From Nitrospirales bacterium (lineage in GTDB: Bacteria > Nitrospirota > Nitrospiria > Nitrospirales > UBA8639), in contig JALDRJ010000002.1 in the NCBI GenBank assembly GCA_031315865.1, positions 2,268,001-2,332,000 of the forward strand: a stretch of 64,000 bases of DNA. Direction: 5' to 3'. Below, one piece after another: positions 1 to 64,000 of this stretch; the stretch's first letter is position 1; each line of letters starts with the position of its first letter. Position numbers and translations under genes: made by a program. Below the pieces are notes generated by a model that saw only the letters and a list, made by a program, of their open reading frames with translations, was not told the origin of the DNA and did no database searches.

Positions 1-1
1 C

Positions 2-346
2 ATTCTTTTTCTTGTTGGCCTTCTAGCCGGTGGTCTGCTTTGGCAAAATGAGGTTATTCCCGCTTGGGCGATTCCCTGTTTTCTCCTGCCGGCTTCCTTA
101 TTTGTTGATTATTCCACTCGGCAAGAAACGCATTCATGGAAAATTCTGAAAATTTCGACATCACTTAGTGTGTTCGCTTGTATGCTGATCATTTATTTCG
201 CCGGTGAATCAGAGGAAAACGTTCTTCTCGCGCTTGGAGTTATCTGTTTTGTCCCATTCGTGTTCGCACCTGAAATCCTCATGGTTCTGCTGGGAAAGGC
301 CATTCTTGAATTAGAAGATTTGTGGAAGAAAAAAGTGCGACAATAA
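2..346 (+). CDS. C-terminal part of a membrane protein (5' end outside window)
   Basis: A frame open from the left edge ends at TAA 344-346 and gives the last 114 residues of a protein whose start is outside the window. It is strongly hydrophobic, with about four membrane-spanning stretches (beginning ILFLVGLLAGG, then around IPCFLLPASLFV, LSVFACMLIIYF and LGVICFVPFVFAP), and ends in a short charged cytoplasmic-type tail (LEDLWKKKVRQ). It lies 107 bp upstream of secA on the same strand, but secA appears to have its own promoter. I do not recognise the family; it could be a small integral membrane protein or the last domain of a transporter. Confidence 0.6.
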   Translation: MLFLVGLLAGGLLWQNEVIPAWAIPCFLLPASLFVDYSTRQETHSWKILKISTSLSVFACMLIIYFAGESEENVLLALGVICFVPFVFAPEILMVLLGKAILELEDLWKKKVRQ

Positions 347-376
347 GCATGAAATAGGCCTTTCCTCATTCTTCTT

Positions 377-404
377 TTGATTCCTGCCACTGTTCAGGTA
401 TACT
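377..404 (+). promoter_or_regulatory. Predicted sigma-70-type promoter of secA
   Basis: TTGATT (377-382) and TATACT (399-404) are separated by 16 bp and match the -35 and -10 consensus at 4/6 and 5/6 positions. Transcription would begin near 411, leaving a leader of about 43 nt before the secA ATG. The site is in the only gap between the upstream membrane-protein gene and secA. Confidence 0.5.
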
Positions 405-453
405 AGAATTCTAAGCAAGTGTTTTTCATATCTTCTTAAGTAAATCCCTTAAC

Positions 454-3168
454 ATGTTCATTCAACTCCTCAATATCCTGTTTGGAAGTAAGAACGACCG
501 AGAACTCAAGGCTCTCAAGCCTGCCGTAGACAAGATTAATGAGCTCGAGGCTTCGCTGACTCCTCTGTCGGATGAAGCCCTGGCCGATTACACGCAAAAA
601 TTTAAAAAACAACTCGAAGCGGGCGAGACGCTCGACGATATTCTTCCGGAGGCTTTTGCCGTCTGCCGGGAAATGTCTAAACGTCGCCTTGGCATGCGTC
701 ATTTTGACGTACAGCTGTTGGGGGGGATGATCCTCCACAAAGGGCGAATCGCTGAAATGAGAACCGGTGAAGGGAAAACGCTGGTTGCGACTTTGCCTGT
801 CTATCTTAATGCGTTAGCTGGGAAGGGTGCGCACCTCGTCACGGTGAACGATTATTTGGCGAAACGTGACGCGCAGTGGATGGGACCGCTGTATCATAGC
901 TTGGGCCTGTCTCTCGGCATCATACAGCACGATGCCTCGTTTCTTTTCGATCCGGCCTATGACGCCGCGGATAAGCGCCTGCAATATTTACGGCCCTGTT
1001 CAAGGCAAGAAGCGTATCAAGCGGACATTACCTACGGCACCAACAACGAATACGGGTTTGATTATCTGAGAGATAACCTGACGGTCACGGATTTGAGTCA
1101 GTATGTGCAACGGAAGCCGTTCTTTGCCATCGTGGACGAAGTCGACAGTATTTTAATCGATGAAGCCCGCACGCCGTTGATCATCTCAGGTCCCGCCGAA
1201 GCCAGCACGGATATGTACTACCGGATCAATAGCGTGATCCCGAAATTGCAGAAAGAAACTGATTACACCGTCGAGGAAAAAACCAAGACCGTGATGCTGA
1301 CGGATGATGGGAATGCGAAGGTTGAGACACAGCTCGGAGTCGATAATCTGTATGACATGAAGCATTTGAGTCTCGTGCATCATGTCATCAAGGCGCTTCA
1401 AGCACACGTGCTGTACAAGCGTGATGTGGATTATGTCGTCAAAGATGGCGAAGTCGTCATCGTCGATGAATTTACCGGACGCCTGATGCCTGGACGCCGG
1501 TGGAGTGATGGTCTGCATCAAGCCGTTGAGGCCAAAGAGGGCGTCAAGATCGCGAACGAGAACCAGACGCTCGCCTCCGTGACGTTTCAAAACTTTTTCC
1601 GAATGTATGAAAAGTTGTCCGGGATGACGGGGACGGCCGACACGGAAGCCGCGGAATTCGCCAAGATTTATAACCTGGACGTGAACGTGATTCCTACGAA
1701 CCGTCCCATGGTCCGTAAGGATTATCCGGATGTGGTGTTCCGGACCGAGAAAGAAAAATTTCATGCCATCGCCGATGAAATCAAGGAATATCACGATCGG
1801 GGGCAACCCGTGCTTGTCGGAACGATTTCGATCGAAAAGTCGGAACGTCTATCAACGCTCCTGAAACATCGCGGGATTCAGCACCATGTGTTGAATGCCA
1901 AGTTTCATGAAAAAGAGGCGGAGATCATCGCCCTGGCCGGCCAAAAAGGCGCGGTAACGCTGGCGACCAATATGGCAGGCCGCGGGACGGATATTTTGTT
2001 GGGCGGAAGCCCTGAGGCCCTGTTCAAACAGCAAGTGATCTACAAGGATGAAGGATTAACCGAAGAGCAGCAGTCGGCTGTGTTTGAAAAGATTAAAGCC
2101 GAATGCGACGCGAATAAAGAAGAGGTCCTGGCGCTGGGCGGCGTCCATATTGTCGGGACGGAGCGTCATGAAAGCCGACGTATCGACAACCAGCTTCGGG
2201 GACGAGCCGGCCGGCAAGGCGATCCGGGCTCTTCGCGCTTTTTCTTGTCGCTGGAAGACGATCTGATGCGAATTTTCGCGTCGGAACGCGTGTCGAATCT
2301 GATGCTCAAATTGGGGATGGAAGAGGGCGTGCCGATCGAACATAGGATGGTGAGTAAATCGATTGAAAATGCGCAGAAAAAAGTCGAGGCTCATAACTTT
2401 GAGATCAGGAAGCATTTGCTCGAATACGATGACGTGATGAACAAGCAACGAGAAGTGATCTATGAGCATCGAGCCATGGTTCTTGGAGCGGAAGATTTAT
2501 CCGATGAAATCCAAGATATGATCACCGATACGATTGAATCCCTGGTCGAGACGTTTTGCCCGGAAGAACAATATGCGGAAGAGTGGGATCTTGATGGGTT
2601 TGTGGAACAAGCCCACAGCCAATTCGGCGTAGACTTTCTTCGTTCCGATGAGCTCAAAGAAATGGGGCGGGATGGGTTGAAAGAGGAAGTGCGTGAGCAA
2701 ATTCAGCAAGCCTATAAAGACAAGGAAGCTCGCGCAGCGGAGGAACAAGGCGTCGCGCCTGAAATGTTCCGCTACCTGGAGAAAATGGTGTTGCTTCAAG
2801 TCATCGATCAACAGTGGAAAGATCATCTGCTGGGGATGGATCAGTTACGTGATGGCATCGGACTTCGAGGCTATGGACAGAAAGATCCACTGGCCGAATA
2901 CAAGCGCGAAGGCTACGACATGTTTGCTGGAATGATGGCGCGGATCAAGGGTGAGACGTTGGAGCGCCTGTTTAAAGTCCAGCTTGTGCGAGGCGAGCGT
3001 CCTGAACCCATCGCGGAACCTCCCAGCGCCCCTGAGATGAGTTTCAATCGAGGTGAAGAATCAGCCCCTGTCCGTAAGACGGTTGTTCGAACCCAGGAAA
3101 AAGTCGGACGTAATGATCCATGTCCCTGCGGGAGTGGGAAAAAATACAAAAAATGTCACGGCCAATGA
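454..3168 (+). CDS. secA: Preprotein translocase ATPase SecA
   Basis: SecA is the cytoplasmic motor that pushes unfolded preproteins through SecYEG using ATP. The 904-residue length is typical. The N-terminus ([17 protein letters not shown]) resembles other SecA starts. The Walker A motif MRTGEGKT is at residues 102-109, a DEVD Walker B follows near 229, and the second helicase domain contains NMAGRGTDI and [11 protein letters not shown]. The C-terminus carries the zinc finger that binds SecB and phospholipid, with Cys890, Cys892, Cys901 and His902. No strong Shine-Dalgarno precedes the ATG, but the N-terminal sequence supports this start. The gene has its own promoter-like site upstream and a hairpin terminator downstream, so it is probably monocistronic. 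Identification is secure. Confidence 0.98.
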
Positions 3169-3354
3169 TGTCCTGTTGAATCAGTAGATAGATACTTTTG
3201 TCCCTTCTAAATTCCTCCATTCGATAGCTCCCTGATTCGGTAAGCTACATCACATCTATACGGTCGAATGCTCGACTTGTCGGGAATGTGAGCCTTGCCT
3301 TCGTCTCCATCCATTCGTGTGTCTTGTTCCTTTTGCTTGACTTAATTGCTCATG

Positions 3355-3382
3355 CCCCGTATCGTACGGGGTCCATTTTTTT
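3355..3382 (+). terminator. Rho-independent terminator after secA
   Basis: The arms CCCCGTA (3355-3361) and TACGGGG (3365-3371) are perfectly complementary around a TCG loop and are followed by TCCATTTTTTTT. It lies 187 bp past the secA stop and ends 14 bp before the next gene, so it should separate secA transcription from the methyltransferase/nuo block. Confidence 0.75.
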
Positions 3383-3396
3383 ATCGACGATGATGT

Positions 3397-4605
3397 GTGC
3401 CTGAAGGAACAAGGGGTTCACTTTTTATTCTTCTTCGACGAATTATCGACGAAATATCTCAAGCTGGACCGATCACGTTTGCCCGTTTCATGGAACTCGC
3501 TTTATATGATGAACGTGAGGGCTATTATATGACCGCAGCCGTCGTCGATGGCGCACCATCACCAGCGGAGTCACGTATCGGCTGGTCAGGCGATTTTTTC
3601 ACGGCTTCGGACGCGCATTGGCTACTGGGGCGGTGCCTGGAGAAACAGATCGATGAAATCGACGTGCTCTTAGGTCATCCCGTTCAGTTCACTGTGCTGG
3701 AAATGGGGCCGGGCAAAGGCTTGCTTGCCAGAGATGTCTTACAAGCTTGTCTTGAAAGCGAATCCGACTACTCTCAACGCTTACGGTACGTCCTGATTGA
3801 GCATAGCCCAATCATGAGGCAGGCCCAGGAAGAAAACCTTCGAGAGTTTGTGGAGAAAGGCTGGGCCATAGAATGGTTCGCATCGCTAGACGAACTCGCT
3901 CCTGAATCCGTGGAGGGGGTCATGGTTTCGAATGAGCTGGTCGACGCATTTCCCGTACATCGCGTCAAACTTGCCGAGCATGGACTGCGGGAAATTTTTG
4001 TTGATCATCAGGACGGTGAGCTGTTTGAGCGCCTGGGGGATGTCTCCACCACTGCTATTCCCGCCTATTTTGCCGGAATCCAAAATGAGTGGCCCGAAGG
4101 ATACACAACAGAAGCGCATCTGGAATCTGAACGGTGGATGCAGGACGTGGCGAGAGTCTTGGGGCGAGGGTTTGTCCTGACGATCGACTATGGGCATACC
4201 GCTCAGGATTATTATGATGTATCACGGAAAGATGGAACCCTCTTGTGCTATCACAAGCATCGGGTGTCTTCTGATCCCTATGTACGGGTTGGGGCGCAAG
4301 ATATGACGGCCCATGTGAATTTTTCAGCGCTGGCGAAACGCGGGTTAGAGGCTGGGTTACAGATTACCGGGTTTACAAATCTCATGAGTTTTCTGCTTGG
4401 GCTTAAAGCTGACCGAATGCTTGAAGCATTGGACCCTGAATCAGCGGAAATGCAGGCCGCTATACAATTTTTACGTCCTCAGAGTATGGGGCAAACATTC
4501 AAAGTCCTCATTCAACATACGCGGGTTGAGACGCCATCTCTTGCCGGTCTCACCTATCGACCATTTTTTGAGGGGGCTTTGCTTGGTCCGGGTTTGGAAA
4601 ACTGA
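3397..4605 (+). CDS. SAM-dependent methyltransferase, MidA/NDUFAF7 family
   Basis: The 402-residue protein has the hallmarks of the PF02636 family: an N-terminal ITFARFMELALYDEREGYY block, the SAM-binding LEMGPGKGLLA near residues 105-115, and VMVSNELVDAFPVHR. In mitochondria the homologue NDUFAF7 dimethylates an arginine of NDUFS2 (the NuoD counterpart) during complex I assembly. Here the gene sits 172 bp upstream of nuoA on the same strand, so the same role is likely; that is inference from context. The start is GTG: a TGA in frame lies six bases upstream, and no in-frame ATG precedes the conserved N-terminal block. A terminator hairpin ends just before the gene, so its promoter is either very close or the gene depends on read-through. 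Confidence 0.85.
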   Translation: MPEGTRGSLFILLRRIIDEISQAGPITFARFMELALYDEREGYYMTAAVVDGAPSPAESRIGWSGDFFTASDAHWLLGRCLEKQIDEIDVLLGHPVQFTVLEMGPGKGLLARDVLQACLESESDYSQRLRYVLIEHSPIMRQAQEENLREFVEKGWAIEWFASLDELAPESVEGVMVSNELVDAFPVHRVKLAEHGLREIFVDHQDGELFERLGDVSTTAIPAYFAGIQNEWPEGYTTEAHLESERWMQDVARVLGRGFVLTIDYGHTAQDYYDVSRKDGTLLCYHKHRVSSDPYVRVGAQDMTAHVNFSALAKRGLEAGLQITGFTNLMSFLLGLKADRMLEALDPESAEMQAAIQFLRPQSMGQTFKVLIQHTRVETPSLAGLTYRPFFEGALLGPGLEN

Positions 4606-4652
4606 CGATTTTTGTTTTTGGCGTGCCATGAGAGACGAATAGCGAGGTTTGA

Positions 4653-4666
4653 ATCAATATATTGAT
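4653..4666. promoter_or_regulatory. Perfect 14-bp palindrome upstream of nuoA (possible operator)
   Basis: ATCAATATATTGAT is a perfect dyad about 112 bp upstream of nuoA in the gap after the methyltransferase gene. A homodimeric regulator could bind here. A second dyad is closer to nuoA. No clear -35/-10 pair is seen next to it, so the functional call is weak. Confidence 0.25.
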
Positions 4667-4735
4667 AATCGTGTTTGCTGGAACTTGGCTGAGGTCATGT
4701 GAGTGAACGAGCAGGCCTGTCATTGGTTAGCGGAT

Positions 4736-4749
4736 TAGTAGTCCTACTA
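4736..4749. promoter_or_regulatory. Short dyad TAGTAG-TC-CTACTA upstream of nuoA
   Basis: Two 6-bp inverted arms with a 2-bp spacer end 28 bp before the nuoA ATG and 18 bp before its Shine-Dalgarno. The spacer is too short for a stable RNA hairpin, which favours a protein-binding dyad if it is functional. Confidence 0.2.
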
Positions 4750-4777
4750 CATCCTGCTAAATCTTGCGAGGTGGATT

Positions 4778-5149
4778 ATGGGCGGTGAAGCCGTTCCGAT
4801 GAATTACATTCCCATCGTCATTTTCTCCGCATTAGGCGCGGCCTTTGGGATCGTTTCGCTGCTGGTTGGCATCGCCTTGCGCCCAAGCCGTCCCTACCGC
4901 GCCAAGTTACTCCCTTATGAAAGCGGGAGTCCCTTGTTCATGGACGCGCGAATTCAATTTCCCATGCGGTATTACATCATCGCCATGTTGTTCGTCATTT
5001 TTGATATCGAAACAGTTTTCTTGTTCCCATGGGCCGTCGCCTTCAAAGAGCTTGGACTCTTGGGCCTCATTGAAATGGGGGTTTTTATCGCGATTCTTGT
5101 CGTGGGCTTTTGGTACGTGTGGAAAAAAGGTGCGTTGGACTGGGATTAA
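4778..5149 (+). CDS. nuoA: NADH-quinone oxidoreductase subunit A
   Basis: NuoA is a small membrane-arm subunit of complex I near the quinone site. The 123-residue protein has three predicted membrane helices, the characteristic KLLPYESGSPLFMDARIQFP loop and the DIETVFLFPW motif on helix 2. GAGGTGG (4768-4774) sits four bases before the chosen ATG, which supports 4778 over the internal Met at 4799. It opens a run of thirteen nuo genes, all on the plus strand. A 154-bp gap to nuoB is longer than most spacers in the operon. Confidence 0.97.
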   Translation: MGGEAVPMNYIPIVIFSALGAAFGIVSLLVGIALRPSRPYRAKLLPYESGSPLFMDARIQFPMRYYIIAMLFVIFDIETVFLFPWAVAFKELGLLGLIEMGVFIAILVVGFWYVWKKGALDWD

Positions 5150-5303
5150 TAAAGTAGTCCATTAGGCCTAGCCAAAACAGACGTTCTCGAGATAGAATTG
5201 CCGGCTAACATGAACGGGTCTTTGACCGTTTCCCAAAGTCTTTATCACCATTTCCAGATTTCAGGGTAAGAGTCCTATACATGTCGAGATCGTCGAGAAT
5301 TCT

Positions 5304-5783
5304 ATGAGTTTTTTGGAACGACAGCTTGAACCGAATATTGTCACGACACAACTAGATTACTTTATCAGTTGGGCCCGGAAATCAGCGATTTGGCCGATGA
5401 CTTTTGGCCTGGCCTGTTGCGCGATCGAGATGATCGCTTCAGTATCGTCGCGGTATGATATCGATCGATTCGGCGCCGGCGTGTTTCGGGCCTCCCCACG
5501 GCAGTCCGACTTGATGATCGTCGCGGGGACCGTATGTCGAAAGATGGCCCCAGTCATTCGCCGGATATACGATCAAATGCCCGAGCCTCGCTATGTCATT
5601 TCAATGGGCTCCTGTGCGACCTCTGGAAATCATTACAATAGCTATAGTGTCGTCCAGGGTGTTGATCAGATTGTTCCGGTTGATGTTTACATTGCCGGGT
5701 GTCCTCCACGTCCGGAAGCCCTCCTTGATGGGCTGATCAAGCTTCAGGAAAAAATCCAACGAGAGAAGGTGTTTGTCAAGTAA
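5304..5783 (+). CDS. nuoB: NADH-quinone oxidoreductase subunit B (cluster N2)
   Basis: NuoB carries the terminal [4Fe-4S] cluster N2, which reduces quinone. The ligands are visible: the adjacent pair Cys38-Cys39 in GLACCAIEM, Cys104 in [12 protein letters not shown] and Cys133 in AGCPPRPE. The length of 159 residues is normal. GAG in GAGAATTCT just before the ATG can serve as Shine-Dalgarno. It is followed after 79 bp by nuoCD, its structural partner in the quinone-binding module. Confidence 0.98.
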
Positions 5784-5862
5784 ATTGATGGCTCGGTAGA
5801 GGCAAATTCACGTTTGAGTGAAATGATTCTTTAGTAAGGAACCCTGCTGACAGATCGAAATC

Positions 5863-7614
5863 ATGCATCCCGTTCTTGAAACATTGCAACAACAGTTTCC
5901 GGCCGCTGTGGTGGCAGTTGGCGTTGATCCTCAACGTCACGAACTGTTCGCTCAGGTCAATCGTGAGGGATGGGGGGATGTGGCCCGCTTTCTTCATGAT
6001 GACTCGTCCATGGCGTTTGACCATATGACGGATATCTGTTCCGCGGATTTCCCTGATGACGTTGAGCGTTTTGAGGTCATCTATCACTTTTTGTCTCTAC
6101 CGCATGGGACGAGGATTCGGGTGAAGGTTCGCGTGCCAGAAGAAGATCCGGTAATCGTTTCGATCACGAGCATATGGAAGGGAGCTAACTTTCTCGAACG
6201 TGAAGTCTATGACCTCATGGGTATTCGATTCGATGGTCACCCGGACCTGAGACGGATTTTGATGCCAGAGGACTATGATGAAGGTTATCCGCTTCGTAAG
6301 GATTTTCCAGCTGAAGGAAAAGGGTGGCGTAGCACCATGGATTTCATTCCTCGTCTCGACGAGCCAGAGACCGAGTGGTCGGAGGACGAAGTGCCTTCCG
6401 ATCAACGGCATCAATTCATGGCCGGGGATACGCCGGACGACTCAAAACGTACGACTGAAATGTTGTTGAACATGGGGCCGCAACATCCCAGTACGCATGG
6501 TGTGCTTCGGGTCGTGTTGGAGCTTGATGGCGAACGAGTCACGAAAGCCGTGCCGGACCTTGGATACTTGCATCGTGGCGTAGAGAAACTGGCTGAAGGG
6601 TTGCACTACATGCAAATCATTCCTCATACCGACCGGCTGGATTATGTCTGTGCCATGACGAACAATTATGCCTATGTCCGGGCTGTCGAAAAGTTGATTG
6701 GCATTTCGATTCCAGAACGGGCTGAATACGTTCGCACGATCGTCGCGGAGATGCAGCGGATCGTTGGGCACCTCTTTTGGTTGGGGACGCAAGCGTTGGA
6801 TATTGGAGCCATGACGGTATTTTTCTTCACGTTCCGTGAACGGGAAGTTCTGTTGGATTTGTTCGAAAAACTGTGCGGAGCGCGCATGACGTTGAATTAT
6901 TTTCGTTTTGGAGGGGTGAACAGCGATCTGACTCCGGAAATAATTGCCGGGCTGAAAGCATTCTTGAAGACCTTTCCCGAACATATTGATGAATATGATA
7001 CGCTCCTCAAGGAAAATCGTATATGGCTGGCGCGGACCAAAGGCGTGGCAGTCATTTCCGGAGAAGATGCGATCAATTTCGGACTGACGGGTCCACCGCT
7101 TCGTGGGTCTGGAGTCTCGTATGATGTGAGAAAATTAGAACCGTATGGAGTCTATGACCGGGTGGAATGGGAAGTTCCGGTCGGTAAGAACGGGGATACA
7201 TACGATCGCTATTGGATCCGGGTTGAAGAAATGCGTCAGAGCGCACGAATTATCGAACAATGTTTGGAGCAACTGCCGGAAGGCCCGATCATTGCTGAAG
7301 ACTCCAGAGTTATTCCTCCTCCCAAGCCTGAAGTCATGCGGGATATGCAGAGCCTGATTCATCATTTCATCATTTTTACACATGGATTTAAGCCTCCAAA
7401 GGGTGAAACCTACTGCGCCACCGAGGTGCCGAAAGGCGAACTGGGATTTTTCCTGATCAGTGACGGGAGCCCAAGGCCCTATCGCATGAAGATTCGAGCG
7501 CCGTCCTTCGTTCACATGGGGGCGTTTGATTATATGTCCCGGGGATATCTGATTTCGGATATTATCACCATCTTTGGGACCTATGACGTCGTGATGGGTG
7601 AATGTGATCGATAG
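5863..7614 (+). CDS. nuoCD: NADH-quinone oxidoreductase fused subunits C and D
   Basis: A 583-residue fusion. Residues about 1-180 are the 30-kDa NuoC domain (ending in the ERE.YDLMGIRFDGHPDLRR region), and about 200-583 are the 49-kDa NuoD domain (from NMGPQHPSTHGVLR to the C-terminal GECDR). NuoD forms most of the quinone cavity with NuoB. Arg258, in TDRLDYV, corresponds to the arginine next to cluster N2 that NDUFAF7 dimethylates in mitochondria, and a homologue of that enzyme is encoded just upstream of the operon. The fusion is known from enterobacteria and some other phyla and reads without interruption here. Confidence 0.97.
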   Translation: MHPVLETLQQQFPAAVVAVGVDPQRHELFAQVNREGWGDVARFLHDDSSMAFDHMTDICSADFPDDVERFEVIYHFLSLPHGTRIRVKVRVPEEDPVIVSITSIWKGANFLEREVYDLMGIRFDGHPDLRRILMPEDYDEGYPLRKDFPAEGKGWRSTMDFIPRLDEPETEWSEDEVPSDQRHQFMAGDTPDDSKRTTEMLLNMGPQHPSTHGVLRVVLELDGERVTKAVPDLGYLHRGVEKLAEGLHYMQIIPHTDRLDYVCAMTNNYAYVRAVEKLIGISIPERAEYVRTIVAEMQRIVGHLFWLGTQALDIGAMTVFFFTFREREVLLDLFEKLCGARMTLNYFRFGGVNSDLTPEIIAGLKAFLKTFPEHIDEYDTLLKENRIWLARTKGVAVISGEDAINFGLTGPPLRGSGVSYDVRKLEPYGVYDRVEWEVPVGKNGDTYDRYWIRVEEMRQSARIIEQCLEQLPEGPIIAEDSRVIPPPKPEVMRDMQSLIHHFIIFTHGFKPPKGETYCATEVPKGELGFFLISDGSPRPYRMKIRAPSFVHMGAFDYMSRGYLISDIITIFGTYDVVMGECDR

Positions 7615-7671
7615 CCACACCTGTGAAAGAAAGAAGCTGGAACCTGGGTTTCAGCATACGGCGGGATTGTC

Positions 7672-8193
7672 ATGATTTTTGACAAACTTCAAAACGAAGT
7701 CGATGAGCTGTTGTCGCGTTATCCGGTCAAGCGGTCAGCTTTGTTGCCGCTTCTCTATCTCGCGCAACGAGAAGAGGGCTATGTGAGTGAACCGGCGATG
7801 AAAGAAATAGCCACCATCCTTGAGCTGACGCCTTCTCAAGTTTACGAAACCGTGACGTTTTATTCGATGTACAACCTGAAACCGATTGGCAAGTTTCATG
7901 TGCAGGTTTGTCGATCTCTCATGTGCGCCTTGGTCGGATCGGATAATCTTGTCGAGTGGATTCAAAAAAAACTCAATATTTCGACTGGCCAAACGACGGA
8001 GGATGGCGACTTCACTCTGAGTGTCGTCGAATGTCTTGGGTCGTGCGGGACAGGTCCTATGATGCAAGTGAATGATGATTATTATGAAGGCTTGAATGAA
8101 GAAAAAATGGGTAAAATTTTTGATGATCTGAAGAAAACGGGAGTGAGCTCGATGAAGAGCGGCCCGTTCATGTTTCCTCAGGTGACCAAATAA
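7672..8193 (+). CDS. nuoE: NADH-quinone oxidoreductase subunit E
   Basis: NuoE is the thioredoxin-fold 24-kDa subunit of the NADH-oxidising module. The [2Fe-2S] cluster N1a ligands are Cys80 and Cys85 (CRSLMC) and Cys121 and Cys125 (CLGSC). The 173 residues match the family, including the N-terminal helical LLPLLYLAQREEGYVS segment. Its presence with nuoF and nuoG shows that this complex takes electrons from NADH, unlike the 11-subunit ferredoxin- or F420-linked forms. Confidence 0.97.
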   Translation: MIFDKLQNEVDELLSRYPVKRSALLPLLYLAQREEGYVSEPAMKEIATILELTPSQVYETVTFYSMYNLKPIGKFHVQVCRSLMCALVGSDNLVEWIQKKLNISTGQTTEDGDFTLSVVECLGSCGTGPMMQVNDDYYEGLNEEKMGKIFDDLKKTGVSSMKSGPFMFPQVTK

Positions 8194-8297
8194 TGGAAAC
8201 GAATAACGGAGCGGAGGACTCGTCATCTAGGGCTATGGCCATGTGGCTTTTTCCCCTTGCCTCGAGTCTGACGCTTCACGTTTAGCGTTGTCGTGTT

Positions 8298-9608
8298 ATG
8301 GCGAATTACGAAAAAATTCTATTCAAAAATATGGAACAGCCCGGATACACTGGCTCACTTCAAGACTATGAACGGTGTGGCGGGTATCAAGCCTTGCGGA
8401 AAGTGTTCGGAGGAGTCTCTTCTGATCAAATTATCGATGCCGTCAAGAAATCTGGGCTTCGAGGGCGAGGCGGGGCAGGATTTCCGACGGGTGTGAAGTG
8501 GGGGTTTATCCCAAAAGATCACCCCGGTCCGAAATACTTATGCTGCAATGCAGATGAGAGTGAACCGGGAACGTTTAAAGATCGCCAGCTCATGGAGCGA
8601 GATCCTCATCAAGTGTTGGAAGGCATGGCCATCACGTGCTACACCATCGGAGCAGAAACGGCCTATATCTACATACGGGGAGAGTTCTGGCTGGGAGCGC
8701 AGGTGCTAGAGCGTGCGATCAATGAGGCTCGCGAATCTGGCTACCTCGGGAGCAATGTGTTGGGAAGCGGAAAAACCGTCAATATTCATGTACACCGTGG
8801 CGCGGGTGCCTATATTTGCGGGGAAGAAACCGCGTTGTTGGAATCGTTGGAAGGGAAGCGTGGCAAGCCCCGGTATAAACCGCCATTTCCCGCGACGAAT
8901 GGTCTCTACCAAAAGCCGACAGTCGTCAATAATGTTGAAACACTCTCCAATATTCCCCATATCATCAATCGCGGTGCAGAATGGTTTGCCTCGATCGGTA
9001 TGCCTCCCAAGAGTTCAGGGACCAGGATTTTCTGTTTGAGCGGGCATATCAAACGACCTGGCAATTATGAGATTCCTATGGGCGTGACGTTTCGAGAAAT
9101 GATTTATGAGGTCGGGGGAGGGATGCGGGGCGAGAAGCCTCTCAAGGCCTTTATTCCTGGTGGTGCATCGGCTCCATTTCTGACACCTGAACATTTAGAT
9201 GTCAAGATGGACTTTGAGTCAGTGGCGATGGCGGGATCGATGTTAGGTTCCGGTGGCATTACCGTGATGGAGGAAGGCACGAGCATGGTCTGGGCTGCGC
9301 TGAGACTCATGGAGTTTTTCTACCATGAATCGTGCGGGAAATGTACTCCATGCCGTGAAGGAAGCTCATGGTTGGTTCAAATATTACAGCGGATTTGGCG
9401 TCGCGAAGGGCGATGGTCGGACCTTGACCTGCTTACGGATCTTTGCAAGAACATCGAAGGCCGAACCGTCTGTGCGTTCGGGGATGCTGAAGTCTCTCCG
9501 ATCGTGAGTACGGTACGCTATTGGCGATCCGAGTATGAAGAGCTTATTCGCGAGGCTGACGCTGTCAGGCCGGTTAAGCAGGAAATTCCAATCGTCAGCC
9601 ACGTATAG
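8298..9608 (+). CDS. nuoF: NADH-quinone oxidoreductase subunit F (NADH/FMN binding)
   Basis: NuoF binds NADH, FMN and the [4Fe-4S] cluster N3. The glycine-rich nucleotide site GLRGRGGAGFPTG spans residues 53-65, and a second glycine-rich stretch, HRGAGAYICGEETAL, follows. N3 ligands are Cys346, Cys349 and Cys352 (SCGKCTPC) and Cys392 (TVCAFGD). The length of 436 is standard. The spacer from nuoE is 104 bp and holds no recognisable gene; nuoG follows after 11 bp. Confidence 0.98.
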   Translation: MANYEKILFKNMEQPGYTGSLQDYERCGGYQALRKVFGGVSSDQIIDAVKKSGLRGRGGAGFPTGVKWGFIPKDHPGPKYLCCNADESEPGTFKDRQLMERDPHQVLEGMAITCYTIGAETAYIYIRGEFWLGAQVLERAINEARESGYLGSNVLGSGKTVNIHVHRGAGAYICGEETALLESLEGKRGKPRYKPPFPATNGLYQKPTVVNNVETLSNIPHIINRGAEWFASIGMPPKSSGTRIFCLSGHIKRPGNYEIPMGVTFREMIYEVGGGMRGEKPLKAFIPGGASAPFLTPEHLDVKMDFESVAMAGSMLGSGGITVMEEGTSMVWAALRLMEFFYHESCGKCTPCREGSSWLVQILQRIWRREGRWSDLDLLTDLCKNIEGRTVCAFGDAEVSPIVSTVRYWRSEYEELIREADAVRPVKQEIPIVSHV

Positions 9609-9619
9609 GTCAGACTGCT

Positions 9620-12286
9620 ATGAGTGAGACATCTACAACTGACATGGTCACAGTCACGATCGATGATGTAACGACTAAAGTCCCCAAAGGCACGCTCGTG
9701 ATCGAAGCCGCTCACCAAGTCGGTGTGATGATTCCCCACTTCTGTTATCATCCAAAACTTTCGCCTGATGCGAATTGTCGGATGTGTTTGGTTGAAATCG
9801 AAAAAATGCCACGATTGCAGACGTCGTGCAGCACACCGGTGTCCGAGGGGATGGTGGTGCGTTCGTCGGTCGCCACGGTGGATGAAGCTCGCAAGTCGGT
9901 CCTGGATTTCATCCTGGCGAATCATCCTCTTGACTGTCCGGTTTGTGACCAAGGCGGGCGCTGCGACCTCCAAGATTTCTCGCATGAATATACCGCGAGC
10001 GGCACCAAATTCGTTGAGCTGAAGCGAGTCTTTCAAAAAGAATACTTCAGCCCTGTGATTGAGACGCAGATGAACCGCTGCGTGCAATGTTTGCGCTGCG
10101 TGCGATATTGCGATCAGGTGATGGATGTACGGGCTTTGGCGCCGGTTGGCCGCGGGACCATGACAGAGATCAAGGCCTTCGGTGCGCATGAACTCGACTG
10201 CGAATTTTGCGGTGGGTGTGTCCAGATTTGTCCTGTGGGTGCAATCACCAGTCGATTGTCGATGTACGAGTTTCGTCCGTGGATGCTCAAGCGCACGGAC
10301 TCCGTCTGCGGCTATTGCGGAGATGGTTGTCAGCTCACGTTCCAAGCCAAGAATAATGATCTCATCGAAGTGAACTCGACCCTTGGAGCCGGACGAAACA
10401 ATGGGGATCTCTGTGCCCGCGGGTATTTCGGCTATCATGCCAATGTGCAGGAAGACCGTTTGATGTCTCCGCTCGTTCGTCGAAATGGAGAATGGGAAGA
10501 AGTTCCGTGGGAAGAAGCGTTAACGGTGGTCGCCCAACAGTTCATGGAGATTAAAGCTACGCATGGTCCCGACGCCATTGGCGGCTTGATCACCGCCCGC
10601 TGCACGAATGAGGATCTCTATCTCTTCCAAAAGTTTATGCGAGGAGTCATCGGGACCAATCAACTTGATAGCAGCGTTCGTTTCGGGCATATCAATGCGG
10701 TGCAGGCGCTTCGACGGGTTCAGGGAACCTATCGCTGGACGGTTCAATTTGAAGATATTCTTGACGCAGACACGGTATTGCTGGTTGGGACCAACATTAC
10801 AGAGACCAACCCAGTGACAGGCCTCAAGGTCAAAGAGGCTGTGAAACGCCGCGGAACAAATTTAATCACTGTTGAAACTCTGGAACCTGCCGTCGGCACG
10901 ATTAGTAATATCACACTTTTGGCGACGCATCACTTACCCGTATCCCCTCACCGATTTGGCGTTGCTGTTCTAGGCTTGCTGAAAGCGATTATCGATGAGT
11001 CATGCGTTGACGATGAGCTTTTGAAGGAAGCGCCTGAATATGTCCAGTCTGTCACAGACTCTGTGGGGCTGATCGGTTGGAAGGAGATTGAGCGTCACAC
11101 AGGGCTTTCTGAGTCATCGTTCCGAGAAACGGCTCAGACATTGGCGAAAGGGAAGCGCGTGGTGGCCCTGGTCGGGCAAGGCGCACTTCGCGCACCTGAT
11201 GGCTATGGGACTATGATGAACCTGTTAGACCTGTACTTACTCACGGGGCAATTGAGTCGTCCGGGTTGTGGCGTGGCGCCGCTTACCGAGGAAAATAACG
11301 AGCAAGGCGCGATTGAAGCGGGAGCGGTCGCAGAATTTTTGCCTGGTGTTGTGGATCTCGACTTTGAACCGGTCCTGAGCAGTCTCGAGTCGGCATGGGG
11401 GCAACCGGTTGCGTCCGGACCGGGGCGTTCGTTATTAGAGATGCTGGATGCGGCAAAGGCCGGTCAATTAAAAGCGATGTTCGTGGTAGGGGAAAACCCG
11501 ATCGCCTCGCTTCCTCCAGACTCTGGAGCGCAGGAGGCCTTGACGAACCTTGATTTCCTGGTCTGCCAAGAGTTGTTCATGACGGAAACCGCGAAACTCG
11601 CCGATGTGGTCTTACCGGCTTGTTCCTATACTGAAAAAGATGGAACGTTTACGAATACCGAAGGTCACATGCAAGCTGTCCGGAAGGCCATTGAACCATT
11701 GGGGGAGAGCCGTCCGGATTGGGAAATTGTGTCTGCTCTCTCCGTCATGATGGACCAGCCGCTGGAGTATGAGAGCGTCAAGGATCTGGGTAAAGAAATG
11801 CGCAATATGATTCCCGGAACCAGGACATTGGGGCCTTCACCGCTTCCCCCACATCCGTCTTCCGAGGTAAGAACGCAGTATCTTCAAGGCGGATACCGGC
11901 AAGATATGCAACGACGATATCATCTTCCCGTTACGGCCGAGACCGATGCGTTTGTCTTGAATCTTGGACAATCGATTTTTCATTCCGGGAAATTTTCCAC
12001 TCGCGCCAAAGGCTTACTCGATATTCAACGGGAAGGCATCTTGAACATGAACCCTCGAGACGCTGAGTCGTTGGGGATTGAATGCGGGACTCACGTGCGC
12101 ATATCCAACGCACGTGGACAAATCACGGTCAAAGTAAAATTGCTCGATCGTATCCCACAGGGTATCGTGTTTTTTCCCGAACATTTCGATCAAGAAGTGC
12201 GACGCCTCATCACCCTGTCCGTCGACCCTGTGACGAAGGTGCCTTATTGTAAGCAGGCCTTCGTGCAAATAGAGAAAGTGTCTTAG
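9620..12286 (+). CDS. nuoG: NADH-quinone oxidoreductase subunit G
   Basis: NuoG is the 75-kDa electron-wire subunit. The N-terminus is a plant-type ferredoxin domain ([2Fe-2S] N1b, CxxCLVEIEK). Then come the NHPLDCPVCDQGGRCDLQD block with the N5 ligands and the CVQCLRCVRYC and CEFCGGCVQICP cluster motifs (N4). The rest is a molybdopterin-oxidoreductase-like domain from about residue 220, with an extra CGYCGDGC motif that resembles the N7 site and a C-terminal molydopterin dinucleotide-binding barrel. The 888 residues fit the long bacterial form. No molybdenum cofactor role is expected in complex I. Confidence 0.97.
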   Translation: MSETSTTDMVTVTIDDVTTKVPKGTLVIEAAHQVGVMIPHFCYHPKLSPDANCRMCLVEIEKMPRLQTSCSTPVSEGMVVRSSVATVDEARKSVLDFILANHPLDCPVCDQGGRCDLQDFSHEYTASGTKFVELKRVFQKEYFSPVIETQMNRCVQCLRCVRYCDQVMDVRALAPVGRGTMTEIKAFGAHELDCEFCGGCVQICPVGAITSRLSMYEFRPWMLKRTDSVCGYCGDGCQLTFQAKNNDLIEVNSTLGAGRNNGDLCARGYFGYHANVQEDRLMSPLVRRNGEWEEVPWEEALTVVAQQFMEIKATHGPDAIGGLITARCTNEDLYLFQKFMRGVIGTNQLDSSVRFGHINAVQALRRVQGTYRWTVQFEDILDADTVLLVGTNITETNPVTGLKVKEAVKRRGTNLITVETLEPAVGTISNITLLATHHLPVSPHRFGVAVLGLLKAIIDESCVDDELLKEAPEYVQSVTDSVGLIGWKEIERHTGLSESSFRETAQTLAKGKRVVALVGQGALRAPDGYGTMMNLLDLYLLTGQLSRPGCGVAPLTEENNEQGAIEAGAVAEFLPGVVDLDFEPVLSSLESAWGQPVASGPGRSLLEMLDAAKAGQLKAMFVVGENPIASLPPDSGAQEALTNLDFLVCQELFMTETAKLADVVLPACSYTEKDGTFTNTEGHMQAVRKAIEPLGESRPDWEIVSALSVMMDQPLEYESVKDLGKEMRNMIPGTRTLGPSPLPPHPSSEVRTQYLQGGYRQDMQRRYHLPVTAETDAFVLNLGQSIFHSGKFSTRAKGLLDIQREGILNMNPRDAESLGIECGTHVRISNARGQITVKVKLLDRIPQGIVFFPEHFDQEVRRLITLSVDPVTKVPYCKQAFVQIEKVS

Positions 12287-12365
12287 CCCGTATGCTTAGA
12301 TACGCGTATTCCTGAGATGGCTGGTATGTTTCATGTTCACTCTTTTTTAACCCTGGAGTTATCTC

Positions 12366-13427
12366 GTGTTTGACTTCGGTATAAAGTTCGCTCTGACGTT
12401 AAGCCAAATTGGTGCCGTCATGGGCATTGTCTTACTGACAGTGGCTATTTTGACGTTATTGGAGCGGAAAGTCTTGAGTTGGATGCAGGATCGAATGGGG
12501 CCGATGGAAGTGGGGCCTTACGGAATTCTGCAGCCTGTGGCTGATGGGCTCAAGCTCTTTTTTAAGGAAGACATCATCCCAGCGGGTGCCAATAAGTTTC
12601 TGTTTATGATGGCCCCGGTCTTATCGCTGGTGCCGGCATTGATCGGGTTTGCGGTAATCCCGTTCGGTCCAGATTGGACGATTCAAGTTTTTGATGTGGA
12701 GTTTAAGCCGTTCGTCATCAGCGATATCAACATCGGGATTCTGTACATTCTGGCGTTCACCTCGATTGGCGCGTATGGGATCATCTTGGGCGGATGGTCC
12801 TCAAACAGCAAATATTCGTTATTGGGGGGGCTGCGTTCGGCGGCACAGCTGATCAGTTATGAATTGAACGTTGGGCTTTCGATCGTCGGCGTGCTCTTGC
12901 TGACCGGATCGCTCAGCATGGTTCAAATCACCGAGGCGCAGGCTGGCGGGTTTTGGAATTGGTTTTTCTTTGCCTTGCCCTTTCCTCAGGCTATAGCCTT
13001 TGGAGTGTTCCTCATTTCGGCCGTGGCGGAAACCAATCGAGTTCCGTTCGACCTTCCGGAAGCGGAAAGCGAGCTCGTCGCCGGATTCTTTACAGAGTAT
13101 AGCGGTATGCGATTCGCCTTTTTCTTCCTGGCCGAATATGCCAACATGATTCTGGTTTCCTGCGTGGCGTCGGTGCTGTTTTTTGGCGGATGGCAGGCGC
13201 CTTTTCCATTCCTGCAGGGCACCGGTTCGTTCGTGTGGGTGTCTGGGATTTTCTGGTTTACGTTAAAGGTTTATGCCTTTTTGTTTTTCTTTTTCTGGAT
13301 TCGTGCAACGTTGCCACGGTTACGGTATGACCAACTCATGCGTTTTGGCTGGAAAGTCTTGTTGCCTATCGCGATAGGTAATATCGTCGTCACATCGATC
13401 TTTGCGTATCTCTTTCCGGGTTCATAA
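12366..13427 (+). CDS. nuoH: NADH-quinone oxidoreductase subunit H
   Basis: NuoH is the membrane subunit that joins the quinone cavity to the proton-pumping arm. The 353-residue protein has about eight membrane helices and the conserved LERKVLSWMQDRMGP and AETNRVPFDLPEAESELVAGF loops that line the quinone entrance. The start is GTG at 12366, 8 bp after the GGAG-type Shine-Dalgarno CCTGGAG. It follows nuoG after 79 bp and precedes nuoI by 18 bp. Confidence 0.98.
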   Translation: MFDFGIKFALTLSQIGAVMGIVLLTVAILTLLERKVLSWMQDRMGPMEVGPYGILQPVADGLKLFFKEDIIPAGANKFLFMMAPVLSLVPALIGFAVIPFGPDWTIQVFDVEFKPFVISDINIGILYILAFTSIGAYGIILGGWSSNSKYSLLGGLRSAAQLISYELNVGLSIVGVLLLTGSLSMVQITEAQAGGFWNWFFFALPFPQAIAFGVFLISAVAETNRVPFDLPEAESELVAGFFTEYSGMRFAFFFLAEYANMILVSCVASVLFFGGWQAPFPFLQGTGSFVWVSGIFWFTLKVYAFLFFFFWIRATLPRLRYDQLMRFGWKVLLPIAIGNIVVTSIFAYLFPGS

Positions 13428-13445
13428 ACGCTGATAGGGGTTGTT

Positions 13446-13985
13446 ATGCAGTTTAAAAAGTGGATCAAAACATTGATATTCTATGAAATTTTGATGGGTA
13501 TGAAAGCGACGATGTCGCACCTGTTGCGGTATCGACCGATCACGATTCAGTACCCACATGAAAAAAAACCGCTGCCCGAGAATTATCGAGGCATGCTGGC
13601 CTTGCTCAAATACGATGATGAGACGGAAAAATGCGTGGGGTGTGATCTGTGCGAGGCGGCCTGTCCTTCACGCGTCATTCGCGTCGTGAGCGCCGAGGTT
13701 CCCGGTCAGCCCACGAAGCGGTATTCGAAAGAATATTATATGGATATGACCCATTGTCTGTTTTGCGGGCTCTGTGTCCAGGCATGCCCGGTCGATGCGT
13801 TAGGCATGACGCGGGAGTTCGAATGGGCGGTGTATGACAAACGGGACCTTCATCTGAACAAGCAGCAATTGTTGGCCATTGGAGACCGGGCGTTTCCTGT
13901 ACGAGAAAAACGAATCGAGTTCCAGCATCCGAACGTCGCACATTTCAACGTGGCTTTTCAAAATCTTCCGCCAAAGGAAAACTGA
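13446..13985 (+). CDS. nuoI: NADH-quinone oxidoreductase subunit I
   Basis: NuoI carries clusters N6a and N6b and passes electrons from NuoG to NuoB. Two 8Fe-ferredoxin motifs are intact: Cys63, Cys66, Cys69 and Cys73 (CVGCDLCEAAC), and Cys104, Cys107, Cys110 and Cys114 (CLFCGLCVQAC). The amphipathic N-terminal helix that anchors the protein to the membrane surface is present. The length of 179 residues is normal. Confidence 0.98.
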   Translation: MQFKKWIKTLIFYEILMGMKATMSHLLRYRPITIQYPHEKKPLPENYRGMLALLKYDDETEKCVGCDLCEAACPSRVIRVVSAEVPGQPTKRYSKEYYMDMTHCLFCGLCVQACPVDALGMTREFEWAVYDKRDLHLNKQQLLAIGDRAFPVREKRIEFQHPNVAHFNVAFQNLPPKEN

Positions 13986-14041
13986 GCTGTGTATTATGAT
14001 GTCCTGAGGTTGGACGGACGTCTTCTCGAATTCATGCGAAT

Positions 14042-14557
14042 ATGGCAAGTCTAGTTTTCTTTTATTTCGCCGGCATCATTCTCTTAACAGCGACATTGGT
14101 CGTGTCTCTGCGCAATCCCGTGTATTGCGCCTTGTCGCTTCTGGTGATGTTTTTCCATGTGGCGGGTCTGTACGTGACGCTCCATGCTGAATTTTTGGCG
14201 GCGGTCCAAATCATTGTCTATGCGGGGGCGATTCTCGTGTTGTATCTGTTTGTCGTGATGCTGCTGAATGTGAAACGCGAGGAGCGTTTGCATCGTCAGA
14301 GTTCGGTGGCCCTGTTTTTGGGGATGACCCTTCTGACAGAAGCCCTTTTGTTGGTGTTTCAGAGCGAGGGCCCTGTTTTTCCGGCTACTGTCGCGACGGG
14401 GCAGGAAAGCCAGCTCACCGGCAATACGGAATCGATCGGACAAGTCTTATATTCAACCTATTTATTTCCCTTTGAAGTGGCCTCATTGATTTTACTCGTC
14501 GCGATGGTTGGCGCCGTGATCCTCTCGAAAAAAGGGATTTTGGATTTGAAGTCCTGA
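14042..14557 (+). CDS. nuoJ: NADH-quinone oxidoreductase subunit J
   Basis: The 171-residue membrane subunit has five predicted helices. The third carries the family's QIIVYAGAILVLYLFVVML region with the pi-bulge implicated in coupling. The stop codon overlaps the nuoK start by one base, so nuoJ and nuoK are translationally coupled. Confidence 0.96.
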   Translation: MASLVFFYFAGIILLTATLVVSLRNPVYCALSLLVMFFHVAGLYVTLHAEFLAAVQIIVYAGAILVLYLFVVMLLNVKREERLHRQSSVALFLGMTLLTEALLLVFQSEGPVFPATVATGQESQLTGNTESIGQVLYSTYLFPFEVASLILLVAMVGAVILSKKGILDLKS

Positions 14558-14862
14558 TGGCCGTTCCGATTAGCTACTATGTCGTGTTAAGCGGGTTGAT
14601 GTTTCTGATCGGCTTGGTCGGGGTGTTAACGCGCCGCAATATCATCATTATCTTACTGTCGATCGAATTGATGTTGAATGCGACAAACATCAATTTTGTT
14701 GCGTTCTCCTCTTACCTGGGTAACCTATCCGGCCAAGTCTTTGTGTTCTTCACCTTGACCGTGGCGGCGGCAGAAGTGGCGGTTGGTTTGGCGATCATTA
14801 TCGCGCTCTATCGACACACGACCAATATCAATGTGGATAATTTCCGGCTTTTGAAGTGGTGA
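14557..14862 (+). CDS. nuoK: NADH-quinone oxidoreductase subunit K
   Basis: The 101-residue MrpC-like subunit has three membrane helices and the buried glutamates of the proton path (IELMLNATNINFV and the later AAEVAVGLAII). The start overlaps the nuoJ stop in TGATG. Both size and motif order match NuoK. Confidence 0.97.
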   Translation: MAVPISYYVVLSGLMFLIGLVGVLTRRNIIIILLSIELMLNATNINFVAFSSYLGNLSGQVFVFFTLTVAAAEVAVGLAIIIALYRHTTNINVDNFRLLKW

Positions 14863-14866
14863 GTCC

Positions 14867-16756
14867 ATGCTGTATGTCTTGATCCCTCTTCTCCCGCTCT
14901 TGGCCTTCGTCAGTATCGGACTCTTCGGCCATTATTTCAGGGGGCGAAGCCATTTCGTCGCTGTCCCTGCGGTCGTCACGTCCTTTCTCCTCTCCCTTGT
15001 CGCATTTTCAGAAGTCGCCAATGGGAATATCATCCATATTCCACTCTACACGTGGGCGACCTCCGGTGATCTTTCGATTACATTAGGGCTGTACCTTGAC
15101 CAGTTGACTGTCGTGATGCTGCTCTTGGTCACGATCGTCAGCTCCCTGGTGCATATTTATACGATTGGCTATATGCATGGTGAACCAGCGTATGATCGGT
15201 TCTTTAGTAATATTGCCCTCTTCACTTTTTCGATGTTGATGCTGGTGATGTCCGATAACTTCCTGCAACTCTTCGTATTCTGGGAAGCGGTCGGTCTGTG
15301 TTCGTATCTCCTGATTGGTCATTGGTACGAGCGTCAATCGGCACGAGCGGCCGCGACCAAAGCCTTCGTGGTCAATCGAATCGGCGATTTTGGTTTTGTC
15401 CTGGCGATCTTGTTTGTGTTTGTGATGTTTGGGAGTCTGTCGTATCAACAAGTCTTCGAGGCCGCTCCGAAGATCACGAACGCGACGGTCAATCTCCTGG
15501 GATCCGTGGGGGGAAATTGGGATGTATCGGCTCTGACTCTGATCTGCCTTCTGCTGTTCGTGGGAGCCATAGGAAAGTCAGCGCAGGTACCCTTGCACGT
15601 GTGGCTGCCTGACGCTATGGAAGGACCGACTCCGATTTCGGCCTTAATCCATGCAGCGACGATGGTGACGGCTGGGGTCTTCATGGTCGCTCGGTTGTCT
15701 CCTTTGTACGATTTATCACCGGTTGCGATGAGTGTAGTCGCCGTGGTGGGAGGCGCGACGATGGTGATCGGCGCCACGATCGCTCTGACCCAAACCGATA
15801 TCAAGCGAGTCGTGGCCTATTCAACGATGAGTCAACTTGGATACATGATCATGGCTTGCGGTCTCGGGGGATATGCGGAAGGCATCTATCATTTACTCAC
15901 ACATGGGGCCTTTAAAGCGTTACTTTTTTTAGGCTGTGGGTCTGTGATCATTGCCCTGCACCATGAACAAGATATGCGTCGTATGGGCGGCCTTAAGGAT
16001 AAATTGCCCATTACATATTGGACGTTTGTTGTTGGCGCACTTGCCTTGTCGGGTTTTCCTTTTACAGCCGGTTGGTTTAGTAAAGATCACCTGCTTATCG
16101 CGGCATGGATGTCCGGTCCATTAGGGCAAGTCTTGGCGGGACTCGGAATCTTTACGGCATTGCTCACGGCATTTTATAGCTTTCGATTGGTTTTTGTGAC
16201 ATTTTGGGGAGAGTCTCGAGTTGATCCGCGTCATGCTGATCATGTTCATGAGCCATCTTCCGCCATGACATATCCACTGATGGTGCTTGCGGTATTGAGT
16301 GTCCTGGCTGGATACATAGGAATCCCTGAATTTCTCCAGCCGGTATTCGCTGGTGGCGTTGAGCATCATGGGGGGGCGGCGACTGGCGTGAAGATTTTCG
16401 CGACATTGGCTGGGTTTTTGGGGATTGCGGCGGCCTATTTTGTGTATGTGCAATCACCAGGGCTTCCTGAACGTTTAGCGACCCAATGGCAGTCCTTGTA
16501 TCAGTTTTCCTTGAACAAATGGTATGTGGACGAAGCGTATGATAAGAGCATTGTTAATCCGACATTTCGGATTGCAGATCAGATGTGGAAGCATGTCGAT
16601 GTCGGGGTGATCGACGGGGCGGTGAATGGTTTGGCGCGAGGTGTGGCCTGGGGAGGATGGGTGACGCGCTTGCTCCAGAGTGGCGAAACACAGAATTATG
16701 CCCTTGCCATGACCGTCGGGGCTGTGACAATTCTTGGTGTGTATTTGTTCTACTGA
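14867..16756 (+). CDS. nuoL: NADH-quinone oxidoreductase subunit L
   Basis: NuoL is the distal antiporter-like proton-pumping subunit with the long lateral helix. The 629-residue sequence has 14-16 hydrophobic segments. The conserved features are WEAVGLCSYLLIGHWYER, GKSAQVPLHVWLPDAMEGPTP and the SALIHAATMVTAGVFM block, and the C-terminal region contains the amphipathic transverse helix and final anchor. It starts 4 bp after the nuoK stop. Confidence 0.97.
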   Translation: MLYVLIPLLPLLAFVSIGLFGHYFRGRSHFVAVPAVVTSFLLSLVAFSEVANGNIIHIPLYTWATSGDLSITLGLYLDQLTVVMLLLVTIVSSLVHIYTIGYMHGEPAYDRFFSNIALFTFSMLMLVMSDNFLQLFVFWEAVGLCSYLLIGHWYERQSARAAATKAFVVNRIGDFGFVLAILFVFVMFGSLSYQQVFEAAPKITNATVNLLGSVGGNWDVSALTLICLLLFVGAIGKSAQVPLHVWLPDAMEGPTPISALIHAATMVTAGVFMVARLSPLYDLSPVAMSVVAVVGGATMVIGATIALTQTDIKRVVAYSTMSQLGYMIMACGLGGYAEGIYHLLTHGAFKALLFLGCGSVIIALHHEQDMRRMGGLKDKLPITYWTFVVGALALSGFPFTAGWFSKDHLLIAAWMSGPLGQVLAGLGIFTALLTAFYSFRLVFVTFWGESRVDPRHADHVHEPSSAMTYPLMVLAVLSVLAGYIGIPEFLQPVFAGGVEHHGGAATGVKIFATLAGFLGIAAAYFVYVQSPGLPERLATQWQSLYQFSLNKWYVDEAYDKSIVNPTFRIADQMWKHVDVGVIDGAVNGLARGVAWGGWVTRLLQSGETQNYALAMTVGAVTILGVYLFY

Positions 16757-16850
16757 AATTCAATGCAGCGTGAGCGACCACAGATTGAGAACATTCAGCG
16801 TGCGGCAGGAATAGAGTTTCCACCCTTTATCATCGTTCGTTAATGCTCGT

Positions 16851-18404
16851 ATGACCGAACTGGCCATTCCATCAGGCGGATTTCCCTGGCTGACCTTGAT
16901 CATTGTGTTACCGATCCTCGGGGTTGGCGCGATCTTTCTCGCGAAAGAATCGGCTGCGAAGCACATCGCGTTGGGGTTCGCAGGATTCGTGTTCTTGATG
17001 TCGCTTCCTCTGTGGTGGCTATTCAACAATGCCGATGCCGGCATGCAGTTTGTCGAACGGCATCAGTGGATTGCCACGCCTTCGGTTCAATACGCCCTGG
17101 GAATCGATGGCATTAGCATGCCGCTCGTGTTACTTACGACCTTTCTTACGCCCCTGTGTATTCTGGTGTCTTGGTCGGCGATACAGGTTCGCGTCCGGGA
17201 GTTTATGATTAGCCTGCTGATCATGGAAACGGCGACGGTCGGTGTCTTTTGTGCTTTGGATTTCGTCTTGTTCTATGTGTTTTGGGAGACGATGCTCATT
17301 CCAATGTATCTCTTGATCGGAGTCTGGGGAGGGCCGAATCGTGTGTACGCGGCCATGAAGTTCTTTCTCTATACCCTAGCCGGCAGCATCCTCCTCCTTG
17401 TGGCTATCTTAGTGTTGTTTTTTCAAGGTGGTCAGACCTTCGATATTTTGGCGCTCAGCCAAGCGCAGTATACGCCCAACTTGCAAGCCTGGATTTTCTG
17501 GGCGTTCTTCGCGGCCTTTGCGGTTAAGGTGCCGATGTTTCCCTTTCATACCTGGTTGCCGGATGCACATGTAGAAGCGCCGACGGCCGGGAGCATCATT
17601 CTCGCGAGCGTGCTCCTGAAAATGGGGACGTACGGATTTCTCCGTTTTTCGCTCCCGATGTTGCCGGACGCGACGGAATATTTCACGCCTATCGTCATGA
17701 CGCTTTCCGTCATTGCCATTATCTACGGTGCGTATATGGCCCTGGCACAGGCCGACCTTAAAAAGTTGATCGCCTATTCCAGCGTGAGCCATATGGGGTT
17801 CGTCACCTTAGGTATTTTTGCGCTCAATGTGCAGGGTATCGAAGGGGCGATTCTTCAGATGGTGAATCATGGTATCACCACGGGCGCGCTCTTTATGTGC
17901 GTCGGGATCATTTACGAACGAACGCATAGCCGGCAAATAACTGATAACTCGGGTCTCGCCACGCCCATGCCAAAATACGCCACATTTTTCGTTATTTTTG
18001 GACTTTCCTCAGTAGGACTGCCGGGTATGAACAGTTTTGTCGGGGAATTTCTGGTCCTGATCGGGACATTCATCTGGAGTAAACTGGCTGCGACATTGGC
18101 TGCGTTGGGCATTATTCTGGCGGCTGCCTACATTTTATATATGCTTCAACGTGTGGTGTACGGAACTCAGGATGAACGCATGTCTGCCAAACTCTACGAT
18201 CTCAATGCTCGTGAGTTTGGAATGCTGGTCCCATTCGTGGTTCTGGTGTTCTGGATAGGCCTCTATCCCAAGCCATTACTCGATGTGATGCATGCGAGCG
18301 TTGACCGGCTTGTGCAAAGGCAAGCCGAAGTCATGACGGTAGAGTCGAGTCAAACACCTCCACGGGACCGATTGTCTTCGATTGTTGCGAGTTATGCCCC
18401 ATGA
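16851..18404 (+). CDS. nuoM: NADH-quinone oxidoreductase subunit M
   Basis: NuoM is the middle antiporter-like subunit. It is 517 residues with about 14 membrane helices. The conserved glutamate is in FYVFWETMLIPMYLLIG, the lysine of TM7 is in KVPMFPFHTWLPDAHVEAPT, and the SVLLKMGTYG motif is present. The last four bases ATGA overlap the nuoN start, so translation is coupled. Confidence 0.97.
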   Translation: MTELAIPSGGFPWLTLIIVLPILGVGAIFLAKESAAKHIALGFAGFVFLMSLPLWWLFNNADAGMQFVERHQWIATPSVQYALGIDGISMPLVLLTTFLTPLCILVSWSAIQVRVREFMISLLIMETATVGVFCALDFVLFYVFWETMLIPMYLLIGVWGGPNRVYAAMKFFLYTLAGSILLLVAILVLFFQGGQTFDILALSQAQYTPNLQAWIFWAFFAAFAVKVPMFPFHTWLPDAHVEAPTAGSIILASVLLKMGTYGFLRFSLPMLPDATEYFTPIVMTLSVIAIIYGAYMALAQADLKKLIAYSSVSHMGFVTLGIFALNVQGIEGAILQMVNHGITTGALFMCVGIIYERTHSRQITDNSGLATPMPKYATFFVIFGLSSVGLPGMNSFVGEFLVLIGTFIWSKLAATLAALGIILAAAYILYMLQRVVYGTQDERMSAKLYDLNAREFGMLVPFVVLVFWIGLYPKPLLDVMHASVDRLVQRQAEVMTVESSQTPPRDRLSSIVASYAP

Positions 18405-19882
18405 CGCCTTCCCTTGTTGATCTTGGTGTGATCCTGCCTGAGCTTTTGATCATAGGCGCGGCCTGTCTTCTGCTCGTTCTGGATCCCATCACCCCTCCAG
18501 CGAAGAAAGATGCCCTTGCCTGGATGAGTCTTGGCATGTTGGTTCTCTGTTCCATCGTGACCCTGAGCGGCTTTGATCAACGAGTCACGGCGTTTAGTGA
18601 GTTGGTCGTCGTCGATCCCTATTCCACCTTCTGGAAGCTGCTGCTGTACCTCATCAGTGGGCTTACGATTCTTCTGTCAATGACCTACTTAAAAGAAGAG
18701 CATATCGATCTGGCTGAATATTATGGCTTTATCCTGCTTTCGTTGGCTGGGATGATGATCATGGTGTCGGGGGCCGATCTTCTCACGATGTATCTTGGCA
18801 TCGAACTGATGTCGATTTCTTTGTATATCATGGCTGGGTTTAAGCGTTTCGAAGCGAAATCCATAGAGGCCTCCGCCAAGTATTTCATATTAGGATCGTT
18901 CTCGTCAGGGATTCTTTTGTACGGTATTTCATTGCTTTACGGGATTTCAGGGAGCACGAAGTTGACTGATATCTCTGAGGCCATCAATGGTCGAGGGTTT
19001 GATGATCCTCTGGTTCTCATGGCCACCACATTATTGATGGTCGGGTTTGGCTTTAAAGTGTCTGCCGTACCATTTCATATGTGGACACCTGATGTATATC
19101 AAGGAGCACCCACATCTGTGACGGCTTACATAGCTGTCGCGTCCAAGGCCGCCAGCTTCGCGGCTTTTCTGAGGGTCCTCCTCGAAGGATTTGGCGGGGC
19201 CAAGCCGAATTGGCATGGCATGATCATCGTCGTGTGCCTGATGACCATCGCGCTGGGCAATCTTGTCGCGATCGTCCAGACCAACGTAAAACGGATGCTG
19301 GCCTATTCCAGCATTGCCCATGCCGGATACGCCTTGATTGGGGTTGTCGTGGCTGGCTCTGTGGCCAATGGTGATCCGATCGCTTCGCAGGGAGTTTCAA
19401 GCCTCATGCTCTATTTAGTCTTCTATTCGTTCATGACGCTCGGTGCCTTCGCGATCGTGGGGATTTTACGACGAGGTGGTCTGGAGGGAGAAGAGCTCGA
19501 GGACTTTACCGGACTCGCGAAGCGTCACAAGGGCGCGGCATTTCTTATGATGATTTTTATGGTATCGCTGGCCGGTATTCCTCCCACCGCCGGCTTCATG
19601 GGGAAATTCTACCTCTTTATGGCTGCGGTCAATGCTGGCATGGCTTGGATCACGGTGATCGGCCTGATTTTTGCCGCTATTTCTGCGTTTTTCTATCTGC
19701 GCGTCGTCATGGTCATGTACATGCGTGATCCCTCAGACGAGCAAGAACGTCATACTCATCTGGCGTTTTCGCCGACAACTTCGGTTGTTCTGGCTTGTGC
19801 GATTGCCGGGGTATTGTTATTGGGAATATTTCCCGGACCTCTTGCCTCTGTCACTACGTCTGCCGTGATTCCTCACCCGTAA
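18401..19882 (+). CDS. nuoN: NADH-quinone oxidoreductase subunit N
   Basis: NuoN is the proximal antiporter-like subunit. Its 493 residues carry YLGIELMSISLYIMAGF (glutamate of the pump site), KVSAVPFHMWTPDVYQGAPT and the SSIAHAGYALIG block. It closes the operon: the next genes (19928-21359) are on the opposite strand and convergent. No clear terminator with a T-run is visible in the 45-bp convergent gap. Confidence 0.97.
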   Translation: MTPSLVDLGVILPELLIIGAACLLLVLDPITPPAKKDALAWMSLGMLVLCSIVTLSGFDQRVTAFSELVVVDPYSTFWKLLLYLISGLTILLSMTYLKEEHIDLAEYYGFILLSLAGMMIMVSGADLLTMYLGIELMSISLYIMAGFKRFEAKSIEASAKYFILGSFSSGILLYGISLLYGISGSTKLTDISEAINGRGFDDPLVLMATTLLMVGFGFKVSAVPFHMWTPDVYQGAPTSVTAYIAVASKAASFAAFLRVLLEGFGGAKPNWHGMIIVVCLMTIALGNLVAIVQTNVKRMLAYSSIAHAGYALIGVVVAGSVANGDPIASQGVSSLMLYLVFYSFMTLGAFAIVGILRRGGLEGEELEDFTGLAKRHKGAAFLMMIFMVSLAGIPPTAGFMGKFYLFMAAVNAGMAWITVIGLIFAAISAFFYLRVVMVMYMRDPSDEQERHTHLAFSPTTSVVLACAIAGVLLLGIFPGPLASVTTSAVIPHP

Positions 19883-19927
19883 GACAGCAGTCGGATAGCG
19901 ATGGGTGAAAGCTGGATTTGACTGTCC

Positions 19928-20326
19928 TTATTCGTACTCTTCTGACAGCATTTCTTCGTCAATGTTCCGGATTTGTAAGGCTCGGCCACTGCTGTCTGTA
20001 TAGGCTTCAATCCAGTCTCCGATGTGTGCAGGTCGGTCGATTGTCGTCTCTTGATCGAGCGGTAGGCGTATGTCGTGTTGTCCCGTATTCTGCAGAACGT
20101 AGGCTGCCCCTTCGATTTTTTTTACTTGGCCTGTGATCGTCTGAGATGAAGGCCAGGAAAGAAACAGCAATTGGTGCTTAGCTTGTTCGGCTCTCGATCC
20201 GACGACGATGCCTTTCCCAAGATTCTCTTGCGCATTGGGACTACTGTGGGAAGCCGTTGAGCATCCGTAACTCAAGAGACTGATCAGAATATACCCGAGA
20301 AGCACATTTGTGAACTGCAACAACAT
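19928..20326 (-). CDS. Small predicted lipoprotein or secreted protein
   Basis: The 132-residue protein has an N-terminal hydrophobic segment (QFTNVLLGYILISLLSYGC) that ends in a Cys within a non-standard lipobox (SYGC). The remainder reads like a small beta-rich domain (ITGQVKKIEGAAYVLQNTG, then PAHIGDWIEAYTD), reminiscent of OB-fold or bacterial SH3-like secreted domains. A strong GGAGGAGG lies just upstream of the ATG at 20326, which favours this start over the longer GTG form at 20350. It is convergent with nuoN. Function is unknown; an envelope role is likely. Confidence 0.65.
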   Translation of the reverse strand: MLLQFTNVLLGYILISLLSYGCSTASHSSPNAQENLGKGIVVGSRAEQAKHQLLFLSWPSSQTITGQVKKIEGAAYVLQNTGQHDIRLPLDQETTIDRPAHIGDWIEAYTDSSGRALQIRNIDEEMLSEEYE

Positions 20327-20561
20327 ATTCCTCCTCCATGTAAGATTCACTGTGAATGGATGCCTTTGTCTGACTGTGGTATAGAAGTTCCGCTTAGTTT
20401 TTATTGTCGCAGATAAACTGCGTTAGGTGTAGGGTTGCCATTTTCCTGTGCGTCAGACGGCATGAATTGGAATGAAGGGAGCTATCTCTCTGAAAGATTC
20501 AAGTAGGATTGGTGCGATGAAATGAGGAGTTCGTGGCTGCATGAGCCGGGCTTCAGACCTC

Positions 20562-21359
20562 TCATGTCCAGTAATGACGTTTTTGATCGGTCTTCTTGGT
20601 GTTGTGTTCTCTGAGCAGACGGCTGGCTTCGTTATGTTTAAGATCAGTGGCCAAGCTTTCGGGAGTAAAGCCGTCATGATCCCGGATTGAGGTATCCGCG
20701 CCATGATCGAGAAGTATCCGGATGACATTGATATGTCCAAATTGAGCGGCAGAATGAAGAGGGGTCAAACCCAGCGCATTTTGGGATGAAATGTGAGCCC
20801 CATGGTTGATCAAGAGATGGGCCATTTGACCATGACCTTCCTGGGAAGAGAGGTGAAGAGGCGTCCACCCATTGACGGTTGTCGCATCAATGTTTGCACT
20901 GTACGTGATGAGTGTATGGGCGATGTTGAGATGATTATGCTGTGCTGCCATGTGTAAAGGAGAGAATTCGTTTTTCTGATTATTCGGTCGTGCACCCTGT
21001 TCAAGCAAGAGTTTTACCAAGTCTTCATGGCCTTCTTGTACGGCGAGATGCAATGGCGTCCAGTGATCTTGATAGACGGCATGAATGTCGGCGCCATTTT
21101 CTATGAGAAGTCTCGCTAATGTGATGTTCCCATGTTGAGCGGCAAAATGTAAGGGGGTGGCTCCTTGTTTGGTTTTTGCGTTGATGTCTGCGCCCTGTTT
21201 CAGGAGTGTTTGGACTATTTGCATGTCTGGAGGCATGCTTGGTTCGGGCAGAGATGAAGGCTGGCTTGGAGCATGGAATCGAAATACGAGGATGGCCAGG
21301 GCGACGGCAAGAAAGACGATTCGGTAGTTAAATTTTGGCATCGTGAGCTCAGAAAACAT
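20562..21359 (-). CDS. Ankyrin-repeat protein with N-terminal membrane anchor
   Basis: A hydrophobic helix near the N-terminus (FNYRIVFLAVALAILVFRF) is followed by a periplasmic or extracytoplasmic stretch and six to seven ankyrin repeats of 33 residues. Repeats show the consensus GxTPLHxAAxxGH and LLxxGAD, for example GATPLHFAAQHGNITLARLL and GLTPLHSAAQFGHINVIRIL. Such proteins usually mediate protein-protein contacts. The start is uncertain: Met at 21359 and Met at 21341 both precede the membrane helix, and a TTG at 21428 would add 23 residues with no good Shine-Dalgarno. The C-terminus is basic (KKTDQKRHYWT). The partner is not evident from the neighbours. Confidence 0.85.
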   Translation of the reverse strand: MFSELTMPKFNYRIVFLAVALAILVFRFHAPSQPSSLPEPSMPPDMQIVQTLLKQGADINAKTKQGATPLHFAAQHGNITLARLLIENGADIHAVYQDHWTPLHLAVQEGHEDLVKLLLEQGARPNNQKNEFSPLHMAAQHNHLNIAHTLITYSANIDATTVNGWTPLHLSSQEGHGQMAHLLINHGAHISSQNALGLTPLHSAAQFGHINVIRILLDHGADTSIRDHDGFTPESLATDLKHNEASRLLREHNTKKTDQKRHYWT

Positions 21360-21537
21360 CGTTGGACGTTCTGAAAGATAGTCTGCCAAACAACAGGGGT
21401 GATCTGATGAGTTGGCGTATACGAGCAATCTTCGCGAGCTGCTGAATCTATCATCATCCTGAAGACATCATGATGACGCAATTCCCCATAAGAGGGGGCT
21501 CGTGGACATCATGTGTTCATGTCAAGAGAAAGCCGGT

Positions 21538-22737
21538 ATGGAAACAACAGATTTTCTGGTCATCGGTGGCGGAATCATCGGCATGAGCATCGCCCGGGAA
21601 TTGCGGAGCATCTATTCAGACTCCACGGTGACCGTGCTGGAGAAAGAAGAGCGGGTCGGATGCCATGCGAGTGGACGAAATAGTGGCGTTCTCCATGCGG
21701 GATTTTATTACACGCCCGACAGCCTCAAGGCGCAGTTTACGAAGATGGGGAACCAACAACTCACCCAATATTGTGAAGCCAAACAATTGTCTCTCAATCG
21801 GTGCGGCAAGCTCGTGGTCGCGAAGGATCACCGAGATCATGCGGCGATGGATGAATTGCTTTCGCGGGGACGGGCAAACGGGATCGACCTTCAGGAAGTG
21901 ACTGAACAGGAGGCCCATGAGATCGAGCCGCGAGTCAAAACTCATGAGCGAGCCATTTTTTCTCCAACAACCGCGACAGTGGATCCTGTCAGTGTCCTCG
22001 AATCACTCGTCGATGATGCTCGGCATGAAGGCGTCATGTTTCGCTTTGGCGGCTTTTATCAGAAATATGCTGAGGGTGAATTAAGAACATCCATCGGGAA
22101 CTTCGACGCTGGATACGTCGTCAACGCAGCGGGTTTGTATGCCGATGTCATTGCGCGAGACTTTGGTTTTTCCGAGCGGTATCGGATCCTGCCGTTTAAA
22201 GGATTGTATCTTTATAGTGATGAACAGCCTGGGGCTTTTCGAACCAATATCTATCCTGTCCCGGATTTGAAGAATCCATTTCTCGGAGTCCATGTAACGG
22301 TGACGGTAGAGGGAAAAGCCAAAATCGGGCCAACGGCTATTCCAGCGTTCTGGCGTGAACAATATGACGGACTCGACAATTTTCGATTTTCGGAACTCGT
22401 GGAATTAGTGTTAAGACAGATGGGCCTAGTGGGGGGCTCAAATTTTGATTTTACGCGTTTGGCCTTTCAGGAACTACGAAAGTACTCCCGGCCTCATTTG
22501 GTCCGTTTGGCTTCGAATCTTGCCGAAGGAATTTACGTGGAACAATACACCAAGTGGGGACGGCCCGGGATTCGCGCACAATTATTCGATGTGACGAAGA
22601 AACGGTTAGAGATGGATTTCGTCGTGGAAGGAGATCAACGTTCGATGCATGTCTTAAATGCGGTATCGCCAGGGTTTACCTGCGCTATGCCGTTTGCCAG
22701 CTATGTTTGCCAGAAGATTGTGAAAGAGTTGTCCTGA
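21538..22737 (+). CDS. lhgO: L-2-hydroxyglutarate oxidase/dehydrogenase-type FAD enzyme
   Basis: An FAD-dependent oxidoreductase of the DAO family. The N-terminal dinucleotide fold is FLVIGGGIIGMSIARELR, followed by a GRNSGVLHAGFYYTPDSLKA region typical of LhgO, which oxidises L-2-hydroxyglutarate to 2-oxoglutarate and passes electrons to the quinone pool. The family is about 400 residues, and this one is 399 from the Met at 21538. An in-frame GTG at 21502 has a GAGGGGG upstream and could add 12 residues, so the exact start is open. It is on the strand opposite to both neighbours, so it is probably a single-gene unit. Confidence 0.85.
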   Translation: METTDFLVIGGGIIGMSIARELRSIYSDSTVTVLEKEERVGCHASGRNSGVLHAGFYYTPDSLKAQFTKMGNQQLTQYCEAKQLSLNRCGKLVVAKDHRDHAAMDELLSRGRANGIDLQEVTEQEAHEIEPRVKTHERAIFSPTTATVDPVSVLESLVDDARHEGVMFRFGGFYQKYAEGELRTSIGNFDAGYVVNAAGLYADVIARDFGFSERYRILPFKGLYLYSDEQPGAFRTNIYPVPDLKNPFLGVHVTVTVEGKAKIGPTAIPAFWREQYDGLDNFRFSELVELVLRQMGLVGGSNFDFTRLAFQELRKYSRPHLVRLASNLAEGIYVEQYTKWGRPGIRAQLFDVTKKRLEMDFVVEGDQRSMHVLNAVSPGFTCAMPFASYVCQKIVKELS

Positions 22738-22783
22738 TCTCTGGAGAGCGAGAAGAGGAGGAACCGCACTCGTTTGACTGTGG

Positions 22784-23518
22784 TTAGGCGCGCGAAAGGA
22801 TTGCTTCTTTGGCTTTGTCAAAATCTTGCTGCGTAATGATTTTATTGTTCCGTAACTCGCTGAGTTTTTCCAGTTCATGAGCGATGGATGTACCTGCGTT
22901 CGGAGCCGGGCTATTATGCGAATGAGGTACACCGACGATTTCTGATCCACTGGCTTGATGAACCAGGTCAGATATGAGTTGATACCAGTATCGAGCGGTG
23001 CCCATAGCCTTATTGAAGAGAATGCCGTCTTCTTTTGTATCCATGTCTAAAAAGTTCACGGTGTGAGTTTGTGTGTTCTCCTCCTTCATGACCACCCATA
23101 AGTCGATTTTTTGATTGGACTCTCCAGGGGAAGTCTGAGGCTGGTTTTCAAACGATGTCTGAATATCTTTCTTGGACTCCAGGGCCAGAGCAGAAAAATC
23201 CTTTGGGTATGTTCTGAGTGTATCCGAGAGAATAGCTTGGTTTTTGACGAGAAGCACGGCCAGGAGGTTCGTATAGTGCAGCAGTTTGGGCGGAAGCGTC
23301 GCCGACTGGATGAAGCAGAGTGTTTTCATCGATTCATTCAAGGCAATTCCCTCTCCTCCAACATTATCGAGGTACATTTGAGATGGGATAAAATTCGTTC
23401 CGGGGAGAGCAGTTTGTCGAGGAGTATGAGCGGTTGAGTGAGTATTGAGTTGGAGGACGGCAATGGTAAGGCCAAGAAGGACGAGGATAACGAAAAGGAT
23501 CAGGCTAAGCTCGATCAT
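22784..23518 (-). CDS. Membrane-anchored protein with C-terminal SHOCT domain
   Basis: The 244-residue protein starts with a hydrophobic helix (MIELSLILFVILVLLGLTIA), then a region of unknown fold, and ends with a SHOCT-type short helical domain (ELEKLSELRNNKIITQQDF.KAKEAIL), which often sits at the C-terminus of membrane proteins and may mediate oligomerisation. GGAG seven bases before the ATG at 23518 supports this start; a 294-residue version starting at 23668 would place 50 polar residues before the helix and lacks that site. The function of the middle domain is not recognisable. Confidence 0.7.
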   Translation of the reverse strand: MIELSLILFVILVLLGLTIAVLQLNTHSTAHTPRQTALPGTNFIPSQMYLDNVGGEGIALNESMKTLCFIQSATLPPKLLHYTNLLAVLLVKNQAILSDTLRTYPKDFSALALESKKDIQTSFENQPQTSPGESNQKIDLWVVMKEENTQTHTVNFLDMDTKEDGILFNKAMGTARYWYQLISDLVHQASGSEIVGVPHSHNSPAPNAGTSIAHELEKLSELRNNKIITQQDFDKAKEAILSRA

Positions 23519-24044
23519 TGATGATCTCCGCGACGTGTACTTGATCGCCTCACGGTTACCGATAGTGCTCTGTTGCCTCTCGATTTCGGATACAGAGCTG
23601 TTGTCATCTGGGTAGACCCAAAATGGAGAATGCTTCTTTGCACTGCAATGGGGCCAATGAAGTCGCACCGCTCTAAGGCAGTAGAATGATTCAGTACTGA
23701 TCTAGGAAAAACGAAAGAAAATAGAACTGGCTTACGGGATAAGTTCCATCATCTTCATGAATATTTCGGTTGAATGGTCAGTCGACTTGATCGAATATTT
23801 CTTCTTGAAATCTCTTCTGGAATTAAGGTTTTAGAGAGGAATGGTGACATCCCACTAGGGGGTAATTAATAGGAATTTTTGACATAAATAGGCCGATGCG
23901 TAAGGAGCGTCAAACGGGATAAGAAACATGGGGAAATGGGGGGATTCATTGAAGTTCACGTGAATGATTTGATAAGCTACGCATCCTTTCTTAGGTCGTT
24001 TCTTATTTCACCGTTTCCAAATTTGAGTCACAGAGGTCTGGGTA
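23519..24044. other. Non-coding gap upstream of purH
   Basis: About 525 bp between the divergent SHOCT-protein gene and purH. It must hold promoters for both. A TTGACA at 23879-23884 is present but no good -10 follows at 16-18 bp, and no purine-type riboswitch fold is recognisable. GAGG before the purH ATG is its Shine-Dalgarno. Nothing else is supported. Confidence 0.4.
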
Positions 24045-25601
24045 ATGGCAAATGTCAATAAAGTTTTAATCAGTGTGTCTGACAAGGCAGGTGTGGTGCA
24101 GATGGCCAAAGGGTTGGTCGCGTTGGGTGCAGAAATTTTGTCGACCGGAGGAACGGCCCAAACCTTGAGAGATGAAGGTATTCAAGTCACCGATGTTTCT
24201 ACCTATACGGGTTCGCCTGAAATTCTCGGAGGACGGGTCAAAACGCTTCATCCCAAGATCCATGGCGGTCTTCTGGGTCGGAGGCGATTGGATATTCATG
24301 TCCAGCAGATGAAGGAGCAGGGGATTGACCCCATTGATATGGTCATCGTGAACCTGTATCCCTTCGAATCGACGATTTCCAGGCCAGGCTGCAGTTTCGA
24401 AGAAGCGATCGAGAATATCGATATTGGCGGACCTTCCATGTTGCGGTCGGCTGCCAAGAACCATGAAGATGTGCTGGTGGTCGTTGAGCCGGACGACTAT
24501 GAGCGGGTGCTGAAAGCGTTGCAAACCGGTACGGTGTCATTAGATCTTCGACGAGAATTGGCGAGAAAAGTCTACAGCCATACCTCGCGGTATGATGGAT
24601 TGATTGCCCAGTATCTCGAAGGGCAGGCCAGTGATTCTATGGATCTGAAATTCCCGCCGCAACTATGGCTGCAATATAAGAAAGTCGAAAGTCTCCGGTA
24701 TGGTGAAAATCCTCACCAGCAAGGAGCGTTTTATCAGGAGGTCAGTTCACACGAGCCATCCATTTCTCACGCGAAGCAATTGCATGGGAAAGCGATGTCG
24801 TACAACAACTTTTTGGATGCCAATTCGGCTTTAGAGTTAGTAAAAGAGTTTGATGACATTACCGTGGTCATCGTCAAACATAATAATCCTTGTGGTGTCG
24901 CTCAAGGTGCCACCTGTGCCGAAGCCTACGTCCGAGCACGGGAAACAGATCCTGTGTCGGCCTTTGGAGGCGTGATTGCCTGTAATCGTCCGGTGGATCT
25001 CGATGTGGCCAAAGAAGTGACCTCCACGTTCGTGGAAGTGTTGGTCGCTCCAAGTTTTACCGAGGAGGGGCTCGCTGAATTGAAGAAGAAAAAAGACCTG
25101 CGATTGTTGGAAACAGGTCCTCTTGAGAGTACCGTACGTGACGGGTTAGACATGAAAAAGCTCGTTGGCGGTTTGCTTGTTCAGGACCGAGATTTAGGAA
25201 CGCTCAAAGATCTCGGAGAATTACGTGTGCCAACGGCCCGACAACCGACGACCGAAGAATACGAGGCCTGCGACTTTGCCTGGAAAGTCTGTAAGCATGT
25301 GAAGTCCAACGCGATCGTTCTGGTGGCCAAGAATCAAACTGTGGGCATTGGCGCTGGCCAGATGAGTCGTGTGGATTCGGTTAAGCTCTCTGAAATGAAA
25401 GCCGTGTTGCCCGTAAAGGGTACGGTCATGGCTTCCGATGCGTTTTTCCCGTTCCGGGATGGCCTGGATGCGGCGGCAAAGGCTGGCGTAACAGCTGTCA
25501 TTCAACCTGGAGGTTCCATTAGAGATGAAGAAGTCATCAAGGCAGCCGATGAGCATGATATGGCGATGATCTTTACTGGCATGAGACATTTCCGTCATTG
25601 A
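24045..25601 (+). CDS. purH: Bifunctional AICAR formyltransferase / IMP cyclohydrolase
   Basis: PurH catalyses the last two steps of de novo IMP synthesis. The N-terminal IMP cyclohydrolase domain (about 1-195) shows ALISVSDK-like VLISVSDKAGVVQMAKGL and the VKTLHPKIHGGLL motif; the C-terminal formyltransferase domain shows LRYGENPHQ, KHNNPCGVA and the closing DAFFPFRDGLD. The length of 518 is standard. GAGG eight bases upstream of ATG supports the start. purD follows after 107 bp on the same strand, so the two probably form a purine operon. Confidence 0.98.
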   Translation: MANVNKVLISVSDKAGVVQMAKGLVALGAEILSTGGTAQTLRDEGIQVTDVSTYTGSPEILGGRVKTLHPKIHGGLLGRRRLDIHVQQMKEQGIDPIDMVIVNLYPFESTISRPGCSFEEAIENIDIGGPSMLRSAAKNHEDVLVVVEPDDYERVLKALQTGTVSLDLRRELARKVYSHTSRYDGLIAQYLEGQASDSMDLKFPPQLWLQYKKVESLRYGENPHQQGAFYQEVSSHEPSISHAKQLHGKAMSYNNFLDANSALELVKEFDDITVVIVKHNNPCGVAQGATCAEAYVRARETDPVSAFGGVIACNRPVDLDVAKEVTSTFVEVLVAPSFTEEGLAELKKKKDLRLLETGPLESTVRDGLDMKKLVGGLLVQDRDLGTLKDLGELRVPTARQPTTEEYEACDFAWKVCKHVKSNAIVLVAKNQTVGIGAGQMSRVDSVKLSEMKAVLPVKGTVMASDAFFPFRDGLDAAAKAGVTAVIQPGGSIRDEEVIKAADEHDMAMIFTGMRHFRH

Positions 25602-25708
25602 TCATGCCGTCAATTGATAACCGTGAACAGCTTTTACAATCTCAGTCGTTCTGACACCAGGCCTACAACATTTCACATACACAGTTTTTCGTTCATTCGA
25701 ATTCCCGT

Positions 25709-26983
25709 ATGAACATTCTCGTGATTGGAAATGGCGGACGCGAGCATGCGCTCGTCTGGAAACTCTCTCAATCTCCACGTGTCTCAAAGTTGTATTGTGC
25801 TCCCGGCAATGCTGGAACGGCGCAACTCGCTGAGAATGTGTCGATCAATGTCGATGATCTTTCAGGACTCATGGCTTTTGCGAGAGAGAAGCGGATTGAC
25901 TTGACGGTTGTGGGCCCGGAACTCCCGTTATCGTTAGGCGTTGCGGACGAGTTTCGCAAGGCCAAGTTGCGAATATTTGGACCAACCAGGAATGCGGCCT
26001 GCATCGAGTCAAGCAAGTCGTTCGCGAAAGATTTGCTTCTTCGATGTCATGTTCCCACGGCCATGGCCAAAACGTTCGATCAGCTTGATCAAGCGATTGA
26101 CTATATTCATCGTCATCCAGTTCCCGTCGTTGTGAAAGCCGATGGATTAGCGCAAGGCAAGGGCGTTGTAGTCGCTGAAACTCAAGACGAGGCGAAGGAA
26201 GCGGTCACGAACATGCTTCAACATGGGCAATTCGGTGAGGCAAGTTCCCGGGTCATGATCGAGGAATTCATCGAAGGGGAAGAATTAACGCTCATGGCAT
26301 TTGCAGACGGAAGAACGGTTGTTCCAATGCCTGCAGCACAAGACCATAAACGGATCGGTGATCAGGATACTGGTCTCAATACCGGAGGCATGGGAGCCTA
26401 TGCCCCCGCGCCCATCGCCACTGATTCCTTAAGGCAGAGAATCGTGCGAGATGTTCTCTATCCGGTCGTTGAAGGTCTTTCACGCGTAGGAAGCCCCTAT
26501 TACGGTGTCCTGTATGCGGGGTTGATGATTAAAAATGGTGAGCCCTATGTCCTGGAATTCAACGCGCGTTTTGGAGACCCGGAAACACAAGTCGTCCTCC
26601 CATTGCTTAAGACGGACTTGGTCGATGTGCTGGAAGCTGTCGTGGAGCATCGGTTGGATCAAGTGAATGTTGACTGGTATGGCGAGTCCGCTGTTTGTGT
26701 TGTACTGACTTCTGACGGGTACCCTGGCTCATACAAGACAGGGTTGCCCATATCGGGCCTGTCAGGATGTCATGGGGCGGAGGATGTAGTGGTGTTTCAT
26801 GCGGGGACAACATTTCAGGATGACCAAGTGGTGACGAGCGGAGGCCGAGTTTTGGGTGTCACTGCGCGTTCATCGAACTTGCGGTCAGCAAGGGATCGAG
26901 CCTATCACGCTCTAGAGTCCATTGATTATCAAGGAAAGTATTACCGTCGCGATATCGCGACACGAGCCCTGCCGGATTCCTAA
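25709..26983 (+). CDS. purD: Phosphoribosylamine-glycine ligase
   Basis: PurD joins glycine to phosphoribosylamine with ATP (second step of de novo purine synthesis). The 424-residue ATP-grasp protein starts with the typical NILVIGNGGREHALVWKL and has PVVVKADGLAQGKGVVVA, FIEGEELTLMAFADG and the metal site LEFNARFGDPETQ. It lies downstream of purH on the same strand and 27 bp upstream of the next gene, so all three may be cotranscribed. Confidence 0.98.
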   Translation: MNILVIGNGGREHALVWKLSQSPRVSKLYCAPGNAGTAQLAENVSINVDDLSGLMAFAREKRIDLTVVGPELPLSLGVADEFRKAKLRIFGPTRNAACIESSKSFAKDLLLRCHVPTAMAKTFDQLDQAIDYIHRHPVPVVVKADGLAQGKGVVVAETQDEAKEAVTNMLQHGQFGEASSRVMIEEFIEGEELTLMAFADGRTVVPMPAAQDHKRIGDQDTGLNTGGMGAYAPAPIATDSLRQRIVRDVLYPVVEGLSRVGSPYYGVLYAGLMIKNGEPYVLEFNARFGDPETQVVLPLLKTDLVDVLEAVVEHRLDQVNVDWYGESAVCVVLTSDGYPGSYKTGLPISGLSGCHGAEDVVVFHAGTTFQDDQVVTSGGRVLGVTARSSNLRSARDRAYHALESIDYQGKYYRRDIATRALPDS

Positions 26984-27010
26984 TGCCTGTGCATTTCCGA
27001 GGGACATGAT

Positions 27011-27667
27011 GTGGCGACGGTCCTTCGTATCTCTCAAGACCTGACTCCGGACATTTTCCATTCGGTGACGGATTGTATCGAACGTGGTGGTGTCATCGCC
27101 GTCGCGACGGAAAGCTCCTATGCCTTGGCCGCGAGTGTACGTTGTATCCCGGCCTTGGAGCGTATCACGAAGATCAAAGGAGATCGGAACGCCAAGCCGA
27201 TTCTCCTGCTGGTCAGTTCTCAAGGGCAAGTTCGATCTATCGCAGGCCCCATTCCCAGAGTGGCCGAGCGGTTAATGGATCGGTTTTGGCCGGGGCCGTT
27301 GACACTGGTGCTCCCCGCGGCCGCTGACCTTTCAGGGATTGTGACTGGAGGGACGGAAACGATCGGTGTTCGTCAGCCTGGGTGCCCTCAACTGCTTTCA
27401 CTTCTCGATGTGACCGGGCCCTTGACAGGAACCAGCGCCAATCGTTCTGGCGGGGCTCCCGCGGACACGGCGGAGGCCATCGTGCAAGAATTTGGAGATG
27501 AAATTGATCTGGTCCTTGATACCGGTTCTTCCCCTGGGGGAAATCCTTCGACGATCGTCAGTGTGGTTGACGAGATACAGCTTCTGAGGCGAGGTCCCGT
27601 TTCGTCAGACCTTATTCAAAACGTTCTTGCTCCGTTCGGAGCGAGGCTTCATGACCTGGCGCCATGA
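27011..27667 (+). CDS. YrdC/Sua5-family L-threonylcarbamoyladenylate synthase
   Basis: The 218-residue protein matches the YrdC/Sua5/YciO fold: GGVIAVATESSYALAA near the N-terminus, the substrate loop KIKGDRNAKPILLLVSS and GPLTGTSANRSGG. Sua5/TsaC enzymes make threonylcarbamoyl-AMP for the t6A modification of tRNA. A C-terminal Sua5 domain is absent, so this is the short form; a YciO-type paralogue of unclear function remains possible. The start is GTG with GAGG nine bases upstream. The 3' end overlaps the convergent next gene by 19 bp. Confidence 0.85.
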   Translation: MATVLRISQDLTPDIFHSVTDCIERGGVIAVATESSYALAASVRCIPALERITKIKGDRNAKPILLLVSSQGQVRSIAGPIPRVAERLMDRFWPGPLTLVLPAAADLSGIVTGGTETIGVRQPGCPQLLSLLDVTGPLTGTSANRSGGAPADTAEAIVQEFGDEIDLVLDTGSSPGGNPSTIVSVVDEIQLLRRGPVSSDLIQNVLAPFGARLHDLAP

Positions 27668-28506
27668 AGTTGACGCATGACATCTAAGACCGACAGAAAT
27701 GGCGTTTTGAGGAGTTTACGCGCCTTCTCGATCCGTAACGCGAGATTCTTAGGACGGATCATCCCGGATGCTGCGATGGTTGAGGGTTGAATGTTCGATG
27801 TGGGATGTCGTTTTACGAGCTTCAGGATCGCCATTCCGAAATCCCATCGATTGAAGGCTTCTGGACCGGCAAGGTGCAGGATTCCGCTATAGCTGATGTC
27901 TGACAGTTCGAGTATGGCCTTAGCGAGATTCTCCACCCATATGGGAGAACGAATTTCATCAGTAAACAGATGAATGGGATTTCCGCTTTCTAGTCCCTGC
28001 ATGAGCCAGCGTGTTTGATGATCATATGGGTCGATGCCGTACATAAGCGATGCTCGAATGATGATGGAATCAGGGCATACCGTGGAGATAATCTGTTCAG
28101 CTGCTGACTTAGCTTCGCCATATGGATGGAGGGGACACGGGATATCTTCCTCATAGTACGGAGCTGACGTACCATCGAACACGAGATCGGTCGAGAGGTG
28201 AATGAATTTGCTTCCCGTTTCGCGTGCGAGACGGGCGAGATGGGAAGCTGCGGGTACGATGGCGGAAATTTCTTGTGCGCTTTTATTCGAACAAGCGGTG
28301 TGTATAATGAGAGTAGGCTTGATTGATGTAATCAGCTGAGTAGTCTGTTCCCCGTTCGTTAAATCGCATTGATGAAATGTCGTAGAGTCCGTCCTTCGAG
28401 GAGTAGATTGAAAATACGTAGCATGTGTCGTCCATGTCTGAGAATTTTTGATCAGGTGAGACCCGAGATATCCTGTTCCTCCGGTTACTAAAAGACGATG
28501 GTTCAT
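27649..28506 (-). CDS. RmlD-like NAD(P)-dependent sugar nucleotide reductase
   Basis: A 285-residue short-chain dehydrogenase of the RmlD_sub_bind type: LLVTGGTGYLGSHLI for dinucleotide binding, FIHLSTDLVFDGTSAPY and catalytic YxxxK in HPYGEAKSAAEQ. RmlD reduces dTDP-4-dehydrorhamnose, but several relatives act on other sugars or regulate methionine adenosyltransferase. No other rml genes are adjacent, so the substrate cannot be named. The 3' end overlaps the convergent YrdC gene by 19 bp. Confidence 0.75.
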   Translation of the reverse strand: MNHRLLVTGGTGYLGSHLIKNSQTWTTHATYFQSTPRRTDSTTFHQCDLTNGEQTTQLITSIKPTLIIHTACSNKSAQEISAIVPAASHLARLARETGSKFIHLSTDLVFDGTSAPYYEEDIPCPLHPYGEAKSAAEQIISTVCPDSIIIRASLMYGIDPYDHQTRWLMQGLESGNPIHLFTDEIRSPIWVENLAKAILELSDISYSGILHLAGPEAFNRWDFGMAILKLVKRHPTSNIQPSTIAASGMIRPKNLALRIEKARKLLKTPFLSVLDVMRQLHGARS

Positions 28507-28645
28507 GATGAGAAGCGTGAGGTCAAGTTGATAGAATGAAGAAGACGATCTGTCATTCTGGTGCTAATCGTAGGTTGCATTGACAGTTTACTCGTTCTAT
28601 TGAATACGTCAAACTCCTGCGTTATCAAGTTATTGAGGATTTCCC

Positions 28646-29686
28646 ATGATTGATTTACGAAGTGATACTGTGACGAAACCCACAAAGGCGATGCGAGAGG
28701 CGATGGCGTCGGCAGAAGTGGGAGATGATGTCTATGGTGAAGATCCCACGGTCAATCGGCTTGAACAGATGGCCGCCGAGCTCCTTGGTAAAGATGCAGG
28801 GCTGTTCGTCCCATCGGGAGTCATGGGGAATCAACTCTGTATACGATTGCATACCCGGCCTGGAGACGAGGTGATTGTGGAAAGCACTTCTCATATTATC
28901 CGGTATGAAGGGGGGGCGGCCTCATCGCTTGCGGGCGTGCAGTTGGCATGCGTGCCTGGTGAGAGGGGACTGTTAGCCCCCGCACATGTTGAAAAGAGCA
29001 TTCGACAACGGGATGTACATAATCCGCCAACGACATTGTTATGCCTGGAGCAAACGCATAATTGTGGAGGGGGGACGGTCTATCCCTTAGCGACGATTCA
29101 GGCGTTGGCGGCAGTGGCGCGATCGCATCAACTGGCGTTTCATCTAGACGGAGCCCGGATCTTTAACGCTGTGACGGCGACTGGCGTTCCAGCGGAAGAG
29201 TATGCACGTTTATTCGACACGGTATCATTTTGCCTTTCAAAGGCCCTGGGGGCGCCCGTCGGGTCAGTAATCGTGTCGGATCGGGAACGCATTGCTCAAC
29301 TTCGTCGGTTGCGGAAGATATTCGGTGGAGGAATGAGGCAGACCGGCGTCTTGGCTGCTGCTGGAATTTTCGCGCTTCAACATCATATAACACGGCTTAG
29401 CGAAGATCATCAGAATGCCCAACGATTAGCGGAACGGTTGGCCTCTCTTTCTACTGTCACGTGTGATCCAACACATGTCGAAACGAATATGATTCTTTTT
29501 TCTGTGAATGACGATTCACGGTCGACTGAACAATTGCTCGAACAGTGCCGTCAAGGCGGAGTTCTGCTGAATGCGGTCGGCGATCGAACCTTTCGTGTAG
29601 TCACACATCTTGATGTATCTGCCGAGGACATTGAAGAGGCTGCTCAGGTTTTCGCCAAGGTGTTTGATACTCAGAAGCCCCGTTGA
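28646..29686 (+). CDS. ltaE: Low-specificity L-threonine aldolase
   Basis: A fold-type I PLP enzyme of 346 residues that cleaves L-threonine or L-allo-threonine to glycine and acetaldehyde. The start MIDLRSDTVTKPTKAMR is diagnostic, the PLP lysine is Lys199 in FCLSKALGAPVGS, and the cofactor-binding HLDGARIFNA is intact. GAGG upstream of the ATG at 28646 supports the start. It is divergent from the RmlD-like gene, with a 139-bp shared promoter gap. Confidence 0.93.
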   Translation: MIDLRSDTVTKPTKAMREAMASAEVGDDVYGEDPTVNRLEQMAAELLGKDAGLFVPSGVMGNQLCIRLHTRPGDEVIVESTSHIIRYEGGAASSLAGVQLACVPGERGLLAPAHVEKSIRQRDVHNPPTTLLCLEQTHNCGGGTVYPLATIQALAAVARSHQLAFHLDGARIFNAVTATGVPAEEYARLFDTVSFCLSKALGAPVGSVIVSDRERIAQLRRLRKIFGGGMRQTGVLAAAGIFALQHHITRLSEDHQNAQRLAERLASLSTVTCDPTHVETNMILFSVNDDSRSTEQLLEQCRQGGVLLNAVGDRTFRVVTHLDVSAEDIEEAAQVFAKVFDTQKPR

Positions 29687-29753
29687 CAGCTTAGGTCTCC
29701 CATTCCTACAATTTTGCCGTGTTGGTTGATCATTCCCTGAAAGTGACAATCCC

Positions 29754-29988
29754 TTGAACGCGGTCTCATTCCCACAGATCACCCGAATCCTTGAACTGAC
29801 GGACCGTCTGGAAATTTCTCGCGAATGGGTGGAAATACCTCTTTCGCCAGAAAGTCCTGGAACTGTTAAAAAAACTGAAGAACGGCAAATTGGAAATCGT
29901 GGTCGATGCTGATGTCCCGTTTGATGAATGGCTTGAACGCTTGCCAGCTGACATTCAAGTTGTGATGGGTGGGGAAAATGATGTGTAA
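29754..29988 (+). pseudogene. Frameshifted small gene remnant
   Basis: Two overlapping frames both look coding. The first opens around TTG 29754 and reads ITRILELTDRLEISREWVEI. The second reads LELLKKLKNGKLEIVVDADV through DEWLERLPADIQVVMGG to TAA 29986-29988, but has no start codon of its own after an in-frame stop. Joined near the A7 run (about 29868-29876) they would make one acidic protein of roughly 78 residues. I do not recognise the family. It could be a decayed gene, a sequencing error, or a programmed frameshift at the A run. Confidence 0.35.
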
Positions 29989-30068
29989 GGCGTTAATGGC
30001 TCCATGTTATAAATGGAAGATGCAGCGAGATAAACTGTAAGGCCAACGAATCGGCGAGATAGGAAAGT

Positions 30069-30275
30069 ATGGCTGTTCGTGATCGTGATTGGCCTGGTTA
30101 TACAAGCTGGCATTGCTGTCGGGAATGTGGCCGGCTTTGGACGTTTCAAGGAAATGATGTTGTCGCTCTTGATCCGAGTTGTGCCTTAGGGCCAGCACAG
30201 GTCGGAGATGGGGTGCCTTGTCGAACCTGCACCATCTGTGATGGCACGTGTCATGCTCCAGCAACAGAAATTTAG
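30069..30275 (+). CDS. Small cysteine-rich protein, possibly zinc binding
   Basis: A 68-residue reading frame with AGGAAAG six bases upstream of ATG. It contains eight cysteines, clustered as HCCRECGRLW and CRTCTICDGTCH, a pattern suggestive of one or two zinc sites. The rest is Gly/Pro-rich with no secretion signal. No neighbour suggests a role, and the frame could be spurious; the Shine-Dalgarno and the cysteine spacing are the only support. Confidence 0.4.
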   Translation: MAVRDRDWPGYTSWHCCRECGRLWTFQGNDVVALDPSCALGPAQVGDGVPCRTCTICDGTCHAPATEI

Positions 30276-30377
30276 TCTAGACAGTTCCATGTCCAATGTC
30301 ATGCTTGACTGATATGCGAAAAACTTCAGACATGGATGCAGTGTGCGGAAAATGAGTAACGAAACGGTTGCTATTAC

Positions 30378-30806
30378 CTAAGACGCCAAAGCCACGGCCT
30401 TCCCATTCATATCTGTCTCACCTTCTTTCCCCTTTGATTTTTCAACAGACCATTCTTTTGGTGTAATCGTCAAGAGATGTCCTTTCAGCGTATAAAACTC
30501 TCCTTCAGGTATCTCCACGTGATTGCTGTCCTTCATATGTAGATCCAGAACGGCCTTTCCTGTTTCAGTCTTTCTAAGCAGAAACCGGCCTTCGCTTTTA
30601 ATAAGTTCGTAAGCTCCCTGTTCATTGATCACTAACGAGCTTCGTTCAACCTTCGCATGGAGTTTTCCTATGCCATCAAAAATGGCAAAATTCACGCGGA
30701 TCGGTGCTTTGGCGTTTTGAGAGATCAGTTCAATTTGAGGCAAACCTTCAATTTCTATCGTGCCATCGGAATTACGGTACCAGTGGGGGCCAACTTTCAC
30801 GTCCAT
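30378..30806 (-). CDS. Conserved-looking hypothetical protein
   Basis: A 142-residue soluble protein beginning MDVKVGPHWYRNSDGTIEIE with alternating hydrophobic and charged strands (VNFAIFDGIGKLHAKVERSS, GRFLLRKTETGKAVLDLHMK, EGEFYTLKGHLLTITPKEW). It is probably an all-beta fold; there is no signal peptide or membrane segment. A strong GGAGAGGAG precedes the ATG. The sequence looks like a real gene, but the family and function are unknown to me. Confidence 0.65.
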   Translation of the reverse strand: MDVKVGPHWYRNSDGTIEIEGLPQIELISQNAKAPIRVNFAIFDGIGKLHAKVERSSLVINEQGAYELIKSEGRFLLRKTETGKAVLDLHMKDSNHVEIPEGEFYTLKGHLLTITPKEWSVEKSKGKEGETDMNGKAVALAS

Positions 30807-30937
30807 ATTCTCTCCTCTCCTTTCTTCATTTGATCAAGGATGGCCTGTCTATGTAAGCAATTACCTGAGTTGTCTTTGGAACGACTCTAGCCGAAGAATG
30901 CCAGCTGACGTCAAGCAGATGATATTGATAGGCCGAA

Positions 30938-31153
30938 TTATTCTCTCTTTTTTATTCGGTTCAAGATGAGGGCAATACATCCTCCTAGCAATCCTCCTCC
31001 AACGACAGGAGGAACGAGTTCCACGAGTTTCGCGTCCCAAATGGGTTCTTGGGTTACCATCAGGTCACGCATGCCGCCTTGGATCATAATGACGGCTAAA
31101 GCCATCATGGAGCCTACGAGAAACCACCATCGAAAAATTTTAAAAGATTGCAT
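30938..31153 (-). CDS. Small membrane protein downstream of the YifB gene
   Basis: From Met at 31153 this 71-residue protein has two hydrophobic helices (WWFLVGSMMALAVIMIQGG and LVPPVVGGGLLGGCIALIL) and a basic tail (NRIKKRE). It starts 10 bp after the YifB/ComM stop on the same strand, so it is probably the second gene of that operon. A longer start at 31228 would overlap the YifB gene. The function is unknown. Confidence 0.55.
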   Translation of the reverse strand: MQSFKIFRWWFLVGSMMALAVIMIQGGMRDLMVTQEPIWDAKLVELVPPVVGGGLLGGCIALILNRIKKRE

Positions 31154-31163
31154 GTTCGGCCGT

Positions 31164-32690
31164 CTACATGGGGATGGGACGGTCAAAGGTCCGATATTGA
31201 ATCGCCTCAGCGACATGCTGGGGTGCAATTATCTCACAATCGGCCAAATCGGCGACGGTACGGGCTACTCGTAGTATTCGTCCGAACGCCCGCGCAGACA
31301 GCCCCAACCCTGAGACAGCTCGTTCTAACAGGTTCTGCCCTGTCGGATCAATCTTGCAGTATTTGGAAAGGTGACGGGGGTGGAGCTGGGCATTACTGTA
31401 GATCTGTTCACGTTGATACCGAATTGTTTGACGTTCCCGTGCAGCGGTCACGCGTAGCCGAATTTGTGATGAGGACTCGCCGGCGTCACGCATGGAGAGA
31501 TCACTGATTGGTACGGCCGGGATATCCAAATGAATGTCAAGACGATCCCGTAATGGGCCGGACAGTCGCGAGCGATAGCGACGGATTTGGGCCGGCGTGC
31601 ATTGGCATTCGTGTCTGCGGTCTCCTAAATATCCACAGGGACAAGGATTCATGGCGGCGACGAGCATGATGTGAGCGGGGTAGGTGAGTGTCGCATTTAC
31701 ACGGGTGAGGGTAACGGTTCCATTTTCCAAAGGTTGCCGCAGTCCATCCAATACTGAGCGTTTAAACTCTAGCACTTCATCTAAGAATAATACACCATGA
31801 TGGGCGAGGGAGACCTCCCCGGGTCGGGGAATGGACCCTCCTCCTATAAGTCCTGCGTCAGAAATATTGTGGTGTGGGGCTCGGAAAGGTCGAGTCGAAA
31901 TAAGCGGCTGGTCAGAAGGTATGGTTCCGGCCACACTGTGAACTTGGCTTGCCTCAAGACGTTCTTGCGATTGCATTGGGGCCAAGATGCCGGGTAATCG
32001 TTGAGCCAGCATCGTTTTTCCGGAGCCAGGCGGACCCACCATTAAGACATTGTGACTTCCGGCTGCGGCGACTTCTAATGCCCGCTTCGCGTAGAGTTGA
32101 CCCTTGACGTCTGCGAAATCATGTTCCAGTAGCAAATCCTGTGATTTTGAGACCGGTGGCGCTGTGGTCGTTGGTAGCAAGGTTACTGACGCATGTAAGA
32201 ACTCCACAACCTGTGGAAGGGTTTCGACCCCATAGACGGTGACATCATCGATGACAGCAGCTTCGCATGCGTTGGTTTTGGGGAGAATTAACGGATGAGT
32301 CTTCCGGCAGGCCATACCAATGGAAAGTGCCCCATTGATTGGTTTAATTTGGCCGTTGAGCGAAAGTTCTCCGACAAAGACGAATGGCTCGACAGTTTCT
32401 TGAGTAAGGATGCCTTCGGCGACGAGCATGGCAATCGCGATACCTAGTTCCAATCCGGAACCTTCTTTTTTAAGGCCGGCGGGAGCTAGATTCACGGTGA
32501 TTTTTTTAGGAGGAAATTGAAATCCCGTATTTTTGAGCGCCGCACGAACCCGGTCTCGGCTCTCACGAACCGTGACATCCGGCAGACCAACGATCGAAAA
32601 CTGTGGCAAGCCTCCACCGATATCGACTTCGACTTCAATGATGTGAGCTTCTAATCCCCACAATCCCGCACTCAAAACTCTTGCTAACAC
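31164..32690 (-). CDS. comM: YifB/ComM family Mg-chelatase-like AAA ATPase
   Basis: The 508-residue protein has an N-terminal ChlI/Lon-protease-like domain (ARVLSAGLWGLEAHIIEVEV to about 170), a AAA+ domain with Walker A GPPGSGKT at residues 219-226, and the C-terminal Mg-chelatase domain with AMNPCPCGYLGD. In Vibrio cholerae and Haemophilus the homologue ComM is a hexameric helicase that promotes branch migration during natural transformation. Other competence genes are not in the window. A second gene may be cotranscribed downstream. Confidence 0.9.
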   Translation of the reverse strand: MLARVLSAGLWGLEAHIIEVEVDIGGGLPQFSIVGLPDVTVRESRDRVRAALKNTGFQFPPKKITVNLAPAGLKKEGSGLELGIAIAMLVAEGILTQETVEPFVFVGELSLNGQIKPINGALSIGMACRKTHPLILPKTNACEAAVIDDVTVYGVETLPQVVEFLHASVTLLPTTTAPPVSKSQDLLLEHDFADVKGQLYAKRALEVAAAGSHNVLMVGPPGSGKTMLAQRLPGILAPMQSQERLEASQVHSVAGTIPSDQPLISTRPFRAPHHNISDAGLIGGGSIPRPGEVSLAHHGVLFLDEVLEFKRSVLDGLRQPLENGTVTLTRVNATLTYPAHIMLVAAMNPCPCGYLGDRRHECQCTPAQIRRYRSRLSGPLRDRLDIHLDIPAVPISDLSMRDAGESSSQIRLRVTAARERQTIRYQREQIYSNAQLHPRHLSKYCKIDPTGQNLLERAVSGLGLSARAFGRILRVARTVADLADCEIIAPQHVAEAIQYRTFDRPIPM

Positions 32691-33469
32691 CGTTATTATC
32701 CTTGCTGAGGGGGTCTCTCATGTATTGTTCCCCGTGGAGGGTTTCCCTCTCATCAAAGAGTATAGGGAGCACGGTAATGCGTTAGCAATGAAGTCCGACA
32801 GTCGTTTCAAATGACTTCCTCTGAGAGTCGCATCGCCCAGAACTCATGAACTCACATCAGCAAGAACATCATTTGTATTTGCGAGTGCTCCTTCTGATTG
32901 CTTCTGTGGAATCGCATTACTTTTCACTTCGACGTTTTTCCCATTCCGTGTATTTTTTCGTGCTGCTATGGGTTGTTGGTTGATGTGGATGTTTTTGGTC
33001 TGTTTATGGGGGAATTGGAATTTTTCTTGCATGTGTTACAATCGGAAATGATATATCAATCAGAAAAAGAATTAAAATTCAATACCTTAGAAGAATATGC
33101 AGATTTAAGGGGTGTAGGTGATTATTGCATTTTTAACTATATGACTGCGCATGCTGCGATGACCATGCCGTACGATGACCTCTTTGACTGTGGTCGATGG
33201 GGAATGTCTATGCTGCGGGTGAAGTAATATTGACTGACCAGTCAAGTCGTGGTGTTGCTCTGCGGCATCCGAGTCCTGATGGTCTGTATTCCTCTACCCT
33301 TCTTGCTCAGGCTTTCCTACGAATGAACATGGAAATTGCCTTCCTCGATCTCTCATCCTTTACTGGTTCGTGAAACGATTCGGATTTGCAGTTCAATTTC
33401 ATTGTGGAGTGCAATGGGTTGGTTTGAAGTTTGAAAGCATGCTTGGTTGACTTTGGATGGAGAATCTTT
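32691..33469. other. Region without intact genes, with possible coding remnants
   Basis: Upstream of the decayed nucleotidyltransferase lies about 780 bp with no convincing intact gene. A frame around 32898-33227 (109 residues) lacks a Shine-Dalgarno and resembles nothing known. Around 33233-33373 another open stretch (ending LRMNMEIAFLDLSSFTGS) reads like protein but has no start. Together with the pseudogene downstream this suggests a small block of decaying genes. Confidence 0.35.
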
Positions 33470-34314
33470 CCTGGAAACCACATGGCAGTGGAAGCAATTT
33501 CAGTGATGCAATTTCTTCGTCAGCATTTTTAGGCCAATGCAACACGAGCGCATATGCTGACGCAAAAATTACCTGACATCGTCAAGACCGCTGCCAATCG
33601 TGAGCTGGCGCTCATTCCTTTTAAGGGCCCCACCCTGGCCGTGATGGCGTATGAGAATCTGTTATTGCGAGTTTTCGGGATATGGATCTCATCTTTGCGC
33701 AACAACGCAACAGGATGTACTCGAGGTCTATAAAGCTTTTACTATGCAAGGATATGACAGTCTGCACGTTGCGTATCCCTCTTTTCATGACAGTCAATTC
33801 TCCCAATCCTACCATCATTTCGTGAAAGCCTATGGCCAGGTACGAGTCGATCTCCAATCCGTGATGGCTGCCGGAGATTTTTCCTTATCAACTTGACCGG
33901 GAATCTATCTTCCGAAATTTTCAACTGGTGTCGATCTATGATACGCAAGTGCGAAGTCTCCGGGCCGAGGAGCTCCTGCTCATCTTATGTGTGCATGGGA
34001 GCAAACATGTGTGGGAGGAACTGAAGTGGGTTTGTGATGTCACGGAACTCATCAGGGCGCAACAAATAGGTTGGATGCGTCTGTTGCAATTGGCTGAAGA
34101 CTAGCGCTGTGTGTGAATGCTGTTTCTGGGGCTTGCTTTGGCGCAGCGACTTTTTGAAAGTAAGATTCTCCAATTTTTTGATGGTCAAATTGATTCAGAC
34201 ACTGAAGTAAAAATCATGGCCGATAATATCGACCGATCATTGAGTGGTTTGACACAGGCGATTCATGGTGCCGAGTATCAGACTTACTACTACCGTAGAC
34301 ATAGCCCGGTTTGA
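33470..34314 (+). pseudogene. Decayed nucleotidyltransferase-like gene (PF14907 type)
   Basis: Pieces in three frames together match the uncharacterised nucleotidyltransferase family often found near exopolysaccharide and exosortase loci. Frame one gives LALIPFKGPTLAVMAYENLL; the metal-site segment FRDMDLIFA is readable only after a frameshift near 33672; then YDSLHVAYPSFHDSQ continues to VRVDLQSVM in another frame. A second shift near 33890 leads to ELLLILCVHGSKHVWEELKW. Two in-frame stops follow, TAG 34102-34104 and TGA 34111-34113, where the family would have Trp and Arg (LAED-W-RCV-R-MLFLGLALA). The gene cannot make a full protein. Confidence 0.8.
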
Positions 34315-34611
34315 ATCTCAGGAATTTCTCGTGCGATTGAATTGGGTGTTGTCTCCGTAAAGGTCGTCGTTAAGAAAATAAAACGGATATTTCGACTCCA
34401 TAAAGCGACTGTCTCTTAGGCAAGGTGTTTGATGTCATGAGTCGCTCTCATTAAGGAAGCATTGATTCCCGCCGCGCCAACGTTCTCTTTGGCGATGGTC
34501 TTTTTCTCAGGCATAGACGTGCGCATTGCTAGAAGCGTTTCAGGACAGGGGAAGTTTTGCCAGCGCGGAAAAACGGAAGGATTTTTTCTGGAGACCGGGG
34601 AACGGTGGTTG

Positions 34612-35871
34612 TCAGGAAGTCTTTTGGTGTTGTTCTCTGATGATATTTGCGCGTGATTCCATTATTTCGGCTTCCTTTGCTCGTTTGTTATTTTTTAGAT
34701 GGCTGGCATAATTTCTGAGCGTTCGCTCAAGGAGCGGGTGGTCCTTCCCCTTCGTGTTTTCGATAATTTTGATCGTGTGCTTGAATAAGTCTTCTGCCTT
34801 CTGTGCTTGATTTTGGCTGGCATAGACAAGTGCGAGATTGTTCAAGATTCTTGCCAGTCTCGGGTCTTCTTCGCCTAATTTCTTTTCAAGTCCTGCTCTT
34901 GCTTGTTCGAGAAGCGTTTGCGCTTTTTGATACTGGCCTTGCGTGTGGTACAGGGAGGCGAGTTGACTTAAGCTCGCGGCCACTTGTGGGCTATCAGGGC
35001 CCAAAGCTTTTTCGTAGATATCATGAATGCGTCGGAGCAAGGCTTCAGCCTCTTGATAGTTCTTTTGTTTATGGTATAGCAGGGCAAGGTTGTTGAGGCT
35101 GCCGGTGAGTTTCGGATTCTCATTCCCCATGAATTTTTCATTGATGGCGATAGCTTGCTGTAACAGAGCGGCTGATTCGTCGAATCGTTCTTGCGCCTGG
35201 TACAAGAGGGCCAGATTATTGAGATGTGGCACGAGATTCGTACTGTCTGGGCCCGACGTTTTCGTCATGATGGCCAATGCCCGTTTGAGGTATGGTTCGG
35301 CTCGGTCATATTCTTCTAGTCGGGCATGGAGGCCTGCCAGGTTTTTTAGGTCATTGACGAGATCCTTGTGCTCCTTCCCCAGAGCATTTTCTCGCATTTT
35401 GATCGCGTCCTCAAACAATGGCCGCGCTACATCGTAGTGGTTCTGGGCATAATGGACTGCCCCTAAATTACTCAGGCTTGATGCGAGTTCGACCTGCTCA
35501 GCTGCTCCCCCGGATTTATAGACTTCAACGGCCTGTTCGAGGAATGGCTGAGCTTCAGCATACTCCCCCTGAACATCATGCACGATGGCGAGTTTATTCA
35601 AGCTCTTCGCCAAACGGGCATCTTTGTCATCGCCCTGGCGTTTCACTTCCTCCAGCGCTTCAAGATATTTTTTTTCGGCTTCTGGAAAATTTCTTTGTTG
35701 GAGATAACGATCTCCGTCTTCGATATGCTGGTCCCACGCCGTTTTTTCATCAGTGCATCCTTGACAAAACAGAAGGAGAAGCATGGCCAAGGTTGTCCCA
35801 AGAGGCGTCAGCTTATTGAAATATAGAATGGGAAAATGCCGCATGTTCAGCATGGTGGTAACGTCTTTCAT
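34612..35871 (-). CDS. Tetratricopeptide-repeat lipoprotein
   Basis: The 419-residue protein has an N-terminal hydrophobic segment ending in Cys39 (LAMLLLLFCQGC), consistent with lipid modification, then eight to nine kinesin-light-chain-type TPRs of 42 residues. Examples are SLSNLGAVHYAQNHYDVARP and HLNNLALLYQAQERFDESAA. Such TPR lipoproteins often act in envelope assembly or protein interaction. Met codons at 35853 and 35844 are alternative starts; none has a strong Shine-Dalgarno. It is an isolated minus-strand gene with no functional hint from its neighbours. Confidence 0.85.
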   Translation of the reverse strand: MKDVTTMLNMRHFPILYFNKLTPLGTTLAMLLLLFCQGCTDEKTAWDQHIEDGDRYLQQRNFPEAEKKYLEALEEVKRQGDDKDARLAKSLNKLAIVHDVQGEYAEAQPFLEQAVEVYKSGGAAEQVELASSLSNLGAVHYAQNHYDVARPLFEDAIKMRENALGKEHKDLVNDLKNLAGLHARLEEYDRAEPYLKRALAIMTKTSGPDSTNLVPHLNNLALLYQAQERFDESAALLQQAIAINEKFMGNENPKLTGSLNNLALLYHKQKNYQEAEALLRRIHDIYEKALGPDSPQVAASLSQLASLYHTQGQYQKAQTLLEQARAGLEKKLGEEDPRLARILNNLALVYASQNQAQKAEDLFKHTIKIIENTKGKDHPLLERTLRNYASHLKNNKRAKEAEIMESRANIIREQHQKTS

Positions 35872-35958
35872 TCTAGAAATTGAGGTAAGGATTTTCTGGG
35901 AAAAGATTCTACTGCATTGATTTTACCCTTGTCAGTTCTTTTCCAGGAAATATGCGCT

Positions 35959-36981
35959 TTATTCGTCAGGAAAGAGATTGATTTGCCGGGGTGATGGCCG
36001 TTGAAATGTCTTTAGGACAGGCGAATCAGGTTGGAGGTGATATCCCATTGTGCGATAGCTCAGCTGAAATAAATGTTCGATCATCTGCCAGGTTGGGCCG
36101 TCTCCCTTGTGGCGGGCAAAATACCGTTTTTCAGAAACTTGATGGTTTCGCGTCTCTCGAAGACGATTGTTGATTTTTCGAATTCTTTCAGGAAACTGTC
36201 GGGACATGCGTTCAAAAAACACTGGTTCGACCGTATCATTCAGGCGAAGAAGGCTATAGGTTGCAGCCTCTGCGCCTGAGTCTCTTGCACGGCGAAGAAT
36301 TTGAGGAATATCCTGCTCATTGAGCCCGGGAATGATCGGGGCTAGCGAAACAGCCGTGGGAATGCCGTTTTGAGACAGGTATGCAAGAGCCTCAAATCGT
36401 TTGGTAATGGATGGCGCTTGAGGTTCAACCTTTCTCGCGATTTCATCTGTTGCGAATGGAATACTTAAATATACTCGAATCCAAGCGACATCCCTGAGTT
36501 GTTGTAGCAGTTCTACGTCCCGTTTGATGAGAGAAGATTTGGTAATGATGCCGACGGGATTTTTGTAGTCACGGCAAATCTTTAAACAGGTCCGAGTCAG
36601 TTCCCATGAAGCTTCCAACGGTTGATAGCAGTCCGTGTTGCCGGAAAAGACAACAAGATCTCCCGTCCATGATGGTTTTTCAAAAGTATTTCTCAGGAGT
36701 TCTGGTGCATTGACCTTGACGATGAGTTGAGATTCGAAATCAGTCCCTGCACCGTACCCCCAATATTCATGAGTCGGTCTGGCATAGCAGTAGGCGCATG
36801 CATGAAAACATCCACGGTAGGGGTTCAAACTCCATCGAAATGGTAAATCAGGACTGGAATTTTCACTCAGAATGGTTTTGGCTCGTTCTTCATGAACTCT
36901 GATTGTCGCGCGCGAGAGTTCGTCATCGGCTTCGTATTGTTCGGACAAAAAACGATTGGCTGGATTAGATACTGTTCTCAT
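35959..36981 (-). CDS. PA0069-family radical SAM protein
   Basis: A 340-residue radical SAM enzyme. The [4Fe-4S]/SAM motif is Cys58, Cys62 and Cys65 (CFHACAYC), followed by YARPTHEYWGYGAGTDFE, which is diagnostic of the PA0069 subgroup related to SplB (spore photoproduct lyase). The substrate of this subgroup is unknown. The gene is 87 bp upstream (in transcription) of the TPR lipoprotein on the same strand, so cotranscription is possible. Confidence 0.88.
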   Translation of the reverse strand: MRTVSNPANRFLSEQYEADDELSRATIRVHEERAKTILSENSSPDLPFRWSLNPYRGCFHACAYCYARPTHEYWGYGAGTDFESQLIVKVNAPELLRNTFEKPSWTGDLVVFSGNTDCYQPLEASWELTRTCLKICRDYKNPVGIITKSSLIKRDVELLQQLRDVAWIRVYLSIPFATDEIARKVEPQAPSITKRFEALAYLSQNGIPTAVSLAPIIPGLNEQDIPQILRRARDSGAEAATYSLLRLNDTVEPVFFERMSRQFPERIRKINNRLRETRNHQVSEKRYFARHKGDGPTWQMIEHLFQLSYRTMGYHLQPDSPVLKTFQRPSPRQINLFPDE

Positions 36982-37412
36982 CGCATAAAATAAGGTATAA
37001 GGTGTTCGATCTATTTTTTACCCCATTATGCACGTGCATTCTTCGGCTGTCACGAAGATAGCGGTTCATTGAAAGTCTTGTTCCTATTAAATCCGTTTTT
37101 ACCTAATTCGTAAATAAGAACGGCTTGCTTTGCTTAAAAAATAGGCAGCAGTTCTTGTGTTCAGAACAGCACAGGTTGTTGTTGAAAAACACTTAATGGC
37201 GCGAAGAGGGGGGCATGAAAGGTTCTGTCAGCATCTTTTCATGCGCTAAAATACTGAGGCATATGGTCTTCGTTGCCTAAATTTTGTGTCTTGTGCCGTG
37301 TTGATGTAACCCTTAGGAACCGATTGTCAATTCTATCGATTCTTGTGAGTTTTGAAGGAATTTTGTAGACTAATTGATAATTGTTAGTCCCTCAATGCAG
37401 GCATGTCCCATA
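36982..37412. other. Non-coding gap between the radical SAM gene and tRNA-Arg
   Basis: About 430 bp, AT-rich, with no credible reading frame. It holds the promoter of the radical SAM gene (minus strand) and a predicted tRNA promoter at its right end. Nothing else is supported. Confidence 0.45.
37352..37381 (+). promoter_or_regulatory. Predicted promoter of tRNA-Arg
   Basis: TTGAAG (37352-37357) and GATAAT (37376-37381) are 18 bp apart and match the -35 and -10 consensus at 4/6 and 5/6. Transcription would start near 37388, about 25 nt before the tRNA, with a C-rich stretch (TCCCTC) after the -10. Confidence 0.4.
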
Positions 37413-37489
37413 GCCCCCGTAGCTCAGGTGGATAGAGCAGCGGTTTCCTAAACCGGAGGTCGGACGTTCAAGTCGTCTCGGGGGCACCA
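37413..37489 (+). tRNA. tRNA-Arg (anticodon CCT)
   Basis: A full cloverleaf. The acceptor arms GCCCCCG (37413-37419) and CGGGGGC (37479-37485) pair perfectly, with discriminator A and an encoded CCA (37487-37489). The D stem is GCTC/GAGC. The anticodon loop TTCCTAA has CCT at 37447-37449, reading AGG arginine codons. The T arm GGACG-TTCAAGT-CGTCT includes one G-T pair. The first pair of the anticodon stem (37440 with 37456) is a G-G mismatch, while the other four pairs are canonical. Confidence 0.95.
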
Positions 37490-38269
37490 TTACAAGATTA
37501 TATTCTTGCAAACTTTGCCGACAGTCTTTGAATGATCGTGGTTGAGCTTGATTAGCTTAGAAAGCTTCAGGTCATTTTGGGCACTTTCAAACTTTTTGTC
37601 TTCTACACGCTCGTTAGTAGAAACTCATGAGCATACCCGATTGGCCCGTACATTCGTGTGTGTCAGGATTTTTCACGATCAATCCGAAACCGTTTCACTA
37701 AAGAATCTCGTACTGTTTAACCGAAGGAATGACTGAGGGTTGCTTCAGGTCGATTAGGCGGAGGAGTTTTGCTGGTTGGAGATTATCATAGCCCATTACA
37801 TGAGATTGGCAAATCATAAAGGTTGAGAGGAATACTTGGTACCTGACTTGCATTAAGCTTTTCCTGTAATTTGCTTCAAGCTGGAAGTTTACAGGTTCTG
37901 TACAGAAACAGGTTCTTGATCAATGGTTTAACGGTCTGCTGGGTCTTTGGGGGGACCGAGCGTATATGCTTGCAGAGTATCTCTTTGTCTAATAATATTG
38001 TATGATTTTATCCATTTTAAATGATGATAGTTACTGTTAATTAAATTATTATACTTATACTCCGGTCACGTTTTGTGCCGTTCTCATCAGACGGGTAAGC
38101 AAGAATTTCTTAAGGAAAATTCTCAAAGATAAACATTCGGAGTTGGCCCTGTTTCGTGACAAGGGCGTTTCCGAAGATAAAATGATGTATTAAGCTAATA
38201 GAGGAAAGTTAATAAATTCGTGAAAATCGATCAAATAGAGTGCATTTACCAAAGGGACGAGGTGATGAC
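37490..38269. other. Long AT-rich gap before the exopolysaccharide operon
   Basis: About 780 bp without a supported gene. A weak inverted repeat CAAGA/TCTTG at 37493-37508 follows the tRNA without a T-run. Two tandem TATACT hexamers (38050-38061) in a very AT-rich stretch are candidate -10 elements for the export-protein operon, though no good -35 is seen. No sigma-54 -24/-12 pair was found. This length and composition suit a regulatory leader. Confidence 0.4.
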
Positions 38270-38911
38270 ATGAGAGTTTTGAAAAATGGGTTCTTTGTTT
38301 CGCTGTGCGTCAGTTGTATATTCTGTTTTGCCATGGGTTCCGCTTATGCTCAAGATGCGACGGAGACTGAACGCCGAGCCGAAAAGACTGCTTTGATTGT
38401 GACGGAAGATTATATCATTGGGCCAGAGGATGTTCTCGAAATCAGCGTATGGAGAAATCAGGATCTCTCGCGGGAAGTAGTCGTCAGGCCTGATGGACGG
38501 ATTACATTGCCATTAATCGGAGACGTGAAGGCTGTTGGACGTACGACACAAGAACTCAAGGACGAAATTACGCAACGGTTGAGTGCGTATAAAGAAAGCC
38601 CTACGATCGCTATCGTCGTAAAAGCTGTGAACAGCTATTACTATTACGTACAAGGAGCCATCGGAAAAAGTGGGAGGTTACCGCTCCTCAGCCGGACCAC
38701 GTTGGTTCAAGCCATCACACTCGCAGGCGGATTAACTCCTGATGCGGTGAGAAGTCGAATCGTGATCTTTCGAATCGGATTGAATGGGGATGATTCCAAT
38801 AAACTGACAGTCAACTATGACGACATTATTCTACGCGGTGCAGAAAATGTTGTTATTAAGCCTGGAGACACAATCGTTGTGCCATCTGAGACGATGGTCT
38901 TGTTGCCATGA
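38270..38911 (+). CDS. Polysaccharide export protein, Wza/OtnA-like (first copy)
   Basis: A periplasmic polysaccharide biosynthesis/export protein (PF02563 and SLBB). A Sec signal peptide ends MGSAYA|QDATE, followed by the export domain YIIGPEDVLEISVWRNQDLS with VVRPDGRITLPLIGDV, then an SLBB domain (YYYVQGAIGKSGRLPL, ITLAGGLTPDA) and a closing KPGDTIVVPS. There is no lipobox cysteine, so it is not a lipoprotein. GAGGTG six bases before ATG 38270 supports this start over 38240. It is followed 29 bp later by a paralogue that is a lipoprotein. Together they should form or gate the outer-membrane exit for the exopolysaccharide. Confidence 0.88.
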   Translation: MRVLKNGFFVSLCVSCIFCFAMGSAYAQDATETERRAEKTALIVTEDYIIGPEDVLEISVWRNQDLSREVVVRPDGRITLPLIGDVKAVGRTTQELKDEITQRLSAYKESPTIAIVVKAVNSYYYYVQGAIGKSGRLPLLSRTTLVQAITLAGGLTPDAVRSRIVIFRIGLNGDDSNKLTVNYDDIILRGAENVVIKPGDTIVVPSETMVLLP

Positions 38912-38940
38912 CCTCATACTCTGAATAGGCGGTGAAATAC

Positions 38941-39549
38941 ATGACCTCTGTATGTAAAAAGATCTTCTTTGTCATATTCGTGATTCTTTTATCCGGTCTT
39001 GTGAGTGGTTGTCCTCGCCCCGATGTCATTGTTCCACCTGGGCCTCCTGAAGAGGGCTTTCTGCTGGGGCCAGAAGACGTCATTGAAGTTGTCGTCTGGA
39101 AGAACCAAGACCTTTCCAAGCAAGTTGTGATTCGCCCGGATGGCAAAGTCTCATTACCATTGATCGGAGATGTGCCCGCTTCAGGTCTCACAGCTGATCA
39201 ATTAGCGGAAGAAATCGAAGAGCGTTATAAGGCGTTTAAAGAAAATCCAGCAGTTTCCGTGAATGTTATTGAAGTGAATAGTTACTACGTGTTTGTTGTT
39301 GGAGAGGTCAATAGTCCAGGCAAGCTTCAAATGAAATCTTATACGACTATTCTGCAAGCGGTGTCTTTGGCTGGCGGTTTCACGCAATTTGCGTCCACGA
39401 ATGACATGCGAATCATCAGGAATGTGATTAATGGTGATGGGAAGGTCAAGGAATTGCGTATTCCCGTTCGGTATGATGACCTCATCTCAGATGATGGAGC
39501 CGCGTACAACGTAACGTTGCAATCCGGGGATACGATTGTCGTTCCTTAG
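38941..39549 (+). CDS. Polysaccharide export lipoprotein, Wza-like (second copy)
   Basis: A paralogue of the preceding gene with the same domain order (FLLGPEDVIEVVVWKNQDLS, VIRPDGKVSLPLIGDV, SLBB domain with VSLAGGFTQFA, QSGDTIVVP). It differs in having a lipoprotein signal, VILLSGLVSGC, with an ideal lipobox, and a proline-rich linker. This resembles the export proteins annotated with XrtA/PEP-CTERM exopolysaccharide loci. AGGCGGTG upstream of ATG 38941 favours that start over the GTG at 38932. The 202 residues fit the short Wza-like form without the C-terminal outer-membrane helix of E. coli Wza. Confidence 0.9.
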   Translation: MTSVCKKIFFVIFVILLSGLVSGCPRPDVIVPPGPPEEGFLLGPEDVIEVVVWKNQDLSKQVVIRPDGKVSLPLIGDVPASGLTADQLAEEIEERYKAFKENPAVSVNVIEVNSYYVFVVGEVNSPGKLQMKSYTTILQAVSLAGGFTQFASTNDMRIIRNVINGDGKVKELRIPVRYDDLISDDGAAYNVTLQSGDTIVVP

Positions 39550-39678
39550 TCCTGTATGGTGCTGGCCGGTATTTGCTAAACCCAAGCTGCGGTAAAGAAG
39601 CCATAAAGTGACGCTTTTCAAATATCAACGTGAGGGTAAAAACTTTAATTTAGGGAGGCGGTTCGTCTCATAAAGCTC

Positions 39679-42054
39679 ATGGAATCTGGAAACATCAAAA
39701 ATGCAAACGTTGATAATAATCTTTTAATACAGGCGTTTATCCAAGACCTGTTAGATATTGCTGTTCGTCGTAAATGGCTGATTTTGAGTATTATCGTGGT
39801 TTGTGTAGCCGCATCTGGAGCCTATGCCTGGTATAAGCCGCTTATTTATCGCTCTAGTACAACTATTTTGGTTGAACACCAAAAAATCCCTGGAGAAATT
39901 GTTCGACCTATGGTCGGTGGAGTGGCTGGGCGGGTATCGACGATTACACAGCAAGTACTGAGTCGAACCAGCCTGCAAAAAGTGATTGAAGAGTTGGACT
40001 TATACCCTGAGGAAATTAAATTAGAAGGGTATGACGCCGTTATCGAGATGATGAGAATGCATGTCATGCTGGAGACAAAGGGAAAACGAGACGAGCTTGA
40101 ATCATTTACGATTTCGTTTTCTCATGAAGATCCGATGATTGCCATGAAAGTCACGGCGAAAATTGCGTCCCAATATATCGATGAAAATTTGAAAATGCGT
40201 GAACAGTTAGTCGAAGGAGCATCAGAGTTTCTGAGCCAAGAGCTTGAAATTGCCAAGAAAGAGCTCGATGAAAAGGAAAAGACATTAAGTGAGTATAAGT
40301 TAAAACATTATGGAAAGTTACCGGCGCAATTAAGTACGAATTTACGTGCCTTAGATCGCCTTCAACGAGAAAAAGTTTCTATTCAGGATTCGTTAAACAG
40401 TCTGAGCGCGAGAATTGAAGTGGTTCAAAAGTCAGCGAGAGATTATGAGTCAATGGCTGGGACACTCGGGGAATTACAGGGGTTTGATTCTGTAACTGGA
40501 CAGGTGACTCCGACGAATCCACTGGCTCAGCAGTTGTTGGAGTTGAAAGAAAAATTGAAAACCATGTTGGTTGAATATACGGAATCCTATCCTGATGTCA
40601 TTTCTCTGAGAAACCATATTAAGAGACTTGAAGCAGAAATGGCCGCAGCGGAATCTCCGGCAGAAAGCCCTGAGGAGTTTGATTCGGAAGAGCTTCTCAT
40701 GGATGTCCAAAGCGACTCTGCGCCAAGTTTTGACCCGTACCTTCAAGATTTAATTAATACCCAGGCTGAATTAAAAGCTCAGATCAAAAAGCTGAAAGAT
40801 CGAAATCAAAGAATTGATGTGGAGATGGTTCAATATCAAAGGAATATTGATGCGACTCCTGAGCACGAACAAGAACTATTGGTTTTGGAACGTGACTACC
40901 GCAACATGCAGAAGAATTACCAACGATTGCATGAAAAGCAGCTCAGTTCCCGAATCTCAGAAAATTTGGAAAAACGGCAGAAAGCCGAGCGGTTTCGAAT
41001 ACTTGATCCTGCAAATCTACCAACGATTCCAGAAGGCCCTCCTCGGTTTCTGATCGTCCTCGCTGGGTTGTTTCTTGGGTGTGGGGTTGGGTACGGTCTG
41101 GCATTTCTTCTTGAGCAATGGAAGCCGACCTTTCGTCGATCGGAGGATGCAGAGATTTCGATCGGGCTTCCGATTCTTGCCACCATCCCGAGTTTTCAAA
41201 TTGCGTATGGAAAATCATTCAAGAGTCTTGCTCACGAGGCTGCGGGCATGGGAAGTAGAAGGCCCGCAGGTGGGCGTATACCCCAGAGTTATCTGCCTAC
41301 CAGTTTTTCTGAGAGTCCAACCAATGGAAAGTCCGAGAATCATTCAAGAAATGGGTTTCCTCAGGAGCTAGGGCTTGTGGCACGATGGAGGCCTGGTTCG
41401 ATCGTGGCCGAACAGTTTCGCGTGGCAGCCACGAGGCTCAATCTTATGCGCTCCAATCAGGAAAGTACCGTCGTGCTCGTCACGAGTTCCATGAAGGGAG
41501 AAGGGAAAACATCAACGGTTGCCAATCTGGCTTATACTTTGGCCAATGATTTAAATGAGCCGACATTAGTCATTGATTGTGATTTCAAACGTCCGGCTAT
41601 GCACGACTTAATGTCCATTCCTGGGGAGCCAGGGCTAGCAGAGTATTTTCAGGGTGAGGAGCCATTGGAAGCCTGTATGCATCAAGTTTCAGATGGCCCA
41701 CTTTGGGTGTTAACCGTAGGGGACATCAGGGAAAACCCCGTCCCTTTATCTAAATTTCCTCAATTGGCATCGGTGATTGAAGCAATCAAATCTCGTTTCC
41801 GTTACATTTTATTGGATGCCCCTCCGATTCTTCCCTTGGCAGATATTAATGCTCTGACTGGACTAGCAGAGATTTTACTGTTTGTCGTTCGTTCCGGAAG
41901 CACTCCCAAGGATGTGGTGCTCAAGGCGACTGATATGTTAAAGACAAAGGCACAATCTCGACTAATTTTGACAGATGCATGGTCACAAGGAATGCCCTAC
42001 TATGTCCGCCAAGGATATGAAGTTCCGTATGCTATTGGCGAAAAAAGTAGATGA
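39679..42054 (+). CDS. Chain-length determinant fused to BY-type tyrosine kinase (Wzc-like)
   Basis: The 791-residue inner-membrane protein combines a Wzz domain (N-terminal helix WLILSIIVVCVAASGAYAWY, long periplasmic coiled coil of about 170-420, second helix near 460-485) with a cytoplasmic bacterial tyrosine kinase. Walker A is MKGEGKTS (605-612), Walker A' is VIDCDFKRP and Walker B is ILLDAPPI. The C-terminus has four tyrosines (YYVRQGYEVPY) that could be autophosphorylated. Wzc-type kinases control polymer length and export. The last four bases overlap the next start (ATGA), so the priming transferase is coupled. The ATG has no close Shine-Dalgarno; GGGAGGCGG is about 20 bases upstream. 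Confidence 0.92.
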   Translation: MESGNIKNANVDNNLLIQAFIQDLLDIAVRRKWLILSIIVVCVAASGAYAWYKPLIYRSSTTILVEHQKIPGEIVRPMVGGVAGRVSTITQQVLSRTSLQKVIEELDLYPEEIKLEGYDAVIEMMRMHVMLETKGKRDELESFTISFSHEDPMIAMKVTAKIASQYIDENLKMREQLVEGASEFLSQELEIAKKELDEKEKTLSEYKLKHYGKLPAQLSTNLRALDRLQREKVSIQDSLNSLSARIEVVQKSARDYESMAGTLGELQGFDSVTGQVTPTNPLAQQLLELKEKLKTMLVEYTESYPDVISLRNHIKRLEAEMAAAESPAESPEEFDSEELLMDVQSDSAPSFDPYLQDLINTQAELKAQIKKLKDRNQRIDVEMVQYQRNIDATPEHEQELLVLERDYRNMQKNYQRLHEKQLSSRISENLEKRQKAERFRILDPANLPTIPEGPPRFLIVLAGLFLGCGVGYGLAFLLEQWKPTFRRSEDAEISIGLPILATIPSFQIAYGKSFKSLAHEAAGMGSRRPAGGRIPQSYLPTSFSESPTNGKSENHSRNGFPQELGLVARWRPGSIVAEQFRVAATRLNLMRSNQESTVVLVTSSMKGEGKTSTVANLAYTLANDLNEPTLVIDCDFKRPAMHDLMSIPGEPGLAEYFQGEEPLEACMHQVSDGPLWVLTVGDIRENPVPLSKFPQLASVIEAIKSRFRYILLDAPPILPLADINALTGLAEILLFVVRSGSTPKDVVLKATDMLKTKAQSRLILTDAWSQGMPYYVRQGYEVPYAIGEKSR

Positions 42055-43109
42055 TTCAATCTCAATTAGATGATCTGCAACATGTTATGCCTGGGCACGT
42101 TGGGTTCATCGAGCGGCTCTTAGAAATATTCGGATTGCGAAAACGTGTGTTAATTCTTGGAGATGGAGGGTTAGCGAATAATCTAGCACGAGTATTAGTG
42201 ACCAATGGGCGGAATCGATTTGATGTCGTTGGGTTCTTATCGAAAGACGTGGGGTTGGTGAGTCATCAGGCCTTGGCTCCTTCAATTATAGGAACCATCG
42301 ACCAGCTTTTTGAACTGACTGAGAATTACCGCGTTCAAACTGTCGCGGTCTGCTTTGAAGATCGTCGAGGGACAATGCCTCTGGACGCTCTCCTGGACAT
42401 AAAATCGTTAGGAGTTGAGGTTGTCGATGGTCACCGCATGTATGAGGCTGAATGTGGACGGTTGTCCATCGACGAACTGAAGCCTAGTTTTTTGATTTTT
42501 TCTCAAGGATTTCGCCGTAAGCCCGTGGTCATGGTACTGAAACGGCTCGTCGACATCATTGGTGCCTTCTTGGGGCTTTTGCTCCTCGCGCCCTTGTTGT
42601 TGATTATTGCCATACTGATTAAACTCGATTCACCAGGACCTGTTTTCTATCGACAGACTCGAATTGGACTACATGGTTATCCATATATTCTCCGTAAGTT
42701 TCGATCAATGAGACAAAATGCTGAGGCACAAGGTGTCAGGTGGGCGTCAGTGTCTGATGATCGCGTCACTCGAGTGGGGTACTGGTTACGCCGATTACGC
42801 CTTGATGAGCTCCCGCAATTTTTGAATGTCTTAAAAGGAGAGATGAGTCTTGTTGGTCCGAGACCTGAACGTCCGCATTTTGTCCAAGAACTCCGGACAT
42901 TTATCCCATTTTATGATCTTCGTCACACGGTACGACCGGGTATCACGGGATGGGCTCAAACATGTTTTCAATATGCAGCTTCGTTAGAAGATTCACATAT
43001 GAAACTGCAATATGATCTTTATTATGTCAAAAACCTCTCGCTTTGGTTGGATGTTCGAATATTACTGCGGACCTTTCACGTCGTGTTGCTAGGGACGGGG
43101 GCCCGATAA
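42051..43109 (+). CDS. Exopolysaccharide polyprenyl glycosylphosphotransferase (TIGR03013-like)
   Basis: The enzyme transfers a sugar-1-phosphate to undecaprenyl phosphate to begin the repeat unit. The C-terminal catalytic half has the membrane-anchoring [18 protein letters not shown] helix, [15 protein letters not shown] and [20 protein letters not shown] with VGPRPERP. The N-terminal half has a nucleotide-binding-like fold ([18 protein letters not shown]). The protein is 352 residues and lacks the four to five N-terminal membrane helices usual in this family. It overlaps the Wzc-like gene by four bases. Confidence 0.9.
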
Positions 43110-43133
43110 TGATCGTGGTGTGGAGTATGTCGC

Positions 43134-44069
43134 ATGATTCATAGCTTAAGCTTTGATATCGAAGAACATTTTCAAGTTGCGGCGTTTGATTGTCCAGCGA
43201 GACGCCGACATTGGGATGTTCTCCATAGCCGGGTCGAGCAGAGCACGGAGACAATTCTCTCACTTCTTGAAGCCGTCAATGTTCAGGCTACGATGTTTAT
43301 ACTCGGGTGGGTAGCTGAGCGACATGGTGGCTTAGTGAAACGACTGGCCAATGCTGGCCATGAAATTGCCTGTCATGGGTATTCGCATGAATTAATAGCC
43401 GCCCAGAGTCCGGCGAAATTTCGGGAAGATATTCGAACAGCTAAAAAGATTCTAGAAGATCTTACTGGAAAGGCAGTCTTGGGGTACCGTGCTCCGACAT
43501 TTTCGATTACGAAAGAGACAAAATGGGCCCTGCCGATTCTGGTTGAAGAGGGCTATCTCTATGATTCCAGCATCGTTCCCGCTGTTCATGATTCGTATGG
43601 AATCCCTGATGCTTCTCCAGACATTCATTCGTTAGCCACAAGTTCAGGCGTACTCTGGGAGGTTCCTCCGTCAACGTATAAAATTGGCTGGATGAGAGTG
43701 CCAATTGGAGGAGGAGGGTATTTCCGTTTGTTACCGTATCGGTTGTTTAAGTGGTTTTTGACGCAAGTAGAAAATGAGGGCATGCCACTGGTGATGTATT
43801 TTCATCCGTGGGAGCTTGATCCTGATCAGCCGAAGATGAAAGGCTCTTTGCTTTCTGGTTTTCGTCATTATGTGAATTTACAAAAAACCCAGAGACGCCT
43901 GGCTGCACTTCTTCAAGATTTTCAATTTGCCCCAATCTGTACTGCGCTTCCCTCTTTCCCCTCTTTGATTGGAGAAGACTCCAATCATTCGCAGACGCAT
44001 CAGGCGATAGATTCGTTGACTAATCCATCGTGTTCAGGCAATTCAGCCATTAGTCATTTTCAGAAATAA
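43134..44069 (+). CDS. XrtA-associated polysaccharide deacetylase (DUF3473 type)
   Basis: A 311-residue NodB-fold deacetylase. Asp8 in SFDIEEHFQVAAF and His81 and His85 in CHGYSHEL form the metal-binding triad, and GYRAPTFSITKET is the next conserved block. The C-terminal HPWELDPDQPKM belongs to the DUF3473 extension typical of exosortase-linked exopolysaccharide loci (TIGR03006). It probably removes acetyl groups from N-acetyl sugars of the polymer. No signal peptide is seen, so it would act in the cytoplasm or need another route. Confidence 0.9.
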   Translation: MIHSLSFDIEEHFQVAAFDCPARRRHWDVLHSRVEQSTETILSLLEAVNVQATMFILGWVAERHGGLVKRLANAGHEIACHGYSHELIAAQSPAKFREDIRTAKKILEDLTGKAVLGYRAPTFSITKETKWALPILVEEGYLYDSSIVPAVHDSYGIPDASPDIHSLATSSGVLWEVPPSTYKIGWMRVPIGGGGYFRLLPYRLFKWFLTQVENEGMPLVMYFHPWELDPDQPKMKGSLLSGFRHYVNLQKTQRRLAALLQDFQFAPICTALPSFPSLIGEDSNHSQTHQAIDSLTNPSCSGNSAISHFQK

Positions 44070-44181
44070 TGCTTTTGGCCAGGTCGTGCGGTTCATGTAT
44101 GTGTCTGCTTGGCAGTGCAGGAAATGCTGGCAGCCTTATTTGTCAGTCGTGCTAACGAATAGAACGTGCTACGATTGAAGT

Positions 44182-45390
44182 ATGCATATTCTGTTTCTTG
44201 CCCCTCATCCATTTTACCAGGATCGCGGGACTCCCATAGCCGTTAACCTTATCCTTCGGGTGTTAGCCGAGAGAGGTGAAACGGTTGATGTCCTGACTTA
44301 CCATGAAGGCAGTCAAGTACAGCATCCTGGCATGACCTTGAGGCGTATACGTTTCCTCCCGTTTATTCGGAATATTCGGCCAGGGTTTTCTTTCAAGAAA
44401 CTACTGTGTGACGGGGTGATGATGATCCACGCCCTGCTGCTAGCCAGGAAGCATCACTATCACGTCGTTCATGCAGTAGAAGAGTCTGTTTTTATGGCCC
44501 TTCTCATCAAGACTCTCTTTCGTATTCCCTACGTGTATGATATGGATTCTTCCCTGCCACAACAGATGGTTGAGAGCAATGTATGTTTTCGCCCTTTTCT
44601 CGTCATGCTATCTTTTTGCGAATCACTGGCTATCAAGCGGGCCAAGGCCGTCGTTCCAGTTTGTGATGTGTTAGGCGATCTTGCAAGGCGTCATGGAGCC
44701 CAGGAAGTCAGCATTCTCCAAGATATTCCCTTGCTCGAGGGGGGGTGTTCTCCAGAATTATCCAAGAAGGACGTTGAGGCTGAACGTGAAAGAATCACGA
44801 TTACCTATGTCGGAAACCTAGAGCCCTATCAAGGGATCGATCTGTTACTGGAGAGTTTCTCTCTTCTCACACGATATGTCGATCACGCCGATCTTGTGAT
44901 CGTAGGAGGAACGAAAGCGCACATTCAACGTTATGAGCAAAAGTCTCGAAATTTAGGTATAGGGGGGCGGGTCTGTTTTTGGGGAGCGAAACCCACCGAT
45001 CAATTAGCATTCTTTCTCGCGAAGTCCGACATTTTAGTTTCTCCACGGATACAGGGAAATAATACTCCAATGAAACTGTATTCCTATTTGCAAAGTGGGA
45101 AACCGATCGTCGCAACCAACTTACCCACGCATACGCAAGTACTGACTGACAGAGTCGCTATGCTCGTCGGTCCTGATCCTGAGGCATTTTCACGAGGGAT
45201 GCTTTGCCTCATTCAAGATTCGGCGCTGTCTCAAGCACTTGGTGAGGCTGGTCGGATTCTCGTCGAACAACATTACAGTTTTGCCTCGTTTCGTGCCAAG
45301 GTAAACAATCTGTATGACTGGTTGGCCAGCACGTTGGTTTCTGAATCAAAACAGGAAGAGTATTTCCATTCTCCGTATTCTTCCATTTAA
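44182..45390 (+). CDS. Family 4 glycosyltransferase
   Basis: A GT-B fold glycosyltransferase of 402 residues. The N-terminal MHILFLAPHPFYQDRGTPIA matches the group found in exosortase-associated loci, and the C-terminal donor domain has ITYVGNLEPYQGIDLLLE and the NNTPMKLYSYLQSGKPIVA nucleotide-sugar motif with acidic/polar residues. It adds a sugar during repeat-unit assembly; the specificity cannot be read. The spacer to the deacetylase is 112 bp. Confidence 0.85.
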   Translation: MHILFLAPHPFYQDRGTPIAVNLILRVLAERGETVDVLTYHEGSQVQHPGMTLRRIRFLPFIRNIRPGFSFKKLLCDGVMMIHALLLARKHHYHVVHAVEESVFMALLIKTLFRIPYVYDMDSSLPQQMVESNVCFRPFLVMLSFCESLAIKRAKAVVPVCDVLGDLARRHGAQEVSILQDIPLLEGGCSPELSKKDVEAERERITITYVGNLEPYQGIDLLLESFSLLTRYVDHADLVIVGGTKAHIQRYEQKSRNLGIGGRVCFWGAKPTDQLAFFLAKSDILVSPRIQGNNTPMKLYSYLQSGKPIVATNLPTHTQVLTDRVAMLVGPDPEAFSRGMLCLIQDSALSQALGEAGRILVEQHYSFASFRAKVNNLYDWLASTLVSESKQEEYFHSPYSSI

Positions 45391-45453
45391 TGCCCAAAAT
45401 GACGTAGAGAACTCCATCTGCCGAATAGTTTTAGTAATTGAACGATGTGATCA

Positions 45454-45894
45454 TTGGATCGACTCCTTAAAATGACTGAAATTAATAATTTTTTTTTCGT
45501 TGGAAGGGGAGAGGTCCTTTTTCAGCCCGTGTATATTGATGCTGTGGTCGAGGGGTTTCTTTTAGGCTTAGATAAAGATGAGGCGATTTGGAAAGGTATT
45601 TATTGTTTGCGGTGAGCAATATGGGCCGTTTAAAGAGCTAGTTTTTGCGATTGCCCGAGAGCTTGACGTATTTGTCTCTCATAGGCATATTTCTATGAAA
45701 CTAGCCTTATGGGCTGCCTCTCTCCATGAAAAGGTTCGTGTGCCGCTTGGCCTTGAATCTCCTTTGCACGACGACCAATGAGTTTTTTTCAGAATAATCG
45801 AGCCTATACGATCGAATGAGCTAAAAGTATCTTGGGATGCCAGCCAGAGGTCTGGTGACAAACGAGTCTTTATCGCACGATTGGTTGGGCATGA
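45454..45894 (+). pseudogene. Remnant of an NAD-dependent sugar epimerase gene
   Basis: Only the C-terminal third of an epimerase/dehydratase survives. NNFFFVGRGEVLFQPVYID and VVEGFLLGLDKDEAI read in one frame, then after an extra T near 45588 the second frame continues GKVFIVCGEQYG and ELVFAIARELDVF to LHDDQ and a TGA at 45779. Further on, FFQNNRAYTIE and AKSILG are recognisable, broken by stops. The intact epimerase at 55008-56063 shows the same order of blocks. The N-terminal NAD domain is absent, so the gene was truncated as well as frameshifted. Confidence 0.7.
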
Positions 45895-46056
45895 AGATCA
45901 AGCCATTTTCTGGGAAGGCTGAAGGAAGTGACTTCTTAATTCTCAAGAAGCCGTGCCGATAAGATTAGGAGGTCAGCGTCTTTTCGGGGGCACGGATCGC
46001 GGTCGTGAAGGAGTTCATAGTTGAGTTTTTGGTGTGCATGACGGTAGAGGGGGCCT

Positions 46057-46848
46057 ATGGTATCGACAGAACCTGACACGAGAGTTTTATCTCAGTCCAA
46101 CGTCATTGCGAAAAAACCTCTCGTCAAGAGTTTAGCGGAATCTGAAACCTCCACCTTGAAGAAATATCAAAATTTTTTCGTCGGTTCATCAAGTTTGTTG
46201 GCCTTGCTGAAGTTTGAATTTCTCACCGTTTTTCTCGGCCCTCTACCTGGCGCATTAGGGCTGTTGCTGCGGAAACAACTATTTCCCTCGTTATGCAAGA
46301 AGGTCGGTAAGGGTGTCGTGTGGGGCAGAAATATATCACTGCGACATCCAGGAAAGATCACGCTTGGAGATCGCGTGGCGATCGACGATCATTGTCTGGT
46401 GGATGCCAAGGGAGGAGAGCCGGAAGGAATCACGATCGGAAACGATGTCTTGATCGCGAGAAGCTCGATTATCCAAGCCAAAAATGGTCCGATTACTATC
46501 GGTGCCCATTGCTCAATCGGCAGTCAATGCCAGTTGAGTTCAGTCGGTGGCATCACGTTGGGCACGTCGGTGATGATGGCCGGGCAATGTTACGTCGGAG
46601 GAGGACGTTACCATACGGCTGACCGGGCCATCCCAATGGCGGAGCAAGGGCTCTATTCCAACGGTCCTGTGGTCATTGGAAATGACGTCTGGATTGGTTC
46701 TGGCGTGATTGTGCAAGATGGTGTGCGGGTAGGAAATGGCTGTGTCATTGGGTCGGGTGCAGTGGTGACCGAAGATATCCCTGATTTTGCTATCGTGATT
46801 CCAAACCGTAAGCTTCTGTTCCTCCCACGAGGAGAGTCGCTGACGTAA
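46057..46848 (+). CDS. Left-handed beta-helix acyltransferase
   Basis: A 263-residue protein whose C-terminal two thirds is hexapeptide-repeat (LbH) structure, with ITIGNDVLIARSSIIQAKNG, VVIGNDVWIGSGVIVQDGV and the end VIGSGAVVTEDIPD typical of sugar O- or N-acyltransferases. The first 75 residues are a less usual extension with a hydrophobic segment (LLALLKFEFLTVFLGPLPGALGLLL), which may associate with the membrane. GAGGGGG lies just upstream of the ATG. It is 16 bp upstream of the E1 gene, so it is a good candidate for the enzyme that uses the acyl group made by the following three genes. Confidence 0.88.
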   Translation: MVSTEPDTRVLSQSNVIAKKPLVKSLAESETSTLKKYQNFFVGSSSLLALLKFEFLTVFLGPLPGALGLLLRKQLFPSLCKKVGKGVVWGRNISLRHPGKITLGDRVAIDDHCLVDAKGGEPEGITIGNDVLIARSSIIQAKNGPITIGAHCSIGSQCQLSSVGGITLGTSVMMAGQCYVGGGRYHTADRAIPMAEQGLYSNGPVVIGNDVWIGSGVIVQDGVRVGNGCVIGSGAVVTEDIPDFAIVIPNRKLLFLPRGESLT

Positions 46849-46864
46849 GGAGATATTAACAGGT

Positions 46865-48844
46865 GTGTCTGCCAAAAAAACCATGATTACTGAACAATCT
46901 TCTCAAGCTTCGGTTCAACTGTACGCCAAAGCGATATTGATTCGCAGTGTGGAGCAGCGTTTGCTGGAACTTTTTAAAGAGGGACGGTTGTTTGGGACGG
47001 TACATACCTGTATCGGTCAGGAGTGGACTGGAGTGGCCGTCACTGAAGCGTTGCGAGACGGGGATCTGATCTTTAGCAATCATCGTTGTCATGGTCATTA
47101 TTTAGCCAAGACAGGCGATGTCGAAGGACTCATCGGCGAGATTATGGGTAAACAGAATGGCATGTGCGGTGGACGAGGCGGGAGTCAACATATTTGTTCC
47201 CAGGGATTCTATAGTAATGGAATTCAAGGCGGGATTGTCCCGGTCGCGGCTGGTCTGGCCTTGGCGCAGAAACTTTCAGGGACGGGATGTATCGCTGTTG
47301 TCTTCATCGGAGATGGAACATTAGGCGAAGGGGCGTTATACGAGACGTTGAATATGGCCTCCAAATGGGAATTGCCATTACTCATCGTTCTTGAGAATAA
47401 TTTCTATGCTCAGAGTACGCCGCAACACCAAACCCTCGCAGGTGATATTCTTGCACGAGGTGATGCATTCGGAATAAAAACGGCTCATGGCAATACCTGG
47501 AATCCGGAGGAACTGTTAGTGAGATCTGCGGAGAGCGTGCAATACGTACGAAATGAATGCCGCCCTCTCTTTCTCCAGATTGACACGTATCGGCTCATGG
47601 CTCATTCCAAAGGAGATGATGATCGTGCTCCGGAGGAAGTCAACGAATATTGGGCAAGGGATCCCATTGAATCCTTTCGACAACACACAGATAGTCAGCA
47701 AATTGAAGAAATTGATCGTACGATACAAGCGAGTATTGATCTGGCCGTGTCTCGGTCTGACGCCACCCCTTACTCAGAGGATAATGCCCAGGATGAGGAT
47801 AGACGAGAATGGTCCCTACTCAAATGGACCAAGACGTCGATCCCTGCATCTGAACGGATGGTGAATGTCATACACAGCTCGTTTCAGCGAAACATGCAGC
47901 GCGATCATAAAATTCTCTTGATTGGAGAGGATATCGAAGGGCCATACGGAGGAGCGTTTAAAGTTACGAAGAATTTGAGCCATGAGTTCCCGGGGCGTGT
48001 CAGAAATACACCTATTAGTGAAGCCGCTCTGGTGGGGTTGGGCAACGGTCTTGCTCTCAGTGGGTTTCTCCCAGTGTGCGAAGTGATGTTCGGTGATTTC
48101 CTCAGTTTAACCTTTGATCAGCTGTTAAACCATGCATCGAAATTTCGTTATATGTATAACGACCAGGTTCATGTGCCATTGATCGTGCGTACACCGATGG
48201 GAGGCAAGCGAGGGTATGGTCCGACCCATAGCCAGAGTATTGAAAAGCATTTTATGGGACTGCCGGGTACGACTATGTTGGCACTGCACCCTCGCTATGA
48301 CCCTGGGCTTGTATACGATGAACTTTTCTCGTCCATCGATCGCCCGACGATCGTCATAGAGAATAAGCTGCTCTACGGTCTTCGCGTCACAGATCAGGTT
48401 CCGAAAGGGTTTGTCCTTGAGCACTCACATGAGCAATACCCGAGCACCCGCATTCGTCCCATGGGTGATCCAGACATCACGATCGTGTGTTACGGCGGGA
48501 TGCTCGTCGATGTCGAACGGGCGATCCAGGAGTTATGCGATGAACGGGAGATCTTCTGTGAAGTGATCTGTCCATTGCAGTTGTACCCGTTTAATCCATG
48601 GCCGGTGATTGAGTCGGTTCAGAAAACTCGTAAGCTCCTGATCGTGGAAGAAGGAATACGGTTTGCGGCACTTGGGTCAGAATTGTTAGCCCAGGTTGCA
48701 GAGGTGACGCCTGGTGTGCTTGAGCGCGTTCGTCGGGTCTCTTCACCGAGTCATCCAATTCCTTCTTGCGGTCCTCTTGAAAAGCAATGTCTTCCAGGAG
48801 AATGTCACGTCGTTGAGGCTGTTAGTCATATGCTTGCGTCGTAG
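46865..48844 (+). CDS. 2-oxoacid dehydrogenase E1, alpha and beta fused
   Basis: A thiamine-diphosphate 2-oxoacid dehydrogenase in which both E1 chains are on one polypeptide. Residues about 10-320 are E1-alpha (HTCIGQEWTGVAV, HRCHGHYLAKTGD, and the TPP motif GDGTLGEGALYETLNMA beginning at residue 149 and ending in ENN), and about 335-659 are E1-beta (LIGEDIEGPYGGAFKVTKNL, DFLSLTFDQLLNHASKFRYM). It decarboxylates a 2-oxo acid and passes the acyl group to the lipoyl arm of E2. The substrate (pyruvate, branched-chain or other) cannot be told from sequence. The start is GTG at 46865, with AAGGAGAT upstream. No E3 gene is near. Confidence 0.88.
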   Translation: MSAKKTMITEQSSQASVQLYAKAILIRSVEQRLLELFKEGRLFGTVHTCIGQEWTGVAVTEALRDGDLIFSNHRCHGHYLAKTGDVEGLIGEIMGKQNGMCGGRGGSQHICSQGFYSNGIQGGIVPVAAGLALAQKLSGTGCIAVVFIGDGTLGEGALYETLNMASKWELPLLIVLENNFYAQSTPQHQTLAGDILARGDAFGIKTAHGNTWNPEELLVRSAESVQYVRNECRPLFLQIDTYRLMAHSKGDDDRAPEEVNEYWARDPIESFRQHTDSQQIEEIDRTIQASIDLAVSRSDATPYSEDNAQDEDRREWSLLKWTKTSIPASERMVNVIHSSFQRNMQRDHKILLIGEDIEGPYGGAFKVTKNLSHEFPGRVRNTPISEAALVGLGNGLALSGFLPVCEVMFGDFLSLTFDQLLNHASKFRYMYNDQVHVPLIVRTPMGGKRGYGPTHSQSIEKHFMGLPGTTMLALHPRYDPGLVYDELFSSIDRPTIVIENKLLYGLRVTDQVPKGFVLEHSHEQYPSTRIRPMGDPDITIVCYGGMLVDVERAIQELCDEREIFCEVICPLQLYPFNPWPVIESVQKTRKLLIVEEGIRFAALGSELLAQVAEVTPGVLERVRRVSSPSHPIPSCGPLEKQCLPGECHVVEAVSHMLAS

Positions 48845-48956
48845 GATTCGCCTGCGCCAGCCAGAGCGTTATTTGTGCGTTTGTGTTTGAGAGAAAACTC
48901 TACACTATGTGCGACTCTTCAAAAAACCCAGACACAATAGGGATCAACGAGCCGTC

Positions 48957-50342
48957 ATGAAACACAGCACCCCGGTCATTATTCCACAGGACAATGTGAA
49001 TGACGAGTCTGTGACGTTGCTGTCTTGGTCTGTTGCAAATGGAGAGAAAGTTACCCAAGGACAAATGATCGCCGAGATCGAAACGAGCAAGGCCGTGATG
49101 GAAATCGAAGCTCCCGCCTCTGGGATGTTGGTGTATTCTATTGAGCCTGGAAACGATATTAATGTCGGCGCCACGTTGTGTACCATTCAGGGGGAGGAGG
49201 CTACTGGTGATTCATTAGAGATTTCGACGATCGTTGAAACTCCGACGTTTTCTCTTGAAACGACTAAGAATGGCAATGCGGGAAATGGCTCAACATCCGT
49301 GTCTTCCGATATACCGACGCATTTTACCAAGAAGGCCCAAGCGTTATTAGAAGAACGCAAGCTTTCTCCTGAGAGGTTTTCCGGTAAGGGGCTCGTCCGA
49401 ACTCAGGACATTCTCGTTGAGCTTGGAGAAGCCCCGCGACCATCCTTACCAAGGTCCGTGGTGCTTCCAACAGAACAGTCGAAGTCCTTATCTGCTCCGG
49501 TTCCGGCCTCGGGCATTCCGTTTCGGACTGAAAAGTTATCGAAGAGTAAACGGACGGAGATCGGTTACTTAACGTCTGGCTATCAAAATTCACTGCCGAG
49601 TGTCATCACGGTATCGATACCTACAAAGGGCCTGCGTGCTGCAGTCGATCAGTATCAAGGAGTCTCGGCGACGACGAGCGCGGTGATTCTATTCGAAGCT
49701 GCGCGTCTACTGCGGCACTACCCGTTTTTCAATGCTTTTTTTCAATCGGAATCTGTCAACTTTTACGAAGAGGTCAATATTGGGTTTGCGATCGATGGGG
49801 ATTTGGGATTGAAGGTGCCTGTGATTCGTGCCGCGGACACCAAAAGCATTGCAGACATCACTCAAGAGATGCAAGAACTCATGGTCGCATACCTGAATAA
49901 TTCGTTGACCAGCCACGACCTCCAAGGTGGAACTTTCACCATGACAGATCTTTCAGGGGAAGGGGTGTTTACTTTTCACCCACTGATCAATCAAGGGCAA
50001 TCTGCGATCTTGGGAGTGGGAGGGGAATGTTATTCGCCGGGAAGCCGGGAAGGCGTGTTTCATCTCATCCTGGCTTTTGATCATCAAGTATCTGAAGGAC
50101 GACAAGCGGCGAAGTTCTTAAGAGAGTTGGGCGATCATTTACAGGCTTACGAAGCCGCGCTTGACGGAGCACGTTGTGACGGAGAAGACCTGAAAGCGAT
50201 TTCTTGTTCGCGTTGTTTGACCCCTATGGCCAATATCGAGGAATGGGATCACTTTCAACATTGGGATCACTTTATGGTGCAAATGGTAAAACCCAATGGC
50301 CAAACCGGGTATCTTTGCAGTGTCTGCCTCAGAGGATGGTAA
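48957..50342 (+). CDS. 2-oxoacid dehydrogenase E2-type acyltransferase with zinc-ribbon tail
   Basis: From Met at 48957 the 461-residue protein has a lipoyl domain (lipoylated Lys45 in IETSKAVMEIEAP), an E3/E1-binding-type domain (FTKKAQALLEERKLSPERF), and the CoA-acyltransferase catalytic domain. The active-site histidine is His376 in FDHQVSEGRQ, where the family has HxxxDG, so the Asp is Glu here. Beyond the usual C-terminus there is a 50-residue tail with Cys417, Cys420, Cys454 and Cys457, a zinc ribbon, and a repeated WDHF. It should transfer the acyl group to CoA or to a carrier protein. A 477-residue version from GTG 48909 is less likely. Confidence 0.85.
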   Translation: MKHSTPVIIPQDNVNDESVTLLSWSVANGEKVTQGQMIAEIETSKAVMEIEAPASGMLVYSIEPGNDINVGATLCTIQGEEATGDSLEISTIVETPTFSLETTKNGNAGNGSTSVSSDIPTHFTKKAQALLEERKLSPERFSGKGLVRTQDILVELGEAPRPSLPRSVVLPTEQSKSLSAPVPASGIPFRTEKLSKSKRTEIGYLTSGYQNSLPSVITVSIPTKGLRAAVDQYQGVSATTSAVILFEAARLLRHYPFFNAFFQSESVNFYEEVNIGFAIDGDLGLKVPVIRAADTKSIADITQEMQELMVAYLNNSLTSHDLQGGTFTMTDLSGEGVFTFHPLINQGQSAILGVGGECYSPGSREGVFHLILAFDHQVSEGRQAAKFLRELGDHLQAYEAALDGARCDGEDLKAISCSRCLTPMANIEEWDHFQHWDHFMVQMVKPNGQTGYLCSVCLRGW

Positions 50343-50350
50343 ACGAAGCA

Positions 50351-51028
50351 ATGAACCATGAGCTCAGGCAAATTGTGGCGGACCTATTTGAGACCGATGT
50401 CGAAGCTGTGAATGCCGACTTTGTATTGTCGACCAGGCGCATGCAAGGTTCATTAGCCAGGGCCAAACTTGATGCCGCAATTCGACATCGATTGGGGATC
50501 AAATCTCGATCCGTCTATTCCGTGAAGTCGTACGGCGAATTACAGAGCGCCCTCTTCGGGTCGAATGGACAAGACTCTGAAACTAACGCATCGCCTGCGG
50601 GCATCACCAATGGTACGCATTTGGATGCCTCCAAAATGTCGTCGAAAACAACGCTAGAGTTCGGCTCTTCGCTGAGTTGTGGCATCGATATCGAGATGGT
50701 CGAAAGTTTTCCAGAAGTTGAGGATTATTGGAAAGATTCGTTTTATACGAATGCTTTTTCATCCGTTGAAATCGCGTATTGCTTACTCCAAGAGCATCCT
50801 CGTATGCATTTTGCGGCGCGCTGGTGTGCCAAAGAGGCGTTGAAGAAGTGCGATCGTGTCTATCTGAATGAGGATATGAAGAACATTGAATTGGTATCAA
50901 ACTCTGATAGCCCACCCAGGTTTCGTGTCTATCGAAGTGGCCATCCAGAAGTTATTCAAGTTGCCGTCAGCATTTCTCATACCCCGCACCTGGCGGTCGC
51001 GATGGTGTGTAAAACCGCTGGGGCATGA
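50351..51028 (+). CDS. Acyl-carrier-like domain fused to an AcpS-type phosphopantetheinyl transferase
   Basis: The 225-residue protein has two parts. Residues 1-70 resemble an acyl carrier protein (helix ELRQIVADLFE, then GSLARAKLDAAIRHRLGI where ACP has DSL), with Ser34 at the position that takes phosphopantetheine. Residues about 105-225 are a holo-ACP synthase: GIDIEMVESF (Asp113), HFAARWCAKEALKKC (Glu162) and SISHTPHLAVAM. The carrier part is basic where ACPs are acidic. The start lies 8 bp after the E2 stop; Met at 50336 is an alternative. Translation coupling with E2 suggests that it supplies or charges the acyl acceptor for the E2 reaction. Confidence 0.75.
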   Translation: MNHELRQIVADLFETDVEAVNADFVLSTRRMQGSLARAKLDAAIRHRLGIKSRSVYSVKSYGELQSALFGSNGQDSETNASPAGITNGTHLDASKMSSKTTLEFGSSLSCGIDIEMVESFPEVEDYWKDSFYTNAFSSVEIAYCLLQEHPRMHFAARWCAKEALKKCDRVYLNEDMKNIELVSNSDSPPRFRVYRSGHPEVIQVAVSISHTPHLAVAMVCKTAGA

Positions 51029-51123
51029 AGAGATTTTGGATAAATCTACGGTTCGTCTTTCCTGAGATTGTACTGCCCTAAAAACATGAATATCCGATTA
51101 ACAGTGGAGTGAGAGATCACGAA

Positions 51124-52260
51124 ATGAGTCAATCTGAGCCCATTCGAATACTACACATCATCGATAAGCTTGAAATTGATGGGGCGAGCATCCATGGGAT
51201 TACGCAAACGCTCAAATGGTGGATACATTGCCATGATTCATCGCAGTTTGAGGCGACCGTCTGTAATCTTCGTGCGCGTGAGTCCGGAGGGAAGTTTTTG
51301 GAACGGTCCGGTATTTCCGTGGTCTATCTCGACAAGGGAAAGTTTGCGCCTTCGACGCTCACAGACCTCATGAAATTGATTCGTCAACTCCGGCCCCATG
51401 TTCTCCATCTTCATGGCTATGGGTCGGCGAACTTTGGACGTTTGGCGAGCTGGTTGACTGGAGTTCCCAATATTGTTCATGAGCATGCCGTCCTGATTGA
51501 TCAGCCTTTTTACCAAACGATCGCTGATACGATCCTCTCTCCTCTGACAACGAAGGCCATAGCCGTCTCAAATTCTGTGAAAGAGTTCATGCATCGACGT
51601 AGAAAAATCAACCCGTCCAGGATTGATATCCGTATCGTCGGTCTTCCGCTTTCCGAGCTTTCCCAATTTGACGCCACGTCCATAGCGATGAAGCGCAGCG
51701 AATTAGGCATATCCGAGAAGGAGACGATTGTCTCCGTGGTAGGGCGTCTTGCCGAAATGAAGGGCCAGATTTATTTCATTCGAGCAGCAGCCGAACTCAT
51801 AAAAACCTATCCTCTTACACGGTTTCTCATCGTTGGAGATGGGCCAGACAGGGAATTACTTGAGCGAGAAGCACAGCGATTGAAATTAGGTGACCGTTTA
51901 TTTTTTACAGGATTTTACGAAGATGTGTCGATTATGTTTGCGCTTTCAAACATTATTGTTATTCCATCAATTAATAAAGAGGGCGGACCACTCACCTTAT
52001 TAGAGGCTATGAATAGTGGAAAACCAGTCATCGGAACACCAACAGGAATGATGCCAGATGTCATTGTCGAGGGAGAAACCGGCTATATTGTTCCTCCTAA
52101 AGATGTTTCTGCGTTAGTGGATAAGTTGTCGACCCTCCTTGGTAACCCTCTATTGGCCAAAGAAATGGGAGAAAAGGGGTGGAAAGTTTGCCGAGAGTAT
52201 GACGTTGCGTATTCTAGCAAACACCTTGAAGGAATTTATAAAGATTTGGCAATGAAGTAA
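51124..52260 (+). CDS. Family 4 glycosyltransferase
   Basis: A GT-B glycosyltransferase of about 378 residues: IRILHIIDKLEIDGASIHGI at the N-terminus, VSVVGRLAEMKGQIYFIRAA opening the donor domain, and the EX7E-type acidic stretch INKEGGPLTLLEAMNSGKPV. It resembles the groups that act on polyprenyl-linked acceptors in exopolysaccharide pathways. The chosen ATG lies inside a reading frame that could start five codons earlier at GTG 51109, but GGAG is too close to that GTG. It follows the carrier/AcpS gene after 95 bp. Confidence 0.88.
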   Translation: MSQSEPIRILHIIDKLEIDGASIHGITQTLKWWIHCHDSSQFEATVCNLRARESGGKFLERSGISVVYLDKGKFAPSTLTDLMKLIRQLRPHVLHLHGYGSANFGRLASWLTGVPNIVHEHAVLIDQPFYQTIADTILSPLTTKAIAVSNSVKEFMHRRRKINPSRIDIRIVGLPLSELSQFDATSIAMKRSELGISEKETIVSVVGRLAEMKGQIYFIRAAAELIKTYPLTRFLIVGDGPDRELLEREAQRLKLGDRLFFTGFYEDVSIMFALSNIIVIPSINKEGGPLTLLEAMNSGKPVIGTPTGMMPDVIVEGETGYIVPPKDVSALVDKLSTLLGNPLLAKEMGEKGWKVCREYDVAYSSKHLEGIYKDLAMK

Positions 52261-52417
52261 GTCACGTGAGGAGCATGCTATGCACACAGGTCGAAGAATA
52301 CATCATTTTGACACAAAATTCCTTCATCCATACATGTAGTTCTACGCTCAACGTTCACCGTGAACATATAAATTTGGCTGGCCAAACATCTGATATATTT
52401 CCAGAGGATGCACGTGC

Positions 52418-53386
52418 ATGTACTATCTTCGCCTGTTCGTGAGCCTTCTCGTGTCGGTGATCGTCTTGATGTTCATCCCCTGGGATGACGTCAAGGTATT
52501 TAGTCGCGACCATCAATTGATCGCGAGTTATTTGGTCCTGGCAGGACTGTTAATTTATGTTGACCGCGTGGTGAATGCGATACGCTGGTTTATCCTGATC
52601 GATCATCGAGGCACCAGACTCCGTTTCTTTCAAATACTCGGCATCTATTTCAAGAGTACCTTCCTTGGTCTTGTCGCTCCGTCAGGCGCGGGGGGGGAGT
52701 TCCTCAAAGGCTACGGGCTTGTCAAGTCGGGAGTCAGGATTACCGAGTCGGTTTCTTCCCTGTTTGTGGAAAGAATTTTGGGTCTTGTCGCGTTGGTTGG
52801 CACTTGCTTGTGCGGTTTTGCCCTGTTTCATCAAGAATTAGAATTAATCCCCGGTCAACTTATTACGAGGATTATCTTTGGAGGGATAGGACTTGGAGTC
52901 ATCGGGGTGATCGTTGCATATTTCTGTTTTCCGTGGTTTGAACGACGGATACCACTGGAAAGCAAAGTAAACAAGGGACTTCAAGAAATAAGGCGCGCTC
53001 TCGGTTTTTATCAACAGATTAAGGCACGGATCATCGTTGCGCTGATCCTGTCTTTTATGGTCCAGCTTGTGCGTATCTACTTTACGTGGTGTATCGGTTT
53101 AGGTGTGGGCATGACCTCGGAATTGCCGTACTATTTTCTTTTTGTTCCAGTTATTTCACTGGTGAGTATGATTCCCATCTCCATTGCGGGACTTGGCGTC
53201 CAAGAAGGGGCGTTCGTGTATTTCTTTTCTCTCATTGAAGCGAATCTTGTCTTGATTCTTGCTATGGCCTTGCTCGTCAGAGTCTATATTGTGATTTCAG
53301 TGCTCCCAGGGGCCGTACTGTATGCGCGCGATGGAATCGGCGTGAATGCTCAACGCATCGCTAAAAATCACAAGGGCAACGCATGA
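52418..53386 (+). CDS. Lysylphosphatidylglycerol-synthase-type membrane protein (UPF0104)
   Basis: A 322-residue integral membrane protein with eight predicted helices and the family's signature blocks: RVVNAIRWFILIDHRG, TFLGLVAPSGAGGEFLKGYGL, VSSLFVERILGLVAL and SIAGLGVQEGAFVYFF. The soluble lysyl-transferase domain of MprF is missing, so it is the stand-alone flippase-like form often found beside glycosyltransferases. A role in moving lipid-linked intermediates across the inner membrane is plausible but not shown. Confidence 0.85.
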   Translation: MYYLRLFVSLLVSVIVLMFIPWDDVKVFSRDHQLIASYLVLAGLLIYVDRVVNAIRWFILIDHRGTRLRFFQILGIYFKSTFLGLVAPSGAGGEFLKGYGLVKSGVRITESVSSLFVERILGLVALVGTCLCGFALFHQELELIPGQLITRIIFGGIGLGVIGVIVAYFCFPWFERRIPLESKVNKGLQEIRRALGFYQQIKARIIVALILSFMVQLVRIYFTWCIGLGVGMTSELPYYFLFVPVISLVSMIPISIAGLGVQEGAFVYFFSLIEANLVLILAMALLVRVYIVISVLPGAVLYARDGIGVNAQRIAKNHKGNA

Positions 53387-53644
53387 TAGATAGCCTCATG
53401 ATTTGAAGAATTTGGTGGTCAGGGCTATTATGGCAATATGCATCATACCATTTGGTGGGGCATCTTACCCGAAGAAATAATGGTCAAACGAATGCCATTC
53501 AGCAAATCACCTGCTTTCGTCGACATTCGTCATCCTCTTTGTTCCAGTTGACCAAAATCCACGAATTCCACGCAATGAACGGTTTCTAACGTGAGACATT
53601 AAGACACAGGTTGAACATTCCGAAAGGATATTCACGAGTCTGTT

Positions 53645-54859
53645 GTGTCAACCCTGTCTCAGAGTGCAAGTATGCAGAGAAAGCCGACCAAACTCTATCT
53701 GATCATCGGTACCGTTATTCTGGCGAGCATTCTTTTTTTGGCCCTAGGTGAAGCCGGGTTAAGAGTATTGGATATTTCGTATCCTGTATTTCACACTTAC
53801 GACCCATTGAGAGGGAAGCGACTTATTCCGAACAAGGAGGGCTGGTTTCGATCAGAAGGGGAAGCGTATGTCCGGATTAATTCAGCAGGTTTTCGAGACA
53901 AAGAGCATGATGTAGAAAAAAAAGCAGGAATCTATCGAATCGCCATCTTAGGCGATTCCTACATGGAAGCTCGTCAAGTAGCTCTCGAGCATACGTTTGG
54001 CCGGCGCTTGGAGGAATATCTCCGTACATGTCAGACTGACCGGTTTAAAGCTATTGAGACTCTCAGCTTCGGGCAAGGAGGCTATTCGACGACGGATGAG
54101 CTCTTGACGCTTAAACATTATGTATGGCCGTATGACCCTGACATGGTCCTGACGGCAATCTTTCATGGAAATGACTTGATCGATAATTTCCCTACGATGA
54201 CAGAATGTTCAAAAGGTGAATGTCCTCACATTCAACGGCCATATTATTATTTTGATCATCAGGGAAATTTGCAGCTGGATAACTCGTTCAGGGAATGGAC
54301 GTTGAAGTCTGTGAAGGATCGAGCTTTACTCGAGGGTGTTCAATACTTGCATTTACTTGAGGTCCTGAATCAGGCTGTTCGGGTTATCAATAATTGGCGG
54401 ATCATGCGTGATGATGATTTCGCGTTCCATGAAACGGGTTTATCGGAATGGGTTTATGCCCCACCCCAAACCCCACAGCATCATGAGGCCTGGAAGATTA
54501 CCGAGAGCATTCTAGAGCTACTCAATCAGGAAGTGACGAAGCATCATGCTCAACCATTCTGGATGTTGGTCACGAATCCCAGTCAAATTGACGAAAAGCA
54601 GCGGCTAGCATTAGAACAACACCTTGGCGTTGATTCGTTGGATTATCCTGACCGGCGGTTCATGGCGTTAGGGAAGCGATTAGGTGTGCCGGTGGTGCCG
54701 CTTGTGTATGCCTTTCAGGAACATGCCGAGAAAAACCAAGTTTATCTGCATGGGTTTCCAAATACCCGGATGGGGGTAGGGCATTGGAATGAAAAAGGAC
54801 ATGATCTTGCAGCAAGACTAGTGGCCAAGGATATTTGTCAATTCCTTAAGTCTTCGTGA
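53645..54859 (+). CDS. Membrane-anchored SGNH hydrolase-like protein
   Basis: The 404-residue protein has an N-terminal membrane helix (LYLIIGTVILASILFLALGE), then an SGNH/GDSL fold facing the periplasm. The nucleophile block is IAILGDSYMEARQV, an asparagine block is AIFHGNDLIDNF, and the C-terminal catalytic block is GHWNEKGHD. Such enzymes remove or transfer acyl groups, for example on alginate or other polysaccharides. With the acyltransferase cassette 5 kb upstream it could edit acyl groups on the exported polymer. GTG 53645 is used; an ATG at 53672 is an alternative. Confidence 0.8.
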   Translation: MSTLSQSASMQRKPTKLYLIIGTVILASILFLALGEAGLRVLDISYPVFHTYDPLRGKRLIPNKEGWFRSEGEAYVRINSAGFRDKEHDVEKKAGIYRIAILGDSYMEARQVALEHTFGRRLEEYLRTCQTDRFKAIETLSFGQGGYSTTDELLTLKHYVWPYDPDMVLTAIFHGNDLIDNFPTMTECSKGECPHIQRPYYYFDHQGNLQLDNSFREWTLKSVKDRALLEGVQYLHLLEVLNQAVRVINNWRIMRDDDFAFHETGLSEWVYAPPQTPQHHEAWKITESILELLNQEVTKHHAQPFWMLVTNPSQIDEKQRLALEQHLGVDSLDYPDRRFMALGKRLGVPVVPLVYAFQEHAEKNQVYLHGFPNTRMGVGHWNEKGHDLAARLVAKDICQFLKSS

Positions 54860-55007
54860 TATCAAGCGACCACTCGGTGGTTGCATTTGATCTCAGGAAA
54901 AAAAGGGATGATTCATTGATCATTCACAGACAATTGGAGATTAACCGTATAGAGATGTGTTAGGGTGGATTGTGAAGGTTTATCAAAGCTAACGCTGAGA
55001 ACCACGG

Positions 55008-56063
55008 ATGTCTGCCCGTGGATATCGACTCTGCAACATCGATGTTATGAAAAATACCTCTCTTAAGGGCAAAAGGGTTCTGGTGACAGGAGCAACTGGT
55101 TTTGTTGGAAGTCGTCTTGCCCGGCGATTAATGCAGAAAGGTGCCAGCGTACGTGCATTAGTCCGTCAAAGTAGTAATCGTGAGACTGCTGAGGATCTGA
55201 AGCGTAATGGCATAGAAGTTTGTTATGGGGATATTACTGATCGTCAAAGCATAAGTGATGCGGTCAAACATGTGGAGTATATTTTTCACATTGCTGCCCT
55301 CTTCCGTTCAGCGAAGCACGCTGAGAGTGTATTTTATGAGGTGAATGTCGAAGGGACGAGGAACGTTTTGTCTGCAGCTGAACGTGAAAACGTGAAGAGA
55401 GTGGTTCATTGTAGCACCGGGGGAGTACATAGTCATATCCCGCATCCACCTGCGACGGAAGAAGAGCCATATCGCCCTGGAGATATTTATCAATTGACGA
55501 AATGTGAAGGGGAAAAATTAGCAAAAGAGCGATTCACTTCAGGGCGTGTCAAAGGGACGATCATTCGTCCGGCCATGATTTGGGGGCAAGGTGATACGAG
55601 GACGTTGAAGCTCTTTCGCGGCGTTGCCCGTCGGCGTTTCCCAATTATTGGCAGTGGCCGTACTTTGACACATTGGGTTGATGTGGAAGATTTGGCCGAA
55701 GGATTTATTTTAGCGGCCGAGCAGGAAGCGGCTATCGGACAGACGTACATACTCGCTGGTGAAAAATCTGTGTCTCTTGAAGAACTTGTCAGGACCATTA
55801 GCCGCATCGCCGGGGTGCGACCTCTTCCGTTTAAAATTCCCGCTCGCCCTGTACAACTTCTTGGCTCGCTCACTGAAGCCATTTGTAAACCATTGAATCT
55901 CGAGCCTATCCTGTATCGCCGCCGCGTAGACTTTTTCACGAAAACACGGTCTTTTGATTCCTCAAAGGCGAGAAAAGATTTGGGTTTTGCGCCTCGCAGG
56001 TCTTTTGAAGCTGAAGTGCAAAACATCTTTGATTGGTACGAACAACATGGATGGCTAGCGTAG
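55008..56063 (+). CDS. NAD-dependent epimerase/dehydratase
   Basis: A 351-residue extended short-chain dehydrogenase: VLVTGATGFVGSRLARRL for NAD binding, the catalytic Tyr-Lys pair in DIYQLTKCEGEKLA, and the lid block GSGRTLTHWVDVEDLAEGFI. The family includes sugar nucleotide epimerases and 3-beta-hydroxysteroid-like oxidoreductases; in this locus a nucleotide-sugar substrate is most likely. A start at ATG 55047 (MKNTSLKGKRVLVTG) would suit the family too. It is the intact relative of the broken epimerase at 45454-45894. Confidence 0.85.
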   Translation: MSARGYRLCNIDVMKNTSLKGKRVLVTGATGFVGSRLARRLMQKGASVRALVRQSSNRETAEDLKRNGIEVCYGDITDRQSISDAVKHVEYIFHIAALFRSAKHAESVFYEVNVEGTRNVLSAAERENVKRVVHCSTGGVHSHIPHPPATEEEPYRPGDIYQLTKCEGEKLAKERFTSGRVKGTIIRPAMIWGQGDTRTLKLFRGVARRRFPIIGSGRTLTHWVDVEDLAEGFILAAEQEAAIGQTYILAGEKSVSLEELVRTISRIAGVRPLPFKIPARPVQLLGSLTEAICKPLNLEPILYRRRVDFFTKTRSFDSSKARKDLGFAPRRSFEAEVQNIFDWYEQHGWLA

Positions 56064-56625
56064 GCAGCGCAGGCTGTGAGCAAAGACCTGATCGAAGAAT
56101 TTGTTTCAACTGCAAATTAGAGCCATACGATGTCAGCATTCGAGGTATGCAATAGACACCGAGAGCTGTACTCGGCAGCGTCTCATGGGGTTAGTGCTTG
56201 TTGTCGATCGTTATCCACTCTGTCGTGATCTCCCGTACATCTTCCACGTATTCCAGAACAAGTAGAAATCGAGCACTTTATTCCGGTGTATCCGATTAAA
56301 CCGTTCACTAAACGTATTTGGGGGTGGACTATGTTCGGCTTGTAATCATGCACAGGAATTAGGCATTCATGTTGTCCCAAAGTACACTGACTGTTCTCAA
56401 ATATCTGGTGGGGTGAAATGAGTTGGCTTGTCTTCTTAGATGTTGTATTGTAATGAGTTATATATTTCTGCTTAAGGGGATATTCATGTACGGTTATTTT
56501 TGAGGCATGAAAGTAAGCTCCGATCACGAAATGTCATAATAATTTCTGCGGTTGTGTCCCGCACTCAATCTATCCAGATATGTTGTGTGAGTGGCAAAAG
56601 TTCTTAGGGAAAGGAGATGGAATTT
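56064..56625. other. Non-coding gap before the outer-membrane protein gene
   Basis: About 560 bp with no supported gene. TGGCAAAAGTTCTTA at 56592-56606 has a partial -24-like GG but no -12 GC, so a sigma-54 promoter cannot be claimed. A GGAG Shine-Dalgarno ends nine bases before the chosen ATG of the next gene. Nothing else is visible. Confidence 0.4.
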
Positions 56626-57903
56626 ATGAAGAGGGTTAGTGGAGTATCCTCCTGCCTGTTATGTGTGGTGTTGTCTGTTGTGTCGGTACAGAATGTGTAC
56701 GCTGAACTTACGCTTAATTCGTCGATCAGTGTGACCGAGACATATACCGACAACCTATTTTTTGATACCAAAAAAAATAAGCAAGACGATTTTGGTACCT
56801 TTGTGATTCCGAGGCTGACGTTGACCTATCTGAGCCGAGACGTCGTGTTATCGGGAACCTATTCAGGGGTCGCACAATTTTACGTCAATCACAGCGGTTC
56901 GGACGCCTATACTCATAATGCGAACTTTGGTATTGATCTTCCGTTTTTAACAAAACGGTATAAGGGTTTGGAGGTTCGAATAGTTGAATCTATGAATTTT
57001 TCGCCGGCGGTCCAAGGCTTCAGTTTTGGGGGTGATCAATCGGATCAGGACAACCCGTTAATCGCGGCACAACGGCATGGAGAAGGCGGGTTTTCGGGAA
57101 ATAGAGGAATCGCGGGACTCAGTAATGCCGTAGGCAATAATGGGGTATTCACGCGTCGAACCAGATCTGGCTCGTTTCGAAATCGAGCAGGTGTCAGGGT
57201 TCGATATCATTTAACTCCGCGTTGGATTCCAAACGCCAGTTATATGAACCTGTATACTCGATATACCGATTCCGACTTGAACGATTCGCTATCACATATC
57301 CTGGGGACTGGCGTGGGCTATCTTCTCTCCTCCCGGACAAGGTTGAATGCCAATTATACTGCAAGAATCAGTGATATCAATAACGGAGATACCGTCGTGA
57401 CGCATAGTGTGACTGGAGGCGTGGGGCATACGCTGACACCGACGGTCTACATCAACGCAAGGGCCGGTGTTTCGTTTACTGAAAGCGTGGATAGAGTCAC
57501 GTTTACTTCCAACGTCAACGTGACCAAAAGTTTTGACGCGGGTGTGATCTCTGCAAGGTATTTTCAGGGCGTGACGCCAGGAGGCGGTCTTGCCACCTCT
57601 GGCGTGTTAACCCAACGCGGGCAAATATCAGGTTCGTACCCATTGGCTGAGCGAGTCACAGGGTTTCTTGCAGGAGGTATCGCGAAGAACAAGTCATTGT
57701 CCGGCAATCAAGTTGATGTGAAAAGTTATCAAGGCCAAGCGGGCTTTAGCATCTTATTACTTGAATGGTTATCAGGGAATATCTCGTACAGTTATATCAA
57801 GCAAAAATCGAATGGATCATCCGTGGCAGGTCGAACGGCGACGGTGAATCAAGGGTTTATCGGCTTCACGGCACGTCTGCCTGCGTGGAGGATCGCTCAA
57901 TAA
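56626..57903 (+). CDS. Outer-membrane beta-barrel protein (TIGR03016-like, PEP-CTERM/XrtA-associated)
   Basis: The 425-residue protein has a Sec signal peptide (SVVSVQNVYA|ELTLNSS) and then alternating hydrophobic strands rich in Tyr, Ser and Asn, with many aromatic strand ends (VSVTETYTDNLFFD, YLSRDVVLSGTYSGVAQFYV, TARISDINNGDTVVTHSV). The start of the mature region (SVTETYTDNLF) is the usual entry to the exosortase-associated outer-membrane family. GGAG lies nine bases before ATG 56626 and directly abuts the ATG at 56617, so 56626 is preferred. It probably serves in secretion or anchoring of the polymer. Confidence 0.85.
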   Translation: MKRVSGVSSCLLCVVLSVVSVQNVYAELTLNSSISVTETYTDNLFFDTKKNKQDDFGTFVIPRLTLTYLSRDVVLSGTYSGVAQFYVNHSGSDAYTHNANFGIDLPFLTKRYKGLEVRIVESMNFSPAVQGFSFGGDQSDQDNPLIAAQRHGEGGFSGNRGIAGLSNAVGNNGVFTRRTRSGSFRNRAGVRVRYHLTPRWIPNASYMNLYTRYTDSDLNDSLSHILGTGVGYLLSSRTRLNANYTARISDINNGDTVVTHSVTGGVGHTLTPTVYINARAGVSFTESVDRVTFTSNVNVTKSFDAGVISARYFQGVTPGGGLATSGVLTQRGQISGSYPLAERVTGFLAGGIAKNKSLSGNQVDVKSYQGQAGFSILLLEWLSGNISYSYIKQKSNGSSVAGRTATVNQGFIGFTARLPAWRIAQ

Positions 57904-57917
57904 GCGAGCCTCGAACG

Positions 57918-58877
57918 ATGCGAAAAAGAATCGAACTCTCTGTTGTCGTTCCTATCTATAATGAAGAAGAGAGCACGCCGGTCCTATGCGAAGCCATTTT
58001 GCACGTTTGCCAATCCCTGGCTGTTCCTTATGAAATTATCTTCATCGATGATGGTAGTAAAGATGGAACGCCCCAGGTGTTGGAAAAGCTGCATCAAGAA
58101 TATTCAAACATTCGAGTCATTCAATTCAGGAAGAATTATGGACAAACGCTCGCCATGGCTGCGGGATTTCGCGCTGCGCGTGGAAAATATGTCGTGAGTA
58201 TGGATGGTGATTTGCAGAATGATCCAGCGGATATTCCGAAAATTCTCCACACGCTCGAACAAGGGTATGGAGTCGTCTGTGGTTGGCGAAAGGATCGGAA
58301 AGACAAGCTTGTATCACGGAAGATTCCCTCCAAAATCGCCAATTGGCTCATCGGAAAAATTACAAGAGTGCCCATCCATGATAATGGTTGTTCGCTCAAA
58401 GGGTACCGGCGGAGTGTCGTGAAACAGTTGCCGTTGTACGCTGACTTTCATCGGTTCATTCCCGCGATGTCCACGTTAGGCGGGGCCAAGATTGCGGAAA
58501 TCGTCGTGAATCATCGTGAGCGATCATTCGGGAGCAGCAAATACGGGATTTCCAGAGCCTGGAGAGTGTTTCTAGACCTCTTTGTCGTGAGTTTAATCGT
58601 GCGAAGTTCTGCTCGACCTGCATTATGGTTCGGGAAATTTGGACTGGTCGCCTTGTTGGCGGGAATCGGTTGTTTCATGATCTTTCTTGCCTACAATATT
58701 TCGGGCATCGTTCTTCCATCTGTGGCTTTTATGTTTTTTGCTTTAACAGGGCATTTAGTCGCTTTGGGGGTTCTTGGAGAAATGATTTTAGCTACTGGCG
58801 ATTATCGTCCCGGTCAAATGGTGCGGGATGGCATTCTTGCTATCAATAGGGACAAGGGAGCCTCTCTCCATGAGTAG
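57918..58877 (+). CDS. Family 2 glycosyltransferase, polyprenyl-phosphate type (active form)
   Basis: The 319-residue enzyme has a GT2 domain (LSVVVPIYNEEESTPVL, FIDDGSKDGT) with the metal-binding DxD at Asp96 and Asp98 (SMDGDLQNDP), and two C-terminal membrane helices. This is the GtrB/DPMS layout, which makes polyprenyl-phosphate-sugars or adds a sugar in the inner membrane. A longer frame from 57765 overlaps the upstream gene; Met 57918 lies 14 bp after that gene's stop and begins the conserved domain. It is followed by a degenerate paralogue. Confidence 0.92.
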   Translation: MRKRIELSVVVPIYNEEESTPVLCEAILHVCQSLAVPYEIIFIDDGSKDGTPQVLEKLHQEYSNIRVIQFRKNYGQTLAMAAGFRAARGKYVVSMDGDLQNDPADIPKILHTLEQGYGVVCGWRKDRKDKLVSRKIPSKIANWLIGKITRVPIHDNGCSLKGYRRSVVKQLPLYADFHRFIPAMSTLGGAKIAEIVVNHRERSFGSSKYGISRAWRVFLDLFVVSLIVRSSARPALWFGKFGLVALLAGIGCFMIFLAYNISGIVLPSVAFMFFALTGHLVALGVLGEMILATGDYRPGQMVRDGILAINRDKGASLHE

Positions 58878-58885
58878 AAACACAC

Positions 58886-59935
58886 ATGTTCCTCAAAATC
58901 TTAATTGCTTGGCCGTACGAAGATTGTACTCACATGACCGTCATTGCAATGAATCCATCTAGCACTGATTCGCATTCAGCGACTCACGAGGCATCGAATC
59001 CCCCCCTGGCTGTTTCACTCGTTGTGCCCGTCGTGGAACGCTCTCAAGATATTGAGGCGGTGTACCATGCCTACACCTCGATACTTGATAAATTGTCCCT
59101 GACTTTTGAGTGTATTTTTGTGATCGATGGCGGTGATCGTCGGGTGATGAACGTCTTGGAAGCGCTGCCAAGTACGAAATGCCCCCTGAAAATTATTCCT
59201 CTGCCTTATTATTTCGGAGAATCCATGGCGTTAGCGGTTGGATTCGAACAAGCGGCCGGAGACGTGATCATCACCGTACCACCCTATTTCCAAACGGTAC
59301 CGGAAGGCATTGAGCAGGTGCTGAAACGTCTGGATGAGGGAAATGATCTCGTCGTGACCAAGCGATGGCCACGTGTGGACGCCTGGTTCAATCGGTTGCA
59401 AACTCGCATGTTTCACAATCTTGTCAATCGTCTAACCGGACAAAGTCTCAGTGATCTCGGGAGCGGGCTTCGAGCCATGAAGCGGCCCGTGGCCAAGGAA
59501 ATCTCACTCTATGGAGATCTCCATCGTTTTTTGCCACTCCTGGCGTATCAAAAGGGGTTTCGTATCGCTGAAGTTGAAATCCCTCAACATACGGCGGATA
59601 GTCAACATCGTGTCTACCGACCGGGTGTCTATCTCAGGAGAATCCTTGATCTCCTGACCGTCGTGTTCCTGTTTAAATTCACCAAAAAGCCTTTGAGATT
59701 CTTTGGCCTGATCGGCAGTGGGTTATTCGCGGTCGGATTCTGTGTGTCGGCTTTATTAGCATTAGAGCGAATGTTAGGCGTTACGTCATTATCAGATCGG
59801 CCATTGTTAATTCTAGGCGTATTGTTAATGGTGTTGGGTGTACAAGTCGGATCCATCGGGTTACTGGGCGAGATTATTATTTTTACCCATGCTCGTAAGC
59901 TCAAGGAATATACGATTCGGAAGTTTTATCGATAA
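58886..59935 (+). CDS. Degenerate family 2 glycosyltransferase paralogue
   Basis: The 349-residue protein has the same layout as its neighbour (GT2 domain plus two membrane helices, FGLIGSGLFAVGFCV and LLMVLGVQVGSIGLLG). Key residues are changed: the DxD block is TVPPYFQTVP, with Pro132 and Tyr134 where the neighbour has Asp96 and Asp98, and the first motif is IFVIDGGDRR rather than IDDGS. The remaining fold and the LGSGLRAMKR and GDLHRFLP blocks are conserved, so it is probably inactive as a classic transferase and may act as a partner of the upstream enzyme. Starts at 58886 and 58934 are both possible. Confidence 0.8.
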   Translation: MFLKILIAWPYEDCTHMTVIAMNPSSTDSHSATHEASNPPLAVSLVVPVVERSQDIEAVYHAYTSILDKLSLTFECIFVIDGGDRRVMNVLEALPSTKCPLKIIPLPYYFGESMALAVGFEQAAGDVIITVPPYFQTVPEGIEQVLKRLDEGNDLVVTKRWPRVDAWFNRLQTRMFHNLVNRLTGQSLSDLGSGLRAMKRPVAKEISLYGDLHRFLPLLAYQKGFRIAEVEIPQHTADSQHRVYRPGVYLRRILDLLTVVFLFKFTKKPLRFFGLIGSGLFAVGFCVSALLALERMLGVTSLSDRPLLILGVLLMVLGVQVGSIGLLGEIIIFTHARKLKEYTIRKFYR

Positions 59936-59981
59936 CTCGCGCGATCAGTTTTCTTGCGGGCACAAGACGATTCCAAATCTA

Positions 59982-61010
59982 ATGGTTGTTGCTCCCTATA
60001 CCGCAGCGCATCGGCAGGACTGGGATGAATTCGTCGCCGTCTCCGCCACGGGGTCATTTTTCCATACGATCAATTGGAAAACCGTGCTCGAAAAAGTTTT
60101 TGGGTATACCTCCATGTATTTTCTCGTCGAAGAGCAAGGGGTGATACAGGGGGTGCTACCCTTATTCTTGGTGAAGAACCCACTGGGGAGGAAGACGTTG
60201 ATTTCTCTCCCGTTTGCTGTCTACGGGGGGCTGTGCGCTGAGTCGCCATCGGCATCTCAACAGCTCAAAGAAAAAGGCAAGAGTCTTGCGTGCGAATTGG
60301 GTGTGGATTTTCTCGAGTTTCGACATGTGGTCGCGAACGGAGATGAGCTACCGATTAAGGAGTTGTATTTTACGTTTATCCGTGAAATTTTCGATGGTGA
60401 AGAAAAGAATATGAACGCCATTCCTCGCAAGCAGCGTCGAATGATTCGTCAGGGGATCAAACATGGATTAGAATCCAAGATTGGCGGAAAAGAATTTCTA
60501 AGAGAATTCTACACGATCTATACGACGAGTTTGAGAAACCTGGGAACTCCGGCATTTCCTTATCGCTTTTTTGAGATCCTCCTGGATGTGTTGGGCGAGC
60601 AATGTCGAATATTATCCGTGTGGCGTCATAATCAGATGGCTGCGGCGGTCATGACCTTTTGTTATAAAGATCAACTACTGCCCTACTATGGTGGCGGGCT
60701 TCCTCAGTTTCTGCCGTACGCGGTGTACGACTTTATGTATTGGGAACTGATGCGGTATGGATGGGAGCATGGCTATAAGGTCTTTGACTTTGGTCGAAGT
60801 AAGCAGGGGACTGGAGCCTATGATTTTAAACGGCACTGGGGGTTTGAGCCTACGCCGCTTCGTTATCAGTATTATCTTCCACATGGGGGGGACATTCCCA
60901 ATTTCAGTCCCGCCAATCCCAAGTTTCAGCCCTTCATCTCGATTTGGAAGAGATTGCCTCTATCGGTCGCGAACCTCATCGGTCCTCATGTTATTAAGTA
61001 TCTCCCCTAG
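59982..61010 (+). CDS. FemAB-like protein, PEP-CTERM/XrtA-associated
   Basis: A 342-residue protein of the GNAT-like FemAB fold: GSFFHTINWKTVLEKVFGY, NAIPRKQRRMIRQGIKHGLE and VFDFGRSKQGTGAYDFKRHWGF, matching TIGR03019, a family confined to exosortase A exopolysaccharide loci. Its substrate is unknown; relatives add amino acids to peptidoglycan precursors using aminoacyl-tRNA. The long frame starts earlier (59838) inside the preceding gene; Met 59982 fits the family start and lies 46 bp past that gene's stop. Confidence 0.9.
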   Translation: MVVAPYTAAHRQDWDEFVAVSATGSFFHTINWKTVLEKVFGYTSMYFLVEEQGVIQGVLPLFLVKNPLGRKTLISLPFAVYGGLCAESPSASQQLKEKGKSLACELGVDFLEFRHVVANGDELPIKELYFTFIREIFDGEEKNMNAIPRKQRRMIRQGIKHGLESKIGGKEFLREFYTIYTTSLRNLGTPAFPYRFFEILLDVLGEQCRILSVWRHNQMAAAVMTFCYKDQLLPYYGGGLPQFLPYAVYDFMYWELMRYGWEHGYKVFDFGRSKQGTGAYDFKRHWGFEPTPLRYQYYLPHGGDIPNFSPANPKFQPFISIWKRLPLSVANLIGPHVIKYLP

Positions 61011-61120
61011 ACGGCCGAAAGGTCAGGAGAGTACTGACATCGTGGCGAGGCTATCCCATTTCTCCTGACATAGATTGATTGAGCGAGCCGTTTCAGTCAG
61101 ATGTATTTCGTTAGTCGTCA

Positions 61121-62314
61121 ATGAATATTCTTTATCTAGCCCATCGGATTCCTTATCCACCCAACAAAGGAGATAAAATCCGTTCTTATCACCAGATCCA
61201 ATATTTATCGGTGCACCATCGTGTGTACTTGGCGTGCATCGCAGATGACCCCCAAGAATTTCAGTACGTCGATGAATTACGAAAATACTGCCAGCAGGTC
61301 GAGGTGATATGGCTGTCGCAGCGCCAACGTATATGGGGAGCGAGTGTCTCTCTTCTTAGAGGACAAGCCCTGTCGGTTGGGGCATTTTACTCTCAGGATT
61401 TACAGGAGAAAATCGATAGGATTCTCCAGTCCGTTCCCATCGACCATATCATCGCGTTTTCATCTCCGATGGCTGAATATGTGCGGAAAGTCAAGAATGT
61501 TCCCCGGCTCATGGATTTCGTGGATGTCGATTCCGAAAAGTGGCGAGCCTATGCCGGATTCCAAAAATTTCCGTGGTCCGTGCTCTATCAATTGGAAGCG
61601 AATCGGCTTGGAGACTATGAAGAACGCATAGCGGAAGAATTCGAACAATCAGTCTTTATTTCAACGCAAGAGGTTCAGCTCTTTTGTGAGCGAGGCAAGG
61701 ATCGGCGGGCGGCGGTGGTCTCGAATGGCGTGGATATCGAGTATTTCTACCGAAACGGTCATGGGTCGCGCGCATCAGTCGATCGTCCAGTGCTCGTATT
61801 CACGGCCGCCATGGACTACTTCCCAAATATTGATGCGGTTCAATACTTTTGTCGAGAAATTTTGCCGAAAGTTCGGCAAGTATTTCCCGATGTCCGTTTT
61901 AACATCGTTGGCCGACGACCGACTCATGCAGTCGAGAAATTGGCGAGTCCCGGGCACATACATGTGACAGGGACCGTTCCAGATGTTCGCCCATATTTAA
62001 TCGACGCCTCCGTCGCCGTGGTCCCATTACGGATTGCTCGGGGAGTGCAAAATAAAATACTTGAAGCCATGGCCATGGGGCTTCCGGTTGTGGGGACCTC
62101 CGCGGCGTTTGAAGGGCTTACGGTTAGTCAGGACAATGGGATACGGATTGCTGATGATCCTCAGCGGTTTGCCGACGAAATAGTCTGTCTTCTGAATGAC
62201 CCCGTCTTGCGGAGCTCGTGTGCCGAGCAGGCACGTGAATTTGTTGCGAAACGTTGCAGCTGGCAGCATTGTGGTTCGGAGCTCGAAAAACTCGTTGAAC
62301 AGGCCGGTCGATAA
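61121..62314 (+). CDS. TIGR03087-like PEP-CTERM/XrtA glycosyltransferase
   Basis: A 397-residue GT-B enzyme with the group's N-terminus MNILYLAHRIPYPPNKGDK, and the donor-site region NIVGRRPTHAVEKLA, followed by VTGTVPDVRPYL and RGVQNKILEAMAMGLPVVG. It belongs to the glycosyltransferases that co-occur with exosortase A. Its specific sugar is not known. It lies between the FemAB-like gene and a second exosortase-type glycosyltransferase on the same strand. Confidence 0.92.
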   Translation: MNILYLAHRIPYPPNKGDKIRSYHQIQYLSVHHRVYLACIADDPQEFQYVDELRKYCQQVEVIWLSQRQRIWGASVSLLRGQALSVGAFYSQDLQEKIDRILQSVPIDHIIAFSSPMAEYVRKVKNVPRLMDFVDVDSEKWRAYAGFQKFPWSVLYQLEANRLGDYEERIAEEFEQSVFISTQEVQLFCERGKDRRAAVVSNGVDIEYFYRNGHGSRASVDRPVLVFTAAMDYFPNIDAVQYFCREILPKVRQVFPDVRFNIVGRRPTHAVEKLASPGHIHVTGTVPDVRPYLIDASVAVVPLRIARGVQNKILEAMAMGLPVVGTSAAFEGLTVSQDNGIRIADDPQRFADEIVCLLNDPVLRSSCAEQAREFVAKRCSWQHCGSELEKLVEQAGR

Positions 62315-62361
62315 CGAGGCGGAGCTTGCTGTTGGTCTTTCGTGAGGAGTGAGCCATAATC

Positions 62362-63564
62362 GTGGAACATGCGAGAGAGGGGAGCGCGAATGCGTCTCCG
62401 AGTCAAGATGGCGCCGAATCTCCGCTGATTCTTCATCTCATTAATCGTCTCGCGACCGGAGGATTAGAAAATGGGCTGGTGAATCTTATTAATCATATGC
62501 CGATCGCTCGTTATCGTCATGTGATCGTGTGTCTAACAGATTTTACGGACTTTCGAGATCGCATTACTCGGGCGGATGTTGACGTTCTCGCTATTCACAA
62601 AAAAAGTGGAATCGATTGGCGTTCATACATGAGGATTTGGCGAGTGATAAGGCGACTGAATCCCGTCATCGTACATACACGGAACCTGCCCACGATGGAG
62701 TATGCCATCGTGGCGATGTTCGCGGGTGTTCCCATTCGTGTGCATGGAGAACATGGGCGTGACGTTCATGATCAGTATGGGACAAGCGTGAAGTTCCGAC
62801 TGTTTCGAAAATTCTTGTCATTATGGATTCACATTTTTATCACGGTGAGTGAGGATTTGGCGCGGTGGTTCGAAACGAGCATCGGTATCGATCATAGCCG
62901 GATTCGGCATATTTATAATGGCGTGGATTCCCAACGATTTCATCCGGCCACAAGATCACAACCCCGCATGTTTCCGCCAGAATTTTCGTCTCCTGAGTAT
63001 GTTGTGGTCGGGACCGTCGGCCGTTTACAGGCAGTCAAGGACCAAACGACGTTGGTCAATGCGTTTCTCCATCTTCGTCAGGCTTTCCCTGAATTACTGA
63101 AGTCCGTGCGGCTGGTGCTTGTCGGAGATGGCGCAATGCGAGACAATCTTGAAGGTCTCGTCAAAGCGGAAGGAATCGGAGAGTACGTGTGGATGGCTGG
63201 TGAACGTCATGATATTCCGGACCTATTGAGAGCGTTTAATGTCTTTGTCCTGCCTTCAGAGGCTGAAGGTATTTCTAATACCATACTTGAGGCCATGGCG
63301 AGCGGGCTGCCGGTTATTGCCACGGATGTTGGGGGGAATACTGAGCTCGTGCAACATGGGAAGACCGGCTATCTAGTGCCTCCGAAAAATCCATCAGCGA
63401 TGGCTCAAGCGATCGCCATGTATGCTAAGGATGAAAAGTTGGTAGAACAACATGGCCGAGCCGGACGAGCGCTAGTCGAGGAACGTTTTAGTCTTCACGC
63501 GATGATTGACCGATATACCGCCGTCTACGATGGTTTAGTGAATGGTCTCCCTGTTCGTGGGTAG
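62362..63564 (+). CDS. TIGR03088-like PEP-CTERM/XrtA glycosyltransferase
   Basis: A 400-residue GT-B enzyme with LILHLINRLATGGLENGLVN and HGEHGRDVHDQYGTSVKFR, which are typical of the TIGR03088 group, plus VVVGTVGRLQAVKDQTTLV and SEAEGISNTILEAMASGLPV in the donor domain. It is paired with the TIGR03087-like gene, as in other exosortase A loci. The start is GTG 62362; AGGAG lies about 13 bases upstream. Confidence 0.92.
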   Translation: MEHAREGSANASPSQDGAESPLILHLINRLATGGLENGLVNLINHMPIARYRHVIVCLTDFTDFRDRITRADVDVLAIHKKSGIDWRSYMRIWRVIRRLNPVIVHTRNLPTMEYAIVAMFAGVPIRVHGEHGRDVHDQYGTSVKFRLFRKFLSLWIHIFITVSEDLARWFETSIGIDHSRIRHIYNGVDSQRFHPATRSQPRMFPPEFSSPEYVVVGTVGRLQAVKDQTTLVNAFLHLRQAFPELLKSVRLVLVGDGAMRDNLEGLVKAEGIGEYVWMAGERHDIPDLLRAFNVFVLPSEAEGISNTILEAMASGLPVIATDVGGNTELVQHGKTGYLVPPKNPSAMAQAIAMYAKDEKLVEQHGRAGRALVEERFSLHAMIDRYTAVYDGLVNGLPVRG

Positions 63565-63579
63565 TCAGGACATAATGTT

Positions 63580-63596
63580 CACGCCATAGTGGCGTG
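63580..63596 (+). other. Hairpin between the glycosyltransferase and amidotransferase genes
   Basis: CACGCC (63580-63585) and GGCGTG (63591-63596) pair around a five-base loop. No T-run follows, so it is not a clear terminator; it could be an RNA processing or stability element upstream of the next start at 63621. Confidence 0.35.
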
Positions 63597-63620
63597 GCGA
63601 TTGAAAGGTTTTGTACAGCG

Positions 63621-64000
63621 ATGTGTGGAATTTGTGGTGTGTATCAGGTGGGTACTGGAGAGCCAGTTCCAGTCTCATTGCTCAAAAAGATGGCTGATAC
63701 CATCATTCATCGTGGACCAGACGATGAAGGGTTTTTCACGGATGGTCCAATCGGGTTAGCGCACCGTCGGTTGTCGATAATCGATTTAGAAGGCGGTCAT
63801 CAGCCACAGACGAATGAAGATCAGACCATTTGGGTCATCTTCAACGGTGAAATATACAATTTTCAAGCGTTACGGGAATTCTTGATCCAAAAAGGACATA
63901 CACTGAAGAGTCGATCGGACACCGAGGTGATTGTCCATCTGTATGAAGAAAAGGGAGAGGATTGCTTTCGGGAATTACGAGGAATGTTTGCGATAGCCTT
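63621..64000 (+). CDS. Asparagine-synthase-like amidotransferase (3' end outside window)
   Basis: The first 126 residues of a class II glutamine amidotransferase. Cys2 (MCGICGVYQ) is the nucleophile, with HRGPDDEGFF, AHRRLSIIDLEGGHQP and FNGEIYNFQALRE as the usual blocks. In this position next to the TIGR03087/TIGR03088 glycosyltransferases it matches the XrtA-associated AsnB-like amidotransferase (TIGR03108). It may amidate a sugar acid or a peptide part of the polymer. The frame is still open at the right edge. Confidence 0.9.
   Translation, partial: MCGICGVYQVGTGEPVPVSLLKKMADTIIHRGPDDEGFFTDGPIGLAHRRLSIIDLEGGHQPQTNEDQTIWVIFNGEIYNFQALREFLIQKGHTLKSRSDTEVIVHLYEEKGEDCFRELRGMFAIA

Follow-up and report, generated by a model that had tools for sequence, protein, structure and literature searches.

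A probable self-activating acyl carrier fused to an AcpS-type phosphopantetheinyl transferase in a polysaccharide cluster of a Nitrospirales bacterium

Introduction

The two-component transketolases of quinocarcin (QncN/QncL/QncM) and naphthyridinomycin (NapB/NapD/NapC) biosynthesis bring together a thiamine-dependent E1, a lipoyl-bearing E2 and a dedicated acyl carrier protein (ACP). QncN, QncL and QncM make a glycolic-acyl unit on the ACP, and the homologous SclQ1-4 of the scleric acid cluster adjoin a phosphopantetheinyl transferase (PPTase), SclP (PMC6335953), while the same type of enzyme has been described for dnacin (PMC7570522). The locus analysed here, in a stretch of 64,000 nucleotides from a Nitrospirales bacterium (the window), resembles these systems in keeping E1, E2 and a dedicated carrier together, and the scleric acid cluster also in encoding a dedicated PPTase alongside. 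It differs from all of them in its single-chain E1, which combines alpha and beta, in a carrier and PPTase joined in one chain with a PPTase half of the AcpS type, in the zinc-ribbon tail of the E2, and in lying within a polysaccharide cluster that lacks a non-ribosomal peptide synthetase.

Carriers that share a polypeptide with a PPTase have been described in other contexts. The alpha subunit of fungal type I fatty acid synthase (FAS) contains a carrier and a C-terminal PPT domain of AcpS fold, but it is a megasynthase of ~1,887 residues, whereas the protein in the window has just two domains in 225 residues and begins directly with its carrier. The enediyne polyketide synthases CalE8 and SgcE also have an internal carrier and a PPTase domain on one chain, and in this carrier the serine motif is non-canonical and helix II is not acidic (PMC3107222). 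They are, however, large iterative synthases, and their PPTase type and acyl group are unlike those in the window. In the Dlt system the carrier DltC works with the MBOAT protein DltB, so that a small carrier-borne acyl group reaches a cell-envelope polymer, and an MBOAT is found also in one cassette related to ours (genome G379, below). Dlt, however, loads D-alanine via an adenylating ligase, whereas loading in the window would be by E1/E2 and the acyltransferase is of the hexapeptide type. Literature searches on self-phosphopantetheinylation, glycolylated exopolysaccharides and the NPIRA genomes turned up nothing that directly anticipates so small a fusion. As far as our searches reach, the fusion, the charge swap between its halves and its polysaccharide setting are new, while the parts are of known kinds. 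We think it likely that the protein is a self-activating carrier, loaded by E1/E2 with a two-carbon group, probably glycolyl, which is then passed to a sugar of a polysaccharide.

Organisation and distribution of the locus

Profile matches identify the locus as an exosortase-A (XrtA) polysaccharide cluster, the XrtA deacetylase scoring 350.8 bits against TIGR03006 (cutoff 276), with TIGR03019 also above its cutoff. The genes of interest follow in the order hexapeptide (LbH) acyltransferase, E1, E2 and, last, the carrier/AcpS fusion:

43134..44069, + strand: XrtA-system polysaccharide deacetylase (DUF3473; TIGR03006), syntenic in NPIRA01 and NPIRA02
44182..45390, + strand: family 4 glycosyltransferase (PF00534), conserved upstream neighbour
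46057..46848, + strand: left-handed beta-helix (hexapeptide) O-acyltransferase, WcaF-like (PF00132, 4e-13)
46865..48844, + strand: fused E1 alpha/beta thiamine-diphosphate enzyme (PF00676, PF02779 and PF02780)
48909..50342, + strand: E2 with lipoyl domain, acyltransferase domain and C-terminal ribbon (PF00364, PF00198); alternative start ATG 48957
50202..50339, + strand: zinc-ribbon-like E2 tail (SCSRC...YLCSVC; CxxC...CxxC)
50351-51028, + strand: carrier/AcpS fusion, 225 aa
50336..51028, + strand: longer alternative reading of the fusion gene, from an in-frame ATG overlapping the E2 stop (ATGGTAA)
50351..50560, + strand: acyl-carrier domain, residues 1-70 (from fold, profile alignment and conservation)
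50450..50452, + strand: Ser34 codon; the serine, where helix II starts, is the predicted site of 4'-phosphopantetheine
50561..50662, + strand: variable linker, residues 71-104 (from codon changes between homologues)
50663..51028, + strand: AcpS-type phosphopantetheinyl transferase domain (PF01648), its alpha-1 acidic; contains D113, K161 and E162

The frame of the fusion has the same position and length as in an earlier, sequence-only reading of this DNA. Translation may in fact begin at the ATG at 50336, in which case the protein gains five residues and Ser34 becomes Ser39. The overlap of start and stop recurs in NPIRA01 and NPIRA02, and the fusion gene is therefore probably translationally coupled to that of E2.

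The full-length fusion is found also in three Nitrospirales metagenome-assembled genomes of the same genus, NPIRA01, NPIRA02 and NPIRA04, at 60-65% identity, and an alignment-based scan of genome contigs returned these three congeners only; a single-sequence scan of the contigs gave no match. The family search for further fusions that had been suggested succeeded within the genus; beyond it, the matches listed when 396 Nitrospirota genomes were searched by profile cover the AcpS part only. Plasmid matches likewise span the AcpS part only, and a search of phages with the fusion gave no match. Four of the genus's genomes have E1, E2 and the fusion together, and all three are unmatched, at the thresholds used, in a fifth (G001). 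The block together with the upstream XrtA deacetylase and glycosyltransferase is kept in NPIRA01 and NPIRA02, where the hexapeptide acyltransferase also adjoins E1 and the downstream genes vary; the NPIRA04 contig begins inside E1.

The E1/E2 pair and the nature of the acyl group

Among 72,556 plasmids the best match to the E1 is RenH of the renieramycin cluster (50.1% identity over 97%), as against ~32% identity to the PDH-type E1s of related genomes. In the tree, whose long branches were flagged by the program, the window E1, RenH, those of two other Nitrospirota genomes (G379 and G278) and three actinomycete E1s split from PDH E1 at 100/100. That the pair is the cell's ordinary PDH was rejected on E1 identity and this tree. 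An ACP gene precedes E1 in most loci of the RenH-type clade: the order ACP-E1a-E1b-E2 is annotated in Streptomyces NBC_01136, and in S. cattleyicolor and Nonomuraea the ACP gene was read from the sequence and checked with PF00550, while beside RenH/RenI there is no ACP annotation. In the window, no ACP other than the carrier half of the fusion lies beside E1/E2. The E1 belongs to the clade of RenH and ACP-linked E1s, and a lipoyl E2 and a dedicated carrier share its operon, which fits a system of the Qnc type; authentic QncN, QncL, NapB or NapD sequences were not found in the collections searched.

The two Nitrospirota relatives are organised differently from each other. G379 (L138:4617-10617) has a discrete ACP-E1-E2-MBOAT acyltransferase operon with no AcpS fusion, its ACP scoring just under the PF00550 cutoff; here the same chemistry would run on a separate carrier. 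In G278 (L139:9261-13025) E1 and E2 are followed by a lipoate-protein-ligase-like gene (PF21948), the product of which may lipoylate its own E2, and no ACP is nearby.

The window E2 has the lipoyl-lysine motif ETSKA and the acyltransferase motif DHQVSEG. Cassette E2s have ETSK (ETMK in G379) in place of the housekeeping ETDK at the lipoyl lysine, and the aspartate of DHxxxDG is replaced by E, T or N in the E2s of the window, RenI, G278, NBC_01136, S. cattleyicolor and Nonomuraea, though not in G379. Together these two changes may be a signature of E2s whose acyl acceptor is a carrier rather than CoA. The zinc-ribbon-like tail is kept in the genus and absent from all other E2s examined, matches from outside the genus ending before it; possibly it serves in carrier docking. 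The host genome encodes LipA, and next to it lies another E2-like gene (L086, G000:C2:155384-155977), with ETDTA at the lipoyl site and the histidine of DHxxxDG missing, so its product looks catalytically dead.

Could the carrier be self-activating as we propose, and E1/E2 nonetheless use pyruvate or another 2-oxo acid, so that the group carried is acetyl or some other acyl and not glycolyl? Pfam and NCBIfam label the window E1 and E2 as generic PDH-type, and the adjoining hexapeptide gene is acetyltransferase-like, which would fit. We nevertheless consider this rather unlikely, since the E1 falls in the clade of RenH and the ACP-linked E1s, apart from PDH, the E2 is unlike housekeeping enzymes at two sites, with ETSK for ETDK and a changed DHxxxDG aspartate, and acetyl-CoA would make a carrier unnecessary.

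A diverged carrier domain at the N-terminus

Although each line of evidence is indecisive alone, the combined case for residues 1-70 being a diverged acyl carrier domain is strong. The AF2 model of this N-domain, computed from an alignment of only the four N-domains, free of any ACP, has helices at residues 3-12, 22-29, 35-48 and 58-69 (mean pLDDT 70), and Ser34 caps the second long helix in an ACP-like position, at moderate model confidence. Carriers or carrier complexes, judged by title, fill PDB ranks 1-35 in Foldseek, with E-values of 0.2-2 and TM ~0.5, and are on top also by VIA, where Z is at most 5.3; all these scores are weak on their own. Against a profile of 15 ACP and PCP sequences the N-domain aligns end to end in hhalign (P=1.6e-4), with Ser34 on the modified serine; the score has a z of 6.4 relative to column shuffles and was equalled by none of 150 shuffles and none of 260 natural 70-aa segments. 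The Pfam HMMs gave no match to the carrier half (PF00550 is absent even at E 10), a PDB sequence search with it gave no useful match, and relatives of the N-domain alone beyond chance are absent from 197 related genomes. The AF2 model of the full-length fusion is poor (pLDDT 43) and unusable for domain docking.

The ACP-like helices that the sequence-only reading had assigned to this region are thus borne out by model and fold search, as is its placing of Ser34 at the start of helix II, and the motifs it had listed are all present (GSL at 33-35, RRM at 29-31, RAK at 37-39 and RHR at 45-47). In GSL, Gly33 stands where in most ACPs an aspartate directly precedes the modified serine. All four motifs are invariant across the genus homologues, except for RHR>RNR in one genome. 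Ser34, whose loss in homologues would have spoken against a carrier, is conserved in all four, and with its surroundings it is the best-conserved part of the protein: GSLARAKLDAAIR is invariant in the four genomes, with the linker drifting, and residues 26-57 (LLSTRRMQGSLARAKLDAAIRHRLG...) are nearly invariant in the four-homologue alignment, with 3 amino-acid versus 15-18 silent changes (dN 0.09-0.10, dS 1.4-2.4). In the linker (71-104) 28 of 31-34 codons have changed between homologues.

The AcpS half and the reversed charges

Residues 105-225 are identified by profile as an AcpS-type phosphopantetheinyl transferase, with PF01648 matching at 109-202 (E=1.3e-11, 45 bits versus a cutoff of 25) and TIGR00556 passed at 46.1 versus 45.35. 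The scores with the acpS equivalog models are under their cutoffs, so this half has diverged. Its closest PDB sequence match is the PPT domain of fungal FAS alpha. All four homologues share D113, K161 and E162, in agreement with the earlier description of a full AcpS with Asp113 and Glu162 as metal-site residues. The presence of a carrier and an AcpS in one chain is well supported.

Helix II of the fusion carrier has a charge of +3, compared with -5 to -6 in AcpP of the host and related genomes. In known complexes ACP helix II docks on a region of AcpS that usually, though not universally, has a basic alpha-1. In all four fusions this region carries -4 to -7, whereas its mean over 25 further AcpS of Nitrospirota, the host Sfp-type PPTase not being among them, is +1.4 (from -2 to +6), and an arginine common to 25/25 of these is Ser or Asn in the fusions. 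The AcpS half thus lacks the usual basic alpha-1, which we take as a sign of altered partner specificity with superfamily membership kept. The reversal is reciprocal and, as far as charges computed from sequence can tell, fits co-adapted halves; it therefore favours self-modification, insulated from housekeeping carriers, and predicts that AcpP would react poorly with the AcpS half.

The reversed charge of helix II had been taken to mean unusual partners, perhaps E2 or its zinc ribbon. The reversal is there, but the first partner it explains is the protein's own, oppositely reversed AcpS half. A basic helix II is not unique to the fusion, an idea we rejected on finding several PCPs of related genomes at 0 to +4. 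Since such PCP-like carriers are also basic there, the reversal by itself is of little use for judging E2 or the zinc ribbon, and E2 as a partner finds support in the loading role suggested by the cassette.

Roughly 23 kb downstream of the fusion lies a canonical acidic exosortase-A ACP (QASVDIES...LLDSLG; L050:12189-12488), the true helix of which is SLGILDVVTHLEEEFG, acidic. Beyond it is an acyl ligase-like gene, and two carrier systems coexist in the wider cluster. The carrier-like half could then be an unmodified docking adaptor, holding AcpP or this exosortase-A ACP for the AcpS in trans, a role that would suit the glycine in place of the usual aspartate and an N-domain recognised by no HMM. 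We find this improbable: conservation in the protein peaks at and around Ser34, the acidic docking helix of the AcpS should repel acidic AcpP-like helices, and cassettes elsewhere fill this step with a genuine ACP, for which the window offers no other candidate beside E1/E2. The earlier reading had left the choice between self-modification and docking alone; the fusion of carrier and AcpS that it assumed is supported, and docking alone is disfavoured.

The host's only PPTase besides the fusion is Sfp-type. Other members of the family (f1) appear to be without AcpS, no AcpS-type match being among those listed despite the presence of carriers; AcpS would therefore be unneeded for AcpP there, and the AcpS of the fusion probably arrived with the cassette. 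That it is the organism's general holo-ACP synthase with an incidental fusion partner is very improbable, for although the genome has no second AcpS-type enzyme, a congener without the fusion and other genera of the family without a listed AcpS have ACPs as well (the Sfp-type enzyme presumably suffices), its alpha-1 charge is wrong for AcpP, and its gene is locked into the E1/E2 block.

Proposed mechanism

In the self-activating carrier that we favour, the AcpS half would move 4'-phosphopantetheine from CoA to Ser34 of its own carrier domain, either in cis or from subunit to subunit within a trimer of the usual AcpS kind, with the basic helix II and the acidic docking helix keeping the pair apart from AcpP. 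E1/E2, of the QncN/QncL and NapB/NapD kind, would build a two-carbon acyl group on the lipoate of E2, with glycolyl drawn from a ketose phosphate the likeliest, and E2 would hand this group to the carrier in place of CoA. From there the hexapeptide acyltransferase encoded alongside would move it to a sugar of the exosortase-A-associated polysaccharide. Enzymes of this class often take acetyl-CoA, and the match of this one to the WcaF family (PRK10502) is below cutoff. The MBOAT in G379 and the hexapeptide acyltransferase in the window both suggest that an exported polymer is O-acylated, which we infer as the end step by analogy. The most specific form of the proposal, a minimal self-contained carrier made orthogonal to AcpP by a charge swap and using antibiotic-type C2 chemistry to glycolylate the exosortase-A-associated polysaccharide, is put forward tentatively.

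Implications

If the proposal is correct, the fusion would be a very small natural carrier that brings its own AcpS, its orthogonality would be written in a readable charge code, and it could be usable as a self-activating carrier tag. To our knowledge, E1/E2-to-carrier loading is known from antibiotic pathways only, and it would here extend into polysaccharide decoration. The reading predicts a specific O-acyl group on a polymer of a Nitrospirales bacterium, whose outer polysaccharide may thus carry a new kind of decoration.
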